DNA of 64,000 nucleotides from the NCBI GenBank assembly GCA_039696685.1, contig CP155566.1, positions 1,736,001 to 1,800,000 of the forward strand, given 5' to 3'. The notes under the pieces were generated by a model. It saw only the letters and a list, made by a program, of their open reading frames with translations, had not been told where the DNA came from and searched no databases. Of the stretch, positions 1 to 64,000 are shown in pieces. The position numbers and the translations under genes were made by a program. Numbering within the stretch: the stretch's first letter is position 1; each line of letters begins with the position of its first letter. The DNA comes from Vibrio sp. CDRSL-10 TSBA (GTDB taxonomy: Bacteria; Pseudomonadota; Gammaproteobacteria; Enterobacterales; Vibrionaceae).

Positions 1-165
1 ATTAACAAGGTCCCGAATAAACAAGATAACGATTAATCCACTATCGCTCAGCAACGTAAGCTAATTACGCGCTTAAGCTTAATTACACGCGTAAAACAAG
101 CAAGCGTAAGTAAATACGTTCCAGGTCAGACATTCGTTCATTTCTCAACCAATACGGAAATTATC

Positions 166-982
166 ATGAAAAAAGTGACTCTGAGTCTTGCTGCTACCTC
201 ACTTCTGCTCGTCAGCTATTCTGCCAGCAGCGCCGAAGACGCTTCACGTATCCGACTGGCCACAACAACCAGTACCTATCACTCCGGGCTGCTTGATTAT
301 TTATTGCCCCAGTTTGAAAAAGAGTCCGGTTATAAAGTGGACGTGATTGCTGCCGGTACGGGTAAAGCACTGAAAATGGGCGAAAACGGCGACGTGGATC
401 TGGTGATGACCCATGCACCGAAAGCCGAAGCGAATTTTGTTGAACAAGGTTTCGGTATCGAACCTCACAAACTGATGTACAACGACTTTGTCATCGTCGG
501 TCCGGAAAACGACCCTGCACACGTGGCAGAGCAAAAAGACATTGGCGCGGTATTTAAGCAAATTGCGACGCAGGACGTGACTTTCGTTTCTCGCGGTGAC
601 GATTCTGGTACGCACAAGAAAGAGATGGGTATCTGGGCACAAACCAAGATTGAACCTAACTTCGGTGGCTATCGTTTCTGTTGGCCAGGGCATGGGCCCG
701 ACGCTGAACATGGCGTCAGAAATGCAGGCTTACACCATGACCGACCGCGGTACCTGGCTGGCTTACACCAATAAACTGGATCTGAAAATCCTGTTCCAGG
801 GAGATAAAGCGCTGTTTAACCCGTATCAGGTCATTCTGGTCAACCCGGAGCGTTACTCAACCCTCAACGTCAAAGGCGCAAAAGCGTTTCATGACTGGCT
901 GATCAATGCCGAAGGCCAGAAGATGATCAACGAGTTTAAACTCAATGGCCAACAACTGTTTGTTGCCAACGCCAACGAGTAA
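166..982 (+). CDS. tupA: Tungstate ABC transporter substrate-binding protein TupA (one frameshift in this sequence)
   Basis: Periplasmic binding protein of a TupABC-type oxyanion importer. The N-terminus is a signal peptide (MKK, a hydrophobic stretch, then SSAED near residue 22). The mature part starts with the family pattern RLATTTSTYHSGLLDYLLP and contains AAGTGKALKMGENGDVDL and SRGDDSGTHKKE, both oxyanion-binding loop signatures. The reading frame breaks at the TTT at 675-677: removing one T gives ...GYRSVGQGMGPTLNMA..., the family sequence, and the frame then runs to 982, about 271 aa in all, normal for TupA. The permease gene follows 9 nt later and the ATPase after that. The TTTSTY/SGTHKKE pattern fits TupA better than ModA or PstS, but tungstate versus molybdate preference is inferred from family only. 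Confidence 0.88.
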
Positions 983-991
983 GCGCTATCC

Positions 992-1690
992 ATGAGTCTT
1001 TGGCAAACTACCCTGGATGCGCTGACATTACTGGTAAATTTTGACTCAGAACTGTGGGAGATCGTTGCGGTCTCCTTCAGTGTCTCACTGGCCGCATTGT
1101 GTCTGGTCATCGCCCCTGCGGTGCTGCTGGCATTTATGCTGGCTTATACCAACTTTCGTGGTAAGTGGGCTCTGCTGTCCCTGATTAATACCCTGCAGGC
1201 AGTACCGACTGTGGTTATCGGTCTGCTGCTGTATATGCTGTTGTCACGCTCCGGTCCGATGGGTGACTGGCAAATGCTGTTCACCCAAAAGGCGATGATC
1301 TTCGGCCAAATGCTGATTTGTTTCCCCATACTGGTTTCCATGATGCATGGCGCTTTGCAATCCAGTGATCGCCGCTCAGTGGAAACCGCTATGACACTCG
1401 GTGCATCAATACCGCGTATTACCGCTACAATGATATGGGAAACGCGTTTTCCTTTATGTGCGGCCACCATTACCGCTTTTTCCCGCATCGTGACGGAAGT
1501 GGGCTGCTCGATGATGGTCGGCGGCAATATTATGGGTCTGACCCGCAATATTCCGACGGCAATCGCAATGGAAAGTCATAAAGGCGCTTTTGCTCAAGGC
1601 GTGGCACTCGGTATGGTGCTACTCTGTCTGGCACTGGCGTTAAACTTTTTGCTCTCAAGTATGCGTGGTAAAGGATATTTACGTACCTGA
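992..1690 (+). CDS. tupB: Tungstate ABC transporter permease TupB
   Basis: Inner-membrane permease, 232 aa with about five or six hydrophobic segments. It carries the binding-protein-dependent permease loop ETAMTLGASIPRITATMIWETR (residues about 131-152), an EAA-type motif that contacts the ATPase. AFSRIVTEVGCSMMVGGNI near residue 165 is typical of TupB/WtpB-like permeases. It begins 9 nt after tupA, so the two are surely co-transcribed. A gap of 193 nt separates it from the ATPase gene, unusually wide for such an operon. Confidence 0.9.
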   Translation: MSLWQTTLDALTLLVNFDSELWEIVAVSFSVSLAALCLVIAPAVLLAFMLAYTNFRGKWALLSLINTLQAVPTVVIGLLLYMLLSRSGPMGDWQMLFTQKAMIFGQMLICFPILVSMMHGALQSSDRRSVETAMTLGASIPRITATMIWETRFPLCAATITAFSRIVTEVGCSMMVGGNIMGLTRNIPTAIAMESHKGAFAQGVALGMVLLCLALALNFLLSSMRGKGYLRT

Positions 1691-1883
1691 TCGTCAACAA
1701 CACATAACCGCTAATAAGGTATGACTGTTAACGCAACATGGCTACCAAGATAACTATTACAAAAATCCTGATCGTGACACCACCTCTGTTTTTGTACCTC
1801 GACTGGCTTATTCAACCCCTGGGTCTCGTACAAAGGTCTGATTTGGTTTCTCAAAAAGTTAAGCTGCTGCATAAGGACGTGGA

Positions 1884-2594
1884 ATGTCGATTAAATTAAC
1901 CGCGAATCAGTTATCAATGCGCTTTAAAGATCGCGTTCTGTTTCATATTTCCGATCTGTCGATCGGGCCTAATGACGCTATCTATCTCAAGGGCGATAAC
2001 GGTGTCGGTAAAACGACCTTACTCAAGATTTTGTCCGGATTGCTGTCACCCAGTATGGGCTCTGTTTCGCAGTCCCGGACATGGTGGCGCCGTCTGTGGC
2101 ATGGCCGTGCTCATCGCGACGTTATTTATCTTCATCAAAGCCCTTACCTGTTCGATGATACTGTCTATCAAAATGTGGTGTACGGGATTCGTTATTCTGC
2201 CTTGTCTGCTAAAGACAAACGTGCTGAAGTAATCACTGCACTGCGCATGGTCGGTCTGGAGACCTTAGCCGACGAGCATGTCTCGGTATTATCCGGCGGC
2301 GAAAAGCAGCGTGTTGCCATGGCCAGAGCCTGGATTCTGAAACCGTCTATTTTGCTGATGGATGAGCCGAGTGCGTCATTAGATCAGGAATCCATCAACA
2401 GATTAGTTATAATGGCCAAAGACTTACTGGACAGAGGCTCCAGCCTGGTAATTACCAGTCACCAGAGCAACGCTTTGACCGCATTATGTAAGAAGCAGTG
2501 GTGGATAAAAGATCGCACCTTAATTGAGTCGCCATTACTGCATATCGTTAAAGAAGAACAAGAGAATTCCTATGTTACTTCCCTCTCAAACTAG
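1884..2594 (+). CDS. tupC: Tungstate ABC transporter ATP-binding protein TupC
   Basis: Cytoplasmic ATPase subunit, 236 aa, with all nucleotide-binding motifs visible: Walker [10 protein letters not shown] (about residue 37), Q-loop region [10 protein letters not shown], signature LSGGEKQR (about 138), Walker [13 protein letters not shown] (about 158) and switch His in ITSHQ. The start at 1884 has a good ribosome site (AAGGACG about 7 nt upstream). Its 3' end overlaps the mobA start at 2572 by 23 nt, which ties tungstate/molybdate uptake to cofactor assembly by translational coupling. It pairs with the TupA/TupB genes just upstream. Confidence 0.9.
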
Positions 2595-3160
2595 TTGGGT
2601 TATTTTAGCCGGTGGCCAGGCCAGCCGGATGGGCGGAAACGACAAAGGTCTGATTACACTCAATAACAAACCTCTTATCCAGCATGTGCTGGAACGATTA
2701 ACCCCACAAGCCGAACATATCCTGATCAACGCGAACCGTAATCAGGATTGGTATCAACAATTTGCTCCTGTGGTGAGCGATGAATTTGCTGACTTTCCCG
2801 GCCCTCTGGGCGGCATTCATGCCGGACTCAAAGCAGCGTCAACCGATTGGGTCGGATTTGTCCCTTGTGACAGCCCCATGATCGCGACCGATTTAGTACA
2901 GCGTTTTTGTGACGCCGTCACTCCGGAATGTGACATTCTGGTTGCCAGCGACGGGCAACACACTCAGCCGGTCTTTACTCTGTTCCATAAACGAGTGCTG
3001 CCTAAACTGAGCGCATTTCTTGAACGGGGCGACCGCAAAATTGTATTACTTTACAATGAATGCCACACTCGTGAAGTCGATTTCCGCGACTGTCCGGATT
3101 GCTTTTTTAACCTGAATACGCCACAAGAGCTGGCTCAGTTTCGGAGCATTACAGCCATGA
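2572..3160 (+). CDS. mobA: Molybdenum cofactor guanylyltransferase MobA (one frameshift near its end)
   Basis: Transfers GMP from GTP to molybdopterin to make the guanine dinucleotide form of the cofactor. The N-terminal nucleotide-binding loop [15 protein letters not shown] is at residues 11-25, with [11 protein letters not shown] near 75 and the metal-binding VPCDSPM near 99. As written, the frame reads straight through into MobB. Removing one T from TTT at 3139-3141 makes MobA end ...QFGALQP followed by TGA at 3158-3160, which overlaps the ATG of the next gene at 3157 (ATGA). The corrected length is 195 aa, normal for MobA. I therefore call a separate mobA, not a MobA-MobB fusion. Confidence 0.85.
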
Positions 3161-4969
3161 ATACTTCTGTTCGTCAGACGAATGACCGTCAGACTTCAGC
3201 CCCTAAACTGCCGCTGCTCGGATTTGCCGCCTACTCAGGTACCGGTAAAACAACCTTGTTGGAAGCACTGCTGCCTAAACTGACTGCAGCCGGGCTGCGG
3301 GTAGGCGTACTAAAGCATGCCCACCACAATTTCGATGTCGATAAGCCGGGCAAAGACAGTTATCGTCTGCGTAAAGCCGGCGCTTCCCAGATGTTGATTG
3401 CGTCCCGTAACCGTCATGCACTGATGACCGAAACCCCGGATGCAGAAGCCGAATTTGATTACCTTCTGACCCGTTTTGATCATCAGCAACTGGATCTGAT
3501 TCTGGTTGAAGGTTGTAAAAACATTGCCTTCCCCAAAATTGAACTGCATCGCGCAGAAGTCGGTAAACCCTGGCTTTATCCGAATGACAGCAACATCATC
3601 GCTGTAGCCGCTGACGAAAAAATTGAATCCGAATTACCTCAGCTCAACATTAACGACCTGCAGGCCATCAGTCAGTTTGTGCTCGACTATACACACGAGT
3701 TTCACGCAGCGTCTAAGCCCGCTGCGCCGCAACCGGCCAGCTGCGATACCTTGTCTCCGGCGTTTTTGTCGGTCACAGAAGGCGTGGAAAAAATTCTGTC
3801 TGCAGTCCATCCGATCAGTGACGCAGAAGTGATCTCCGTCGGAGCCAGTTATGGCCGCGTACTGAGCGATGAAATCGTATCCCCTATCAATGTTCCGGCA
3901 TATCGCAACTCTGCTATGGATGGTTACGCGATTCGTAGTGAAGACTTCAGCCTTGAGCAGTTTGAAGTCATGTGCGAAGTGCTGGCCGGACACGGCTATC
4001 CGCAGCCGTTACAAGCCGGACAAGCAGTAAAAATCATGACTGGCGCGCCCGTTTCCGGCGGGTGGAGATACCGTTATCATGCGCGAGCAAGCCAAACAGG
4101 ATGGGCAATTTGTCTCCTTTGGCGACGCCGTGATTAAAGCGGGACAAAATGTCCGCCAGGCAGGTGAAGATCTGGCCCAAGGCCAGTCGGTATTTCTTCC
4201 TGGGCAGCGTATCCGGTCAGCTGAAATGGGAATGGTTGCCTCACTGGGCATGACGACGGTACCTGTCTATCGCCGTCTCAAGGTGGCGCTGTTTTCGACC
4301 GGAGATGAAGTTCAGGCACCTGGGACAGAGACCAACGGCCACTCCATTTATGATTCAAACCGCTACACGCTGATGGGCCTTTTGCAACAATTGGATTGCG
4401 AAGTGATCGACTTTGGCATCATCGAAGACGATGAAATCATGATGATGGATACGCTGGTGCAGGCGGCCCAGTCTGCCGACATCATTATGACCTCCGGCGG
4501 CGTATCCGTCGGTGACGCCGATTTCATTAAGTCAGCGCTGGAAAAACTGGGCCGAATTGATTTTTGGCGCATCAATATGCGTCCTGGCCGTCCGCTTGCG
4601 TTTGGAGAAGTAGATAACACCCCGTTTTTCGGGTTGCCGGGAAATCCGGTCGCGGTGATGGTGTCATTCATTAATTTTGTCGAGCCTGCGGTGCGTAGAA
4701 TGCAGGGCGAACATGACTGGCAACCACTTAAAGTTCAGGCGCTGGCCAGTGAAGATTTACGCTCTCGCCAAGGGCGGACAGAATTCAGTCGTGGTATCTA
4801 TCATGTCAATCATCAGGGGCAACTGGTGGTGCAAACCACGGGTAAACAAGGCTCTGGTATTCTGCGTTCGATGAGCGAAGCCAACTGTCTGATTGAGATC
4901 GGCCCGGCCATTGATACAGTAAAAGTCGGTGAAAGCGTGACAATCATCCCACTACAAGGCAGAATCTAG
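3157..4969 (+). CDS. moeA: Bifunctional MobB / molybdopterin molybdotransferase MoeA (one frameshift in this sequence)
   Basis: Two-domain protein. The N-terminal MobB GTP-binding adaptor has Walker [16 protein letters not shown] near residue 25 and [15 protein letters not shown] following it. The C-terminal MoeA inserts molybdate into adenylylated molybdopterin ([62 protein letters not shown]). The frame breaks in MoeA at GGG 4060-4062. Removing one G restores [14 protein letters not shown], the expected family sequence, and the whole is then about 603 aa. MobB-MoeA fusions are known in Vibrio. The start at 3157 overlaps the corrected mobA stop. Confidence 0.85.
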
Positions 4970-5009
4970 GCCGCTAAACAGCCTTAAAGCAGTTGGAGAG
5001 AGAATTAGC

Positions 5010-5282
5010 ATGGCTCGTACCATTATTTATACGTACAAAAATCAGGATAAAACGCTGTCGTTTTCTTATGAAAAGCACCGCAATATTCACGAAGCGGTCG
5101 CCGAAGCAGAAGGCATCGACCTGACATCCTATCTGAAAATGGAACAACAGATTGAGGCCATTTCAGATAGTAAAGCGGTACGCAATTATCGTGATAATCA
5201 CTTCAAAAAGCTGGGTTTTGGCACCATCACTCTCAAACCGAAGGAAAACTTTGGTGTGGGTAAAAAGCCAAAAGCAGAATGA
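5010..5282 (+). CDS. DUF2960 family small protein
   Basis: A 90-residue, lysine-rich cytoplasmic protein without a signal peptide or membrane segment. From memory it resembles the DUF2960 family of Vibrionaceae and relatives, whose function is unknown. The ribosome site GGAGAGAG lies about 8 nt before the ATG. It lies 40 nt after moeA on the same strand and is followed at once by a hairpin terminator, so it is probably the last gene of the tup-mob-moe transcription unit; nothing in the sequence links it functionally to the cofactor. Confidence 0.75.
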   Translation: MARTIIYTYKNQDKTLSFSYEKHRNIHEAVAEAEGIDLTSYLKMEQQIEAISDSKAVRNYRDNHFKKLGFGTITLKPKENFGVGKKPKAE

Positions 5283-5283
5283 T

Positions 5284-5315
5284 AAAAAGGGCTTACCAAA
5301 CGGTAGGCCCTTTTT
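5284..5315 (+). terminator. Rho-independent terminator after the tup-mob-moe-DUF2960 unit
   Basis: A GGGCTTACC / GGTAGGCCC stem with a short loop, flanked by AAAAA on the left and TTTTT on the right, starts 2 nt after the stop codon. Confidence 0.85.
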
Positions 5316-5373
5316 GTATTCGTGCTTCTTGTGTTCATGCGCCACGTCGCTGACTCAGCAAACGCTCAGGTAC

Positions 5374-5446
5374 TATTTAAAAGGAATTACTTAATATTTA
5401 AAAGGAATTACTTAATATTTAAAAGCAATTACTTAATATTTAAAAA
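5374..5446. repeat. 21-bp tandem repeat, about 3.5 copies, containing the nagK stop codon
   Basis: The unit reads TATTTAAAAGGAATTACTT followed by AA, at 5374, 5395 and 5416 (one G-to-C change in the third copy), then a partial copy to 5446. The minus-strand nagK gene ends inside it (stop at 5429-5431), so its last four codons are repeat-derived. Confidence 0.9.
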
Positions 5447-6340
5447 CGCCGCGCCGCGCACACCACCTGAATCGCCGTGTTTGGCCTGAATAATTTTAGG
5501 GCACTTAGCAACCGACAGCAGGTGTTTTGGAATACGTTTCGGCAGTTCCTGGTAAATCAGTTCAAAGTTAGACAAACCACCGCCCAGCACAACAACATCC
5601 GGATCGTTCGCGGTAAAAATGTTAGCAAAACAAATGGCCAGCATTTCCATAAAGCGCTCAACATGTTCCTGAGCTTTTGCTTCGCCCTGCTGATACGCAT
5701 TAATAATATCGATCGCCGCTTTCTTCTCGCCAAAATAGTGCTGGTAGATCAATTCAAAGCCACGACCGGACAGATAGTTATCCAGACAACCTTTATTGCC
5801 GCAGCCACAACTCAGCAGAGGCGCTTTATCGGCACCTAAGTGGAACCAGGCATCAATCGGCATGCGCATATGGCCGACTTCACCGGCAACGTGATTACGA
5901 CCGGAGAAAACCTTACCCTCAAACACAAAGCCACCGCCAAAACCTGTCCCCAGGATCAAGCCCATCACCGCCGGCTCATCTTTCAATTCGTCGTCCCAGG
6001 CTTCAGATAGTGCAAAACAGTTAGCATCGTTTTCAATCTTAACCTGACGGCCGATTTTCGCTTCCAGATCGGCGCGCAGCGGTTTGCCATTGGCTGAAGG
6101 AATATTCACCGTCAGCACAGTCGCGTCATCAGCGTCTTCCATGCCTGGTAAACCAAGGCCAATCGTACCTTGCACGCCAAATTGCTGGTCATATTTCGCC
6201 ACCAGATCCGCAATCGTCTCCACCAGTAACGCGTAATCGTCTGTCGGGGTAGCAACGCGCTCGGTTGCCATGCGCTCAAGCTTATTATTGAAGGCACCAA
6301 ACTCAATCTTGGTCCCGCCGACATCGAAGCCGTAGTACAT
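5429..6340 (-). CDS. nagK: N-acetyl-D-glucosamine kinase NagK (ROK family)
   Basis: Phosphorylates GlcNAc recovered from chitin or cell-wall turnover to GlcNAc-6-phosphate in the cytoplasm. The N-terminal ATP-binding [12 protein letters not shown], the ROK motif [16 protein letters not shown] with GTGFGGGFV, and the zinc-binding [19 protein letters not shown] cluster are all visible. Starting at the ATG at 6340, behind AGGAGA, gives 303 aa, the length of E. coli NagK; an upstream in-frame extension lacks a ribosome site. The last residues (LNIK) are encoded by the first unit of a 21-bp tandem repeat. A fructokinase- or glucokinase-type ROK role is possible, but length and sequence favour NagK. 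Confidence 0.88.
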
Positions 6341-6557
6341 GTGATTCTCTCCTAATAAACCCCGAGTCGGGGAAAAAGCCATTCCTGGCAACAATAACCG
6401 GCACAGGCGAAATACACCCACACAGGCAAAATCAAACCGCGCTATTATCCATAACCCGATTTACCCATTCCGTGACAAAACACCGGTTTATTCGGCTATG
6501 CCGACTGTTTGCGTAACATGCAACCAGTCTGAATGAGTATCAACGGGCATCAAGACC

Positions 6558-7286
6558 TCATCGGCAAGTCTGGTGGGTAAGATAGGCCTGCAATGCCTGT
6601 TTGGTTTCACTGCTTTTCATGCGTGATTTGGCGAGCAGATAACTTTCCCGAAACGCATCAAACCACAGACGCAAAGTATCAGCGGCGGCATGTTCGCCAA
6701 ATTTGTCCAGAACCAGACTGGCTACTTCCGCGGTCGCCAGATGCTGCTCGTTATCGGACTTGCGCATCACGTAACGCGATACCGTTTCCGGCTCAATTGA
6801 CACCAAAGGCAGACTCGCCAGATAGGGTGATTTACGGAAAATACGTTTGGCTTCCCGCCAGCTGCCATCAATCAGAATCAGTAAAGGTTTACGGCCGTTG
6901 ATCTCGGCCGTCACATCGCCCAAAACCCGTGGTTTATCGGCTTCATCTTGCGCGGGAAAAACCAGCACCGGATAATAGTCTGGGTGAGTTAGCAGCGCTA
7001 ACATTTCTGCATCCGGCTCAGTACGATGCCATTGATAAACATAGGTTTCCTTGATGGTATCGGCAATCAGGCGCCCGGTATTGCTCGGTTTAAATACTTC
7101 GTTTTCCGATACAATCAACATCACAGCCACTCCGGTTTCCACATCCGGCTGATGAGGACACAGGCAATGCGCTTCAGCGACATGGCAAAACTGACAGCGA
7201 CTGATGCGTGATCCGCGCGCAATAAATGGTTTAGTTGATCGTTCTAAGCGATACTGATACAAATGATGAAAGGCGTGTGTTCTCAT
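6558..7286 (-). CDS. DTW-domain tRNA-uridine aminocarboxypropyltransferase (TapT-like)
   Basis: A 242-aa member of the DTW/TapT family that transfers the 3-amino-3-carboxypropyl group of S-adenosylmethionine to a tRNA uridine. The N-terminal cysteine cluster CQFCHVAEAHCLC (residues about 31-43) is present. The family signature appears as LIDGSWREAKRIF (about 136), with DGSW in place of the more common DGTW, followed by the downstream arginine-rich core. It is monocistronic on the minus strand. Family assignment is firm; the exact modified position is inferred from E. coli TapT. Confidence 0.8.
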   Translation of the reverse strand: MRTHAFHHLYQYRLERSTKPFIARGSRISRCQFCHVAEAHCLCPHQPDVETGVAVMLIVSENEVFKPSNTGRLIADTIKETYVYQWHRTEPDAEMLALLTHPDYYPVLVFPAQDEADKPRVLGDVTAEINGRKPLLILIDGSWREAKRIFRKSPYLASLPLVSIEPETVSRYVMRKSDNEQHLATAEVASLVLDKFGEHAAADTLRLWFDAFRESYLLAKSRMKSSETKQALQAYLTHQTCR

Positions 7287-7517
7287 AACCCGGGCTGATG
7301 ATAAAAATGGACAGCAGATTTTACTGTCCTACTGTGGTACATGCCAGCCCTGATTGGCCTGGCATCGGTAAAACGGCCCGGCAGACAACGCCAATCGGTC
7401 ATAAGGCGGGCAAGGAAATAAGACGCGCAAAAACGGCAAGCGGATACGCAGAAAAGCGCAGTGGCGTGTGCCTGCCGGCAGATGGTCAAAAGGAAACCTG
7501 ATGGTTCGGAGGCTTTG

Positions 7518-8309
7518 ATGTTACAACATACGGATATGATTCGGTTGCTGATTTTCATTCTAGTGCTCCTTGCTTGCGCGCTGTGGGAATCTAATCAACC
7601 ACGCAAACCCCTGTCATGCAGTAAATGGCAGCGTTGGCTCAACAATTTAGGCTTAGTCGGTCTCAACAGCATTATTCTGGCGTTGGTGATGCCGGTGGCA
7701 GCGTTATCGGCGGCGATGTGGTCTGAGCAAACCCGTTTCGGTGTTCTGTACTGGCTTGATGTTCCGGCTTATATAGCGGTGCCTGTTGCCATCATCGTAC
7801 TCGACGTGATCATCTACACCCAACATGTTCTGTTTCACCGCATTCCCTGGTTGTGGCGGATGCACCGTATGCATCATGCCGACCAGGATATCGACGTGAC
7901 AACCGGCGCGCGTTTTCATCCCCTTGAGATCATTGTGTCTATGTGGGTTAAGGTCGGTGCGATTACCCTGCTCGGTGCACCCGCGCTGGCCGTCGTCATC
8001 TTTGAAGTGTTACTCAACGCCAGTGCGATGTTTAATCACAGCAACGCCCGCTTGCCGCTCAGAGCAGACCGCTGGCTAAGAAATGTGATTGTCACGCCGG
8101 ACATGCACCGGGTGCACCATTCAGTGATTGAACGGGAAATGCATTCTAACTTCGGCTTTTTTCTCTCGGTGTGGGATCGCGTGTTTGGTACTTACATAGC
8201 CCAACCTCAGCAGGGTCATGAACAGATGAAAATCGGCCTTAACCAGTTTCAACGCGGCAGAGAGCAGTGGCTGGATAAAATGCTGACCCAGCCTTTCCGT
8301 GAGCGTTAA
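7518..8309 (+). CDS. Sterol desaturase / fatty acid hydroxylase family membrane protein
   Basis: Integral membrane di-iron oxidase family, about 263 aa from the ATG at 7518 (ribosome site GGAGG). Three or four hydrophobic segments surround the histidine boxes HVLFHRIPWLWRMHRMHH, FNHSNARL and MHRVHHS, which form the di-iron site in this superfamily. The substrate cannot be read from sequence; bacterial members act on various lipids. A strong bidirectional hairpin follows at 8358. Confidence 0.82.
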   Translation: MLQHTDMIRLLIFILVLLACALWESNQPRKPLSCSKWQRWLNNLGLVGLNSIILALVMPVAALSAAMWSEQTRFGVLYWLDVPAYIAVPVAIIVLDVIIYTQHVLFHRIPWLWRMHRMHHADQDIDVTTGARFHPLEIIVSMWVKVGAITLLGAPALAVVIFEVLLNASAMFNHSNARLPLRADRWLRNVIVTPDMHRVHHSVIEREMHSNFGFFLSVWDRVFGTYIAQPQQGHEQMKIGLNQFQRGREQWLDKMLTQPFRER

Positions 8310-8357
8310 TACTGAACAGCAGTGGATAAGCATCAACAATAACCAAATTAGTAACCC

Positions 8358-8387
8358 AATAAGGCGCAGTTTTCACTGCGCCTTATT
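8358..8387. terminator. Bidirectional hairpin terminator
   Basis: AATAAGGCGCAG / CTGCGCCTTATT stem with a TTTTCA loop, between the convergent desaturase and chemoreceptor genes. Only a weak U-tract is present on either strand. Confidence 0.7.
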
Positions 8388-8397
8388 ACTATGTTAC

Positions 8398-8434
8398 TTT
8401 GATGCTTTGATGCTTTGATGCTTTGATGCTTTGA
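8398..8434. repeat. 8-bp tandem repeat (TTTGATGC), 4.6 copies
   Basis: Perfect copies at 8398, 8406, 8414 and 8422 plus TTTGA, in the gap between the desaturase terminator and the chemoreceptor stop codon. Confidence 0.9.
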
Positions 8435-8474
8435 ACGTAATCGCGAATTAGCGACTGACTGAAAAAGGCAGCGC

Positions 8475-10529
8475 TTAAGAGGTCAGCGTATATTTATGCA
8501 ACATGGTTTGCTGGTGACCGGCGATATCCGCAACCTGCTGAGAACTTTCCAGCATCGCTTCAACTTGCTGTTTTGTGTGAGTACCCTGGTCAGATATCTG
8601 GCTGATTGACTGACTGACATCTGCCGTCGCCCTCTCCTGCTCTTCCGTGGCCACAGAAATCTGCTCAACCCGTGCGCGGATGTGTGATACCGCCTGAGCG
8701 ATGTCGCTAAATGTCGTCTTCACCGCCTCACTCGAACTCAGTGCATCGACCATTTCTACCCGTGAATCTTCCACCGACTGACGCGAGCGACTCGCCGCCT
8801 GCACTAACTCAGTCATCATGGCGCGGATATTAGCCGTTTGGGTGCTGGTGTCACTGGCCAGTTTGCGTACTTCATCGGCAACCACCGCAAATCCTCGTCC
8901 CTGTTCACCGGCCCGGGCCGCCTCAATCGCCGCGTTGAGAGCCAGTAAATTGGTACTGTCGGCAATACCGCTGATCACATCAACCATTTCGCGGATTTTA
9001 CTCACGTGGGTATTGAGTTCATGCATCGCTGTTTCGTTGATATTCAGGGTAGACTCGAGTGACTGCAGACGAGTCCGGTTCTGGTCCACGACCGTCACGC
9101 CGTGCGAAGCGTGCTCTGCCGCCGAAACCGCATCGGTATAGGATTCATTGGTCACTGAAGCAATTTCGCGAATCGACGCTTCAAGCTGGTTAATCGTGGT
9201 GACCATATTAATCAGTGACTGGTTCTGTGCAGCCAAGCTTTTATCTGATTCGCTGGCCGCATCATGGCTCAGCTCTGCGGTTTGATACAAGGTTTCACAG
9301 TTGCGTGTCACCGTCGCCAGTGAATCACGGGTACTGTCAATCACCTGGTTGAGTTGCCCCGCAATGTGATGGAATTCCTGCGGTCCGCTTAAACCAGCCT
9401 GATGAGAAAAATCGTGCGCGGTCATCGCGGTCAGCTGAGCACTGATGTTATTCATCCCCAGATTGACCCAGCGGCGTAAACCAAACCAAGCCAGAACAAT
9501 CATCATCACCAGAAGCGCGCCGCCGATTGTCTGCGTCCAGCGCACATTCTGCATCGTCGCCTGAACTTCCTGTTTCTGATCAGCAATAAGGACGCGCGCA
9601 TCATTCGACATCGCATTCAGCTGAGAAATAATTTTCTGAGCCACCACTGCCGCTTGGTTAAAGTCCTGGTTTTGCTGTTGGGAGGTGCGCAGTTTTTGCA
9701 GGATTTGGTCCAGAATACCACCCTCTTTAAACCCGTCTTGTACCATAGCGTAAGGGGCCGTCAGGCTGGCAAATTCTGTTACATCGGGATGCCACTCCTT
9801 AAAATCATCGAAGGCCAGTTCCAGACCAGCAAGACGATTTTTCAGCTCTTTATACTGGCTGTTTGCCTGAGTCAGGTCACCTTGCATCATCAGCATCAGA
9901 AACGTGCTTTCCATCGAACTGGCGGACGCAGTAAATCGGTTCGCTGCATCCATAGAGCTGGGGTTGTCCACCGCCAGAAACGAGGCAATCCGGCTCATTT
10001 CCGGGCCAATAGAGCTCATGCCATAACGAAAACCGGTTGCTTGGCCTGCTATTGTCTGCTGCTGTTGCAGCTGCTGATCCTGCGCTTGCAGTATCGCGCC
10101 GGAAAGCTGCTTGAGCTGCTCAATATTTTGTACCAAAGCCTGCTGTTTCTGCTTATCGACAAGATCATTAAACTGGGTCGCAAAACTGTCCATTTCGAGC
10201 AGGATTTTTTGCGCCTGCTGCGCTAAATCGGCAATTTGTTGCTGAGTTTTACCCAGCTCTTCGGCATTGGCTGCACGCGTGCCATAGCCCAGGTACTTTA
10301 CCTGTTCGAGGATATTCTGTGTCAAAGCCGCGTTATTCATTGCCAGCGGCAATGCTTGCTGGGAAAGGTGGTTGAACTGATCGCCAACCCGGCCTATACC
10401 TTTGATACTAGTGACAGAGAGAATAATGACGAGTAAGGTGATCGTCATGAAGATGGCGGTCAGGGTCTGGATAAGTGACAGCACTTTGCCCTGTTGAGTC
10501 GGCTGAGTCATAGAAATTGAGAATCCCAT
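8475..10529 (-). CDS. Methyl-accepting chemotaxis protein
   Basis: Chemoreceptor, 684 aa from 10529 (an internal ATG at 10511 is an alternative; neither has a strong ribosome site). An N-terminal membrane segment (about residues 25-50) is followed by a long, glutamine-rich helical periplasmic domain of about 270 residues, a second membrane segment near 335 ([16 protein letters not shown]), and a HAMP-like linker. The cytoplasmic signalling hairpin carries [20 protein letters not shown] and [18 protein letters not shown]. The C-terminus lacks a CheR-binding pentapeptide. The ligand is unknown; the all-helical sensor resembles four-helix-bundle types more than Cache domains. Confidence 0.9.
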
Positions 10530-10608
10530 TCCACAATTGAAGGTCCGCCGCCATGGTAAGAAGCAAATGTGTCAGAAATATTTCACACAGATTTCAGTTG
10601 AGTGACAA

Positions 10609-11151
10609 ATGAAAGACGTCAAGATACTAAGTTATTCAAAATCAAGAATTCTCATTATTGCTACAGCCTTTATCCTGCTCAGTGGCTGTTCAAACACACC
10701 GACAGCAAGTGAGGAAAACCTACCAACACTCAGTCATCAAGCTGAGCCGGTACAAGTCGAGGCAGAACAAAAAGAAGAAGCGCTGTTTGAGGTATTTAAT
10801 CAATGGCGCGGTGTGCCTTATCAACTGGGTGGGAAAACCAAGGATGGTATCGACTGCTCTGCTTTTGTACAGATAGCATTTCGCGATACATGGCAGCAAC
10901 ACCTGCCGCGCACCACTTATTCACAAAGCCGGCTTGGTGCAAAAATCGGTTACGCCCAAGCGCAATATGGCGATTTGGTATTTTTCAAGACGGCGCCACA
11001 AACCCGTCATGTCGGAGTCTATATCGGCAATAAGCGCTTTATGCACGCGTCTACTTCACAAGGCGTGATGATTTCCAGGCTGGATAATCCCTACTGGGCC
11101 TCAACATTCTGGCAATTTCGCCGGGTTGAAGCGGCCCCTCAGGTTAATTGA
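10609..11151 (+). CDS. NlpC/P60 family peptidoglycan-hydrolase lipoprotein
   Basis: Lipoprotein with a lipobox (LLSGC, Cys near residue 27) followed by an acidic linker and an NlpC/P60 catalytic domain. The catalytic Cys is in GIDCSAFVQIAF (about 83), the His in TRHVGVYIGNKRFMHAS (about 137), and the conserved LPRTTYSQ is near 99. 180 aa matches Spr/MepS-like endopeptidases, which cleave stem-peptide cross-links in the periplasm. It is transcribed divergently from the chemoreceptor. Confidence 0.87.
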   Translation: MKDVKILSYSKSRILIIATAFILLSGCSNTPTASEENLPTLSHQAEPVQVEAEQKEEALFEVFNQWRGVPYQLGGKTKDGIDCSAFVQIAFRDTWQQHLPRTTYSQSRLGAKIGYAQAQYGDLVFFKTAPQTRHVGVYIGNKRFMHASTSQGVMISRLDNPYWASTFWQFRRVEAAPQVN

Positions 11152-11164
11152 TTATCCCCGCCCT

Positions 11165-11506
11165 TTAATCATATTTACTGACTGCGGAGTCAAACAGGTT
11201 TTTGACCAGGGCAATGTATTCATCAAGGAATTCGATTTGTTCGTTGGTGGCAGGTTTCGCCCACACGCCGGCCAGAACTTCACCAAGGTCCTCAACCACT
11301 GAGTCGGCCTCTTTCAGCAGTTTAAAACGTACGCTGGAGTGAAGTTCAGGGTTCTGCTCAAAAATCGCCATGATATTGCTGGCAACCATATCCGTAATGA
11401 CATCTTCAACACTCTCTTTGCCTATGTCGCCATCACGTGTAAATACATCCATGTTCATGGCCAGATGTTCAATAAGGGCTAAATAACCATCGGTTTCTAC
11501 AACCAC
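11165..11506 (-). CDS. DUF3802 family protein
   Basis: Acidic 113-residue helical cytoplasmic protein. From memory it matches DUF3802, a small Vibrio-group family of unknown function. No motif suggests a biochemical role. It is convergent with the NlpC/P60 gene, 13 nt away. Confidence 0.7.
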   Translation of the reverse strand: MVVETDGYLALIEHLAMNMDVFTRDGDIGKESVEDVITDMVASNIMAIFEQNPELHSSVRFKLLKEADSVVEDLGEVLAGVWAKPATNEQIEFLDEYIALVKNLFDSAVSKYD

Positions 11507-11898
11507 TTTTCTTCTCCGCTTTAACGCTTGACCAGATATGATAATACCTGACTAATACTAAGCTATGTGCTCGTGTTTGCACAGTTCCGCCACCCGGATT
11601 ATTGATAACGAGCGTGTCATCTGCTCAGAAAGCAGACACAACTCTCGCTCTGTGTTGACAGCAGAAGACCATTTATCCTGAAGTAACAGTAGACTAAGGC
11701 GACATTATGCCACCGTATACCATCACAATGACGATAACTAGCGCTGTTAGCAATCCGCTTTCTTGATAAAAGTCACATTTATATGCACTAAGAGGAATGT
11801 CTTAGTAAGTGAATGAAATTCTGCGCATTCACGCTCTGAAATATTGCTAAAAGTCGCCTAAACTGGTTACAACAGGGTAACCGTATAGGAAAGAGATT
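11507..11898. other. 392-bp intergenic region
   Basis: Divergent spacer between DUF3802 and the fructosamine kinase gene. It contains small inverted repeats (TCTGCT/AGCAGA near 11620, CTAAG/CTTAG near 11790, GGTTAC/GTAACC near 11862) but no ORF with a convincing start. Promoters are presumably here; no clear -35/-10 pair stands out. Confidence 0.5.
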
Positions 11899-12766
11899 AT
11901 GTGGCAAGCGATCGCTCAGCAACTCTCAGATACTTTGATGTTCCAGTACGACATAACAGAAAAAGCGCGCCTGGATGGTGGCGACATTAACGAGTGCTAC
12001 ATGATCTCTGACGGCAGAGAAACGTTACTTTGTTAAACTCAACCAACGGGATTACCTGCCTCAGTACGAATTAGAAGCCGAAAACCTGCGTATACTTCGA
12101 GAAAGTGACACGGTGTTTGTCCCCGAGTTAGTCATGGTCGGCACCAGTAAAACCCACGCATTTATTATTCTCAATTATCTCGCCACCAAGCCGCTCGATG
12201 ACGCCGCGCACAGTTACCAGTTCGGCCAGCAACTGGCACGACTGCATCAATGGGGCGACCAAAAAGAGTATGGTTTCGATGTCGATAACTTTATCGGCAA
12301 TATTGTCCAGCCCAATCAATGGACGAAAAAATGGAACCACTTTTTTGCCGAACAACGCATCGGCTGGCAGTTGCAATTGCTCAGAGAGAAAGGCATTGAA
12401 CTGGTCAACATTGAGGAGTTCGTCGATCTGGTCACACAACGCTTAGCCAACCATCATCCCCGTCCCTCATTGCTGCATGGCGATTTGTGGAATGGCAATG
12501 TGGCTAACTCTGCGTTCGGCCCCATCTGTTTTGATCCTTCCTGCTATTGGGGCGACCGCGAATGTGATATTGCCATGACGGAGTTGTTTGGCGGATTCCA
12601 CGATGATTTCTATCGTGGTTATTACAGTGTACTGCCACAGGAAGCAGGTTATGAGCAGCGGCGTGATATCTATAACCTCTATCACCTGCTCAATCACACC
12701 AACCATTTTGGCGGACAATTTTTGGATCAGGCCGATCAGCAGGTTAAACGTATCCTGTCATTGTGA
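11899..12766 (+). CDS. Fructosamine kinase family protein (one frameshift in this sequence)
   Basis: Ketosamine-3-kinase-like phosphotransferase related to YniA/FN3K, which phosphorylates protein- or amino-acid-bound sugars so that they decompose. The ATG at 11899 follows AGGAAAGAG. The N-terminal part is separated from the rest by one extra A in AAA 12020-12022: GRERYFVKLNQRDYLPQYE is restored by removing it. The kinase catalytic loop LLHGDLWNGNVA (H, D, N) and FDPSCYWGDRECDIAM metal site are intact. The corrected length of 288 aa is exactly family size. Confidence 0.87.
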
Positions 12767-12947
12767 TGATTTATTGTCTTAACGCATACTTTGCACTGAA
12801 ATTTCAGCGAAAGCAGATGAAATATGGCTGCGTAGCCGATAAGGGGCTTATTATTAACACATGAGCCAAGCGATTCTCGCTCAACCTTTTTGCTGAAGTG
12901 ACTGGGGCGTTATCCCGGATTGACTTTACCTGTGCGAGGAACAAACC

Positions 12948-13152
12948 ATGAAAGAGTTCACTGAAAAAACCGTCATATGTCCCCATTGCGGGCACTCGGT
13001 CCGCATCGAAACTTGATGCTTCGAATGGCAGTCAGGAGTTTTATGATGACTGCCCGGCCTGCTGTAATACCATGCACCTGAATATGATGGTGGATGATCT
13101 GCAGGATACGATTGAACTGACAGTCGATGCAGACGACGAACAGATATTCTGA
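12948..13152 (+). CDS. CPXCG-motif cysteine-rich small protein (one frameshift in this sequence)
   Basis: About 67 aa. It starts MKEFTEKTVICPHCGHSVRIE and, after removing one A from AAA 13009-13011, continues LDASNGSQEFYDDCPACCN and ends ...DADDEQIF. The two Cys pairs (CPHC and CPACC) suggest a small zinc ribbon. CPXCG proteins of this length are widespread in proteobacteria, and their function is unknown. As written, only the first 23 residues would be translated. Confidence 0.8.
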
Positions 13153-13230
13153 TCAGGCCGTGCGCCGATACAACAGGTAACGAGACTGGTTAACGGCACT
13201 AAGTCACGCCACCAGATCATGCTGTATGAC

Positions 13231-13255
13231 AGCCACTGATGTTGCATCAGTGGCT
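13231..13255. other. Strong hairpin downstream of the CPXCG gene
   Basis: AGCCACTGAT / ATCAGTGGCT, a perfect 10-bp stem with a GTTGC loop. No U-tract follows, so it may be a processing or Rho-dependent end rather than an intrinsic terminator. Confidence 0.55.
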
Positions 13256-13316
13256 ACAGCTTCAGGCGGCTGGAATTCATTTTAATATTTCAGCTCACCT
13301 CATACTGCTCCCGGCA

Positions 13317-13925
13317 TCAGGCGCGGGCCGCTAAAACACGCTCGACAGTATCAACAATTGCCTGAGTCTGCGGATCAAACTCTACATTAATTTTGTCCCC
13401 GACCTGACGCGTGCCGAACAGGGTACGCTGCATGGTTTCAGGAATAAGATGGACGTTGAAACGGTTATCTTTCACTTCACCAATCGTCAGTGAACATCCG
13501 TCCAGGCCAATGTACCCTTTAGCTAACACGTACTTCATATGCTGCTGTGGCAGCTCAAACCAGATGGTTTTGTTGTTTGGTGAGTCAATGATCTCAACAA
13601 TGGTGCCCACTTCACTGATGTGACCAGACATATGATGACCACCGATTTCATCGCCAAATTTAGCCGCGCGTTCGATATTCACCTCAGCACCGACCTCAAT
13701 AGCACCGAGATTAGTCAGGCGCAGCGTCTCCTGCATCAGGTCAAAGGAAACCTCTTCACCGTCGATTTTCGTAACCGTCAGACAACAACCATTGTGAGCG
13801 ACAGAAGCACCTATCGTCAGCCCCTGTCCCAGTGCAGCAGGGAGCTGCAAAACGTGAGTCTGAAATTTCTCTTTTTTCTCGATGGTCACAACTTTTGCTG
13901 TGCCTTGCACAATACCTGTAAACAT
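13317..13925 (-). CDS. ribE: Riboflavin synthase alpha chain
   Basis: Dismutates two 6,7-dimethyl-8-ribityllumazines to riboflavin. The start [12 protein letters not shown] is the canonical N-terminus. The internal duplication typical of the enzyme is visible: [11 protein letters not shown] (first lumazine-binding half) and [12 protein letters not shown] (second half), plus GGHHMSGH. The length of 202 aa is a little below the usual 210-220. It is divergent from norM, an arrangement known in Vibrio. No FMN riboswitch is recognisable in the 128-bp spacer. Confidence 0.93.
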
Positions 13926-14053
13926 TTTGTGATTCCGACAGTTTTTCGTGGTGCTTAGTGTGACATTTCTTTATCATTCTCTCCAGCATCAAAACGTCTT
14001 TTGTTGCACCGAAAAACCACTGATCGCGTGATCATCTGACTGCGGAGAAATTT

Positions 14054-15425
14054 GTGCATTTACATAAACAAGAAGCCTCAACGCTGATCAAACTGGCGAC
14101 GCCGGTGCTGATCGCTTCTGTCGCACAAACCGGTATGGGCTTTGTCGATACCGTGATGGCCGGCGGCGTGAGCGCGATCGATATGGCCGCAGTGTCGATC
14201 GCCGCCAGTATCTGGCTGCCTTCGATCCTGTTCGGAGTCGGCTTGTTAATGGCACTGGTTCCTGTCGTTGCTCAGTTGAATGGTTCCGGTAAACAAAGCA
14301 AGATTCCGTTTGAAATCCATCAGGGCTGTGCAATGGCACTGCTGGTTTCGGTGCCTATTATTCTGGTGCTGTTACAAACCGAAGCCATATTGGGGCTGAT
14401 GGATGTCGAAACCCTGATGCAGGAAAAAACCATCGGTTATATGCATGCCGTGGTGTTTGCCGTGCCCGCTTTTCTGCTGTTCCAGGCTCTGCGCAGCTAT
14501 ACCGACGGCATGTCACTGACCAAACCAGCCATGGTCATCGGTTTCCTCGGCCTGCTGTTTAATATTCCGCTCAACTGGATATTTGTGTACGGTAAATTTG
14601 GCATGCCAGCAATGGGTGGTGTCGGCTGTGGTGTGGCAACCATGATTGTCTACTGGCTGATGTTTTTCATGCTGCTGTTTTATGTCATCACGTCACAGCG
14701 TCTGGCGCATATCAAACTGTTTGAGACCTTCCACAAACCGGACTGGAAAGCACAAGTGCGCTTGTTGCGTCTTGGGTTTCCCGGTGGCTGCCGCACTGTT
14801 TTTCGAAGTGACCCTGTTTGCGGTGGTGGCGCTGCTGGTTGCGCCATTGGGTTCATTAGTGGTTGCGGCTCACCAGGTTGCCCTTAACTTTTCTTCGCTG
14901 ATCTTTATGCTGCCAATGAGCATTGGGGCGGCGGTATCCATTCGGGTCGGTCATACGCTGGGCGAAGAAGATTCGCAAGGCGCCGCGATTGCCTCTAACG
15001 TAGGTTTGATAGTCGGCGTCGGCACTGCGGTCATCACAGCCGCTCTGACCGTGATGTTTCGTGAACACGTGGCGCTGCTCTACACCGATAACCCGGAAGT
15101 GGTCAGCCTGGCGATGACTCTATTGCTGTTTGCTGCATTTTATCAGATGGTGGATGCGGTTCAGGTCATTGCCGCCGGAGCCCTGCGTGGTTACAAGGAC
15201 ATGGCAGCGATCTTTAACCGAACCTTTATTGCCTACTGGATTTTGGGCCTGCCTGCGGGCTACATCCTGGCCATGACGGATTGGATAGTCGAGCCGCTTG
15301 GAGCAAAAGGTTTCTGGATTGGCTTTATTGTCGGTCTGAGTTCTGCGGCTGTGATGCTGGGGCAACGTCTCTACTGGATGCAAAAACAGGACGAAGAGCT
15401 GCATATGCAGTTCGCATCCCGATAA
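14054..15425 (+). CDS. norM: MATE multidrug efflux pump NorM (one frameshift in this sequence)
   Basis: Na+-coupled multidrug exporter with twelve hydrophobic segments. It starts at GTG 14054 behind CGGAGA. MHLHKQEASTLIKLATPVLIASVAQTGMGFVDTVMAG is the family N-terminus. The frame is broken at CCC 14780-14782: removing one C gives LRLGFPVAAALFFEVTLFAVVALLVAPLG, a standard MATE segment, and a total of about 456 aa, the NorM length. A strong terminator follows the stop. Confidence 0.9.
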
Positions 15426-15473
15426 ATGTTAAGATCATCGCCGTTTTGCTCCAGATAAGCGCGATAAACGTAC

Positions 15474-15501
15474 AAAGGTCAGCAAAATGCTGACCTTTTT
15501 T
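15474..15501 (+). terminator. norM terminator
   Basis: AAAGGTCAGC / GCTGACCTTT stem with an AAAAT loop, followed by a T-run. Confidence 0.85.
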
Positions 15502-15580
15502 GTATTCTGCTCATCTACTTTTTATCTGTGGTAGCCCAAAATCAGGTTACTGACACAGAGTGAATTTAAACGGAGACGCT

Positions 15581-16576
15581 GTGCGCATACTGATTGTCAT
15601 TCTAGGTGCGGTTATGCTGTCGGCTTGTGACCAGGCGCCAGCACTGAACGATTTCAACGAATATCTGACCCGGATTGCCAATGTTCAGGATACAGATGCT
15701 CTGCCGGCCCCTGACGAGCAGTTACAACGTCTGCCCGAGAAACGTGACGTGACTTTGCCTGTCGAATCCCTCACCATAGGTCTGCTCGACAGCTATGAAC
15801 TGAGAAAATGCGATCTGTTCAACCTGATTGCTCAACGCAATTCCGTGCTGGGTAAAGTACAAGACGGGTTTCATCGTTTCGATTACGAGGTGCAACTGCT
15901 GCAGGGGCTGACCCGCTGCACAGCGAACCCGGACATATCGGCCAAACTGCAAAAGCAGCTCAGTGATATCGAAACCAGTAAACGACATGATTTGCCGCTG
16001 CATTGGTACAATTTACTCTACAGCAGTAACGCAATGCGGTCGCAATTATCCAGTCATCGCTGGCTGGACAACGGCTGGGATGTCAGTCAGATTACCCGGG
16101 CATTGGACGCAATGGCGCAGATACAACAAGCCCTGACCAGTCAACAGCTAGCCATTAATCTGCCCAGACTGACACCGTTTCAGGAAGTTCTCGACAAACA
16201 ACCGCTGCTCGGCGATCTCAAGTATTCACTCGATAACGCAACACTGTGGCTGCTAACCATCCATCGCCAACTGGCTGACAACGATCAGCAGATTATCTGC
16301 GGGCCAAACAGAAACCAGACCAAGTTGACCTATCTGCGTAATGTGTTCCAGTCCTATTATGTGGAAAAGATTCAGCCCTACCTCGCCCGGCTGGACGCCC
16401 TTTACCTGCAACTTGCGCCATCATTGCATATGTTTGAGCAGCAAGAGCCTTCCCGCTACCATTTTGCGATTGAAGAAAGTCATCAGGCATTTCGTGACGC
16501 CACGCGCCAGCATATGCAGTACTGGCAGCAGTTGTTTCAGCGCTGCTCAGTGCAAGTGGGCAACAAGGTTCAATAA
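15581..16576 (+). CDS. DUF3080 family lipoprotein
   Basis: About 331 aa from GTG 15581, chosen because CGGAGA lies 6-8 nt upstream; an in-frame GTG at 15560 lacks a site. The hydrophobic N-terminus ends in a lipobox (LSAC near residue 14), so the protein is probably a lipid-anchored envelope protein. The rest is mostly helical without recognisable catalytic motifs and resembles DUF3080, found in Vibrio and relatives. Function unknown. Confidence 0.75.
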   Translation: MRILIVILGAVMLSACDQAPALNDFNEYLTRIANVQDTDALPAPDEQLQRLPEKRDVTLPVESLTIGLLDSYELRKCDLFNLIAQRNSVLGKVQDGFHRFDYEVQLLQGLTRCTANPDISAKLQKQLSDIETSKRHDLPLHWYNLLYSSNAMRSQLSSHRWLDNGWDVSQITRALDAMAQIQQALTSQQLAINLPRLTPFQEVLDKQPLLGDLKYSLDNATLWLLTIHRQLADNDQQIICGPNRNQTKLTYLRNVFQSYYVEKIQPYLARLDALYLQLAPSLHMFEQQEPSRYHFAIEESHQAFRDATRQHMQYWQQLFQRCSVQVGNKVQ

Positions 16577-16604
16577 ATCTACGCCAGAAAAATAAGCCGA
16601 CGCC

Positions 16605-16658
16605 ACAACGTAACAGATGGAAACAAAGTAACAGATGCCAACAAAGTAACAGATGTCG
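16605..16658. repeat. 18-bp tandem repeat, three copies
   Basis: Unit ACAAAGTAACAGATGCCA at 16605 (variant), 16623 and 16641, in the gap between the convergent DUF3080 and DNA ligase genes. Confidence 0.85.
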
Positions 16659-16695
16659 AATCACTCAAAGATGCCTGGTCGGTCAGTCTCACTCT

Positions 16696-17544
16696 TTAAT
16701 CTGTGCGGCGCACACGCACAAAACGGGCAAAACGCGGCTTGCCCTGCGAGGTCAGACCGTTAAAGCGATACGTAACCACACTGCCAATTTGCGGCGGACT
16801 GTGGCGCTGCTCATCACTAAACCCGCTGCCGATAGCAAATTCAGTTCCGTCTGAGTTTCTCACCAACACTGCGCCCATCATGCCCTGATATTTGCCTTTA
16901 CCGGGACGATAGCCAATGACCTGTGCTTCCGCATCCTGATGCTGCTTGAGTTTAATTAAATCATCGCTGCGCCCGGGCCGGTACAAGGCGCTGATTTTAC
17001 GTAGCATAATACCTTCACCGTCAGCACCGGACAGACGTTCAAGCTGTTTCATCAGGGCGTCACGGGACTTGATCGCCTGATGTTCCACATAATCGATATG
17101 AGTGGCATCGATTTGCTCAACCAGTTCAATCAAACTTTGATAACGTTGCCGGTAATCCCCGCTGGCGCGCGGCAAATCAAACAACATAAAGCGAATTTGC
17201 TGCCAGGCCTCATCAGACGGCGTTTGGTCCAGGACTGTCTGCTGCACCAGCGCAAAATGGCCGCGTCCGGCCCATAATTCACCTTCCAGCGCATGTTCAG
17301 GCAGTACACGGGTGAACCACAACGGAGCATGAATCGGATGACCGGTTCGGGTGAGGAGCTGAGTTCCGTTCCAGACAGCACGAATTCCGTCCAGTTTTTC
17401 ACTCGCCCAGTAATCTGCGAGATCTAACTCGTCATAGTAACTGTTGGCTTCGACTACGGCCACAAAGGGCTGCGGTAAGGTTTGCGCTTCCACTGAGGCC
17501 GGGACTAACAAACTTAGTGCCAGCCAGGTTGTTTTTGAGGGCAT
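16696..17544 (-). CDS. ATP-dependent DNA ligase with signal peptide (Lig E type)
   Basis: About 282 aa. It begins with an apparent signal peptide (MPSKTTWLALSLLVPASVEAQ), so it is probably exported to the periplasm. The nucleotidyltransferase motif I is ASEKLDGIRAVW (Lys nucleophile near residue 48). ELWAGRG, DGEGIMLRK and DLIKLKQHQDAEAQVIGY are motifs III to V, and an OB-fold domain follows. The start at 17544 has AGGAG at the right distance. Small exported ATP ligases are known in Vibrio and Neisseria and are suspected to act on extracellular or incoming DNA. No partner gene lies next to it. Confidence 0.88.
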   Translation of the reverse strand: MPSKTTWLALSLLVPASVEAQTLPQPFVAVVEANSYYDELDLADYWASEKLDGIRAVWNGTQLLTRTGHPIHAPLWFTRVLPEHALEGELWAGRGHFALVQQTVLDQTPSDEAWQQIRFMLFDLPRASGDYRQRYQSLIELVEQIDATHIDYVEHQAIKSRDALMKQLERLSGADGEGIMLRKISALYRPGRSDDLIKLKQHQDAEAQVIGYRPGKGKYQGMMGAVLVRNSDGTEFAIGSGFSDEQRHSPPQIGSVVTYRFNGLTSQGKPRFARFVRVRRTD

Positions 17545-17695
17545 GAGGTTCACTCCTTTTTCGCGGGTTTACCTCATTATTCAAATCACCGGAAACGTCA
17601 GGCCACAGCGCGGGCAAAGCAATACGGCGCACAGCATGAGCAAAGCGCGTCACTGCTGTCGTGCTGGTGTGGCGGGCTGCGAGTCATCGCACGTT

Positions 17696-18526
17696 TTACT
17701 GGTTTTGAATATGTAGCCGGCCTGCGCTGACGCCCATTTCGTAGCCGCGATCGAGGAGCGGCTTTTTCATCGTCAGTCGCTTAACTGCAAATGTCTCAGG
17801 CGGCGCAATCACCTGAATACGCGCGTCTTTAGGCGGATTATGAATAAACTCCAGCGCACCATTATATTTTTCAGCGCGATGAATGATGGAATGGGCAACT
17901 TCAGGATAGCGGGCAAACAGACGTTTCATCATCCACTCGCTTTTCGGTTTACGCATCTGATAACTGAGCGGGTGTGACAGGATCACCGTGATGTCGCGCG
18001 CGCCACGACGATAGGCCTCTTTGACCGGAATCGAATCAGCAACACCGCCATCGGTATAGCAGCTGCCGGAAAAACAAGGCGTGTTGCGGTATACCAAAGG
18101 CAGCGCTGAAGTGGCTTCAATCGCTGTCACAAAGTTATCGCGTGTCACCTGATAGTAATCGGCTTTGCCGGTGCTGATATTGGTCGCGGCCGCGAAAAAG
18201 GGGATCGACGAAAACAAGCGATCTTCATCAATCGGATAAAGACGATTGGCTTCGTCAATCAGCCAGCGCACATCAACCAGGTTACCGCCCTGAAGAAAGC
18301 GGCGCGGATTGTAGAATGTTTTACTGGTCGCCAGTTGCGTGATGACCTGATAGCTGCGCAGCGGCTGGTGAGACAAATAGCCGACCAGATTCGAGGCTCC
18401 GGCCGACACCCCCATCACAAAATCGTAGGGGCGATAATCGCTGTCCATAAAGGAATCGAGCACACCGCTGGCAAAAATACCGCGCATTGCTCCGCCTTCC
18501 ACCACTAAAGCCTTTTGATCTGCCAT
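17696..18526 (-). CDS. Patatin-like phospholipase family protein
   Basis: 276 aa with a complete patatin catalytic set: oxyanion loop GGAMRGIFASGVL (residues 11-23), nucleophile serine in MGVSAGASN (about 41) and the aspartate of DGGVADSIPV (about 158). There is no signal peptide, so it acts in the cytoplasm or is secreted by a dedicated route. The start at 18526 has AAGGA at 7 nt. It resembles the YjjU-type bacterial patatins. Substrate unknown. Confidence 0.87.
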   Translation of the reverse strand: MADQKALVVEGGAMRGIFASGVLDSFMDSDYRPYDFVMGVSAGASNLVGYLSHQPLRSYQVITQLATSKTFYNPRRFLQGGNLVDVRWLIDEANRLYPIDEDRLFSSIPFFAAATNISTGKADYYQVTRDNFVTAIEATSALPLVYRNTPCFSGSCYTDGGVADSIPVKEAYRRGARDITVILSHPLSYQMRKPKSEWMMKRLFARYPEVAHSIIHRAEKYNGALEFIHNPPKDARIQVIAPPETFAVKRLTMKKPLLDRGYEMGVSAGRLHIQNQ

Positions 18527-18656
18527 GACTTATCCTTCTCTGTTTTTTGTTATCAGATCAAGGATAAGTGGTCACAGGTTTAACGCCAAATGGGTTTTAG
18601 TTATTAATCAGATAGGTGGTTTATATACAAACCTGCGAACATCGCACGGTAGTCTA

Positions 18657-18726
18657 TTTAATCCGCAGAATTTAGATTAATTAATCCACAGAAGTTCGTT
18701 TAATTAGTCCACATAAGTTACTTTGA
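18657..18726. repeat. Degenerate AT-rich tandem repeat downstream of the ferric reductase gene
   Basis: Three related units of about 25 bp (cores TTTAATCCGCAGAA, TTAATCCACAGAAG, TTAGTCCACATAAG) lie between the patatin promoter and the reductase stop codon. No function is apparent. Confidence 0.6.
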
Positions 18727-19530
18727 TTAATCGAGCTGAGTAATGTCGAGTGGCGTACAGTGTTTATTGGTGTCCAGACGCGGGCAATCGGCACACAATG
18801 CCCGCCCCTCACATTTGTAAACCAAGCAACAACTGGTACGCACCAGCTTGACCTTGCCTGATTCCTCATCCAGTTTGAGGCTGCTGAGGTGTTTATCCGG
18901 TAACCCAAACGCCTCCAGCCACAGTCTGGCTTGGGCGACGATATCCTGATTGGTGTAAGCCGGCCGGATTTGCTGCAGCCTGATCAGGCAATTAAGCAGT
19001 GAGTCAGCCAAAAGATGCTGAGTAAAGCCGGGACGAATACGGACCGTTTCGTTGAGTTCAAGCCGATACTGTTCAAACAGGTGGTTGAGTTGCGTTGCCG
19101 CCTGACGAATCAGATTGACCCGACGCCCGCTTTGCCACGCATGCGGTTCAAAGCTGAACCCGGCCACAAACAGAGGTTGCCGATACTGGGCGATACGCGT
19201 CATATCCGGTAATTTTTTCGCGCTGTAGATAGCAATGAACGATAAAAATATCGGTTGCCAGCACAGCAGCCCCCAGGTTCGGGTCAGCCAGAATGCCTGA
19301 CCCGCTGCCGGTGTTGCCTGACTGATTTCGTCAAAGATCGCCGCCATCACCACACTGTTATCCTGTCCGGGCACTATCGCATCGCGCTGTGTATCCACAG
19401 CAGAGACCTCGCCATGCAGGTACGGGGTGATTTTCTGCGCATAGTGAAACAGAGCTTCAAACGCTTGCAGGTTCGCGTTTGCTTCAGGTAGTTGCTGAGA
19501 GTGAGATTGCTGTTCGGTTGCCGGGGTCAC
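18727..19530 (-). CDS. Siderophore ferric-iron reductase (FhuF-like)
   Basis: 267 aa. The C-terminal cysteine cluster CCLVYKCEGRALCADCP matches the C-C-x10-C-x2-C pattern that binds a [2Fe-2S] cluster in FhuF-type proteins. These reduce ferric siderophores in the cytoplasm to release iron. The N-terminal half is variable, as in the family. A Fur-like box sits 60-80 bp upstream, and the TonB2 operon lies just behind it on the same strand, consistent with iron-starvation control. Confidence 0.8.
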   Translation of the reverse strand: MTPATEQQSHSQQLPEANANLQAFEALFHYAQKITPYLHGEVSAVDTQRDAIVPGQDNSVVMAAIFDEISQATPAAGQAFWLTRTWGLLCWQPIFLSFIAIYSAKKLPDMTRIAQYRQPLFVAGFSFEPHAWQSGRRVNLIRQAATQLNHLFEQYRLELNETVRIRPGFTQHLLADSLLNCLIRLQQIRPAYTNQDIVAQARLWLEAFGLPDKHLSSLKLDEESGKVKLVRTSCCLVYKCEGRALCADCPRLDTNKHCTPLDITQLD

Positions 19531-19591
19531 GTTGTTGTCTTTTTGATTGTTGACTCTTTTATCGTAAGGATACGTATAATCATTCGCAGTT

Positions 19592-19610
19592 GCAAATGAT
19601 TATCATAGCG
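19592..19610 (-). promoter_or_regulatory. Putative Fur box upstream of the ferric reductase gene
   Basis: GCAAATGATTATCATAGCG contains the core AATGATTATCAT and matches about 12 of 19 positions of the consensus GATAATGATAATCATTATC. It lies about 60 bp before the start codon. Confidence 0.6.
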
Positions 19611-19657
19611 ATAAGGTCAGCAAATGACAGTTAATTCCGGACGGGACAAAAGCAGAT

Positions 19658-19687
19658 AAAAAAAGACCTCTCAGAGGAGGTCTTTTT
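19658..19687. terminator. Terminator of the TonB2 operon
   Basis: GACCTCCTCTGAGAGGTC on the minus strand with T/A runs on both sides, 13 nt after the last gene of the operon. Confidence 0.8.
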
Positions 19688-19700
19688 CATCATTTTGCTA

Positions 19701-20880
19701 TTACGATGTGCGCTGGTCTTGAATCTTGCGTAATTGAGACAAGTACTTAATCCAGCCTTCCGCTTCTTTTGACGGGTCGATGTTATTGGCCTTTTTGGCC
19801 TGAATCAACGCATCTTCAAGCTGGTTCAGCTTGTACAGGGCACGGGTTTCTGGCAAGTGCAACCTGTGACTGACGATCTTTCTCTTTCACTTTATCCAGT
19901 TCAACCAGAGCTTCACGGTACTGACCTTGCTGGTTAAGCAACTGGGCCACGTTCCAGTGATATTTCTGGTTAAAGCGCGCTGCCAGTGTCCAGGTTGAAA
20001 TCGCCTGATCCCACTCTTTAGCACGTTGCCAGTAGAAAGCACGTTCAGTGATCAGCTGGATGTCACTGTCCGCATCATCGAGCATTTCCAGCACTTGTGC
20101 CGCACGCTCAGGCACGCCGTTTTGAGCATACAACTGGGCAAGCAGACGCAGATCCTGCTGGCTCAGATTAATACCCTGCAGTTTCGCCAGACCCAGACTG
20201 CTCAACGCGTCACGCTTCTGACCAGTGCGCAGCTCAAGACTGACTAACTGTAGCCACCAGTTGCTTTTTTCCGGCTCGAGTGCCAGCAAACGCTTAATGG
20301 TTGGAATCGCTGGTTTCCAGCGCTCAAGTTGCAGCTGAGCACCCAGCTTAACCGACAGCGGGGTCACTTCATCCGGACGACGGAATTTCTCATATTGCGC
20401 GATAGCGTCCAGCGACTTCTGCCACTGCTCAGACTGATAATGAATCTGGCCGATACGCAGCCACAGTTCATACGCATTCTGATCTTTTGGTACCGCTTTG
20501 ACCAGTTGATAGTAATGAGGAAGCGCCTTGGCATACTGGTGATCGACCAACAGCAGATCGGCCAGCATTTTACGGGTTGTCCAGGCTTGATCATCGGCCA
20601 GCTCACCGCTGCTCACCGCTTGTTGCAGTGATTTTAGCGCAGGCTGTAACTGCTCGTTTTGCCAGTAGAACACGCCCAGCATACGAGCCAGATACGCTTT
20701 ATCATACGCACGCGATACTTCCGCATCCTTGAGCGTACTGATAGCTTCACTAAGCTTGTCATTTTGTGCCAGCTGATTGGCCTTCATGGCTTTGTTGGCG
20801 GCATACTGGCTTAATTCTGCCGCGACGCTCCACGATGCCGAGCTCATCAGCAGTAAGCAGACGATTAATCGTTTCATCAT
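19701..20880 (-). CDS. TPR-repeat protein of the TonB2 operon (one frameshift in this sequence)
   Basis: Exported protein (N-terminal signal peptide ending near AELSQ) with several tetratricopeptide-like helical repeats, such as AKALPHYYQLVKAVPKDQNA. It is the last gene of the six-gene TonB2 operon and overlaps tonB2 by 4 nt. The frame breaks at GGG 19844-19846: removing one base restores ARNRALYKLNQLEDALIQAKK and the gene then ends ...KIQDQRTS at 19701, about 392 aa. Its role is presumably as a periplasmic accessory to TonB2-TtpC energy transfer; this is inference from context. Confidence 0.83.
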
Positions 20881-21497
20881 TTGGCTAACTTAAACTCCAA
20901 TTTTACCGTTTGGCCTGGCTGAGTCACTGCTTTCCCCCCATCAAGTTTGGGTTGATATTTCCAGTTTCTCAATGCGCGCATGGCTTCCCGCTCAAACATA
21001 CGTTTTGGATTGGCTTCCACCACTTCGATATCGGTCGGACGACCGGTTTCGTCGATGGTAAAGCGCAATACCACATACCCTTCCGCACCACGTTTCAAAG
21101 CACGCGAAGGATAATTCGGTTCTACACGATACAGCGGTACAGCTTGCTGATTGACTCCGAAATCACCAAATGTCGGTGCGTTGATATTAATACCGTTAAT
21201 TGCGGTATCCAATCCCAACGACGGCACACTGGTCGGTGATACTGAGTTGGTGGCGGCTGTCTGCTGCTGTGATACCGGAGCTTCCTGCGGCTTTTGTGGC
21301 GCTTTTGGTTGCTCAGGTACACTGCGCTGACGACGCTGCACATCCTGCTGCTGCTCGACCATCACCATATTAAAACTGAGTGGTTCGCCTTGCTTTGGTG
21401 CCCGCATACTATCGTTATTCACCATCCAGGCCATAAAGGCAAACAAGGCCACTGCAATTCCTGCAGCAAATGGCATGGCTAACAGTAACCGCATCAT
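20877..21497 (-). CDS. tonB2: TonB2 energy transducer
   Basis: 206 aa with an N-terminal membrane anchor (residues about 5-25), a short Pro/Gln-rich periplasmic linker, and a C-terminal TonB domain: YRVEPNYPSRALKRGAEGYVVLRFTIDETGRP and a final NWKYQPKLDGGKAV. It contacts TonB-dependent outer-membrane receptors and transmits proton-motive energy. The short linker is typical of TonB2 rather than TonB1. It overlaps exbD2 by one base and the TPR gene by 4 nt. Confidence 0.9.
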   Translation of the reverse strand: MMRLLLAMPFAAGIAVALFAFMAWMVNNDSMRAPKQGEPLSFNMVMVEQQQDVQRRQRSVPEQPKAPQKPQEAPVSQQQTAATNSVSPTSVPSLGLDTAINGININAPTFGDFGVNQQAVPLYRVEPNYPSRALKRGAEGYVVLRFTIDETGRPTDIEVVEANPKRMFEREAMRALRNWKYQPKLDGGKAVTQPGQTVKLEFKLAK

Positions 21498-21901
21498 CAG
21501 CGTTGCTCCGCTGCCAATGCAATGTTCTTCACGCCCGCACCCTTCGCGGCATCCATGACTTTAACCACGGTACCGTTATAAGCATGTTCGTCCGCCTGAA
21601 TAACCAGTGACGCGTCCGGCTGCTCCAGCAGCAAATGCTCCAGAGCGGCTTCAACACGCTCCACATCCACCTGACGTTTGTCGATGTAGATGTCGTTTGC
21701 AGAAGTGATCGCGACAAAAATGCCCGCATCTTTCTGTGCCACCACGTTAGATGCTGAAGGGCGATTCACTTCGACACCGGATTCACGCACGAATGAGCTG
21801 GTGACAATAAAGAAGATCAGCATGATGAAAACAATATCCAACATGGATGTGAGGTCGATTTGTGCCTCTTCTTGTTTTGACTGACGTCGGCCAAGTCTCA
21901 T
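21497..21901 (-). CDS. exbD2: ExbD2 biopolymer transport protein
   Basis: 134 aa with one membrane segment containing the proton-relay aspartate: IDLTSMLDIVFIMLIFFIVTSSFV (Asp near residue 22). It partners with ExbB2 to energise TonB2. Its start overlaps exbB2 by 4 nt (ATGA), a coupling seen throughout this operon. Confidence 0.92.
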   Translation of the reverse strand: MRLGRRQSKQEEAQIDLTSMLDIVFIMLIFFIVTSSFVRESGVEVNRPSASNVVAQKDAGIFVAITSANDIYIDKRQVDVERVEAALEHLLLEQPDASLVIQADEHAYNGTVVKVMDAAKGAGVKNIALAAEQR

Positions 21902-22443
21902 TGCTGGCTCCTTAGCGATTTTTCTAACTTAATTTCAAACAGGCGACAGGTTTTGGCAAGACGCGCATGCACAAACATACCGGCCAGTGCGGCAACCATA
22001 CCTGCCATCGTCGGCAGAGTTGCCAGAGAGATACCTGACGCCATTAATTTCGGATTGCTGCTGCCTTGGGTCGCCATCACATCGAATACTGAAATCATAC
22101 CGGTCACTGTACCCAGCAATCCCAACATCGGACAGATAGCAACCAGCACTTTGATCACATTCAGGTTCTGGGTCAGGCTGATATGAGCCTGACCAATCCA
22201 GCCTTCACGAATCGCACGGGCGTGCCAGGAATTATGATCCTGACGCGCGTGCCATTTTTCGATCCAAACCTGACGCTGTTTCGGATAGGTGAAGACCAGG
22301 AAAATAACCCGCTCCACCACCAACAGCCAACAAAGTGCCACTACTGCGGCCAGCCACCAAAGCACGGTTCCGCCCTGAGCCATAAACTCAGACAACGGCA
22401 GAAAGAGGTTGTGTATTGAAAATAACCCGTCTGCTTGGTTCAT
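21898..22443 (-). CDS. exbB2: ExbB2 biopolymer transport protein (MotA/TolQ/ExbB family)
   Basis: 181 aa with three membrane segments. The MotA/TolQ/ExbB core VAICPMLGLLGTVTGMISVF and the third segment LPTMAGMVAALAGMFVHA are plain. It forms the proton-channel complex with ExbD2. Preceded by ttpC with a 9-nt gap. Confidence 0.92.
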   Translation of the reverse strand: MNQADGLFSIHNLFLPLSEFMAQGGTVLWWLAAVVALCWLLVVERVIFLVFTYPKQRQVWIEKWHARQDHNSWHARAIREGWIGQAHISLTQNLNVIKVLVAICPMLGLLGTVTGMISVFDVMATQGSSNPKLMASGISLATLPTMAGMVAALAGMFVHARLAKTCRLFEIKLEKSLRSQQ

Positions 22444-22452
22444 GATACTTCC

Positions 22453-23824
22453 TTACGCTGCGTTGCCGACCACGTGACCAGCCTTGTTCTGGCTGCATTC
22501 GCGTTCCGCTTCTTCCGCAACCAGGCCAATGCCCTGCTTCTCAAGAATATTACGGATGTTTTCTGCCTGAGTGCTCAGTACGTTGTGTGCCAGCAGCAGC
22601 GGCATCGCTGAAATCAGACCCAGTACTGTGGTCACCAGTGCCATCGAGATACCACCAGCCATGACTTTAGGATCGCCGTTACCAAACTGAGTGATTACCT
22701 GGAAGGTTTCAATCATACCGGTCACTGTACCCAACAGGCCCAGCATTGGCGCCAGTGCAGCCAGCAGTTTCAGCATCGACAGGCCTTTTTCCAGACCAGT
22801 CTGCTCATCAACAACCGCTTCCAGCAGACGCAGCTCCAGAGCTTCAACACTGCGGTTTCTGCTCTTTCTGGTAAACCGACAGAATGCGGCCCAGCGGGTT
22901 GTTACCCGGTTGAGAAGGCGTTTTCAGTTGCGCCTGAATTTTCTGACGTGCAATCGCCAGAGAAACACCACGATACAGACCGATGATCAGACCCACCGCC
23001 AGCAGTACCAGAATGATTTTACCAATCACGCCGCCAGCCGCCAGGCGATCACCCAGTGTCGGTGCGTGAGCCAGTTGCTCGAGCAAAGTACCGCGCGACG
23101 GATCCAGTACGACAGATTCTGTGTTGCCGTCTTTTACCGCCTGCAATGAATCCTGAGTCGGACCATTATCCGGTTGTTTCTGGTAAGCGATTGCATCTTT
23201 GCGGCCGTTGTTCCAGTCCACATAACCTTGTTCTGTCACCAGGCCCAGTGAACCGATACGAGTCGCAGAAACAGATTGCGTGCGCCCTTCACCATCGATG
23301 AAATTAATCGGGTTGGTGCTGATCTCGCCACTCGCCTTGATCTGTTCATCCATGGCTTGCCACAAACCAACCAGCTGCTTCATTGAAGGCAGTGATTTGG
23401 CCGCGACGATCGCATCAATCACACCTGCATATTGCTGACGGTCTACGCCGGTGACTGAGGTTTCAAGTTCCGATTGGATCTCTTTGGCGTTCTGACGAAC
23501 CACACCAAAGATCTCACCTAAACTGCCGGTTTCCAGGCGCAGCTTTTCTTCCAGACGCGCCAGACTGTTTTCATTCTTGCTGAACTGATCGGACAGTTTG
23601 TCCGCTTCAGCCTGCAGCGCGTCACGTTTTTTAACTAACGCGGCTTTTTCTTCTCGCAGCTCTTGTTCGGTTTTACGAAACTCGGCTTCGCGCTGCACAT
23701 TATGCGCTTGTTGAGTACGGTTTTCGGCCTGAGCTTGCTGAGTCAGTTCGCCCGCCGCGTAAGTGGAAGTCGCGGTTAACGCCAGGCTAAGCCCCATCAC
23801 TGAGACAATTTTTTTTAACATCAT
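22453..23824 (-). CDS. ttpC: TtpC, long ExbB-like protein of the TonB2 system (one frameshift in this sequence)
   Basis: About 456 aa: a signal peptide (ending STYAAG), a coiled-coil periplasmic region rich in Glu/Gln (residues about 25-110), then three membrane segments with the MotA/TolQ/ExbB core LAALAPMLGLLGTVTGMIETF. In Vibrio, TtpC is essential for TonB2-dependent iron uptake. The frame breaks at TTT 22856-22858: removing one base restores SVYQKEQNRSVEALELRLLEAVVDEQ. It is immediately preceded by the DUF3450 gene. Confidence 0.87.
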
Positions 23825-24604
23825 TTATTTCGTCTCCGCTTGAGTCAGTGAAACCGGTAGATTCAGCAAGGTTGGTGCGATTTGTTGATCAGCCAGATCA
23901 AACGCGGTATCCACGTCCATCTTCACGCCGTCATCCAGTTCCTGCCAGATGTGTTGCTGTTGGTTCCAAGACCAGTATTTAGTGGCGTTAAGATTACGCG
24001 CAATCAGCGCCACGCGGCCCAGGTAAAGAATGTCCGCTTCAACGCTGTCATCCTGGGCGAGTTTAATCTTGTCCTGATAAGTACCCAGCTTCGAACCGTA
24101 ATCCATTTCAATCTGGTACGCTTCAAGAATGCGACGATATTTCTCCGCATCGCTTACATCTGCACGTGGCATCAGCTCTTTCAGCTTCTCGATGCGATCT
24201 TCGCGTGCTGACAGGCGAATCGGCTTATCCTCACTCAGATTGTTTTCCAAACCATCAATCATCTTATACATCAGAGGCACGATGCCCTGACGAGTCTCGT
24301 TAATATCAACGATCTGCTCTTGCAGGCTGGTAATCTCACTTTCCTGGCTGGTTACCAGAGAGGACAAGTGGTCACGATAAACGACCAGGTTTTTCACCTC
24401 TTCGTTTAACTGTTCGATTTCTGATTGCAGTTGCAGCGCCGCAGCAGAGCTTTTATCGACTTGACGTTGACTGGCAGCAGACGCTGCGTTGGTTTTGTTC
24501 TGAATGGCTTTCGCGTCGTCCAGAGAATTGGCATAAGCTGGAAGCATGGCCGCCGCTGAAAGCAGTACTAAGCTAGGTTTTAAAAGGTTCATCATCGTAA
24601 TCAT
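23825..24604 (-). CDS. DUF3450 family periplasmic coiled-coil protein, first gene of the TonB2 operon
   Basis: 259 aa with a signal peptide (cleavage near AYANS) and a long heptad-rich region (residues about 25-110), followed by a mixed domain with KYWSWNQQQHIWQEL. DUF3450 proteins regularly precede ttpC-exbBD-tonB clusters; function unknown, plausibly a periplasmic partner of TtpC. The start at 24604 is uncertain: in-frame ATGs at 24595 and 24592 are alternatives and none has a strong ribosome site. No gap separates it from ttpC. Confidence 0.82.
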   Translation of the reverse strand: MITMMNLLKPSLVLLSAAAMLPAYANSLDDAKAIQNKTNAASAASQRQVDKSSAAALQLQSEIEQLNEEVKNLVVYRDHLSSLVTSQESEITSLQEQIVDINETRQGIVPLMYKMIDGLENNLSEDKPIRLSAREDRIEKLKELMPRADVSDAEKYRRILEAYQIEMDYGSKLGTYQDKIKLAQDDSVEADILYLGRVALIARNLNATKYWSWNQQQHIWQELDDGVKMDVDTAFDLADQQIAPTLLNLPVSLTQAETK

Positions 24605-24633
24605 TTACCGCGAGAGAATGCCCACATCTTAGT

Positions 24634-24652
24634 GATAACCACTCTCATTTTC
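24634..24652 (-). promoter_or_regulatory. Putative Fur box upstream of the TonB2 operon
   Basis: GATAACCACTCTCATTTTC matches 14 of 19 positions of the Fur consensus by my count, 30 bp before the first start codon of the operon. Confidence 0.65.
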
Positions 24653-24770
24653 AACTAGGTTTTTCCAATTGAATACGTTTTCTTTCGGACATCAATCTAA
24701 CACTACAGACTGATCGCTGTTAGAATTTTTACCGTACACGTTTTGTTGCATAACTAGAAAGGACAACATA

Positions 24771-25298
24771 ATGAAATTATTGAAGTTTGCCTGCGTACTA
24801 TTGGCGACTGTTTTACTTGGAGCCTGTACCGGTATGCCGGACAAGGTTACGCCGGTCAAAGGGTTTGATCTGTCCCGTTATCTGGGCACCTGGTATGAAA
24901 TCGCCCGTCTCGACCATAGTTTTGAACGTGGCTTATCGAATATCAGTGCGACCTACTCTCTTAACGACGACGGCACCGTGAAGGTCATTAACCGCGGCTG
25001 GAATGAAGAAGATCAAGCCTGGCAACAGGCGGAAGGTAAAGCGAAATTCGTCCAGTCCGATGATGTCGGTTATCTTAAAGTCTCGTTTTTCGGACCTTTT
25101 TACGGCAGTTACATTGTGTTTGATTTGCAAGATGACTATTCACTGGCGTTAGTCAGCGGGCCGGATACCGATTACTTATGGTTACTGTCGCGCACCCCGA
25201 CCATTGCCGACGATGAGTTGCAACGTGCGATCGGCGTTGCCAAGAGCGCGGGATTTGATACCTCGAAGCTTATCTTTCCCAGTCAGGAAGGAAAATAG
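24771..25298 (+). CDS. blc: Outer-membrane lipocalin Blc
   Basis: Lipoprotein with lipobox LLGAC (Cys near residue 19) and the lipocalin fold: motif GxW in SRYLGTWYEIARLDHSFERGLS (residues about 35-56), YLKVSFFGPFYGSYIVFDL, and the C-terminal YLWLLSRTP. It binds lysophospholipids or fatty acids at the outer membrane. 175 aa matches Blc. A hairpin terminator follows. Confidence 0.92.
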   Translation: MKLLKFACVLLATVLLGACTGMPDKVTPVKGFDLSRYLGTWYEIARLDHSFERGLSNISATYSLNDDGTVKVINRGWNEEDQAWQQAEGKAKFVQSDDVGYLKVSFFGPFYGSYIVFDLQDDYSLALVSGPDTDYLWLLSRTPTIADDELQRAIGVAKSAGFDTSKLIFPSQEGK

Positions 25299-25343
25299 CC
25301 GCAATTGACTGAACCGGTTATATATGACCGAACAAGATAAGAG

Positions 25344-25370
25344 AACGGACGGGATTGCCCCGTCCGTTTG
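25344..25370. terminator. Terminator between blc and the LDH-like gene
   Basis: AACGGACGGG / CCCGTCCGTT stem with an ATTGC loop; it can serve both convergent genes. Confidence 0.75.
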
Positions 25371-25400
25371 CATTTCACATTACACGTATAAACTTGGCGG

Positions 25401-26355
25401 CTAATAACTCAGCCCTGTGTTTTTGGCTACTTTGATCATGCTCTCACGCAGGTTATCGGCAATTGTATTGAGCGTCTGCATCTCATCGTCAGTAAACGGA
25501 TGTATCAGGATTTTTTCTACTCCATTTCGGCCGATCACCGCAGGTAAACTTAATACCACATCATTTAAACCGTATTCTCCGCGCAGCAAACTACCGACCG
25601 GCAACACCGAATGCTCGTTGATGGCAATGGCCTGAATAATCCGAAACACACTGGCGGCAATGCCGTGCGTGGTGTTGTTCTTGCGTTTAAATATTTCATA
25701 GCCGGCGCGTTTGACCGATTCAAGCAGTTCATCGGCATCAATCCGCTCAACACGATTGGCATCGCAGTAATAGTCTGCGTTTCTGCCCGGCAATGCTAAT
25801 CAGGCTTTTCGGAGTAAAACAGTGGCTGCCGTGCTCCCCTAACACATAACCAAACACGTTTTTCGGATCAAGATTAACGCGCTGTGCCACTATGGTCATC
25901 AGACGGGCGGTATCGACGACACAACCGGCAGAAATAACCTGCTGCGGACTATAACCCGTGTTAGCGACAATACTGTGTGTGACAATGTCACACGGGTTGG
26001 TCACTATGATAAGAATCGCTCGTGGTGCAACACGCTCTATTTTCTTGGCAATATCGACGCCAATCTTACTGTTGACTTCCGCCAGGTCCATACGTGACTG
26101 ATCCTGCTGGATCTGGGCGCCGGCAGTAATCACTACAATATCTGCGCCCACCAGTTCCAGATAATCATCGGTGGGAATAATGCGGGTATTTTTCGAAAAC
26201 GTCAGTGCTGCAGTATGGCGAAAGTCGAACACTTCGCCCTCAGCTCGTGAGACATCACGATCAAGCAGCACCAGTTCGCTGACACTGCCAAGCGTCAGCA
26301 GATAGTTACAAATTCCCACGCCGACGGCGCCGGCTCCAATCACACCTATTTTCAT
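25401..26355 (-). CDS. L-2-hydroxyacid dehydrogenase of the lactate/malate dehydrogenase family (one frameshift in this sequence)
   Basis: NAD-binding GAGAVGVGICNYL and LDRD (Asp for NAD) at the N-terminus, VTNPCDIVTH, and the catalytic His in GEHGSHCFTPKSL. The frame breaks at CCC 25786-25788: dropping one base restores SIAGRNADYYCDAN and a total of about 317 aa. The specificity loop reads AGAQIQQDQSRMDLAE: catalytic-loop Arg is present, but the position that is Gln in lactate and Arg in malate dehydrogenases appears to be Ile, as in hydroxyisocaproate-type enzymes. Substrate is therefore left open. Confidence 0.8.
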
Positions 26356-26842
26356 TTTGCTGTCCTTGATAAAACGAAGCGATCACGTAACTCATTTTAA
26401 TTTTGTGAAGTACTTTAAGTACGTTGATTTCGCTAACTACTTTGAGAATGTTAATTGCAAGCTCCGTACCAATAATATGTCGCTAAATAAGCATTACATG
26501 GCCAATTTATCTGCACTATTGCGCCTTGATAGCTCATCACAACGAACAAATGCGCCAAACTAGTGCGCTCTTTCTTCAGCCAGATACTTCTTCAGTCAGG
26601 TACTTCTTAAGTCTGTTTTTAGTTAAACCTGTTATTAAACAAGTCCGTGATTCCTGAATCCGGTAAGGACTCATGTAGTGAGTGTAGTGCCGGCACGGGT
26701 AAGTTTCACTTTGCGCACAAGGGAATAGCGCAATATTTTTTCTTTTTCCAGCCAAAGGCTTATCAAGAATCTGTTGCAGACAAACGCGCGCAGCAGCGCT
26801 ATGCTGCAAACGGCGGATTTTGGATATGAAGGAAAAAAGAGA

Positions 26843-27560
26843 ATGCCAATCATTGTAGGCCACCGCGGCGTGGCCGGAAGTTACCCGGAAAACACCCGGG
26901 TCAGCGTACAGGCTGCCATCGACCTGAAACTGGACTGGGTCGAAATCGATGTTCAGCCGACCAAAGATAATGTGCTGGTGGTCTGTCATGACCATACCAT
27001 TAACCGCTGCAGTAACGGCAAAGGCCGGATTGATGCGTACACACTGGCTGAACTGCGTCAGTTTGATTTTGGCAGCTGGTTTTCCTCCGAGTTTCCAGGG
27101 CGAACCCATCATGACGCTGGCTGAATTACTCGAACTGGCCCATACCAATCAGTTGGGGTTAAATATTGAGGTTAAGGTTGATCGCCACGACGCAAGCGAA
27201 GTCGCTGCGCAGTTAAAACAGCAACTCGATACCAGCCCGATGCCGGCAGAACAGATCTTACTGTCCAGTTTCAGTCACGAGATCATTCGCGAGTTGCATC
27301 AGCACTGCCCCGGCTACCGTCTCGGTGTGCTGACCGAAAGGCTGTCTGCCAAAGACAAAGCCCTGTTACAAGAAGTGGCGGCTTTCAGTGCTAACCTTAA
27401 TTACCGCTGGGTGAATCAGGCGCACATTGATTATTTACGCCAACAGGGTTACCAGATCTGGTGTTACACCGTAAACGATGCGGATAAGTTCAGCTATCTT
27501 AACCAAGTCGATGCCATTTTTAGCGACTGGCCTGCACGTTTCTTACACCCGGCGCACTGA
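26843..27560 (+). CDS. Glycerophosphodiester phosphodiesterase (one frameshift in this sequence)
   Basis: UgpQ-like cytoplasmic GDPD, about 238 aa from the ATG at 26843 (GGAAAAAAG upstream). Catalytic motifs GHRGVAGSYPENTRVS, EIDVQPTKDNVLVVCHDHTINRCSNGKG and NIEVKVD are intact. The frame breaks at CC 27095-27096: removing one C gives SWFSSEFQGEPIMTLAELLELA. It hydrolyses glycerophosphodiesters to glycerol-3-phosphate and an alcohol. Confidence 0.87.
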
Positions 27561-27689
27561 CCTGATAAGCCCCGGCAATTGTGCAGCGGGGCTTAACTCA
27601 ATGTTGCTGTCAGCGGCAGTAACCATTTTGCTGATAAAGGCAATCGCCAGGCCACAAACGGATCAACAGACGAGCGTGAGAGCCTTCGC

Positions 27690-28161
27690 TCAAAGGAACA
27701 ATGCTTTGTCCACTTTGATGACCGCTTTGCGGATTGGCATCGGCTGATCATCGGTGGCAATCAGCGGGCGATGAGGCTGGCCGGGATAAAAGATCACAAA
27801 GTCGCCTGCTTCCACGTCCACAAAGCGCTCATTGCTTTGCTGCTTACTGAACGCAATATCCCTTTGTTCGAGACGATCGTCATCTAACCCGTCAAACAGA
27901 GTGACACCGTAACCAAAAGTCTCTTTACCTTGCAGCAGAATTTGCACGTCGAGATAACGGCGGTGGCATTCAGCGATACGCTCATCACGCATTTGGGTAT
28001 GGTCATGGGTAACGAAGAAAAACGCGGCATCACCCTCAAGTTTCGTAGCGGCCGTCTTCTATCGGCGATTGCAGACGCTCAGCCACCCGTTGAATCAATT
28101 GTTTGAGCGCTGGTGACAGTGACTGGGTAAACTCAAGTTGTGACAAATGACCAATAAACAC
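27690..28161 (-). CDS. YhcH/YjgK/YiaL family protein (one frameshift in this sequence)
   Basis: A small cupin-like family (DUF386) found with sialic-acid and other sugar catabolic genes. The start is taken as GTG 28161 (VFIGHLSQLEFTQSLSP), since a family start is normally M-I/F-x-G-x-L; about 156 aa after correction. Removing one base at TTT 28041-28043 gives GRYELEGDAAFFFVTHDHTQ. RRYLDVQILLQGKETFGYG and GDFVIFYPGQPHRPLIA carry the metal-binding residues of the family. No sugar catabolic gene adjoins it. Confidence 0.8.
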
Positions 28162-28368
28162 AAATCTATTCCTTTGTTTGTTGTGACTGGCTCTTATAGT
28201 ACTCCTATTCCCGAACGGAAAAAGAACTTTTTAAAACACTGGTTCAAAATTACGAATAGCTAAGTCAATATTCATTCAACGCCGCTTTTACAACGAAGGT
28301 TCCTTACAGCATTTGTTTTTTACAACAACCGTTCATTACAACCAATAGCCAGCGGAGACATATCGCGC

Positions 28369-29220
28369 ATGGAATGGATTCAAGTCAGCCATTTATGGAT
28401 TTGGGCCTTGTTAGGTCTTGCCATCATTGCCGCCTTAATGAGTTTCTACTTCAGCACCTTGCGGACAGGCAGCCTGGGGCTGTTACTCATCACTTTACTG
28501 AGTGCGTTAGTGAGCGAACAAATAACCTGGCTGGCCTTGGTCTACAGTGCCGTCGGTCTGGGATGCGCTTTTCTGCTGCCCCGCTTTAACCGGGATATGA
28601 AAAAACTCGCCTGGGTATTCCTGTTGTTGTGGTGTACCGCCTTGCTGCTGCACTCGGTGCCCGGATTTAACAACATATTGGTGCTGGACAAGGTACACAC
28701 CGGACCAGGCAGCCTGCCGTTCACTCTCTATCTCAATCTGGATAAACCTTTGGTGTTTTTTGCCCTCTGGCTGGCGCAGTTCGGATTACTTGGCGACCAT
28801 CATCAGCGTATCAGGCCGCTTACCTGGCTGATCCTGCCCGGCCTGCTGGCTCTGCTACCGCTCGCCTGGGCGGTTGGCGCCATCCAACCGGAATGGAGTG
28901 TGCCAGACTGGCTGTGGCTGTTTGTGCTCAACAATTTACTCATCACCTGTGTGGTGGAAGAAGCCCTGTTTCGTGGCTTGTTGCAGCAATGGCTGGTGAA
29001 GATTTTCGGAGCGGTCGGGGGCATTATCCTCGCCAGCGCCCTGTTTGGCCTGGCGCATCTGGCCGGAGGGATGATGTTGGTGGTATTCGCTGCACTGGCG
29101 GGATTAGGTTACGGCCTGGCCTATTATCTCAGTCAGCGGTTATGGGTCGCGATTGGCTTTCACTGCCTGTTTAATCTGACCCATTTAGTGCTGTTCACCT
29201 ACCCGGCTGCCGCCGGATAG
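28369..29220 (+). CDS. CPBP family intramembrane glutamic endopeptidase
   Basis: 283 aa with about eight hydrophobic segments. The three CPBP/Abi motifs are present: EEALFRGLLQQWL (residues about 197-209), FGLAHLAGG and GFHCLFNLTHL. These form the intramembrane protease site. Members take part in prenyl-protein processing, bacteriocin self-immunity or signalling; nothing nearby selects among these. Confidence 0.85.
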   Translation: MEWIQVSHLWIWALLGLAIIAALMSFYFSTLRTGSLGLLLITLLSALVSEQITWLALVYSAVGLGCAFLLPRFNRDMKKLAWVFLLLWCTALLLHSVPGFNNILVLDKVHTGPGSLPFTLYLNLDKPLVFFALWLAQFGLLGDHHQRIRPLTWLILPGLLALLPLAWAVGAIQPEWSVPDWLWLFVLNNLLITCVVEEALFRGLLQQWLVKIFGAVGGIILASALFGLAHLAGGMMLVVFAALAGLGYGLAYYLSQRLWVAIGFHCLFNLTHLVLFTYPAAAG

Positions 29221-29229
29221 CGGCAAAAT

Positions 29230-29835
29230 TCAGGGCTGATGACGATCCCGCGTTGCCGCTGAGACCTCACTTTCAGTTGCTTTACGTCGTCTAATCCGGT
29301 GTCGATACAACCAGGCCAACACCCCGACCAGGGCAATTGCGCCGAAAGCCTGCAGTTCATAATGTTTGATATCGCCAAGAATCACTTCAATCGTATTGCC
29401 GAACAGGTAACCCAAGACACCGACCACACAAGCCCAAATCGCGGCGCCGATGATGTTAAATAACAGAAAACGGGTCGGTTTAACTGAACTGGCGCCTATC
29501 AGAAACGGAGTAACAGTGCGCAAACCATACAGAAAACGGAAACCCAGAATCAAAAGTACCTGATGTTTATCCAGCAGATCCAGTACCCGCTGAGATTTCA
29601 CCTGCCAGTGAGGCCTTTTCATCAGCGCCTGTTTGCCTTTATAGCGGCCAATATAATAATAGAGCTGATCACCCAGCAAACTGCCGCAGAACGCACATAC
29701 AATAACCCAGGGCAATTCCAGATAACTGCGGTGCGCGGCAAACCCGCCCAGCACTAGTACCGTTTCCCCTTCAAAGAAAGTCCCGACCGCAATCGCTATA
29801 TAGCCGTAATCCGCAATAAGTTGTTCCAGAGACAT
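29230..29835 (-). CDS. DedA family inner-membrane protein
   Basis: 201 aa from the ATG at 29835. DedA hallmarks: GTFFEGETVLVLGGFAA, CGSLLGDQLYYYIGRYKG and the amphipathic FRFLYGLRTVTPFLIGAS. The family is implicated in undecaprenyl-phosphate or phospholipid recycling. It is convergent with the CPBP gene, 9 nt apart. Confidence 0.88.
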   Translation of the reverse strand: MSLEQLIADYGYIAIAVGTFFEGETVLVLGGFAAHRSYLELPWVIVCAFCGSLLGDQLYYYIGRYKGKQALMKRPHWQVKSQRVLDLLDKHQVLLILGFRFLYGLRTVTPFLIGASSVKPTRFLLFNIIGAAIWACVVGVLGYLFGNTIEVILGDIKHYELQAFGAIALVGVLAWLYRHRIRRRKATESEVSAATRDRHQP

Positions 29836-29925
29836 AAAAATCACTCAACTAAACCAATATGCTTACGTTAATCCAATGACGGGTCGGCGACAATCACTAA
29901 CCGGCTATTACTCTCTGACAAGCGA

Positions 29926-30573
29926 TTATTCGCTGTCTGGTTGCTGCTCCGGTGCGGCGCGCGCGAATCCTGGAATGCGCCGCAGCCGCTCGGTAATACG
30001 CTGGATTTGCGGATAATCCTGCATCGGTACATTAAAACGCTCCGCGTTATACACTTGCGGCACCAGGCACACGTCCGCCAGTGACAAGGTATCACCAACA
30101 CAATACTGGCCGCTGCGACGCAGCAATTTCTGCTCAAAGGCGCTAAACCCGACCTGAATCCAGTGCCGATACCAGGCGTCTTTCTGCTCTTCGCTGACCG
30201 CAAGATGCTGGCGCAGATACTGCAAAACACGCAGGTTGTTAAGAGGATGGATATCAGAGGCAATATCCTGCGCCAGAGACAAAACCTGATACTTATCGTG
30301 CCCCGAGGCCGGGATCATTGGCATCTGCGGATAGACATCGTCAAGGTATTCGATGATCGCCAGTGATTGTGACAGGGTCATGTCGCCGTCGGTCAGCACC
30401 GGCACCAGCTCGCTCGGATTAAGCTGATGGTAGGCATCTCTGTGCTGCTCGCCGCCGTTTCTGACCAAGTGCACCGGTGACATTTGATAGTTCAGCCCTT
30501 TCAGGTTCAGTACGATACGCACCCGATAGGCCGCCGAAGAGCGCCAGTAACCATATAAGGTGATGTTACTCAT
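29926..30573 (-). CDS. maiA: Maleylacetoacetate isomerase (zeta-class GST)
   Basis: Isomerises maleylacetoacetate to fumarylacetoacetate using glutathione; fourth gene of the tyrosine/homogentisate operon. The zeta-class signature YWRSSAAYRVRIVLNLKGL spans residues 7-25, and SLAIIEYLDDVYP and SLADVCLVPQVYNA follow. 215 aa, the family size. Its start overlaps the stop of the preceding hydrolase gene. Confidence 0.9.
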   Translation of the reverse strand: MSNITLYGYWRSSAAYRVRIVLNLKGLNYQMSPVHLVRNGGEQHRDAYHQLNPSELVPVLTDGDMTLSQSLAIIEYLDDVYPQMPMIPASGHDKYQVLSLAQDIASDIHPLNNLRVLQYLRQHLAVSEEQKDAWYRHWIQVGFSAFEQKLLRRSGQYCVGDTLSLADVCLVPQVYNAERFNVPMQDYPQIQRITERLRRIPGFARAAPEQQPDSE

Positions 30574-31623
30574 CATAGGACCCCTTCGGTATAGTTCCCT
30601 TCCGGTACATAACGCACCACTCGTTGCTCTATGGTGCCAAACAGATCGTCGCCGTTGCGGCCCTCCATCCGTATCGTGACTTTGTCGCCAAAACGCATAA
30701 ATGAGGTCGCAGGCTCACCGTCCCGAATGGTTTCGATCATGCGCACTTCTGCGATGCAGGAGTAACCCACGCCTCCTTCCGCAATCGCCGTTCCGTAGTC
30801 CGTGCCCTGTTTATTGGAGACAGTGCCGGATCCGATGATCGTACCGGCGCTGAGCGGCCGGGTTTTGGCCGCATGGGCAATCAGCCGCGGAAACTCAAAC
30901 GTCATATCCACTCCGGCATTGGGGCAGCCGAACGCTTCATTGTTGTATTGAGTGAGCAGCGGCAGCGTTACTTTACCGCCATCCCAGTCCGGGCCGAGTT
31001 CATCGGGTGTAATCGCGACCGGCGAAAAGGCCGACGAAGGCTTGGACTGAAAAAAGCCAAACCCTTTCCCCAGCTCTGCCGGAATAAGACCGCGCAGCGA
31101 CACATCATTAACCAGCATCAGCAGACGTATCGAATCTGCAGCCTGTTGCAGCGGCGTTTCCCATCGCCACATCACCGGTAATGATGGCGACCTCGCCTTC
31201 AAAATCAATGCCCCACTCTTCGCTCGCCATGCGAATCTCGTCCCGCGGGCCTAAAAACGCATCGGAGCCGCCCTGATACATCAGCGGATCAGTCCAGAAA
31301 CTGGGTGGCATTTCGGCGCCACGCGCCTTACGCACCAGTTCAACGTGATTAACATACGCAGAGCCGTCTGCCCACTGATAGGCACGCGGCAAAGGGGATT
31401 CACACCGGGTTTGATCAAACGGCATCGCGCCCGGCATTTCGCCCAGCAGCGCATTCAGCTCGACATACACGGTCTCCAGCAATGGCTGACAATGCGACCA
31501 GTTATCCAGCGCCTGTTGCAACGTTGCCGCCACCTCAGAAACAGCAACACAATGGGTCAAATCACGGCTGACCACCACCAACATGCCATCACGGGTACGA
31601 TTTTTTAATGTCGCGAGTTTCAT
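30573..31623 (-). CDS. Fumarylacetoacetate hydrolase family protein (one frameshift in this sequence)
   Basis: Last-step enzyme of tyrosine breakdown, cleaving fumarylacetoacetate to fumarate and acetoacetate. Metal-binding and catalytic residues lie in DFEGEVAIITGDV and VNDVSLRGLIP, with SGTVSNKQGTDYG near the C-terminus. The ATG at 31623 lies 8 nt after the hmgA stop. The frame breaks at TTT 31157-31159; removing one base restores GDVAMGTPLQQAADSIRLL, about 349 aa overall. If the frameshift were real, the pathway would stall after maleylacetoacetate isomerisation. Confidence 0.86.
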
Positions 31624-31631
31624 GAAGACTC

Positions 31632-32768
31632 CTATTCTGCTGCCTGCTTCCAACTGTAGACGTAATCCGGGTTTTCCACCTGCTGTGCCGCCTGACTAAA
31701 TTGCAGAGCGTGACGGGTATCAATCATCACAGCCACTTCATCGGTAAAGGTTTTTTTGTGCTCACGCCCGGCCTGAAAGGCCTTTGGGTGCGGGCCATGA
31801 GTGAAACCGGCGGGATGAAACGTCACCATGCCGGCCTCAATATTGTCGCGGCTGAAGAAGTCTCCGGCGTGATAAAACAGCACCTCATCATAGTCATCAT
31901 TATTGTGATAGAACGGCACTTTGAGCGCACCGGGATCGCTTTCAATCGGTCGCGGTACAAAGGTACACACCACAAATCCGTCACCGACAAAGGTGGTATG
32001 CGCCGATGGCGGTAAATGATAGCGATGTGACATCAGCGGCCGGATATCGCGCCAATTGAGACGCACTACCGCCAAATCACCATGCCAGCCAACTGCATCC
32101 AGCGGGTTAAACGGATAAGTGATCACACTGACCTGCTCATGTCGCTTGACCCGCACCTGCGTCGTCGTTTCGCTGTACTGAGCTTTGAACGCATCATCAA
32201 TCGCCGGGACATCCAGCACCGCCGGATCAAATACCGCATGATTACCGACAATGCCTTTCTCCGGCAGTGAATAAGCCCCGTCGCTGTTTTCAATCATGAG
32301 TAAAAACAGCGGCTGAGTCGGTTCCAGACGCCAGCTGGTCGAGCGCGGGATCATCACATAATCCCCTTCACGAATGGTGAGATGGCCATAATCGCAAAAC
32401 AGTTCGGCTTCGCCCTGATGGACAAACAGCAGTTCGTCTCCGTCTGCATTACGAACCAGACCCGGCATCGCCTGAGCGAGTTTCCACACCCGAATCTTCA
32501 CATCATGGTTGTGCAACAGATGCGGCACCGACCAGGGACAAAGCTGAGAAGCCTGCGCAACCTGATTAAAGTTAAACGCACGCGGGCGCAACTCGCCTTG
32601 CCACTCACTCCAGCCGGTGGGTGCGTGCTGATGATGAAAATGCGCCGCCGGACCAAAGAAACCGCTGCGTCCCGCTTCACGTTCATATATCGCATCATCG
32701 GGAAAATCGGCATGAGCCTGTTTAGAACAGGTGCCTTCCCGGTGCGGAAAGGTGATCCATTTATGCAT
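31632..32768 (-). CDS. hmgA: Homogentisate 1,2-dioxygenase
   Basis: Fe(II) dioxygenase opening homogentisate to maleylacetoacetate. Starting at 32768 (MHKWITFPHREGTCSKQA) gives about 378 aa; a second ATG at 32771 is equally possible. The iron ligands sit in DEVLFYHAGDFF and FHPAGFTHGPHPKA. The start overlaps the end of hppD by a few bases. This is the short bacterial form. Loss of this gene causes pyomelanin production in Vibrio; here it is intact. Confidence 0.9.
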   Translation of the reverse strand: MHKWITFPHREGTCSKQAHADFPDDAIYEREAGRSGFFGPAAHFHHQHAPTGWSEWQGELRPRAFNFNQVAQASQLCPWSVPHLLHNHDVKIRVWKLAQAMPGLVRNADGDELLFVHQGEAELFCDYGHLTIREGDYVMIPRSTSWRLEPTQPLFLLMIENSDGAYSLPEKGIVGNHAVFDPAVLDVPAIDDAFKAQYSETTTQVRVKRHEQVSVITYPFNPLDAVGWHGDLAVVRLNWRDIRPLMSHRYHLPPSAHTTFVGDGFVVCTFVPRPIESDPGALKVPFYHNNDDYDEVLFYHAGDFFSRDNIEAGMVTFHPAGFTHGPHPKAFQAGREHKKTFTDEVAVMIDTRHALQFSQAAQQVENPDYVYSWKQAAE

Positions 32769-33909
32769 CATCCAGTACCCCGCGACGAATTTGATCTTCT
32801 TCGATCGATTCAAACAGCGCCTTGAAATTCCCTTCGCCAAAACCTTCATTGCCTTTACGTTGGATAATTTCAAAGAACACCGGCCCGATAACGGTTTGAG
32901 TAAAGATCTGCAGCAGGATGCCATCTTTCATCGGCGCGCCGTCAATCAGGATACGCAGCGCTTTAAGCTGTTCCAGATCTTCACCATGCCCGGCGACCCG
33001 CTCGTCGACTTTTTCATAATAGGTGTCCGGGGTCGGCATAAATTCCATTCCCCGTTCGCGCAAGGTGCGTACCGTATGGTAAATGTCATCCGTGCTCAGC
33101 GCGATGTGCTGAATGCCTTCACCATTGTATTCGCGGATAAACTCCTCGATCTGCGATTTGTCGTCCGAGGATTCATTAATCGGAATCCGAATTTTGCCGC
33201 ACGGCGCAGTCATCGCACGACTGACCAGGCCGGTTAGCTTGCCTTCGATATCAAAATAGCGGATTTCGCGAAAGTTACCGATGCGCTCATAGAAACCAGC
33301 CCAGGTATCCATGTGACCCTGTTTGACGTTATGGGTCAGGTGATCAATCTCAAGCAGGCCGACATTGGCGTTCACCAGACGAATTTTCGTGTCCGGATAA
33401 AACTGAAAATCGACGTCATAAATGCTGTGGTCACCGTAACGGTCAACAAAATAGAGCAGGCTCTCGCCAATCCCGTAAATGGCCGGAATGCTGAGCTCCA
33501 TCGGACCAATCTCGGTTTTATATTCCTTACCGCCGTTCTCCAGCGCATGTTGCAGCGCCAGCCCTGCGTCTTTGACCCGAAACGCCATTCCGCAAACCGA
33601 CGGACCATGCACTTTAGCAAAGGCCGCCGCCTGACTACGCGGCTGAGCGTTGACGATAAAGTTAATGTCGCCCTGGCGGTATAACCAGGCCCGTTTCGAG
33701 CGATGCTTAGCGATTTCGGCAAAGCCAAGCGCCGAAAAAAGAGCTTTCAGCTGCTCAATCCCGACCGCATCGGCAGCGGTATACTCAACAAATTCAAACC
33801 CGTCGGTGCCGAGCGGATTTGCCAGTGAGTGATTAGCGGCCAGCGGCATGTTGTTGTGGCTATTTTTATCTGCGGCCTGACTCGTTTGCGCATGAACGTG
33901 GGCAGTCAT
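32761..33909 (-). CDS. hppD: 4-hydroxyphenylpyruvate dioxygenase
   Basis: Converts 4-hydroxyphenylpyruvate to homogentisate. 382 aa with two VOC domains. The iron-binding residues are His in LLEIDHLTHNV, His in GIQHIALSTDDI and Glu in PVFFEIIQRKGNEGFGEGNF. It is the first gene of the hppD-hmgA-fah-maiA operon, with overlaps or very short gaps throughout. About 20 residues at the N-terminus (HAQTSQAADKNSHN) look like a non-conserved extension, so the true start may be internal. Confidence 0.92.
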   Translation of the reverse strand: MTAHVHAQTSQAADKNSHNNMPLAANHSLANPLGTDGFEFVEYTAADAVGIEQLKALFSALGFAEIAKHRSKRAWLYRQGDINFIVNAQPRSQAAAFAKVHGPSVCGMAFRVKDAGLALQHALENGGKEYKTEIGPMELSIPAIYGIGESLLYFVDRYGDHSIYDVDFQFYPDTKIRLVNANVGLLEIDHLTHNVKQGHMDTWAGFYERIGNFREIRYFDIEGKLTGLVSRAMTAPCGKIRIPINESSDDKSQIEEFIREYNGEGIQHIALSTDDIYHTVRTLRERGMEFMPTPDTYYEKVDERVAGHGEDLEQLKALRILIDGAPMKDGILLQIFTQTVIGPVFFEIIQRKGNEGFGEGNFKALFESIEEDQIRRGVLDDA

Positions 33910-34224
33910 GTTCGTCTCCTAACGTACTGTTACATCCAGTTGTTAACAATATGTTATAAAGCTGCATCATTCGCGGCGAAAAGGAAACTGTAACGCGACG
34001 GAAAGCGATTTTGTCCGCCGCTGCGTGAGGTGTAATTTTTTCGGTACAGAGCGGTAATAACACCCGCTCAGCGACCAAGAAATGTATCCAAACGAAAAAA
34101 TGCCAAGCTATCTAATTGAATTGTTTTGTATATTTTTCCGGATGCAAACAGCGTGCGAATCTGTCCAGCCATTAGCGAAAAGTACAGATTTTCGTACACA
34201 GGCACAAAGTTGGGACAAGGCCGC

Positions 34225-34287
34225 AACCATCACGCTAAGCAGCTCAACCGTCACACTAAGCAACTCAATCGACACGCTAAGCAAATG
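34225..34287. repeat. 21-bp degenerate tandem repeat, three copies
   Basis: Units beginning at 34225, 34246 and 34267 share the core CACGCTAAGCA/CACACTAAGCA. They lie about 320 bp upstream of hppD. Confidence 0.8.
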
Positions 34288-34334
34288 AAAAGACAGAGAG
34301 AAATGAAACACAGACAAAGTGGAATGAAAGACAG

Positions 34335-34361
34335 AAAAAACCCGGTTGAATTAACCGGGTT
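34335..34361 (-). terminator. Terminator for the Nudix/PAP2 gene
   Basis: On the minus strand AACCCGGTTAATTCAACCGG is followed by GTT and a run of T. It lies about 77 nt past the stop codon. Confidence 0.75.
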
Positions 34362-34437
34362 GGAAGCGAGGTGTGGAACGCCTTAGCACAGAGCATCATG
34401 GTAAAACGGTCAGGCCACTTTCACCGCAGGCCTGGGT

Positions 34438-35853
34438 TTAATGGTGCGCACCATCAGACAGAAACAGTACAATCAGCAGCGGCTGATGCAGCACATCAAT
34501 CACCAGTGAAAGCACACCGCTGGATGAAACAAACGTCGCGGCATAGTTCACCAGGTAATGACCGGCCAGCAAAACTACACTCATCAGCAATGCCTGACGC
34601 AAAGAAATCTCTTCCATCTTCGGCATCACCGTCATCACAATCAGAGTGATCAGCGCCAGTATCACTAACCAGGCACCGAATACCGGCATTTGCCACCAGA
34701 AGGCAACCGCGGCACTGACCGCAGTCAGTCCCAGCCAGACCCGGCGCGAGCTGAGCAGCTTGTCGACATTAATGTTCGGCTTTTCGTTGAGGCGCACGAT
34801 ATGCCAGGCCACCAGAGCACCTAACATCGCACCGACAATCATATCGACCATAAATGCGCGGCCGGAATAAAACAGCGAGAAGGCCAGACACAGCGCGGAA
34901 GCGCCCAGTGCAGCACTGCTTTTGTTCCAGCCCAGCTTTTCGTTATCCAACAGCCACAGAATGCCCAGGCTGACCCACACCGCAATCGGTAAGCTTGGAA
35001 AGCCATAACCAGAGCTCTCCACCAGTTGCAACGACGGCAGATAGACGTAAGGACGCGGTAACACAAATCCCTGTTGCGCAATCAGGCAGATCAGTGATGT
35101 GACGGCCACTGAGAAAAAGGCTTTAAAGCAGAATGCTTTGCCACTTTGCCAGTACAGCAGCGGAAACAGCAGCAATCCGAGCACCGGTGACGCAAATGCG
35201 CCACCGAGCAGGATAAGCCGTGACACAAACTGGCTCAAAGTATCCGGCAGCTCCGCAATCGAATATTGCAGACCGCTGATCCAGCTCAGTTCCAATTGAG
35301 AAATGGCCGGCGCCGCTTTGACCAGATCAGGCACAAAGTTTGTTGACTGATCAGTGGCGGATTCAAACATGGTTTCAATCCCCGGCCATTCTTCCGGATA
35401 ACGGTAGTTAGCTGTATCGACGCGCTGCGGCTCAATCAGCATAGCGCGCGCGACTTCAATCCCGTAATGCGGTGCATACCAGACCGGCAGCTCAAATCCG
35501 CCCCACTGGTTAATGTACTGGTAAGTAATAATGTCTGAATCGCTGACGCAATCAAAAATCGCCGCTTTGCCTGCATAGCCGAGTAGCTTGCCGACCGTGA
35601 CGACTAAGCCGGTTTCTTCCCAGGTTTCGCGCTGCGCAGCCTGAACTGGTGTTTCACCTGCCGTGATCGTGCCGCCCGGTAAAGAGAGTTGTTTGGTGAT
35701 CAGCTCATCGATAAGTACCACCTTATCGTCAGCGCGAACCAAACATAAAGCGCCTTTCAGATCCGCGGGGGCCTGTGGAGCGGCATAAGAATACATTGAT
35801 GTCATCAATGTAAGAATGAAACTGATGCCAACTAATGACAATCGTTTATACAC
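34438..35853 (-). CDS. Nudix hydrolase / PAP2-like fusion protein
   Basis: About 471 aa from GTG 35853; an in-frame TTG at 35916 would overlap the GNAT gene and is less likely. A signal-like N-terminus (residues 1-25) precedes a Nudix domain with a complete box, GGTITAGETPVQAAQRETWE followed by ETG. The C-terminal half has about six membrane segments and resembles PAP2. However, the PAP2 catalytic pattern is not conserved: the K-x6-RP lysine is Gln (QQGFVLPRP), PSGH reads PSLP, and the third-motif His is absent. The Nudix domain should therefore act outside the cytoplasm, with the PAP2 part possibly only a membrane module. Confidence 0.8.
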   Translation of the reverse strand: MYKRLSLVGISFILTLMTSMYSYAAPQAPADLKGALCLVRADDKVVLIDELITKQLSLPGGTITAGETPVQAAQRETWEETGLVVTVGKLLGYAGKAAIFDCVSDSDIITYQYINQWGGFELPVWYAPHYGIEVARAMLIEPQRVDTANYRYPEEWPGIETMFESATDQSTNFVPDLVKAAPAISQLELSWISGLQYSIAELPDTLSQFVSRLILLGGAFASPVLGLLLFPLLYWQSGKAFCFKAFFSVAVTSLICLIAQQGFVLPRPYVYLPSLQLVESSGYGFPSLPIAVWVSLGILWLLDNEKLGWNKSSAALGASALCLAFSLFYSGRAFMVDMIVGAMLGALVAWHIVRLNEKPNINVDKLLSSRRVWLGLTAVSAAVAFWWQMPVFGAWLVILALITLIVMTVMPKMEEISLRQALLMSVVLLAGHYLVNYAATFVSSSGVLSLVIDVLHQPLLIVLFLSDGAHH

Positions 35854-35885
35854 TTTAATCAACCTGTTGTTTGCAGAGCTTAACC

Positions 35886-36369
35886 TTAACGGCGACGCGC
35901 TGATTTTCTTAGCCAATGGATATGGCGGGTAAACCCTACATCCTGATAAAAGAGTTGCGCTTCCTTATTAAACTCCCAGACTTCAACAAATATCTCTGCC
36001 ACGCCATAGTCGATAAACGTCTGTTCAAGGCGTTTCCGTCAACCCACGCGCCACGCCTTTCTGGCGGTATTCGGGCATCACATACAGCTCATCAATACTG
36101 CCCATCTGCAATGGCTTGCTGACCGAAGAAGTCAACTCACAAAAATGGCCGGTAATAAATCCTGCCACCTCGTCGTTTATACGTGCGACATACACCAGGC
36201 AATCAGGATTATCGAGATAACGCGCGATACTTTTTTCCTGTTCGACTTCTTCTGCGGTCTTAAAATACTCAGGGCAAGCGATGTGATGTTCATGATGTAA
36301 ATCGAACATCAATTGGTTGAGAATATCTAAATCGGCTGGTTTAGCTGCAGACAATGCAAGCGTGGTCAT
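35886..36369 (-). CDS. GNAT family N-acetyltransferase (one frameshift in this sequence)
   Basis: About 160 aa after dropping one base from a GAAAC run near 36035-36037, which restores RQKGVARGLTERLEQTFIDYG and a normal GNAT C-terminus ending ...HWLRKSARRR. The acetyl-CoA loop is YRQKGVARGL (a variant of Q/R-x-x-G-x-G/A) and DELYVMPE precedes it. Substrate unknown. Confidence 0.82.
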
Positions 36370-36723
36370 GGCTGTGACAAATATAATTGGAGTCGTTTGA
36401 CAATTTTATAAGATCGGCCGCTAAAAAGCACCTTACTAACTTGTTTTTTACCGGAAAGCTTGTTGACCCGACGTTATAGACTATTCAAATCAATAGCTTG
36501 CTCAATATGCCGCGTAATCTATCGGTTTTAGGCGCTTTTTTGATGCTTTAAGCAGCAAGCGAGCCGCGAATATCTGCTTATTTCCTCTCACGTTCGCTAT
36601 ATTTTGACCTGTTTTCTTCAAATTTCATTACATGTTTCTTATATTTCATACAGTTGAGTTGCAGTTTCAGCCCGCTTATCACAAGCTGATATGAGTTAAA
36701 CCGTAAAATTGAAAGGAATGTTC
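36370..36723. other. 354-bp intergenic region
   Basis: Divergent spacer between the GNAT and DUF805 genes. It is AT-rich with no ORF of note. Promoters are expected here; I see no clear operator or RNA element. Confidence 0.4.
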
Positions 36724-37089
36724 ATGGACTGGTATATCGCAGTGCTTAAAAAATACGCGACTTTTAATGGTCGCGCGCGACGACAGGAATATTGGATGTT
36801 TTTCCTGTTCAACCTGCTGTTTACGCTTGCCGCAGGTTTGATTGACCGCTTTTTAGGCACCTCGTTAATTGGCGGTTTGTACAGCCTGTTTATCCTGCTG
36901 CCGAGCGTCGCAGTGTTAGTTCGCCGTTTACATGACATCGGCCGCACCGGTTGGTGGGTATTGCTCAGTTTGATCCCGGTGATTGGCGTTGTGGTTCTGC
37001 TGTTTTTTGCCGCCAGCGAAGGCATGCACGGTGACAACGAATATGGCCCGGATCCGAAAATCGGCAATCCTTCATCAGCGCAGTGGTAA
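36724..37089 (+). CDS. DUF805 family membrane protein
   Basis: 121 aa. It starts MDWYIAVLKKYATFNGRARR at the ATG at 36724 (AAGGA upstream), then has three hydrophobic segments and the family motif VRRLHDIGRTGWW. It ends with the typical EYGPDPK. Function of DUF805 is unknown. Confidence 0.88.
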   Translation: MDWYIAVLKKYATFNGRARRQEYWMFFLFNLLFTLAAGLIDRFLGTSLIGGLYSLFILLPSVAVLVRRLHDIGRTGWWVLLSLIPVIGVVVLLFFAASEGMHGDNEYGPDPKIGNPSSAQW

Positions 37090-37274
37090 ACAGCGCCGAG
37101 CTAAGATGCTCTGAGCGGTAACGCGTCTGTAGTGTTCACGCATCTTTACTTTGAAACGCACCTGTATTAGCAAAGCATCGGTATTAGTAACGCATCTGCG
37201 TTACTAATCAGAGGAACCTCTGTCATGCACTGCGTTCTAATTTAAAGCGTATGTGATTGTAATAAGGAGCCGTA

Positions 37275-37892
37275 ATGAAGCCACAACCCATTGAGAATGT
37301 CGTATTCGATGTCGGAAACGTGATTGTTCGCTGGTCGCCGCCGGAAATTGCCCGCCTCGCCTTCGGCGAAGAAAAGTTTTGTGAATCCTTAGTGCGTTCA
37401 ATCTTTAAATCGCAGACCTGGATGGATCTCAATATCGGCGTCATTACCGAAACCGAGGCCAAAGAGCAGTATCAGCTCAACCTTGGTTTATCTGAACTCG
37501 AGTGCCAACGCCTGTTTTATTACGTCAAACAGACCCAGATCCTGCTATTCGGATCGGTGGATTTAATCAAGCGTGTCAAAGCGGCCGGTTATGGCGTGTA
37601 TGCCCTGACCGATAACGTGCGTGAAGTGGTCGACTACCTCAAAACCACCTACGACTTCTGGCCGCTATTCGAAGGTGCCACCATCTCCGCTCAGGTCGGT
37701 TGCCTGAAGCCGCAGCCCGCCATTTACCAGGCATTACTGGCGCAAAACGGCCTGAGTGCTGAATCCACGGTGTTCATTGATGATATGCCCAATAATGTGC
37801 GCGGCGCGCAGGCCGTCGGCATCAGCGCCATTCAGTTTGAGAATGCCGCGCAGTGCGAACAGGCCTTAAAAGCACTTGGCTTAGAGTTTTAA
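37275..37892 (+). CDS. HAD family hydrolase (YihX-like phosphatase)
   Basis: 205 aa. HAD motif I is VVFDVGNVIVRW, a DxGN variant of DxDxT typical of the YihX/DehH-type subfamily, in which the second Asp is replaced. Motif II is ALTDN, Lys is in VGCLKPQPAIY and motif IV is FIDDMPNNVRGAQAVG. The ribosome site AAGGAG is at a good distance. YihX dephosphorylates glucose-1-phosphate in E. coli; the substrate here is an inference. Confidence 0.83.
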   Translation: MKPQPIENVVFDVGNVIVRWSPPEIARLAFGEEKFCESLVRSIFKSQTWMDLNIGVITETEAKEQYQLNLGLSELECQRLFYYVKQTQILLFGSVDLIKRVKAAGYGVYALTDNVREVVDYLKTTYDFWPLFEGATISAQVGCLKPQPAIYQALLAQNGLSAESTVFIDDMPNNVRGAQAVGISAIQFENAAQCEQALKALGLEF

Positions 37893-38046
37893 TCCCGTTG
37901 CGAATATAAGCCTGCTGCAAGCGTTTTAGTGAGCGGCTTGGTTTGAATACGTTATCTGCTCGTTTCGCTGTGTTTTCCCTCTTCGATACACAAAGAGGGA
38001 AAACCAATGAGAGGGAAATAGATGAAGAGTAAGCCGGCAAAATCAG

Positions 38047-38809
38047 CTACTTGATTTGCACATCCAGCCCGAGTGAAACCAAGGTGCCCACCAGAGTCGT
38101 GATCACCACAGACACTAACGAGCCGATCAAAACATATTCAGCCATGCTGCGATCAGCCGATTTATTCAGTTTCGCCAAAGCGAAATATCGACTTTGCCGC
38201 CAGTACAAAACCAACCGCGGCGTAACTGCCAAGCAGGGTAAACGTCAGGATCAGCAAACGCTCTAAATAGCCAATCAGTTCACCACCGGCAACCAACCCG
38301 CTGACATTGCCCTCTTCTTCATCCGATACCGCAATCGGATACTTGCTCAGAATCGAGCCGATCAGCACTGAGGTCGGTTTCAGGATCAGCAGATAAGCAA
38401 ACAGCACCATCACACCATCCGCGAACTGTTCATGTTGCACAATCGCTTGCAGCGACGCGCTGTCAGTGAGGTAAAACGCCATCGTCGCTAACAGCACCGC
38501 ATGCCACACCTGGTCGAAAACAAAGTAGCCGAACTTGTCGCGATGACGCGGGTGAAATCTAATCCAGCCAACGATCACATGACTCATCAGCACCAGCCCA
38601 GCCAGGCTCAAGACCGCCCCCCAGTCTGAACGCTGCGTCATGGCCGGAATGATCAACACTAAGCCATGCAGCGCCGCATGCAAATACAACGCGGCAGAAC
38701 GGTACCCGCGAGTCATCTTGGCCTGTAGCCAGCACTCAGGCTGTAAGTAAAATTCAACCAGAATGTGCACCAGCAGAAACGGCACCAGGATAGTAAAGAA
38801 CTCAGTCAT
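38047..38809 (-). CDS. DUF3307 family membrane protein (one frameshift in this sequence)
   Basis: About 253 aa with seven or so hydrophobic segments. It starts MTEFFTILVPFLLVHILVEFYLQPE, the DUF3307 pattern. The frame breaks at TTT 38170-38172: removing one base joins IFRFGELNKSADRSMAEYVLIG to a last membrane segment ending at 38047. It overlaps the satD stop by 8 nt, so the two form an operon; in other bacteria SatD-family and DUF3307 genes are likewise adjacent. Function unknown. Confidence 0.8.
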
Positions 38810-39470
38810 GCTGATCCTCCTTTGCCTGGTAATTCTCCTTTACCGCACGGATAAAGCACTCATTGAGCTCACTGAGCAGCGCCCAACCAGATGCCTTGAG
38901 CGATTTACTCGCCGTCGCCGTGGCGATATCAAGCTGTTCGGCCAGTTCGCTCACCGTCATCCCGTCTTCGCTCATCAGCATCGGCAGCAACACTTCACAC
39001 TGGCGCGCGGTTAACTCACTCAACTGACGGTCGAGATACTTAAACAGCAGCGTGAACTGATCAGTCAATGCGCTGCTGTCGGAATGAAACACCAGGCGGT
39101 CATTTTTGAGCGCTTTCAAACCGCGCCCGGACAGTACAAACGCCTGCCCCATTGACTCTGATACCGCCTCACGCAAATCTGCTTTGGCCGCAATGGCAAA
39201 ACTGATGCGGCTGTCAAACGGCTTACCGAGCGCTTTAATCCCGACCCGGTACAAGATGGTATAGCGCAGCGCCTGCTCAATATCGCGCACCACACTCTGG
39301 AACTCATCACCGCGCTCAATACTGTGCGCATTATCCGCGCCACCAGCGGTGATCCATTGTTGTATCTGTTTGATTTGTTTGAGCAACTGCTCAAACTGCT
39401 CTGAACTGAGCTTGGTTGAATTGACGACATCACCGATGATCACGGCAATGGCTTGATCGGTCGACTCCAC
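38802..39470 (-). CDS. SatD family protein with C-terminal HTH
   Basis: 222 aa. The SatD N-terminal pattern AVIIGDVVNSTKLSSEQFEQLL and an RGDEFQSVV motif resemble a nucleotidyl-cyclase-like fold. The C-terminus has a helix-turn-helix, MTVSELAEQLDIATATASKSLK. It is probably a DNA-binding regulator of itself and the DUF3307 gene. Three phased repeats with TTAGC...GCTAA symmetry lie 30-105 bp upstream. Confidence 0.78.
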   Translation of the reverse strand: MESTDQAIAVIIGDVVNSTKLSSEQFEQLLKQIKQIQQWITAGGADNAHSIERGDEFQSVVRDIEQALRYTILYRVGIKALGKPFDSRISFAIAAKADLREAVSESMGQAFVLSGRGLKALKNDRLVFHSDSSALTDQFTLLFKYLDRQLSELTARQCEVLLPMLMSEDGMTVSELAEQLDIATATASKSLKASGWALLSELNECFIRAVKENYQAKEDQHD

Positions 39471-39500
39471 GCGAATACTCCTTTTTTCACCTGGAGTTAA

Positions 39501-39575
39501 TTTAGCTATTTTTGGCTAAATATGCAAATTTAGCTCTTTATGGCTAACTGTGGGATTTTGGTTGTTTATGGCTAA
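39501..39575 (-). promoter_or_regulatory. Three operator-like repeats phased at 28 bp upstream of satD
   Basis: TTTTTGGCTAA at 39509, TTTATGGCTAA at 39537 and TTTATGGCTAA at 39565, each exactly 28 bp apart. The first two are preceded by TTAGC at 39502 and 39530, giving the imperfect palindrome TTAGC-N8-GCTAA. The HTH of SatD makes autoregulation an attractive inference. Confidence 0.65.
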
Positions 39576-39636
39576 GATCTGCTTTTGACGGGAGGGTTGG
39601 ATGGATGCGCTGTCTCGTGACCTGTTACATTGGGCT

Positions 39637-39836
39637 ACATTTGTATGTCCCGCTTTTACTTTCTCGATATCTTAAGCTTGGTGCAAGCGGGCCAGTCCCT
39701 CTTTGTTTGATTCCTCATAAACAAAAAGCGAGGAACCAGAAAAAGGGGTTCTCTTTATTTTCTTTGGCGCTGTCCGGGCCGGTTTTAGGCGTTTCCCTAC
39801 GCCAAAAACCTAAAAATTCGTCCTGAGTTTTTGCCC
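39637..39836 (-). repeat. Dispersed repeat, copy A (inverted relative to copies B and C, diverged)
   Basis: Reverse complement shares with copies B and C the core CGCCTAAAACCGGCC, then ACAGCGCCAAAGAAAA, the start TCAGGACGA-TTTTTAGG and the end GGACATACAA. It lies just outside the first attC site. A predicted 73-aa ORF inside it is repeat sequence, not a gene. Confidence 0.75.
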
Positions 39837-39865
39837 TATGGTTGTGATCTTTTAAGCAATACCAC

Positions 39866-39964
39866 CGACGTTAAAAAAACTCAATCACAACAACCATACC
39901 ATAGCGGCTCAATGGGCCTGAGAACACCATGCGTTGGCAATCCGATTAAGCAACTTGTTATGTG
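39866..39964 (-). other. VCR-like integron attC site of the first GNAT cassette
   Basis: Minus strand begins CATAACAAGTTGCTTAA, just behind the GNAT stop. It contains CCCATTGAGCCGC and GGTTGTTGTGATTGAGTTT, which match the V. cholerae VCR repeat closely. The distal simple site (GTTRRRY) is not recognisable, so this outer attC may be truncated. Confidence 0.75.
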
Positions 39965-39967
39965 CGT

Positions 39968-40390
39968 TCAAACAATTAATTCCATTTTTATCAAACCATT
40001 AGACTCACCAACACTTTTGAAACCAAATTTTTTATAAAGATTTAATGCCGGATTTTCGCTAAAAACTAGCAGTCTTAGACGACTTAAAGCCTGTGATTTG
40101 GCTCTGTCTAGTGCGTACTTTAAACACTGAACACCAATACCCAATTTTTGGTATTTTGAATCAATTTGAATATCTCTAACATAAAGTGCATTTTCATCAC
40201 TCGAAAATCTCAGAATACCAACCCACTGTCCTTGATATTTAACATCAAAGTTCTCAAATTCTGACCAAATCTGCTCATATCTTTCTGGATCCCAAGTAAT
40301 ATTTCTGGATTTATAATATGGAAGCATATTCACTCTTGTAAGCTCAGCTGCCAAATCCATTGATACCGATTCTACTATCTCAACTTTCAC
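39968..40390 (-). CDS. GNAT family N-acetyltransferase (integron cassette gene)
   Basis: About 140 aa from GTG 40390 (AAGGA upstream). The acetyl-CoA-binding loop reads YQKLGIGVQCLKYAL and the C-terminal NPALNLYKKFGFKSVGE is typical of GNATs. It is AT-rich compared with chromosomal genes nearby. Its stop is followed by a VCR-like attC and its start preceded by another attC, so it is one mobile cassette. Substrate unknown. Confidence 0.78.
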   Translation of the reverse strand: MKVEIVESVSMDLAAELTRVNMLPYYKSRNITWDPERYEQIWSEFENFDVKYQGQWVGILRFSSDENALYVRDIQIDSKYQKLGIGVQCLKYALDRAKSQALSRLRLLVFSENPALNLYKKFGFKSVGESNGLIKMELIV

Positions 40391-40415
40391 GAAATTCCTT
40401 TTTTGACCTGAAAGC

Positions 40416-40476
40416 ACATAACGCCTCAAGAAAGGCACGAGTAGTTTGCGCGTCCTTCTTGTTTGACTGGTTATGA
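40416..40476 (-). other. Integron attC site of the second GNAT cassette
   Basis: Bounded on the minus strand by CATAACC and GCGTTATG, with inverted inner segments ACAAGAAGGAC... and ...GTGCCTTTCTTGAGGC; about 61 bp. The stop codon of the upstream GNAT lies inside it. Confidence 0.75.
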
Positions 40477-40916
40477 GGAAACTTGAAGTGACAAAGAATA
40501 GAAATTTTCATCACGGCCAATCACACGATAACCAAGTGATTTGTAGAATCTCACTGCGGGTTCATTTCTTACAAAGCTTGATAACGTTATACTGCCTCGT
40601 CCTTGCAAACAAGCTTGATGATGAACATAGTTCATTACTTTCTCACCTAGCTTTTGGTTCTGAAATTCTGGAAATACAACAAGCAAATGCACATGAAGAG
40701 CATTGTCATATGGTTTGAAACAAAGCATACCTACACGCTGCCCCTCTTGGTAAATCCAGTTAAACCAATTGGGCTCATAATCGTCCATTAGACGCTTACT
40801 CTGAACATCATCATTCCAGCCAAAAACTGCATCAACATGTGCGTAGATAGCCTGTTTTACAACAGAGAATAAACTATCGAACTCATCTGCTTTGATTTGT
40901 ACTAATTTGATATCCA
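40471..40916 (-). CDS. GNAT family N-acetyltransferase (integron cassette gene)
   Basis: 148 aa from the ATG at 40916 (MDIKLVQIKADEF); the longer frame to 41001 runs back through the preceding attC and is rejected. GNAT core: HVHLLVVFPEFQNQKLGEKVMNYV and NEPAVRFYKSLGYRVIG. It is low in GC. It sits between two attC sites as a single-gene cassette. Not closely related to the adjacent GNAT. Substrate unknown. Confidence 0.78.
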
Positions 40917-40923
40917 TATTCCT

Positions 40924-41021
40924 CATAACGCTGAGCACATTTGCAAAAATACATGGCGCTATATTTTGGGTACCAAAATTAGTGACAGGTATTTTTGTCA
41001 ATTGCTGAGACTTGTTATGTG
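40924..41021 (-). other. Integron attC site of the UDG-like cassette
   Basis: Minus strand starts CATAACAAGTCTCAGCAATTG and ends GCAAATGTGCTCAGCGTTATG; the ends are complementary (TCTCAG/CTCAG) as in attC R and L boxes. About 98 bp. Confidence 0.78.
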
Positions 41022-41024
41022 AAA

Positions 41025-41656
41025 CTATCCATTTACGCCTAATTCATGGAAAATATTAGACCAATATGAAGATCTATATGCTGTTGATGGATGAGTAGTA
41101 CCAATTAACTTAATTTCTCTGTCTTTAAATGGATAGATACAGCAACAATGCTCATGTGTTGAACTAAGATGATATTTACCATACCCAAAATCCGCAGGCA
41201 CTGCATCCCACGCTTTATTTCCCCAACTAATGATAAATTCTGGTTGAAGTTCCTCGATAACTTCCAATAAAGCAGCTTTATGCTTAGATTCTGTATAATC
41301 ATAATACTGGGTTTGTCGTGCATCCTCCCCAGCTGCGACTTGAAGATAGTTATAGAATACTACCGAGTTCCAAAGATCCACTCGAGATTGATCTGAGTTT
41401 TTGCTACCAGCGATAAAACTATTCATAAATGTAGTGAATGTACTTTTCCATCGACCAGAACTATTAAGATCTAAATAGTCGTTTAGCACATTAGTTGTGA
41501 ACTCACCATATTGCTGTTTTTTTCATCAGACCCACAGCTATTGCAATATTCCGTACAATAATGAGAATCACCAAGAATAAGGATTTTGTATCGGAAAAGT
41601 GAATTTTCATTGCCATATTGATTCCCCACCCATGGTCTAAAAAATACATTTTCCAT
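41025..41656 (-). CDS. Uracil-DNA-glycosylase-like hypothetical protein (integron cassette gene, frameshifted as written)
   Basis: ATG 41656 follows AAGGAG. The N-terminal part MENVFFRPWVGNQYGNENSL leads to YKILILGDSHYCTEYC, then the frame is lost in a run of seven A (41517-41523 on the plus strand); eight A would join it to QQYGEFTTNVLNDYLDL and the remainder, about 210 aa. ILGDSHY near the N-terminus and IGTTHPSTAYRSSYW near the C-terminus recall motifs of the UDG fold (GDS-x-Y and HPS). Enzymatic activity is unproven. Either homopolymer miscount or a real frameshift is possible. Confidence 0.6.
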
Positions 41657-41693
41657 CAAAAATTTCTCCTTAATTGAAAATTAGTCAGTCTCA

Positions 41694-41799
41694 CATAACG
41701 CTGCAAACAGTGGCGCTTTCACCAATGTCACAACAGATTTAAAACTTTAATCAACAAGTGACCACGCGTTAAGCGTCCATTGATTTGCTTTGTTAGCTG
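41694..41799 (-). other. Integron attC site of the transglycosylase cassette, overlapping its coding end
   Basis: Minus strand starts GCTAACAAAGCAAATCAATGG and ends CACTGTTTGCAGCGTTATG, with complementary ends (AACAAAGC... / ...GTTTGCAGCGTT). About 106 bp. The transglycosylase stop (41747-41749) is in the middle of the site. Confidence 0.75.
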
Positions 41800-42400
41800 T
41801 TTGTTCACGAGTGCTAGGATGTGCTCCTTTCTTTTCTGATATTTTGTTAACCACAAAAATGTATGTACTGATGGTTTCTGGATACTTTAAACGAATTGCG
41901 AGTTCTACAGAAAGAGTCTCGCTATCACGCCAGACGTCTAAACCCAAATGTTTAGCTAACTGAAAAATTCCTCTGATATTACCTCCCAAATATGCAGTTT
42001 GAATATATGCTGATGTTATTTGGTTCTTATCAAATTCTCTTGAAATTAATATAGCTAATAGTTGCTCTGACAACTTTCTTTTTAGCGTCAAATCGTAGCG
42101 TCCTGTAATAGTCCTAACCAATTGCTGCTCGATAGTGCTAGCACCTTGTTTGGTTCCTTTGATCAAATAGACATACAAAACTCGAAAGAAAGATAGTTGA
42201 TCAACACCGAAATGAACATTACTGCGGTGGTCTTCTGACAGTTGCAAATAATCCTTATATTCTGCCGGAAAGTGATGTTCTAGATCTATTATTTTATTCG
42301 TTACTTCTCGCTTTAAACACCTGAACTTAGGACTAAAAACATAAAGTAAACAAGAAGCTAACATATAAGGTAAGGACAAAAGTAAGTATAATAACTTCAA
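41747..42400 (-). CDS. Membrane-anchored GT51 peptidoglycan transglycosylase-like protein (integron cassette gene)
   Basis: 217 aa. One N-terminal membrane segment (residues 3-22) precedes a glycosyltransferase-51 domain with readable motifs: SEDHRSNVHFGVD (equivalent of ED-x2-F-x2-H-x-G-x-D with catalytic Glu), GASTIEQQLVRTITG, LKRKLSEQLLAILISREF and AYIQTAYLGGNIRG. It resembles monofunctional transglycosylases such as MtgA but lies in an integron cassette and is AT-rich. It starts at TTG 42400, overlapping by two bases the corrected stop of the preceding gene (TTGA). The last 18 or so codons are part of the attC site. Confidence 0.75.
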   Translation of the reverse strand: MKLLYLLLSLPYMLASCLLYVFSPKFRCLKREVTNKIIDLEHHFPAEYKDYLQLSEDHRSNVHFGVDQLSFFRVLYVYLIKGTKQGASTIEQQLVRTITGRYDLTLKRKLSEQLLAILISREFDKNQITSAYIQTAYLGGNIRGIFQLAKHLGLDVWRDSETLSVELAIRLKYPETISTYIFVVNKISEKKGAHPSTREQTANKANQWTLNAWSLVD

Positions 42401-42889
42401 ATTTTTTCCCTACACCAAGTTGTATATCCATCTTGATCGGCAACCATTGTAGAAAATACTCCTTCAAGTGTACGTGTTTCGTTGTGAACTGTAAGTTTCG
42501 TATGAGTATGTAGACTCACGGCCGAATCCATCTTCTACTACATGCAAAATGATTTTGTCCTTTGAGAAATAATTTTTCTGGATATAGCCATCAACAACAC
42601 CACGACACCTATTAGTACCAATAAAGTTCCGCGCCCCGTTAACTGAGTCTTCATAAACTTTTTCAGTAGTGCCCGAAACCTTGTTTCCTTCACACCATAA
42701 AATAGCGGTATAGCCTAATGTCATTCCTTTATATGGATTATATGCACTATTCTCTGTAATGTTTTTTAGGTGCCACATACCGTTAATGTTAGGTAAAGGA
42801 AAACACTTCTCCCTTATCAAAAAAAATAAAAATGTTAGAATACAGCCACCAATAACGGTTGCTAATACATCTCCGAACACATTTTCCAT
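42397..42889 (-). CDS. Membrane-anchored beta-rich hypothetical protein (cassette gene, one frameshift in this sequence)
   Basis: As written it stops at 42464. Removing one base of TTT 42477-42479 (a GAAAC context) replaces the tail with RTRTLEGVFSTMVADQDGYT and TWCREKI, ending at TGA 42397-42399, about 163 aa. A single membrane segment (residues about 8-25) is followed by a soluble domain that looks beta-rich: NINGMWHLKN, then GYTAILWCEGNKVSGTTEKV. The pattern is reminiscent of the lipocalin-like membrane effectors of some CBASS systems (Cap15-like), but the match is by eye only. It is coupled to the GT51 gene. Confidence 0.6.
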
Positions 42890-42921
42890 ATACCCATTCC
42901 TGAAGTAACAGCTAACACTTG

Positions 42922-42959
42922 TTAGACAGACAATGTCTGCCAGAACTTGTCTGTCTAAA
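42922..42959. other. Perfect 11-bp inverted repeat upstream of the membrane-protein cassette gene
   Basis: TTAGACAGACA and TGTCTGTCTAA are separated by 16 nt. They lie about 33 bp upstream of the start codon and could be a regulator site, an attC-like fold or a terminator remnant. Confidence 0.6.
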
Positions 42960-43214
42960 ATACGGTACCGAACTCATCAAAATCAACGTAACTCACTGAT
43001 TATAATTGACATAAGCTAACGTTAGACATGCAGATCATTGACACTCGAATTCACAAAATACCGACAGATTCTATCTAACACACCATAGTAAACTGAATAC
43101 ATAATCAACTATTCGTCAGACCAAATCAACAAACACCAAAAGAAACGAGTCAACATTGTTAATCGCATTAAGTTTTTAAGCAAAAACTTACCAATAACGC
43201 TCTGAAACCACTGT
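42960..43214. other. AT-rich spacer without genes
   Basis: No ORF of note. It contains GTCTAAC/GTTAGC-like short inverted repeats (near 43017-43027) that may be decayed cassette junctions. Confidence 0.35.
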
Positions 43215-43398
43215 CCGAAGGCAAAAAATCAGGACGATTTTTTAGGTTTTCGGCGTCGGGAAACGCCTAAAACCGGCCTGCACAGCGCCAAAGAAAACAA
43301 GCGCCTTTCTGGTTACTCTTTGGCGCAAGCAAAGAGTGACTGGCACGCTGGCACTCAGCTAAAAGAAATCACCTAAGTCAGAGCGTGACATACAACAC
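43215..43398 (+). repeat. Dispersed 184-bp repeat, copy B
   Basis: Runs from CCGAAGGCAAAAAATCAGG to GAGCGTGACATACAACAC and is nearly identical to copy C (44411-44594). It contains its own inverted repeat AGGCGTTT/AAACGCCT-like stems and no plausible protein. Confidence 0.85.
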
Positions 43399-43404
43399 CG
43401 CAAA

Positions 43405-43710
43405 CTAAAACATACCCACGACCAAACTCGCGATCATCGGTACATAAATGGTCAATTGAGCCTCTTTGGTATTGAGAACTTTCTTGAAAATGGCGATAAG
43501 GATAAACATTATCCAAACCACACCCGTCGCCAAACCTAAATAGCTCTCTAAATCCTGATAGTGTTTAATCATTACCAGCTCTTTAACAACTTCAGATTCT
43601 GAAGCTGAAGACAGCTTTGTTAAGGTAATATCCATCATGTACCCGTAGTACTTCGCCCAGGCGATGAGTACCAATTGGAGTAGCAGTGTAATTATTGAAA
43701 ATAACTTCAT
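43405..43710 (-). CDS. Small membrane protein of unknown function
   Basis: 101 aa with three hydrophobic segments (residues about 4-24, 58-78, 88-101) and an acidic stretch between the first two. I do not recognise the family. It lies next to repeat copy B in the AT-rich accessory patch, with no attC that I can identify. Confidence 0.55.
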   Translation of the reverse strand: MKLFSIITLLLQLVLIAWAKYYGYMMDITLTKLSSASESEVVKELVMIKHYQDLESYLGLATGVVWIMFILIAIFKKVLNTKEAQLTIYVPMIASLVVGMF

Positions 43711-43835
43711 TATTTTTACTTCTAAAGAAAGCTAGTCGGCATATTCTGACAAACTTCAACACCAGAGAGTTTAGTTATCAAGGCACAGGGAATAATCAAA
43801 GCGTGACATGCAATACAACGAAACCATTCTCAACT

Positions 43836-44249
43836 CTACCCCAACACCTTAGTAAAAAAGTACCGCGAGTGTTCAACAGGACAGTTATCCAGTGTCATCT
43901 GACACACATAGCCATTTTTCTCATAAAACGGTTTAGCCTGAAAACTGAACGTATCTACCATTGAGGAGTGACAACCTTTCGACTTGGCGTGGCTTTCGAG
44001 CTGTTGCAGTAATTGACTGCCAACGCCTGAACTGCGCACCGATTGATCAACCCACAGATAGTTGATTTGCAACCAGTGACCAAAAATATCGGCCGTCACA
44101 CCGCCGACTTTTTTCCCTTCCGACTGAGCGTACAATGCCACCTTCTCGCGGGTGATACCGTTTAAAAACGGTGAATTATGCTCAATCAAACCATTACATA
44201 TTTCCGTAATGCTTTCATCGGTCGGTGCCAGATCTAACTCAAACTCCAT
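43836..44249 (-). CDS. GNAT family N-acetyltransferase
   Basis: 137 aa from the ATG at 44249, which has GAGGGATAAG upstream. NYLWVDQSVRSSGVGSQLLQQLESHA is the acetyl-CoA-binding motif, and SFQAKPFYEKNGYV the C-terminal strand. Related GNATs are often cassette- or island-borne in Vibrio. Substrate unknown. Confidence 0.82.
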   Translation of the reverse strand: MEFELDLAPTDESITEICNGLIEHNSPFLNGITREKVALYAQSEGKKVGGVTADIFGHWLQINYLWVDQSVRSSGVGSQLLQQLESHAKSKGCHSSMVDTFSFQAKPFYEKNGYVCQMTLDNCPVEHSRYFFTKVLG

Positions 44250-44261
44250 CTTATCCCTCAA

Positions 44262-44774
44262 TACAACTCAATAGGTCTTAAACACCATACCAAACCAGGC
44301 ACATATTTTACTATCAATTTATGGATAATAATCAAACTAAGGAGCTGATTTAGAAAGACAAATGGAAGCATACAAAACAAAAGCGAGCAAACAGCTTGGG
44401 AAGCCCTGACCCGAAGGCAAAAAATCAGGACGATTTTTTAGGTTTTCGGCGTCGGGAACGCCTAAAACCGGCCTGCACAACGCCAAAGAAACCCAAGCGC
44501 CTTTCTGGTCACTCTTTGGCGCAAGCAAAGAGTGACTGGTACGCTGGCACTCAGCTAAAAGAAATCGACCAAATCAGAGCGTGACATACAACACAACGAA
44601 ATCGTTTTAAATCCCACAACAAGCTCATTTGCACCAACACCAAAAAAACCACCAAAAGCCAGAGAGTGACATACAAACGACTAAAGCGAGGACTTAAACA
44701 ACCACACCCAAAACATTGTGATAACCCAATCATGAAGATAAAATCCCCACGCCTTCCCCCAAGAGAAACCCAAC
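44262..44774. other. 513-bp intergenic region holding repeat copy C
   Basis: Besides repeat copy C (44411-44594) it holds two further short echoes of the repeat end (GTGACATACAA near 44666). No gene is convincing; short ORFs there read through the repeat. Confidence 0.5.
44411..44594 (+). repeat. Dispersed 184-bp repeat, copy C
   Basis: Direct-oriented near-copy of the repeat at 43215. One difference is GGGAACG here against GGGAAACG in copies A and B, the same kind of one-base difference that causes the frameshifts elsewhere in the window. Confidence 0.85.
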
Positions 44775-45170
44775 ATGCTATTTGACAACGATATCGACCA
44801 AATGCTGAGCTACCTAGAACGCTTCTGTAAACAGCCACATATCAAAGCACTGGATACGGTTTCTGACGAACAGATTAACCTGCTGCTCGATTTTTTAACC
44901 CTCGCCCACAAAATGCACAGTGATATCTACGCCACCAACAGCCTGAAAAGCTCACACTTTCTCGCTATCGGCACCTTTGCGCTGACTCAGGAGCGAGCGC
45001 CGCAAGGCAACCTGTTTATCAAGATTGAAAATGAGCGCCTGTACCTGGCTTTTGAACTCGACCATTGCGATCAAGATAACCTGCTGACGCCGATTCGGGT
45101 GATTGACGGGCTTATCTATCTGGCGGAAATTCAGGGCCACGGCCTATTACCGGAACACTATCCGCACTGA
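44775..45170 (+). CDS. Hypothetical protein
   Basis: 131 aa, acidic, probably cytoplasmic: no signal peptide or membrane segment. Composition and GC fit the chromosome rather than the AT-rich patch. The middle (HFLAIGTFALTQERAPQGNLFI) and the end (TPIRVIDGLIYLAEIQGHG) look folded, but I recognise no family. It is convergent with the GNAT at 45209. Confidence 0.65.
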   Translation: MLFDNDIDQMLSYLERFCKQPHIKALDTVSDEQINLLLDFLTLAHKMHSDIYATNSLKSSHFLAIGTFALTQERAPQGNLFIKIENERLYLAFELDHCDQDNLLTPIRVIDGLIYLAEIQGHGLLPEHYPH

Positions 45171-45208
45171 TGAATGCAACCGTGAATACAGCAATGCATG
45201 GTAAATCA

Positions 45209-45649
45209 TTAAACGTTGCTGTTGCTTGAACTGTTGAACGAATACATGCGCACTTCATCTCTCGGGAACCAGCCCAGCTTTTGATAGAACTGCTGGGCAT
45301 TGAGGTTGTCGTTCAGCACAAACAGGTGCGTTTTAGGAATACCGATGTCAGCCAGCGCCTGGGTGCACTGCTCAACCAGCTGACGACCCAGATTTTGCCC
45401 GCGACACTGTGGCGCCACCGCCAGGTGCTGCAGATAACCGCGCCGGCCATCGGTGCCGACCAACACCGCGCCAACAATGTCCGCGCCACTTTGTGCGACA
45501 AAACTTAATCCCGGATTACGGGCCAGGTAGCTTGCGATACTCTCGCGAGAGTCCGCATCGCGGATACTCATCCCCTCCGTTTGTGCCCACAGGGTAATCA
45601 CCTGATCATAATCGGCGATATCCATTAGACGAATACTGACCACGCCCAC
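45209..45649 (-). CDS. GNAT family N-acetyltransferase
   Basis: 146 aa. VSIRLMDIADYDQVITLW starts the fold, YLQHLAVAPQCRGQNLGRQLVEQC is the acetyl-CoA loop and LNAQQFYQKLGWFPRDEVRMY the C-terminus, a pattern like YpeA/RimI-type enzymes. Serine/asparagine-rich tail of nine residues. Substrate unknown. Confidence 0.85.
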   Translation of the reverse strand: MGVVSIRLMDIADYDQVITLWAQTEGMSIRDADSRESIASYLARNPGLSFVAQSGADIVGAVLVGTDGRRGYLQHLAVAPQCRGQNLGRQLVEQCTQALADIGIPKTHLFVLNDNLNAQQFYQKLGWFPRDEVRMYSFNSSSNSNV

Positions 45650-45678
45650 TCTCCTTGTTATGTATTAACGGATAACCA

Positions 45679-46092
45679 TCAGTACGTTGCAGATATATTG
45701 TACTTTTGCATGAATGAGCTGGCGCTCAGGCTACCGATGAGACTTCCGGAGGTGATAGAAAAAGCGAGAATAAAAATAACCGCTCTTGATATATCGCCGC
45801 TAAACAGATTGCTGCCAAAGAGATACGCCATTGCAGCTAAAACAAACAACGAAATAGCGTACTTATTGGCAAGGAAAAACCATGATATTTCAAACACCCA
45901 AAGTTCGCTGTGCCCGCGGAATGTCGACAAACCACCGGCTACGTATAGCAGCGAGCCAAGGATAGCCGCTATCACCACAACGCACACATAGGGAAACAGA
46001 GGCTTATCGATCAGAAATAGGTAGCCCATACGTAACGTAAATAAGAGTGCGCCCAGCCAAAGAATCATCATTGGCCCGATTATCAATCCCAT
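45679..46092 (-). CDS. Membrane protein of unknown function
   Basis: 137 aa with four hydrophobic segments (about residues 5-25, 32-55, 75-92, 103-122). No family is recognised. It lies between a GNAT and the prp terminator and has no obvious partner. Confidence 0.6.
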   Translation of the reverse strand: MGLIIGPMMILWLGALLFTLRMGYLFLIDKPLFPYVCVVVIAAILGSLLYVAGGLSTFRGHSELWVFEISWFFLANKYAISLFVLAAMAYLFGSNLFSGDISRAVIFILAFSITSGSLIGSLSASSFMQKYNISATY

Positions 46093-46256
46093 ATATTCTG
46101 CCTGTGTTTAACTTCCTGTTAAGCCGCTGCAATGGGTTGATTGATACCAACAACATCGAACCGGCATATAAAATTAAACACATAATTCATTATTGAGTTC
46201 GACAGGTCAAGCCGGGTTAATCCTCATAAAAGGTCACAGCGTTACAGAGCCATAAT

Positions 46257-46290
46257 AAAAATCGCCCGGTCAAGCCGGGCGGTTTTTATT
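46257..46290 (-). terminator. Terminator of the prp operon
   Basis: CGCCCGG / CCGGGCG stem with a TCAAG loop, flanked by A and T runs; it can act on both strands and is 4 nt past the prpE stop. Confidence 0.85.
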
Positions 46291-46294
46291 CCAG

Positions 46295-48172
46295 TTACGA
46301 GTGCAAAACTTTCTCCAGCTCGCTCAAGCTGACCGGATCATCAATCGTTGACGGCACGGTATAACTTTCACCATCTGCGATTTGACGAATAATGCGGCGC
46401 AGTATTTTTCCGGAGCGGGTTTTCGGCAAACGCTCAACCACCAGGGCATGTTTGAAGCAGGCTACCGCACCAATTTGGCTGCGCACACTGGAAACCAGTT
46501 CGGATTCCAGTGCCAGGCTGTCGACTTTTACCCCATCTTTCAGCACCACCAGACCCAGTGGCAGCTGCCCTTTGAGCTCATCATGCACACCGACTACCGC
46601 ACATTCGGCTACCGCCGGGTGCGCGCCGACAATCTCTTCCATTTCACCGGTCGAAAGGCGGTGCCCGGCAACGTTAATCACATCGTCAATCCGGCCCATG
46701 ATAAACAGGTAACCCTCTTCATCCAGATAGCCGCCGTCACCGGAGACATAGTAACCGGGGAACTGAGACAGATAGCCGGATTCAAACCGGTCGTGATTAC
46801 GCCACACGGTTGGCAGACAGCTTGGTGGCAGCGGACGCTTCAGCGCCACAAAGCCCTGCTCGTTCGGTGCCGCCACTTCGCCCAGTTCGTTTAAGATCTC
46901 GACCTGATAGCCCGGAATCGGCTTGGTGGCTGAACCCGCTTTAACCGGCATCAGCTCCAGTCCGGTCGGATTACCGGCGATGGCCCAACCGGTTTCGGTT
47001 TGCCACCAGTGGTCAATCACCGGCTTATCGGTCTGTGCCTGAACCCATTCCAGGGTCGGCGGGTCGAGCCGTTCGCCGGCCATAAAAATCGTCGTCAGAC
47101 AGGATAAGTCGTAATCTTTCAGGTACTCGCCGTTCGGATCTTCTTTTTTGATTGCCCGGAACGCCGTCGGCGCCGAGAACAGAGCATTCACCTTGTACTC
47201 CTGACACACGCGCCAGAACGCGCCCGGATCCGGCGTACGTACCGGTTTACCTTCGTACAGAATCGTGGTGCACCCGTGGATCAGCGGCGCATAGACAATG
47301 TAAGAGTGACCAACCACCCAGCCCACGTCTGACGCCGCCCAGAACACGCCATCCTGCGGCACGTTGTAGATGCAGCTCATCGAGTACTTCATCGCCACCG
47401 CGTGACCGCCATTATCACGCACCACGCCTTTCGGTTTACCGGTCGTGCCTGAGGTGTAGAGGATATATAACGGATCGGTCGACAGCACAGGTACACAGGC
47501 GTGCGGCAGCGCATCCTGAATCAGGCTGTTCCATTCCAGATCGCGCTCGCTGGTCATCTCGGCGCGGCATTCGCTGCGCTGATAAACCACCACTTTCTCC
47601 GGTTTCCAGCGGCTGTCCATAATCGCCTGATCGACCATCGGCTTGTATGGAATCACCTTGTTCACTTCCACGCCGCACGATGCGGTCATGATCACTTTCG
47701 GCTCGGCATCTTCAATTCGCACCGCCAGCTCATTCGGGGCAAAGCCGCCAAATACCACCGAGTGAATTGCACCCAGGCGCGCACAAGCCAGCATCGCCAT
47801 GGCCGCTTCCGGGATCATCGGCATATAGATGATCACCCGGTCGCCTTTGGTTACGCCCTGCTCGGCCAGCATGCCAGCCACCCGGGCGACACTGTCACGC
47901 AGGGCAAAATAGCTGTAGCGCTGCTTTTTGCCGGTCACGGGTGAGTCGTAAATCAGCGCGATTTGATCGCCGCGCCCCTGCTCACAGTGGTAATCCAGTG
48001 CCAGCCAGGATGTATTAAGCAGGCCGTCCGGGAACCAGCGCTCAATACCGTGATTGTCTTTTTGTAAAATGGTTTGCGGGAACTCAAACCAGTCGATGTG
48101 CCGGGCCTGAACCTTCCAGAATTCTTCCGGTTGTTGCTGTGCCCATTGATATTCCTTTAAATATGCAGACAT
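46295..48172 (-). CDS. prpE: Propionate-CoA ligase
   Basis: Activates propionate to propionyl-CoA via propionyl-AMP, feeding the 2-methylcitrate cycle. 625 aa, acetyl-CoA-synthetase-like AMP-forming family: P-loop YTSGTTGKPKGVV (about residue 240), DHWWQTETGW, SGDGGYLDEEGY and the acetylatable Lys in LPKTRSGKILRR. It is the last gene of the prpR-prpBC-acnD-prpF-prpE operon; start at 48172 with GGAGAAG upstream. Confidence 0.93.
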   Translation of the reverse strand: MSAYLKEYQWAQQQPEEFWKVQARHIDWFEFPQTILQKDNHGIERWFPDGLLNTSWLALDYHCEQGRGDQIALIYDSPVTGKKQRYSYFALRDSVARVAGMLAEQGVTKGDRVIIYMPMIPEAAMAMLACARLGAIHSVVFGGFAPNELAVRIEDAEPKVIMTASCGVEVNKVIPYKPMVDQAIMDSRWKPEKVVVYQRSECRAEMTSERDLEWNSLIQDALPHACVPVLSTDPLYILYTSGTTGKPKGVVRDNGGHAVAMKYSMSCIYNVPQDGVFWAASDVGWVVGHSYIVYAPLIHGCTTILYEGKPVRTPDPGAFWRVCQEYKVNALFSAPTAFRAIKKEDPNGEYLKDYDLSCLTTIFMAGERLDPPTLEWVQAQTDKPVIDHWWQTETGWAIAGNPTGLELMPVKAGSATKPIPGYQVEILNELGEVAAPNEQGFVALKRPLPPSCLPTVWRNHDRFESGYLSQFPGYYVSGDGGYLDEEGYLFIMGRIDDVINVAGHRLSTGEMEEIVGAHPAVAECAVVGVHDELKGQLPLGLVVLKDGVKVDSLALESELVSSVRSQIGAVACFKHALVVERLPKTRSGKILRRIIRQIADGESYTVPSTIDDPVSLSELEKVLHS

Positions 48173-48196
48173 GGTGCTTCTCCTTCAAATTCTGGC

Positions 48197-49394
48197 TTAG
48201 CCAAATGTGATGGTTTGCGCAGGGACGCGAACCCAGCCTTCCATCAAAATACGTGCACTGCGACTCATCACGGCTTTCTCGACCACCCAGCCTTGTTCGG
48301 TCTGAGCGGCGCTGGCGCCGACTTTGAGCGTTCCGGACGGATGACCAAAGGTCACCGACTGCTTTTCACCGCCTCCGGCCGCTAAATTGACCAGAGTCCC
48401 CGGCACACAGGCCGCGGCGGCGATTGCTACTGCTGCAGTGCCCATCATGGCGTGGTGCAATTTGCCCATCGACAAAGCGCGTACCAGCACATCAATTTCT
48501 TCGGCCTGTACTGTTTTACCACTGGAAGCATGATAGGTTTGCGGCGCCGCGACAAAGGCCACTTTCGGCGTGTGCTGGCGCGCCTTCGCCTGTTCCAGCT
48601 CGCTGATAAGCCCCATCTTGAGTGCGCCGTGCGCGCGAATGGTTTCAAACATCGCCAGTGCTTTTTCATCACTATTGATGTCATCCTGCAGCTCAGTACC
48701 GCGGTAGCCAATCGATGCAGCATCGACAAAAATGGTCGGAATACCGGCGTTGATAAGGGTCGCGTTTAAGGTGCCGATGCCGGGCACGTCAAGATCGTCC
48801 ACCAGGTTACCGGTCGGGAAACATGGCGCCGTCGCTGTCGGCCGGGTCAACAAAATCAACCTGAATTTCAGCCGCCGGGAATGTCACCCCGTCGAGCTCA
48901 AACTCTCCGGTTTCCTGCACCATGCCGTTAACGATGGGTACATGCACCACGATGGTTTTGCTGATGTTGACCTGCCACACCCGCACCGCGACCACGCCAT
49001 TGTGCGGAATCCGCGCCGGATCGACATAACCGGCGTGAATCGCAAACGGGCCGATCGCGGCCGACAAATTGCCGCAGTTACCGCTCCAGTCGACAAACGG
49101 CTGGTCAATCGATACCTGACCGAACAGGTAATCCACATCGTGATCCGGTTGAGTGCTGAGGCTGACAATCACACTTTTGCTGGTGCTGGACGTTGCCCCG
49201 CCCATGCCGTCAATCTGTTTGCCGTATGGATCCGGGCTGCCGATGACACGCAGCAGCAACTCATCGCGCGCCGGGCCCGGGCTTTGCGCCGCCTCTGGTA
49301 AGTCTTCTAAACGGAAGAAAACCCCTTTGCTGGTTCCGCCGCGCATATACGTCGCTGGCACTTTGATTTGTGAAGGAATGCTGACATTGCTCAT
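48197..49394 (-). CDS. prpF: 2-methylaconitate cis-trans isomerase PrpF (one frameshift in this sequence)
   Basis: Isomerises the AcnD product so that the standard aconitase can continue the cycle. The start MSNVSIPSQIKVPATYMRGG TSKGVFF carries the family signature (MRGGTSKG). The frame breaks at GGG 48816-48818: dropping one base gives DGAMFPTGNLVDDLDVPG. The corrected length is about 398 aa, normal. It begins 12 nt after acnD, and the pair is the usual replacement for PrpD. Confidence 0.9.
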
Positions 49395-49406
49395 TATTTT
49401 ACTCCC

Positions 49407-52005
49407 TTAACCAGCCAGAAAATCTTGCGCGAAACGCTGCAACACGCCGCCGGCGTTGTACACGTGCACTTCATCGGCAGTATCAAGACGGCAGATGACC
49501 GGCACATCGAGTTTTTCGCCGTTTTGGCGCGTAATAACCAGTGCCAGCTCCGCGCCGGGTTTAATGTCGCCAACTACGTCATACAGTTCAGAGCCATCCA
49601 GTTCTAACGTCAGGCGGGTGACACCCGGTTTAAACTGCAGCGGCAGGACGCCCATGCCGACCAAATTGGTACGGTGAATACGCTCAAATCCTTCTGCGAC
49701 AATCGCTTCTACCCCGGCCAGACGCACGCCTTTGGCGGCCCAGTCACGGGAAGAACCCTGACCGTAATCGGCACCCGCGACAATGATCAGCGGCTGTTTA
49801 CGCTGCATGTAGGTTTCGATTGCTTCCCACATGCGGGTCACTTTGCCTTCCGGTTCGATACGCGCCAGTGAGCCCTGTACCACTTCGCCGTTCTCTTTGA
49901 CCATTTCGTTAAACAGTTTCGGGTTGGCGAACGTCGCACGCTGCGCCGTCAGGTGGTCACCACGGTGGGTGGCGTAAGAGTTAAAGTCCTCTTCCGGCAC
50001 GCCCATTTTGGTCAGGTATTCCCCGGCGGCGCTGCTGGCCATGATGGCGTTGGACGGAGACAGATGGTCCGTGGTGATGTTGTCACCGACCACGGCCAGC
50101 GGACGCATGCCCTTAAGGGTACGCTCTCCGGCCAGAGCACCTTCCCAGTATGGCGGACGGCGGATATAAGTACTCATCGGACGCCAGTCATACAACGGCG
50201 CACTGGTTTGCTGCTGATCGTCGAGTTTGAACATCTGAATATAAACCTGCTTAAACTGCTCCGGTTTAACAAATTCACCCACGACCGCGTCGATCTCTTC
50301 ATCGCTTGGCCAGATGTCATTGAGATAAATCGGTTTTCCGTTGGCATCGCTGCCGAGCGCATCACGCTCAATATCGAAGCGGATGGTCCCCGCCAGCGCG
50401 TAAGCCACCACCAGCGGCGGTGAAGCAAGAAACGCTTGTTTCGCATACGGATGGATGCGGCCGTCAAAGTTACGGTTGCCGGACAAAACGGCGGTGGCGT
50501 AGAGATCACGTTCGATGATCTCCTGCTGGATATTCGGGTCCAGTGCGCCGCTCATCCCGTTACAGGTGGTGCAGGCGTACGCCACAATTCCAAATCCGAG
50601 CTTTTCCAGTTTCCGGCAGCAGGTTGGCTTCCTGCAGGTAAAGCTTGGCCACTTTCGAACCTGGTGCAAAGGAGCTTTTCACCCAGGGTTTACGCACCAG
50701 TCCCAATTGGTTCGCTTTTTTGGCCAGCAAACCGGCCGCCACTACGTTACGCGGGTTACTGGTGTTGGTGCATGAGGTGATGGCCGCGATGATGACCGCG
50801 CCATCGGGTAATTCACCCTCTTTCTGTTCCCATTGCCCGGCAATACCACGTTGCGCCAGTTGGGATGTCGGCAGGCGACGATGCGGGTTGGACGGGCCGG
50901 CCAGGTTGCGCTCGACGGAAGAGAGATCAAATTCCAGCACGCGCTCATACTCAGCATTGGCCAGATCATCGGCCCACAAGCCGGTCTGTTTGGCATACTG
51001 CTCAACCAGTTCGACCTGCTCGGCGTCACGACCGGTCAGTTTGAGGTAGTTGATGGTCTGTTCATCGATATAGAACATCCCGGCGCTGGCACCGTATTCC
51101 GGTGTCATATTGGAAATGGTCGCGCGGTCACCGATGGTAAGATCTTTCGCCCCTTCGCCAAAGAATTCCAAATAGGCCGACACCACGCGCTGCGCGCGCA
51201 AAAACTCGGTGATGGCCAGCACGATATCGGTCGCGGTAATGCCCGGTTTACGTTTACCGGTCAGCTTGACGCCGACAATATCCGGCAGTCGCATCATCGA
51301 CGGACGGCCCAGCATCACGGTTTCTGCTTCCAGACCACCGACGCCGATGGCGATCACGCCCAGCGCATCGACATGCGGGGTATGGCTGTCGGTGCCGACA
51401 CAGGTATCAGGAAACGCCACTCCGTCTTTGAGTTGCACCACCGGCGACATTTTCTCCAGGTTAATCTGGTGCATAATGCCGTTACCGGCCGGGATCACGC
51501 TGACGTTTTTAAACGCGGTTTTACACCATTCGATGAAGTGAAAACGGTCTTCGTTGCGGCGATCTTCAATCGCGCGGTTTTTCTCAAACGCATCGGCTTC
51601 AAAACCGGCGTGCTCAACCGCCAGTGAATGGTCAACGATCAGTTGGGTTTCCACCACCGGGTTGACTTTGGCCGGGTCACCGCCCTGATCCGCAATCGCA
51701 TCGCGCAGGCCGGCTAAATCGACCAGTGCTGTCTGGCCAAGAATGTCATGACACACGACCCGGGCCGGATACCAGGGGAAATCGAGGTCGCGCTTACGCT
51801 CAATCAGCTGTTTGAGCGCATCGGGCAGTAAACCGGGGTCGCAACGGCGTACCAGGTTTTCGGCCAGCACGCGCGAGGTGTAAGGTAAGGTGTCGTAAGC
51901 TCCGGGAGAGAGTTCGTTGACTGCTTGCCGGGCATCATAGTAGCTGATTTGACTCGCGTAGCTGTTACTAATACCGGGCAGCGTTTTTCTGTACTCGCTG
52001 TTCAT
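49407..52005 (-). CDS. acnD: 2-methylcitrate dehydratase AcnD (Fe/S-dependent; one frameshift in this sequence)
   Basis: Aconitase-family enzyme that dehydrates 2-methylcitrate. [4Fe-4S] ligand cysteines are in ITSCTNTSNPRNV and YACTTCNGMSG. VGTDSHTPHVDALG and DYGQGSSRDWAAKG (substrate binding) are intact. The frame breaks at TTT 50610-50612 (a GAAAC context on the coding strand): removing one base restores NLLPELEKLGFGIVAYAC. Starting at 52005 (MNSEYRKTLPG) gives about 865 aa, the AcnD size. Confidence 0.9.
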
Positions 52006-52197
52006 AGAATCCATCCAAATGTCGACAGGCTCCGGCCTGACTTCTTGGGCCTGCACAGCGGTGCGACCAACTGACACTCTTTTACAGGCAGTCAGTCACA
52101 ATCAACGCCATGCAGAAAATTAGGCGTTGTCACCCCGCCGGCAGTGCTGTCTGTTTACACAGCAAGCCGTTAGCAGAACAAGGTGACAACGTCACTG

Positions 52198-53343
52198 TTA
52201 GCCGCGTTTTTCGATCGGCAACCAATCCTGATGCTCCGGGCCGGTGTAATCGGCGCTCGGGCGAATGATGCGGTTGTTGGCGCGCTGTTCATACACGTGC
52301 GCAGCCCAGCCGGTTAAGCGGCTCATCACGAAAATCGGCGTAAACAACTTGGTCGGAATGCCCATAAAATGGTAGGCCGAAGCGTGGAAGAAATCGGCGT
52401 TACAAAACAGGCCTTTTTCACGTTTCATTACCGCTTCAACCCGCTCGGACACCGCATAAAGATGCGTATCACCAACCTGCTCGGACAAAGCTTTTGACCA
52501 GCGTTTGATCAGCGCATTACGCGGGTCGCTCTCGCGGTAAATCGCATGACCAAAGCCCATGATCTTATCTTTGTTGTCCAGCATACGCAGAATATTCTGC
52601 TCGGCTTCATCGGGCGTTTTCCAATCCTGAATCATCTCCATTGCCGCTTCATTCGCTCCGCCATGCAGCGGCCCGCGTAAGGTACCAATCGCACCGGTCA
52701 CACAGGAATGAAGATCGGACAGCGTCGATGCACAAACGCGCGCAGTGAAGGTTGAAGCGTTAAATTCATGTTCGGCATAAAGGATCAGCGAGCAATGCAT
52801 CACCTGCTTGAACAGTTCGCTTGGCGCTTCGCCGGTCAGCATTTTCAGGAAGTAGCCACCAATACAGGATTCGCTGGTGTCTTCGGTATCGATGCGCACG
52901 CCATCATGGCTGAAACGATACCAGTAGCAGATAATGGCCGGGAACAGTGCCAGCATGCGCTCGGTCGCTGCCTGCTGCTGAGAGAAGTCCGCTTCGGTTT
53001 CCAGGTTACCCAGCATAGAGCAACCGGTGCGCATTACATCCATCGGATGCGCGTCAGCCGGAATCCGTTCCAGCACCTCTTTCAGCGCTTGTGGCAGTCC
53101 GCGCAGACCAATCAGGCGGGTTTTGTACTGATCGAGCTCCGCCTGGGTCGGCAGATGCCCGACCAGCAGCAGATGAGCCACCTCTTCGAACTGAGCGTTG
53201 TTGGCCAGATCCGTAATATCATAACCACGATAAGTCAGACCGGTTCCGGTTTTTCCGACCGTACATAAAGCGGTGCTTCCGGCGCTTTGCCCACGCAGGC
53301 CAGCTCCACCCAGCTCTCCTTTTTTATGTAAGGAATTAGACAT
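52198..53343 (-). CDS. prpC: 2-methylcitrate synthase
   Basis: Condenses propionyl-CoA with oxaloacetate. 381 aa, the citrate-synthase fold with catalytic residues in LHGGANEAAMEM and FGHAIYRESDPRN, and SADYTGPEHQDW near the C-terminus. It begins MSNSLHKKGELGGAGLRGQS with AAGGAG upstream. A spacer of 187 bp separates it from prpB and a similar one from acnD. Confidence 0.93.
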   Translation of the reverse strand: MSNSLHKKGELGGAGLRGQSAGSTALCTVGKTGTGLTYRGYDITDLANNAQFEEVAHLLLVGHLPTQAELDQYKTRLIGLRGLPQALKEVLERIPADAHPMDVMRTGCSMLGNLETEADFSQQQAATERMLALFPAIICYWYRFSHDGVRIDTEDTSESCIGGYFLKMLTGEAPSELFKQVMHCSLILYAEHEFNASTFTARVCASTLSDLHSCVTGAIGTLRGPLHGGANEAAMEMIQDWKTPDEAEQNILRMLDNKDKIMGFGHAIYRESDPRNALIKRWSKALSEQVGDTHLYAVSERVEAVMKREKGLFCNADFFHASAYHFMGIPTKLFTPIFVMSRLTGWAAHVYEQRANNRIIRPSADYTGPEHQDWLPIEKRG

Positions 53344-53530
53344 GTTGAACTCCTTTTCTGGCTGCGCTCCGGCTCCTGTACGGAGCGACCTCTTTCGGGT
53401 CTGCTTATGCTCGTAAGCGCAGCGGTTTCACGTTATTGGTTAGGCCCTTATTCAGGCGCTGTCTTTTATGCTTAACTTTATTTCCTTGGGCTTCCCGCTG
53501 TTTAAGTGATGAACTCAGTCAGTTCCGCAC

Positions 53531-54436
53531 TTAACCCTGCGAGGATTGATCAGAAAACAGCTGATCCAGCTTGTCTTCGTAATCATGGTAATTCAGGTAA
53601 CCATACAGCTCTTTACGGGTCTGCATCTTATCGAGCAATGACTCCTGATTGCCGTGTTCAAGCAGATGGCTGTACACCATTTCGGCCGCCTTGTTCATGG
53701 CACGGAACGCACTGAGCGGATAGAGCACCATGTCGACATTAGACGCAGCCAGCTGCTCACAACTGTACAGCGGGGTTTGGCCGAACTCGGTAATGTTGGC
53801 CAGAATCGGCACTTTCTTACCGGTCGCTGCGTGCAGCGCGGTGGAAAACTGTTCGTACTGCTTCAGCTCGGTCATCGCTTCCGGGAAAATCATGTCAGCG
53901 CCCGCTTCCACGCAAGCAATCGCGCGCTCAATTGCACTGTCCATGCCTTCCACGGCCAGCGCGTCAGTGCGGGCCATAATGACAAACTCCGGGTTATCAC
54001 GCGCATCAACCGCGGCTTTGACCCGATCCATCATCTCCTGCTGGCTGACAATCGCTTTATTGGGACGATGACCACAACGCTTCTGCGCCACCTGATCTTC
54101 CATATGCACCGCAGCAGCCCCGGCTTTTTCCATCGCTTTGATGGTGCGGGCGATATTGAACGCGCCGCCAAAACCAGTATCGATATCGACTAACAGTGGT
54201 AAATCACAGGCATTGGTGATGCGCTCAACATCCACCAGCACATCGTTAAGCGTCGTGATCCCGAGATCAGGCAGGCCATATGACGCATTGGCAATACCGC
54301 CACCGGACAGATAAATCGCCTGATGACCCAGTTTTTTCGCCATCATGGCGCAGTATGGGTTAATCGTGCCGACAATCTGCAGCGGATGGTTGGTTTGAAT
54401 GGCGAGCCTGAACTTCGCACCCGGACTTAAGCTCAT
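53531..54436 (-). CDS. prpB: 2-methylisocitrate lyase
   Basis: Cleaves 2-methylisocitrate to pyruvate and succinate. 301 aa from the ATG at 54436 (AAGGAG upstream; a longer frame to 54481 is rejected). The isocitrate-lyase family core [17 protein letters not shown] (Mg-binding Asp) and the active-site loop [10 protein letters not shown] (Cys) are seen. Separated by 10 nt from the regulator gene. Confidence 0.93.
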
Positions 54437-54446
54437 GGGATTCTCC

Positions 54447-55142
54447 TTAATCTTGGGCTTCGTTTTGAATCTGTTTTTCAATCAGGCGCCGGCTACCGGA
54501 AATGTGGCGGCGCATCAGCATTTCTGCCAGCTCTTCATCGCGGTTGCGAATCGCCTGCAGAATAAATTTGTGTTCTTCCAGTGCTTCCACCGGACGGGAA
54601 TGGGAACGGGGTGACTGGTAACGGTACATGCGCAGCAGGTGATACAACTCATCACACAGCAGCGCGATCAACTGGGAGTTACGACTGGCTTTGATAATGC
54701 GGTAATGGAAGTCGAAATCACCCTGCTGGTGAAAGTAAGAGGCGCCGTCGACCTGATCGATGTGTTCGGAATGTGTCGACAATACCGTTTCCAGCCCGGC
54801 CAGTTCGATTTCGGTGATATTACGGGCCGCCAGACGTGCTGCCATGCCTTCCAGCGCTTCACGCACCGCGTACAGCTCGAGCAGTTTGTCGGTCGAAAAC
54901 TGAATCACGCGCGCACCGACGTGCGGAATGCGTTCAATCAGCCCGAGCCCTTCCACGCGCATCAGCGCTTCACGCAGCGGGCCGCGGCTGACCTGAAAGC
55001 GCTTGGCCAGTTCCGGCTCAGAAATCTTACTGCCCGGTGCCATCTTGCCTTCTACGATCGCCTCAATCAGAAACTCGGTCAAACTCTCTGATTTGGTGTG
55101 TTCTTTTTCGCCGTTTACGCGTTTGCTTAATTCGCTGTTCAT
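54447..55142 (-). CDS. prpR: GntR family (FCD) regulator of the propionate operon
   Basis: 231 aa from the ATG at 55142. An N-terminal winged helix ([20 protein letters not shown] followed by [15 protein letters not shown]) is joined to an FCD effector domain ([20 protein letters not shown]; metal/ligand residues in [13 protein letters not shown] and MRRHISGS). It is the first gene of the operon and lies 10 nt before prpB. Twin palindromes upstream are its likely operators. The symbol is used in the sense of the GntR-type PrpR of Vibrio/Shewanella, not the sigma-54 activator of E. coli. Confidence 0.85.
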
Positions 55143-55214
55143 CTTGTCATCTTCTTCACTGGGTGTAGTAAAACAAGTCCACACCAAAGGTATGAGATTA
55201 AGATAGACGATCAG

Positions 55215-55247
55215 ATTGTCGACAATCAAGTAAATTGTCGACAATTT
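55215..55247. promoter_or_regulatory. Twin palindromic operators for the GntR regulator
   Basis: ATTGTCGACAAT occurs at 55215-55226 and again at 55234-55245, the second extended to AAATTGTCGACAATTT; spacing 19 bp. They lie 70-100 bp before the prpR start. The symmetry fits GntR/FCD dimers. Confidence 0.8.
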
Positions 55248-55292
55248 AGACTAAGGTATTACGCAGTGGGAAGCTGGACGTGATATGAGACA

Positions 55293-55454
55293 CTAAAGTG
55301 TAAAGAATGACTGATATTTCTTGGGTGTTAATGCGATTCTGCTTTTAAAACTACGCTGAAAATGGGCTTGATCAGCAAAGCCCAACGCCAGCGAGGTGTC
55401 GACAATTGACATATCCGCTCCATAAGTCACTCCATAGGTAAGTAACGCACTCTC
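55293..55454 (-). pseudogene. Remnant of an AraC family regulator (C-terminal HTH)
   Basis: A 53-codon open stretch reads TYGADMSIVDTSLALGFADQ followed by AHFQRSFKSRIALTPKKYQ, the second helix-turn-helix of AraC-type proteins, then a stop. An in-frame TGA precedes it at 55455-55457, and no upstream AraC sequence is seen, so this is a gene fragment. It contains a half operator (GTCGACAAT) within its codons. Confidence 0.6.
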
Positions 55455-55679
55455 TCACCGTGAACTTTATGAACAAAACCGTTTTTATGACCAATAATAT
55501 TTTTATCGCCGTTTTAAAGACAAGTTGTTAACACTCTCTTAACCTCTGTTCACACCTTAGCAAACCTCTGTCCTGCTAAATCAATCGCCAGCCCTGCAGT
55601 TTCGACTGGCACAGATAAAGAAACATAACGATAAGCGTCATTTGATCCGAATGATGCGACCACATAAGGAAACGTGAAC

Positions 55680-56651
55680 ATGTTGAAGCATTTCAAACCG
55701 ACCCTGGCAGCTTCGCTGCTGGCTGCCGCTTTCTCTTTCTCCTCTTTTGCCGCTGATCTGGAAAAAATCCACTTCCTGATCCCAGGTGGTGCTGGTGGTG
55801 GTTGGGATATGACCGCCCGCGGTACCGGTGACGTACTGATGAAAACGCATCTGATCGAAAATGTCTCTTATCAAAACCTTTCCGGCGGTGGCGGCGGTAA
55901 AGCCATTGCACACCTTATTGAGACTGCCGATCGCCAGGAAGATACCCTGATGGTCAACTCGACCCCTATTGTTGTGCGCTCACTGTCCGGCATTTTCCCG
56001 CAATCGTTCCGCGACCTGACGCCTGTCGCTGCCACAGTATCTGACTACGGCGCTCTGGTGGTAGCCGGTGATTCCAAATTCGACAACTGGCAACAAGTGG
56101 TTGATGAATTCAAACAGAACCCGCGTAAAGTGAAAATAGCCGGTGGCTCTGCCCGCGGCAGTATGGACCACCTGGTCGCAGCGGCGGCATTCAAAGGCCA
56201 AGGTCTGAATCCGAATGAAGTGCGCTACATCGCTTACGATGCAGGCGGTAAAGCGATGGCAGCCCTATTGTCCGGCGAGACTCAGGTGCTCTCAACCGGT
56301 CTGGGTGAAGTGCTGGAGATGTCTAAAACCGGTCAGGTGAAGATCCTTGCCATTACGGCGCCTAAACGCCTCGATGTCGCACCGAATATTCCGACCCTGA
56401 CTGAATATGACAACCCGACTGTGTTTGCCAACTGGCGTGGTTTCTTTGCAGCACCGGGCGTGAGTCAGGAAAAAATTGATGAGTGGAACGTTGCGCTGAA
56501 GAAAATGTTCGAAACTGACGAGTGGAAAGTCGTCCGTGACCGTAACGGCTGGATCGACAGCTATAAAGCAGACAAAGACTTCTACGCTTTCCTGGAAGAG
56601 CAGGAAAAGCAGATGGGCGACCTGATGCGTGAACTGGGCTTTCTTAAGTAA
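55680..56651 (+). CDS. tctC: Tripartite tricarboxylate transporter substrate-binding protein TctC
   Basis: Periplasmic receptor of a TTT-type Na+-symport system. Signal peptide MLKHFKPTLAASLLAAAFSF and cleavage at FAADLEK; then IHFLIPGGAGGGWDMTARGTG, the ligand-binding loop of the family, and GSARGSMDHLVAAAAF. 323 aa. Start at 55680 chosen for AAGGA spacing. It is divergent from prpR across 537 bp. A gap of about 236 bp separates it from tctB. Confidence 0.9.
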   Translation: MLKHFKPTLAASLLAAAFSFSSFAADLEKIHFLIPGGAGGGWDMTARGTGDVLMKTHLIENVSYQNLSGGGGGKAIAHLIETADRQEDTLMVNSTPIVVRSLSGIFPQSFRDLTPVAATVSDYGALVVAGDSKFDNWQQVVDEFKQNPRKVKIAGGSARGSMDHLVAAAAFKGQGLNPNEVRYIAYDAGGKAMAALLSGETQVLSTGLGEVLEMSKTGQVKILAITAPKRLDVAPNIPTLTEYDNPTVFANWRGFFAAPGVSQEKIDEWNVALKKMFETDEWKVVRDRNGWIDSYKADKDFYAFLEEQEKQMGDLMRELGFLK

Positions 56652-56887
56652 CGATTTAAGTAAGGTGCTTAATTAACTGAAGCTTCGTCACTTTCCAGAA
56701 GCAGGGATGGGCTGACACCAGTCACACGTCCCACACTTTCGCCGCAGACAAGCCCGCTATGACTCCTTTGTTTATGGGCTTGATTTGACTAGCAGCAGAT
56801 CATTCCCGATTTGAGTTTATCTTGTTGTTAACTCTTGCTTGTCTGCGGCCTTTTCTTTACCGCAATCCTGTTGCCATGGAGTTGGAT

Positions 56888-57385
56888 ATGTCGGACCTGC
56901 CAACCAAAATTTTCAGCAAGGAAAACTTACTGTGCCGCGACCGCGTCGGCGCCATGATTTTTCTTGTACTCAGCCTGTGCTACGGCTACCAAACCACTAA
57001 CATTCCTATGTTTCCCGGTGATGAATACGAACCGTTCACCGCCCGGACTTTACCTATTCTGCTGACTTATGCCGGTGTCGGGCTCTCTTTGTTACTGCTT
57101 GTGATGGGTCAACCGGATAACAAGAGCGGCGCCGTGATGAGCTTCAACTGGAAACTGCTGATTGGCTTTCTGGTGCTGATGGCTCTGTACGGTGTTGGCC
57201 TGACCTATCTTGGCTTCGTACTGGCGACCGGCTTTTTCCTGCTGGCGGGCTTTTACATTCTGGGTGAACGGCGCAAGGCGGTGCTGTTTGGCGCTTCATT
57301 CCCGTTTGTGATCGCCTTCTATTTACTGCTGACCGAAGGTCTGGATGTGTATCTGGAACCGGGTCTGATTTTCACTCTTTGGTAG
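56888..57385 (+). CDS. tctB: Tripartite tricarboxylate transporter small membrane subunit TctB
   Basis: 165 aa from the ATG at 56888 (GGAG 8 nt upstream; longer frames lack a site). Four hydrophobic segments, with YEPFTARTLPILLTYAGV near the N-terminus typical of TctB. It precedes tctA by 9 nt. Confidence 0.87.
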   Translation: MSDLPTKIFSKENLLCRDRVGAMIFLVLSLCYGYQTTNIPMFPGDEYEPFTARTLPILLTYAGVGLSLLLLVMGQPDNKSGAVMSFNWKLLIGFLVLMALYGVGLTYLGFVLATGFFLLAGFYILGERRKAVLFGASFPFVIAFYLLLTEGLDVYLEPGLIFTLW

Positions 57386-57394
57386 GAACGGATT

Positions 57395-58940
57395 ATGCTA
57401 GACGGAATTTTTCAGGGCCTGACCACAGCGGTCATGCCATTTAACCTGCTGATGGTGATTGTCGGCTGTTTTGTCGGTACCTTCATCGGTATGCTGCCTG
57501 GTCTGGGCCCAATTTCAGCCATTGCGCTGATGATCCCGATCACTTACGGCCTGGAACCTTCTTCCGGCCTGATTTTGATGGCCGGGGTTTACTACGGCGC
57601 GATTTTCGGTGGGTCAACTTCATCCATTTTAATCAATGCCCCTGGCTGTTCGTCCACGGTTGTCACCGCTTTTGATGGCTATCCGATGGCGCAGAAAGGT
57701 CAGGCGGGTAAAGCCCTGGCACTGGCGGCCTACGCATCATTTACCGGCGGGACGATTTCCGCTGTCATGCTGCTGGTTGCCGCTCCGGCGCTGGCTCAGG
57801 TATCACTCAGCTTCCAGTCAGCGGACTATTTCGCCCTGATGCTGCTTGGCCTGTCTGCCGTTGCCGCTTTTGCAGGCAAAGGTCAGGTAATTAAAGCCTG
57901 GATGATGACGATTCTTGGCCTGATGCTGTCAACAGTCGGCATTGATAAAGGCGTGGGCGTCGAGCGTTTCACCTTTGGCCTGACTGACCTGATGGACGGT
58001 TTCAGCTTCCTGTTGCTGGCGATGGCGACGTTCGCGCTGGGTGAAACCCTGATGGGCATTCTTAAGCCTGACGCCGATACCCGTGATGAGGAAAACAGCA
58101 AGCTGAGCAATATAGGCAGTATGAAAGTAACCAGAGAAGAAGTGCGTGAGGCCGCTCCGGTCACCATTCGCTCCTCTATCCTTGGTTTCTTTACCGGCGT
58201 TTCTGCCGGGTGCCGGGGCGACGATCGCCGCCTTCCTGAGCTACGGTATGGAGCGCAACCTGGCGCCCAAAGCCAAACGTGAAGAGTTTGGTCACGGCTC
58301 ACTGCGCGGTCTGGTGGCTCCTGAGTCTGCTAACAACGCAGCATCAAGCGGCTCGTTTGTACCACTGCTGACGCTGGGTATTCCTGGCTCAGGGACGACA
58401 GCTATCATGCTCGGTGCGCTGCTGGCTTATGGTATTCAGCCGGGCCCGCGCCTGTTTGTTGACCATCCGGATGTGTTCTGGTCTGTGATCATCTCAATGT
58501 ACGTGGGCAATATCGTGCTGCTGATCCTGAACCTGCCGCTGATCCCGTATATTTCGAAACTGCTCGCGGTGCCAAGAACCGTACTGTTGCCGATGATTCT
58601 GTTCTTCTCTATCACCGGCGTGTATCTGGTCTCGTTCAACACCATGGATGTGTTTATCATGTTGCTGGTGGCGATGGGTGCAATAGCTCTGCGCCTGGCG
58701 AATTTCCCGCTGGCCCCTCTGCTGCTGGGCTTTATTCTCGGTGGCCTGATGGAAGAGAATCTGCGCCGTGCGCTGATGATTTCTGATGGTGAACTGACCT
58801 TCCTGTGGGAGCGTCCGATTACTCTGGTCTTTACCGTTCTGTCGGTACTGATTCTGACCAGCCCGGTTATCGTCGCTGTGCTCAATAAACTGCGTCGTCC
58901 TAAAGCGGCCGACAGCCGCTCCGATAAAGTCGAGCAGTAA
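57395..58940 (+). CDS. tctA: Tripartite tricarboxylate transporter large membrane subunit TctA (one frameshift in this sequence)
   Basis: Large permease subunit with about eleven hydrophobic segments. FIGMLPGLGPISAIALMIPI and YYGAIFGGSTSSILINAPG are signature loops. The frame breaks at TTT 58200-58202 (GTTTC context): removing one T gives FFTGVLPGAGATIAAFLSYG, the second half of the pseudo-symmetric motif. About 514 aa in all. A terminator follows. Confidence 0.9.
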
Positions 58941-58966
58941 CAGAACAAAATCATGCTCTCTTTTCC

Positions 58967-58997
58967 AGCCCGGGTTTCCTCCCGGGCTTTTTATTTT
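58967..58997 (+). terminator. tctCBA terminator
   Basis: AGCCCGGG / CCCGGGCT stem with a TTTCCT loop followed by a T-rich tract. Confidence 0.85.
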
Positions 58998-59229
58998 ACC
59001 TGCCTTTTGTTTGAAAATTGCCCAGTCCTCTCCTGTCTAGTACAACCATCTCGTACAAGCCGAGTTAACATAGATAGTGTTAAACACAACACTTTGAGGC
59101 ACGAAGGGGATGATTCAAGGGCGTTATTTTCAAATTATTTTTGAAAGTGCTTTAAGTTGAGCCCTCTTTCACTTGTCACCGCAAACCGTTATCGTAGCGC
59201 TAAATTCGTTGTTCACCAGGAAAAGAAAC

Positions 59230-59883
59230 ATGAACATTGCAACTCACGCTAAGCAGCGCTATTCAACCAAAGCCTTTGATGCGACCCGTCGTATCAGTGA
59301 TGAACACGTGGAAGCGATCAAAGAGCTGATCCGCTTCAGCCCGTCCAGTGTTAACTCTCAGCCTTGGCACTTCATCCTTGCCAGCACTGACGAAGGCAAG
59401 CAACGCGTCGCGAAATCCACTCAGGGCGGCTATGCGTTTAACGAAGGTAAAGTTCTAAACGCCTCACATGTTCTGGTGATGTGTGCCAAAACCAGCATTG
59501 ATGAGCAATACCTCGAGCAATTGATGGAACTGGAAGATCAAGCGGGCCGTTTCCCGACAGAAGAAGCTAAACAAGGCGGACACAAAGGCCGTACTTTCTT
59601 CGTTAACATGCACCGCTTTGATCTCAAAGATGCGCAGCACTGGATGGAAAAACAGGTTTACCTGAATACCGGTACTGTACTGCTGGGCGTTTCTTCTATG
59701 GGTATCGATGCCGTGCCTATCGAAGGCTTCGATCCTAAAGTTCTGGACGCAGAATTTGGTCTGCGTGAAAAAGGTTACACCAGCGTGGTTATCATTCCGC
59801 TCGGTTACCGCAGTGAAGATGACTTCAACGCCAAGCTGCCAAAAGCACGCTGGCCAGAAGCTGACATCATCAGCGAGTACTAA
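59230..59883 (+). CDS. nfsB: Oxygen-insensitive NAD(P)H nitroreductase NfsB
   Basis: FMN-dependent flavoprotein reducing nitroaromatics and quinones. From the ATG at 59230 it is 217 aa, equal to E. coli NfsB. NIATHAKQRYSTKAFD starts the family, and FSPSSVNSQPWHF and LREKGYTSVVIIPLGYRSEDDF bind FMN. The gene for an ABM monooxygenase-like protein follows by 1 nt, so the pair is co-translated. Confidence 0.92.
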   Translation: MNIATHAKQRYSTKAFDATRRISDEHVEAIKELIRFSPSSVNSQPWHFILASTDEGKQRVAKSTQGGYAFNEGKVLNASHVLVMCAKTSIDEQYLEQLMELEDQAGRFPTEEAKQGGHKGRTFFVNMHRFDLKDAQHWMEKQVYLNTGTVLLGVSSMGIDAVPIEGFDPKVLDAEFGLREKGYTSVVIIPLGYRSEDDFNAKLPKARWPEADIISEY

Positions 59884-59884
59884 G

Positions 59885-60181
59885 ATGAGTCAGGTCAAAC
59901 TGCTGGCGGAAATTACCGCCAAACCCGGCAAAGAAGCTGAACTGGCTCTGGCGTTGCAGGCTCTGGTTGAGCCTTCTCGCCAGGATGAAGGCTGCGTGCA
60001 GTACAACCTTTATCAGGATGACGCGCAAAGCGGCTTATTCGTGATGGATGAAATCTGGGCGAGTCGTGAGGCGCTGCAACTGCATGAGCAGACTGAACAC
60101 TTTCAGGCGTTTGTGCAGCTGACGCAGCAAGAGCAGTTACTGGAATCGCTTAATCCGCGCTTTCTGACCGCTCTGGCCTGA
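59885..60181 (+). CDS. Antibiotic biosynthesis monooxygenase-like (ABM) protein, putative quinol monooxygenase
   Basis: 98 aa. VKLLAEITAKPGKEAELALA, then EGCVQYNLYQDDAQSGLFVM and WASREALQLHEQTEHFQAF is the ABM dimeric alpha+beta barrel like YgiN. Its coupling to nfsB suggests a joint quinone-redox role; this is inferred from adjacency. Confidence 0.87.
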   Translation: MSQVKLLAEITAKPGKEAELALALQALVEPSRQDEGCVQYNLYQDDAQSGLFVMDEIWASREALQLHEQTEHFQAFVQLTQQEQLLESLNPRFLTALA

Positions 60182-60236
60182 CAACGCCGGCATTGAGCAC
60201 ACGGCTTGATGCCCGTTGACTCGCTGAAAAGACCAG

Positions 60237-60270
60237 GCGCCGTTTCTCTGTCAGGGAAACGGCGCTTTTC
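60237..60270. terminator. Terminator after the nfsB-ABM pair
   Basis: GCGCCGTTTC / GAAACGGCGC stem with a loop TCTGTCAGG and a short T-run, 55 nt after the ABM stop. Confidence 0.75.
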
Positions 60271-60343
60271 AATATCCGCTAAATGTGATGAGATAAACTT
60301 TCCGTATCCGTAACAGGACCTCCGTATTCGTTACAGAAACCTC

Positions 60344-61285
60344 ATGAAAACATTAAACGATCTTAATATCTTTGTTGAAACCGCACGGCAAAACAGCTTC
60401 TCGCAGGCTGCTCACAGCCTCGACTTAACGCCGGCCGCGGTCAGCGCTGCCATCAAACGCCTTGAATCCCAGCTCGGGTTTGCCCTGTTTGTCCGCTCCA
60501 CCCGTAGCCTGCGCCTGACCAATGAGGGCGATATTCTGTTGCAAAAGACCCAGTCGGCACTGAGTACCATTCAGGAAGGCCTGGATCAGATAGCACAAAG
60601 CCAGGGCGAGATTTCCGGCACGCTCAATCTGTCCGCACCGTCTGACTTTGGCCGTAACCAGTTGCTGAGCTGGCTGGACGAATTTATGGAGTTGCACCCT
60701 AACCTGTCGATTAACCTCGACTTGTCCGATGGCATCACCAACCTGTATCACCGGCCGATCGATTTGGCAATCCGCTACGGCACGCCGCCGGATTCCAACT
60801 TCGTCGCCCTGCCTATCTGCCGATATAATGCACGGGTGATCTGCGCCAGTCCCGAGTATGTTCAAAATAAACCGGCCATCGTCAAGCCAAGCGATCTGCT
60901 CGCGCACCAGTGCCTGTGTTTTATGCTGTCAGACACCTACCACAACCGCTGGACCTTCTGGAAAGATGGCAATCCGGAGACCGTGGTAGTGAAAAGCCGG
61001 CTCAGTGCTAACGACGGCGATGTGGTGCACCGCTGGGCAGTCAACGGCCGTGGTGTGGCTTACAAGTCGCTGCTCGACATCAGTCAGGACATTATTGACG
61101 GCCGCCTCGTTCCGCTGTTAGCGGAATGGCAGTCCGAGCCTTGCCCTGTCTATCTGGTCTGCGCGGATAAACGTCTGCTCAACCAGTCAACAAGGGCGCT
61201 GCATCAGTTTCTACAGAGCAAATGTGAACAGCGCATGCATCAGGTAAAAGACATCATGTCACAGCGCTCCAGCATGGCGATGTGA
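60344..61285 (+). CDS. LysR family transcriptional regulator
   Basis: 313 aa. The N-terminal winged helix MKTLNDLNIFVETARQNSFS followed by QAAHSLDLTPAAVSAAIKRLESQLG is clear, with a LysR substrate domain after residue 90. It resembles the CrgA/DsdC-like group that often controls oxidoreductases. It lies downstream of nfsB/ABM on the same strand, so control of that pair is possible but not shown. Confidence 0.88.
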   Translation: MKTLNDLNIFVETARQNSFSQAAHSLDLTPAAVSAAIKRLESQLGFALFVRSTRSLRLTNEGDILLQKTQSALSTIQEGLDQIAQSQGEISGTLNLSAPSDFGRNQLLSWLDEFMELHPNLSINLDLSDGITNLYHRPIDLAIRYGTPPDSNFVALPICRYNARVICASPEYVQNKPAIVKPSDLLAHQCLCFMLSDTYHNRWTFWKDGNPETVVVKSRLSANDGDVVHRWAVNGRGVAYKSLLDISQDIIDGRLVPLLAEWQSEPCPVYLVCADKRLLNQSTRALHQFLQSKCEQRMHQVKDIMSQRSSMAM

Positions 61286-61335
61286 ATCAGCGACAGGACA
61301 GCCTCACATTCCCTCATTCTGAATGCGACGCTGTG

Positions 61336-61352
61336 CACAGTGTTGCACTGTG
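61336..61352. promoter_or_regulatory. Perfect palindrome CACAGTG-TTG-CACTGTG
   Basis: A 7-3-7 inverted repeat in the LysR-EamA spacer, with a further ACAGTGCAA at 61369-61377. Candidate operator; no regulator is assigned. Confidence 0.5.
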
Positions 61353-61566
61353 AAAATAGCGCACCATTACAGTGCAAGTTACCATTAAATTCCTCACGCA
61401 AATCAACGATTAATAATGTTAAACAGACCGATACTTGCCAGTTTATTGGTTTTTATTCAATACATTGGCGTTGTCGCCAGCGGATAAATCGCTCTGACAC
61501 GGGTATTCGCTGCACATGAATTGCGGCATAATCGTCGCGTTGGCTTTTACAATAATAACGGTGCCT

Positions 61567-62445
61567 ATGTTACTGAATAAATCTCCGGTTGTGCTTGCCG
61601 TCGGCTGCCTGCTTTGTGCCATGATCACAATTCAGTCCGGTGCATCCATTGCCAAACAATTTTTCCCTGTGGTCGGTGTCGGCGGCACGGTCGCGCTGCG
61701 CATCGGCTTGTCCGCGCTGCTGCTGGTATTGATATTCCGCCCCTGGCGGCTGCGCCTGAGCCGCAGCCAATGGCGTGCTATGGCAGTGTATGGCTTTGCG
61801 CTGGGCGGCATGCAAATGACCTTCTATTTCGCGCTGGAACGCATTCCGCTCGGCATCGGCGTCGCCCTCGAATTTACCGGTCCTCTGATGCTGGCTTTGC
61901 TCTCTTCACGGCGCAAACGGGACTTTGTCTGGGTCGCACTGGCTGTCGCAGGGCTTGCCTTATTGCTGCCGGACATGTCCGGTGTTGATGCACTGGATCC
62001 AATCGGAGTTGCGCTGGCACTGGCGGCGGGCGGTTGCTGGGCAGCCTATATCTGGTTCGGACAACGGGCCGGCTCGGTCGGCAGCGGCGGCGCAACTGTA
62101 GCTCTGGGTCTGTGTATCGCCACTGTGATCTATTTCCCGCTCGGGGCTAATTTAGCAGAAGGCCCGCTGTTTACCTGGTCGATTGTGCCTATGGCACTGA
62201 CTATTGCCATCTTGTCCAGCGCGCTGCCTTACAGCCTGGAAATGATGGCGTTGAGCCGGCTTTCTACCCAGCATTTTAGTGTCATGATGAGCCTGGAACC
62301 GGCGATTGCCGCCATGGCGGGACTGGCGATTCTGGGTGAAACGCTCGATCTGTCGCAATGGGCAGCCATACTGCTTATCATCAGTGCGTCGATAGGCAGT
62401 ACGCTGGCCGCCAGTCGCAGCCGGGTGGTGGTGATACAGGATTAA
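61567..62445 (+). CDS. EamA family exporter (RhtA-like)
   Basis: 292 aa from the ATG at 61567; a longer frame to 61516 adds only a doubtful extension. Ten hydrophobic segments in two EamA halves. ITIQSGASIAKQFFPVVG and LRIGLSALLLVLIFRPWRLR match E. coli RhtA, an exporter of threonine and homoserine. Substrate inferred by similarity. Confidence 0.85.
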   Translation: MLLNKSPVVLAVGCLLCAMITIQSGASIAKQFFPVVGVGGTVALRIGLSALLLVLIFRPWRLRLSRSQWRAMAVYGFALGGMQMTFYFALERIPLGIGVALEFTGPLMLALLSSRRKRDFVWVALAVAGLALLLPDMSGVDALDPIGVALALAAGGCWAAYIWFGQRAGSVGSGGATVALGLCIATVIYFPLGANLAEGPLFTWSIVPMALTIAILSSALPYSLEMMALSRLSTQHFSVMMSLEPAIAAMAGLAILGETLDLSQWAAILLIISASIGSTLAASRSRVVVIQD

Positions 62446-62475
62446 CCCGACGCCTGCCAGCGACGCTCTGGATAC

Positions 62476-62504
62476 AAAAAAACCGGCTATAATGCCGGTT
62501 TTTT
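62476..62504. terminator. Bidirectional terminator between the exporter and the DUF2947 gene
   Basis: AACCGGC / GCCGGTT stem with a TATAAT loop and A/T runs on both sides. Confidence 0.8.
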
Positions 62505-62551
62505 AATGAAATCAAAGCATTAACTTTTCATCAAAGAAAAGCATCACGCCA

Positions 62552-63025
62552 TTATTCGTGCTGACCCAGTTTCACTGTGCCATTGGTATTGAACCACAAC
62601 GCTTGCTGACGGCGACGTCCAAGCAGGATCGGACCGTCATCGTAGAACAGAAAGTTTTTCCAGTGGCGTTTGAATACCGACCACTTGGTCTCGATGACGT
62701 TGTATTTCTCATAGCAGAAGTAGACGGTCACATCATCCTGCCAGTCTATATGCTCCAGGATCGCCTCAGGCAGAGCTGCATCATCGCTCTCCCACTCTGC
62801 CATCCAGTCCACTTCATGCAACCAGCTGTTGGTTTTGCTCGGCCAGTCCTGCGAGCTGAAACGCTCGGCATCAGGACTTTGCGCACTGAGGTTCTCTTTC
62901 CAGAACTGAGCGGCGCGCATTTGAGACATAGGTTTGATCTGTTCCAGATCCTCTGCCGGAACCGGCATAGACTGGTGAGTGAAAATCCATTTTCTTTGGT
63001 ACTGTTCCAAAGGCAAATACGACAT
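62552..63025 (-). CDS. DUF2947 family protein
   Basis: 157 aa from the ATG at 63025 (AAGGACA upstream). From memory YLPLEQYQRKWIFTHQSMPV and KRHWKNFLFYDDGPILLGRR match DUF2947, a gamma-proteobacterial family of unknown function. No membrane segment. It is 10 nt after the HD gene on the same strand. Confidence 0.77.
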   Translation of the reverse strand: MSYLPLEQYQRKWIFTHQSMPVPAEDLEQIKPMSQMRAAQFWKENLSAQSPDAERFSSQDWPSKTNSWLHEVDWMAEWESDDAALPEAILEHIDWQDDVTVYFCYEKYNVIETKWSVFKRHWKNFLFYDDGPILLGRRRQQALWFNTNGTVKLGQHE

Positions 63026-63035
63026 GAAATGTCCT

Positions 63036-63687
63036 TCAGGCTTTGAGCCAACCTTGTTGGGTGGCGTGTTCAATCATTTGCTGTGCGTAATCCCACAGCG
63101 CATGTGAACCGTCATCAATGCGGCGGTTCACGGTCAGGGCTTGTTGGCGGGTAACGCCATTTTCTAACCAGCTTTGACCCTGGTTATGATAATTAAGCAG
63201 CATTGGGATCAGGCGGTCCAATGCTTTGGCAAACTTCGCATCGGCGCTTTGTGCCGCTTCAAACTCGCGCCACAGGGCAAACAGTTTCTTCACCCTGCTC
63301 TTGCGGCAGCATACCGAACAGACGCTCAGCCGCGGCCAGCTCTTTTGCTTCTTGCTGCGCGCTGGCGACACTGTCATAAACAAAGGTGTCACCGGCATCA
63401 ATTTCTACCATGTCATGCATCAGCAGCATTTTGACTACCCGGCCGATATCCACCGGCTGGTTGGCATGCTCTTCCATCAGCAAAGCCATCATAGCCACAT
63501 GCCAACTGTGCTCTGCACTGTTCTCGGCCCGCCCCTGCGCACTTTTAATCCGCGTACGGCGTAACACGCTTTTCAGGCGATCCAGCTCCAGCACCAACGC
63601 CAGTTGCTGCTGCATTCTTGTTAGCTTATCGGTTGCAGAGTGGTCCGTTTCAGGCTGATTCGGAGTGCTATCGGGATCGAAGGGCAT
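63036..63687 (-). CDS. HD-domain hydrolase, YfbR-like (one frameshift in this sequence)
   Basis: About 216 aa from the ATG at 63687. HD metal-binding residues are in ENSAEHSWHVAMMALL and LLMHDMVEIDAGD. The frame breaks at TTT 63285-63287 (GAAAC on the coding strand): removing one base restores EEQGEELFALWREFEAAQ-type sequence and the C-terminus at 63036. HD hydrolases of this kind act on nucleotides; the exact substrate is unknown. Confidence 0.85.
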
Positions 63688-63757
63688 CGTCAATTCTCGT
63701 CTCAATTACGGTTTACAAGGCCGTTAAACCGGCGCCTCAGCGCCAGTTCACTGCCCG

Positions 63758-64000
63758 CTACATCTTCCAGTTCGGGTGGCGCAGCGAAGTCAGGTTGTGA
63801 TCTTCCCACTTACCGTCAATCAGCAGGTAATCTTTGGCATGCCCTTCCGGTTCGAAACCCAGACCGAGCAGTACCGCTTCACTGCGCTTATTACGCGGCA
63901 TATATGCCGCCATAATGCGGTGCATATTTTGTACGCGAAACATGTAATCACAGGCCATTTTGAGTGCGCGTGACATGATATAGCGTCCCTGAGCCTGCTC
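63758..64000 (-). CDS. RimJ-like N-acetyltransferase, cut by the window edge
   Basis: The C-terminal part of a [24 protein letters not shown] and [20 protein letters not shown] followed by [20 protein letters not shown]. This pattern is that of RimJ/RimL ribosomal-protein N-acetyltransferases. The start lies beyond 64000. Confidence 0.85.

Follow-up and report, generated by a model that had tools for sequence, protein, structure and literature searches.

Cap15-type membrane barrels kill through membrane damage. Cap15 itself, a CBASS effector of the S-2TM-beta class, has two membrane helices followed by a C-terminal 8-strand beta-barrel, and its partner is a CD-NTase. In the available text of PMC12657218, S-2TM-beta proteins are defined by a two-pass membrane element fused to a barrel, and the accessible parts of that paper and of PMC12657230 describe Panoptes as a system of two genes, which encode OptS, an mCpol protein, and OptE, an S-2TM-beta protein. 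The same portions of the two papers state that Cap15 is activated, and OptE released, upon a change in the bound nucleotide, and that OptE is toxic alone.

The monofunctional glycosyltransferases MtgA and S. aureus MGT contain a whole GT51 catalytic domain with both catalytic-glutamate motifs. A motif of the STI[T/S]QQ type lines the GT51 active cleft. Lpo-type activators stimulate penicillin-binding proteins (PBPs), and wall-side activators work from the periplasm.

Here we describe two overlapping genes from Vibrio sp. CDRSL-10 TSBA, located in a stretch of 64,000 nucleotides that was analysed as a whole (the window). The first gene, M, encodes a predicted membrane-barrel protein and the second a stand-alone GT51 enzyme. 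Like Panoptes, as far as the available descriptions of that system go, M-GT51 is a two-gene system with a membrane-barrel protein, but the partner is a peptidoglycan polymerase in place of a nucleotide synthase (or of the CD-NTase of Cap15). M is predicted to end in an 8-strand barrel, as Cap15 does, but has one membrane helix where Cap15 has two. The paired GT51 has the whole catalytic domain and both catalytic-glutamate motifs, as do MtgA and MGT; unlike the monofunctional enzymes, it was always accompanied in our survey by M or another small partner, and it differs from MtgA in scoring far below the equivalog cut-off and in carrying STI[E/D]QQ for STI[T/S]QQ. The parts are thus of known kinds, and the combination is new as far as the literature searches reach. 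It had also been novel to the reader who made the original prediction from the DNA sequence, and we found no description of the M-GT51 pair in the open-licence literature. The words 'transglycosylase', 'peptidoglycan', 'Cap15' and 'glycosyltransferase' are absent from the main texts of DefensePredictor (PMC13092281) and of the E. coli pangenome selection (PMC9519451).

Results

Both genes of the pair change frame in the window

The two genes occupy the following positions:

42464..42889, minus strand: gene M, first frame; 141 aa, with the N-terminal membrane helix and most of the predicted 8-strand beta-barrel
42403..42504 (G000:C2:1778403-1778504), minus strand: remainder of gene M, second frame; last barrel strands (profile 132-164, E 2.6e-5)
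41747..42400, minus strand: gene GT51; 217 aa, TTG start, stand-alone peptidoglycan glycosyltransferase with the STIEQQ signature
41773..41874, minus strand: C-terminal stretch of GT51, second frame; profile 176-209 (coordinates converted from L041)

The M family profile matched window M in two frames (42479-42889, profile 4-140, and 42403-42504, profile 132-164), and the profile search places the frame change within about 42479-42504. The original prediction had assigned a frameshift to a GAAAC site at 42477. M does change frame, but 42477 lies just outside the profile interval. The 163-aa protein expected after correction agrees with the eleven closest homologues (P0001-P0011), which span 161-169 aa, and the predicted overlap of the M stop with the GT51 start was seen by eye as TTGA, in which the TGA of the second M frame overlaps the TTG of GT51. 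GT51 was likewise said rightly to have all its motifs, as PF00912 matched at E 1.7e-23 (83.4 bits against a gathering score of 27) and both GASTIEQQ and the two catalytic-glutamate motifs are present. A point that had been missed is a frame break near the 3' end of GT51: comparison with relatives, together with the second-frame profile match, shows that the window copy leaves the relatives' frame for the last ~35 residues.

The rpoB gene of the same genome (G000:C2:245345-249338) is split over two frames, as is each of the two best XerD-family genes (G000:C2:2888470-2889340 and G000:C2:3294514-3295375). Therefore, the assembly carries indel errors and the window frameshifts are to be read with caution; because these other genes are split too, the breaks in M and GT51 are probably sequencing or assembly errors rather than decay of the cassette. 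Neither window gene was mended, and the later analyses of M and GT51 were carried out on intact relatives. Overall, the earlier interpretation of the locus is partly supported by the results given here and below.

M and GT51 are conserved as a pair

A scan with the M family over 84,980 species genomes yielded 30 loci, and the true number is higher because the search patterns limit sensitivity. A small GT51 ORF lies directly downstream on the same strand in 24 of them. In the reverse direction, the GT51 family was used to search IMG/VR and gave 7 loci, all 7 with M directly upstream, which represent about 4 distinct viral-contig loci because three pairs look like the same sequence. The neighbourhood survey proposed earlier thus revealed conserved pairing from both genes, and chance neighbours are ruled out by these counts. 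When the first possible start was taken mechanically, M and GT51 overlapped by 22 nt in 15 of the 24 pairs and by 4 nt in 7; in L030 and L032 the first possible start is further upstream. According to the record titles, the hosts comprise many Gammaproteobacteria as well as Desulfuromusa, Geomonas and a Fibrobacteres MAG, the last three with the standard pair.

The arrangement varies at some loci. M is followed in L018 and L021 by a full class A PBP-like protein (GT51 plus transpeptidase, 556 aa; Pfam scan on L018) and then by a protein of 243-247 aa. This three-gene variant occupies L018:7950-11066 and L021:7977-11065, and its last protein has membrane segments (by eye, L018). L025 has, ahead of M, a gene for a PBP-type protein and another that is nucleotidyltransferase-like, and M faces a nucleotidyltransferase-like gene and GT51 in L035. 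L036 gave only a fragmentary GT51 match (E 1.6e-4); in L040, M is a weak fragment and GT51 was not found there.

Flanks were compared at the DNA level among 22 of the 24 loci. Of the 231 locus pairs, 5 showed similarity at 1e-10, and only one of them, from two Rheinheimera, showed it at length. For seven locus pairs, dN/dS ranged over 0.06-0.16 in M and 0.14-0.35 in GT51, values that are rough inasmuch as several dS values were high. Purifying selection acts on both genes and is the stronger on M. Given this selection, and flanks that vary from host to host, the module is held by selection in unrelated hosts; its conservation does not reflect recent common descent of one region.

The pair occurs on prophages, a plasmid and viral contigs

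The plasmid search identified the pair on one conjugative E. coli plasmid (one record), with M at 32% identity. Among 5,426 complete E. coli genomes, five have the pair, two of these records being of the same length and probably one strain; on the chromosomes that were inspected, it is prophage cargo in all three cases. Two lambdoid E. coli prophages carry it between antiterminator and holin, just before the lysis genes, and viral contig L054 has the same arrangement (by eye). The P2-like prophage L045 carries it between tail-fibre assembly and tail-sheath genes, which is presumably the Z/fun accessory site of P2. The L045 copy is therefore not at the published E. coli P2 hotspot, which the available text of PMC9122126 places near cos, between the gpA and gpQ genes. 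The E. coli plasmid (L043:7790-9421) and the P2-like prophage (L045:9868-11499) both have WP_047668714 and WP_029397133 upstream of M, and the two hypothetical proteins common to them indicate that a larger block has moved.

M's own patterns gave 22 candidate stretches in IMG/VR, none of which was confirmed. Because the GT51 patterns did find M-GT51 pairs in IMG/VR, it is clear that the M scan misses the E. coli-type branch of ~32% identity. M had no match in the annotated phage collection, and in the class-wide sample it was present in 1 of 369 genomes, the window's own. We conclude that the pair is a mobile two-gene module found on prophages and a plasmid, and probably in integrons.

A probable cassette array at the window locus

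The surroundings of the pair contain the following features:

41694..41773, minus strand: probable attC closing the two-gene cassette; CTTAAC ... GCGTTATG, folding z -1.9, recognised by the common GCGTTATG end
40924..41019, minus strand: probable attC of the next cassette; CATAAC ... GCGTTATG, a strong stem with z -7.6
40417..40475, minus strand: probable attC of the following cassette; CATAAC ... GCGTTATG, z -1.2
41025..41489, minus strand: neighbouring cassette gene, outside the module; 154 aa, weak match to the uracil-DNA-glycosylase superfamily (PF03167, E 0.0065, below cut-off)
40471-41001, minus strand: GNAT acetyltransferase cassette gene (Pfam), outside the module
39968-40438, minus strand: GNAT acetyltransferase cassette gene (Pfam), outside the module

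M, GT51, the uracil-DNA-glycosylase-like gene and the two GNAT genes are on the same strand and have ~37-38% G+C, against ~50% around them. The two-motif attC search produced five further minus-strand matches elsewhere in the window, none ending in GCGTTATG. Since the three sites, of which one folds strongly and two weakly, share an end that the other window matches lack, we consider it probable that they mark a short cassette array in which M and GT51 occupy one attC-ended cassette, and the two-gene cassette of the original prediction is upheld to that extent. Rfam gave no match, and a search with the strict class-1 attC consensus gave no match. No integron integrase scored over the cut-off in the window's genome, where the two best-scoring places were the split xer genes; this absence is not decisive because a broken integrase in an indel-rich assembly would score low.

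Integrons were also considered as the general vehicle of the pair. That proposal was rejected, as attC-like sites lie beside the pair only at L019 (GT51 end), L015 and L026; a site in L017 is more terminator-like. An integrase over the cut-off was present somewhere in the genome in 8 of the 15 host genomes searched (from 16 handles for the 30 loci, minus L026).

The 154-aa uracil-DNA-glycosylase-like ORF starts late; by eye, a different frame is open upstream of it (41489-41700) and has a likely ATG start, so this cassette gene may be broken too.

M is a single-helix protein with a predicted beta-barrel

Window M matched no Pfam, NCBIfam or PADLOC family (PADLOC at E <= 1), and no PADLOC model matched the intact relative P0002 or the E. 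coli plasmid M either. The closest homologue from a named organism is in Photobacterium swingsii. A single N-terminal hydrophobic segment was detected in all 29 M members (Kyte-Doolittle window), and the predicted structure of P0002 consists of one helix and an 8-strand beta-barrel; judged by sequence, the barrel side appears to be cytosolic.

M had been proposed to be a single-pass membrane protein with a possible lipocalin-like domain, Cap15-like by eye, to be examined by structure prediction and a structural search. The single helix and a C-terminal 8-strand barrel like that of Cap15 were borne out by the prediction. PF18153 (Cap15_CD_rec) matched none of the 29 members at E <= 1, no second helix is present, and the Cap15-like barrel was no better as a fold match than streptavidin and designed barrels, with which it tied. 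An hhalign comparison of M with five Cap15-family proteins gave a probability of 32% (E 4.9e-4, 58 columns), and a PDB sequence search with M returned just WNK2 at E 1.7. The few Pfam matches within the family looked spurious (e.g., Epiglycanin_C in 3 of 29), and M was rejected as a Pfam-recognised family.

CBASS and Panoptes place a nucleotide cyclase beside the barrel protein. Among the ORFs seen in the 24 standard loci, no nucleotide cyclase lies beside the pair; GT51 is the partner at 24 of the 30 loci, and two of the 30 (L025 and L035) have a nucleotidyltransferase-like gene near M.

The paired GT51 has an altered cleft motif

The GT51 family profile A2 matched, in the PDB, 2oqo (E 3.3e-28), which we take to be the GT51 domain of PBP1A from Aquifex, and the monofunctional glycosyltransferase 3vmq (E 1.1e-23). 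The window GT51 matched no PADLOC family at E <= 1, and its score against the MtgA equivalog TIGR02070, obtained with its C-terminal ~35 residues out of frame, was 27.5 bits against a cut-off of 182.65. The GxSTIxQQ site was found in 30 of 31 paired loci, the variable residue being E in 25, D in 4 and A in 1; a search for this site and the catalytic-glutamate motif found no site in L019. The control GT51 loci had the site in 14 of 18, with T in 9 and S in 5. STI[E/D]QQ is therefore present in 29 of 30 paired GT51s, a set that includes near-identical copies, versus 0 of 14 controls, all of which have STI[T/S]QQ. The catalytic-glutamate motifs EDxR...H.G.D and RKxxE are present in the window copy and in 30 of the 31 paired loci. 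Because both of these motifs are kept, the paired GT51 is probably enzymatically active, with an extra acidic residue at the cleft motif.

Lysine and arginine residues were counted on either side of the N-terminal hydrophobic stretch of GT51. Of 26 paired proteins (L017 was scored on the wrong stretch), 14 have more after than before, 8 more before than after, and 4 equal numbers; the corresponding counts for eight MtgA controls are 1, 6 and 1. The membrane topology of GT51 thus appears ambiguous. GT51 homologues numbered 575, and PF00912 was present in 120 of 120 among the matches listed.

Neighbouring genes and a second GT51 module

PADLOC was run on 129 of the 136 flanking ORFs (left out were L024:3-275, two L025 ORFs, L030:4900-5184, L034:108-389, L035:9254-9853 and L037:2043-4418). 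At 1e-8, 78 families matched, none of them more than two ORFs, and the flank matches listed (25 of the 78) include NERD+UvrD, a type I methyltransferase, DpdF, and MADS 2 and 3. When ten large flanking proteins were searched against PADLOC singly, two matched (L035 and L021), both to NERD+UvrD; the helicase gene is directly before M in these two loci.

A second GT51 module was observed, in which GT51 lies beside a nucleotidyltransferase-like protein of ~220-240 aa (L044:4866-6120, L059:4409-5657 and L035:8525-9853; L025:646-2815 has a PBP-type protein). These pairs resemble M-GT51 in having a small accessory gene beside a stand-alone GT51, and the L025 and L035 loci contain M too. The nucleotidyltransferase-like protein has 241 homologues, including some in Klebsiella quasipneumoniae, Serratia, Brenneria, Arcobacteraceae and Sulfurovum.

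Discussion

The results suggest that the pair may be an undescribed mobile system that defends against phages. The explanation that we favour, as plausible if somewhat short of probable, is a mobile module in which an infection-sensing M gates GT51 as a competition or defence system. M would be anchored in the inner membrane, and its barrel would face the cytoplasm and there sense an infection signal, perhaps, by analogy with Cap15 and OptE, the gain or loss of a nucleotide. A change in the bound nucleotide activates Cap15 and releases OptE, according to the available text on those proteins, which sets a precedent for such gating. The change would be relayed through the single helix of M to the co-translated GT51, which would normally be held idle and, once released, would build uncrosslinked glycan from lipid II out of turn. 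Lipid II and the undecaprenyl pool would be drained, and either growth would stop or the infected cell would lyse before phage release. Counted against this explanation are, from the predicted structure and family searches, the failure of PF18153 to match any of the 29 members, the missing second helix and the fold match tied with streptavidin, and, from the gene neighbourhoods and protein sequences, no neighbouring cyclase, no PADLOC model, few defence-like neighbours and an apparently ambiguous GT51 topology.

The main rival is a role in wall protection or lysis timing, in which M activates GT51 in the manner of the Lpo proteins and the extra peptidoglycan counters entry lysins, the endolysin, envelope stress or superinfecting phages, with no killing involved. 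We hold this to be possible but rather unlikely. It would fit a GT51 that looks active from its motifs, the two E. coli prophages (and, by eye, L054) in which the pair precedes the lysis genes, and the association of M in L018 and L021 with a full PBP (GT51 plus transpeptidase), a maker of crosslinked wall; it accords poorly with an M barrel that appears cytosolic when wall-side activators work from the periplasm, and with the P2-like copy lying between tail genes and the remaining loci not being near lysis genes. An addiction module of the toxin-antitoxin type ranks third. One partner, either unscheduled GT51 or membrane-active M, would be toxic and the other would restrain it, which would stabilise cassettes, plasmids and prophages. 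Small size, overlapping genes and carriage on plasmids, prophages and a probable integron array are typical of addiction modules, and the S-2TM-beta relative OptE is toxic alone (PMC12657218 and PMC12657230, available portions), but purifying selection acts on both partners, on M more than on GT51, a regulator domain was not found, and the function overlaps with that of the gated GT51; we regard addiction as unlikely.

It is also conceivable that GT51 is an ordinary accessory wall synthase and M a companion without a special role, the benefit being in fitness or antibiotic tolerance. The abundance of GT51 homologues (575, with PF00912 in all 120 among those listed) is as expected from this explanation, but a clade whose STI[E/D]QQ motif goes with M (29 of 30 paired GT51s, 0 of 14 controls) and an overlap fixed at 4 or 22 nt are not, and it seems to us improbable. 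The finding that both window genes are broken could be taken to mean that they are chance neighbours or an artefact of a poor assembly; intact pairs at 24 of 30 other loci refute this, and we assign it next to no likelihood.

Whichever role is correct, a barrel predicted to have the Cap15 fold is tied through an overlapping operon, in several phyla, to a lipid II polymerase. If the gated-GT51 module is a defence system, a wall-building enzyme would serve as effector, a single-helix barrel would be shown to work with a separate effector, and there would be a new handle on stopping cells at lipid II. The intact copies in E. coli prophages, such as L046 of FDAARGOS_1277, make the idea directly testable in laboratory strains. 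One could envision, more speculatively and with considerable doubt, that wall synthesis itself is an immune effector: a Cap15-like single-helix barrel would sense infection and switch on the altered STI[E/D]QQ GT51, which would use up lipid II out of turn, possibly on the cytoplasmic face, so that wall-making would cease or the infected cell would lyse early, and a GT51 core that pairs with the barrel, with the nucleotidyltransferase-like partner or with both would define a family of envelope-targeting defence modules.

A minor observation concerns the DNA around the array. Similar intergenic blocks of the form GGTTTTAGGCGTT..CCGACGCCGAAAACC..AAAAA..TCGTCCTGATTTTTTGCC recur in the window at 43200-43400, 44340-44530 and 39750-39840, and are seemingly repeated non-coding elements.
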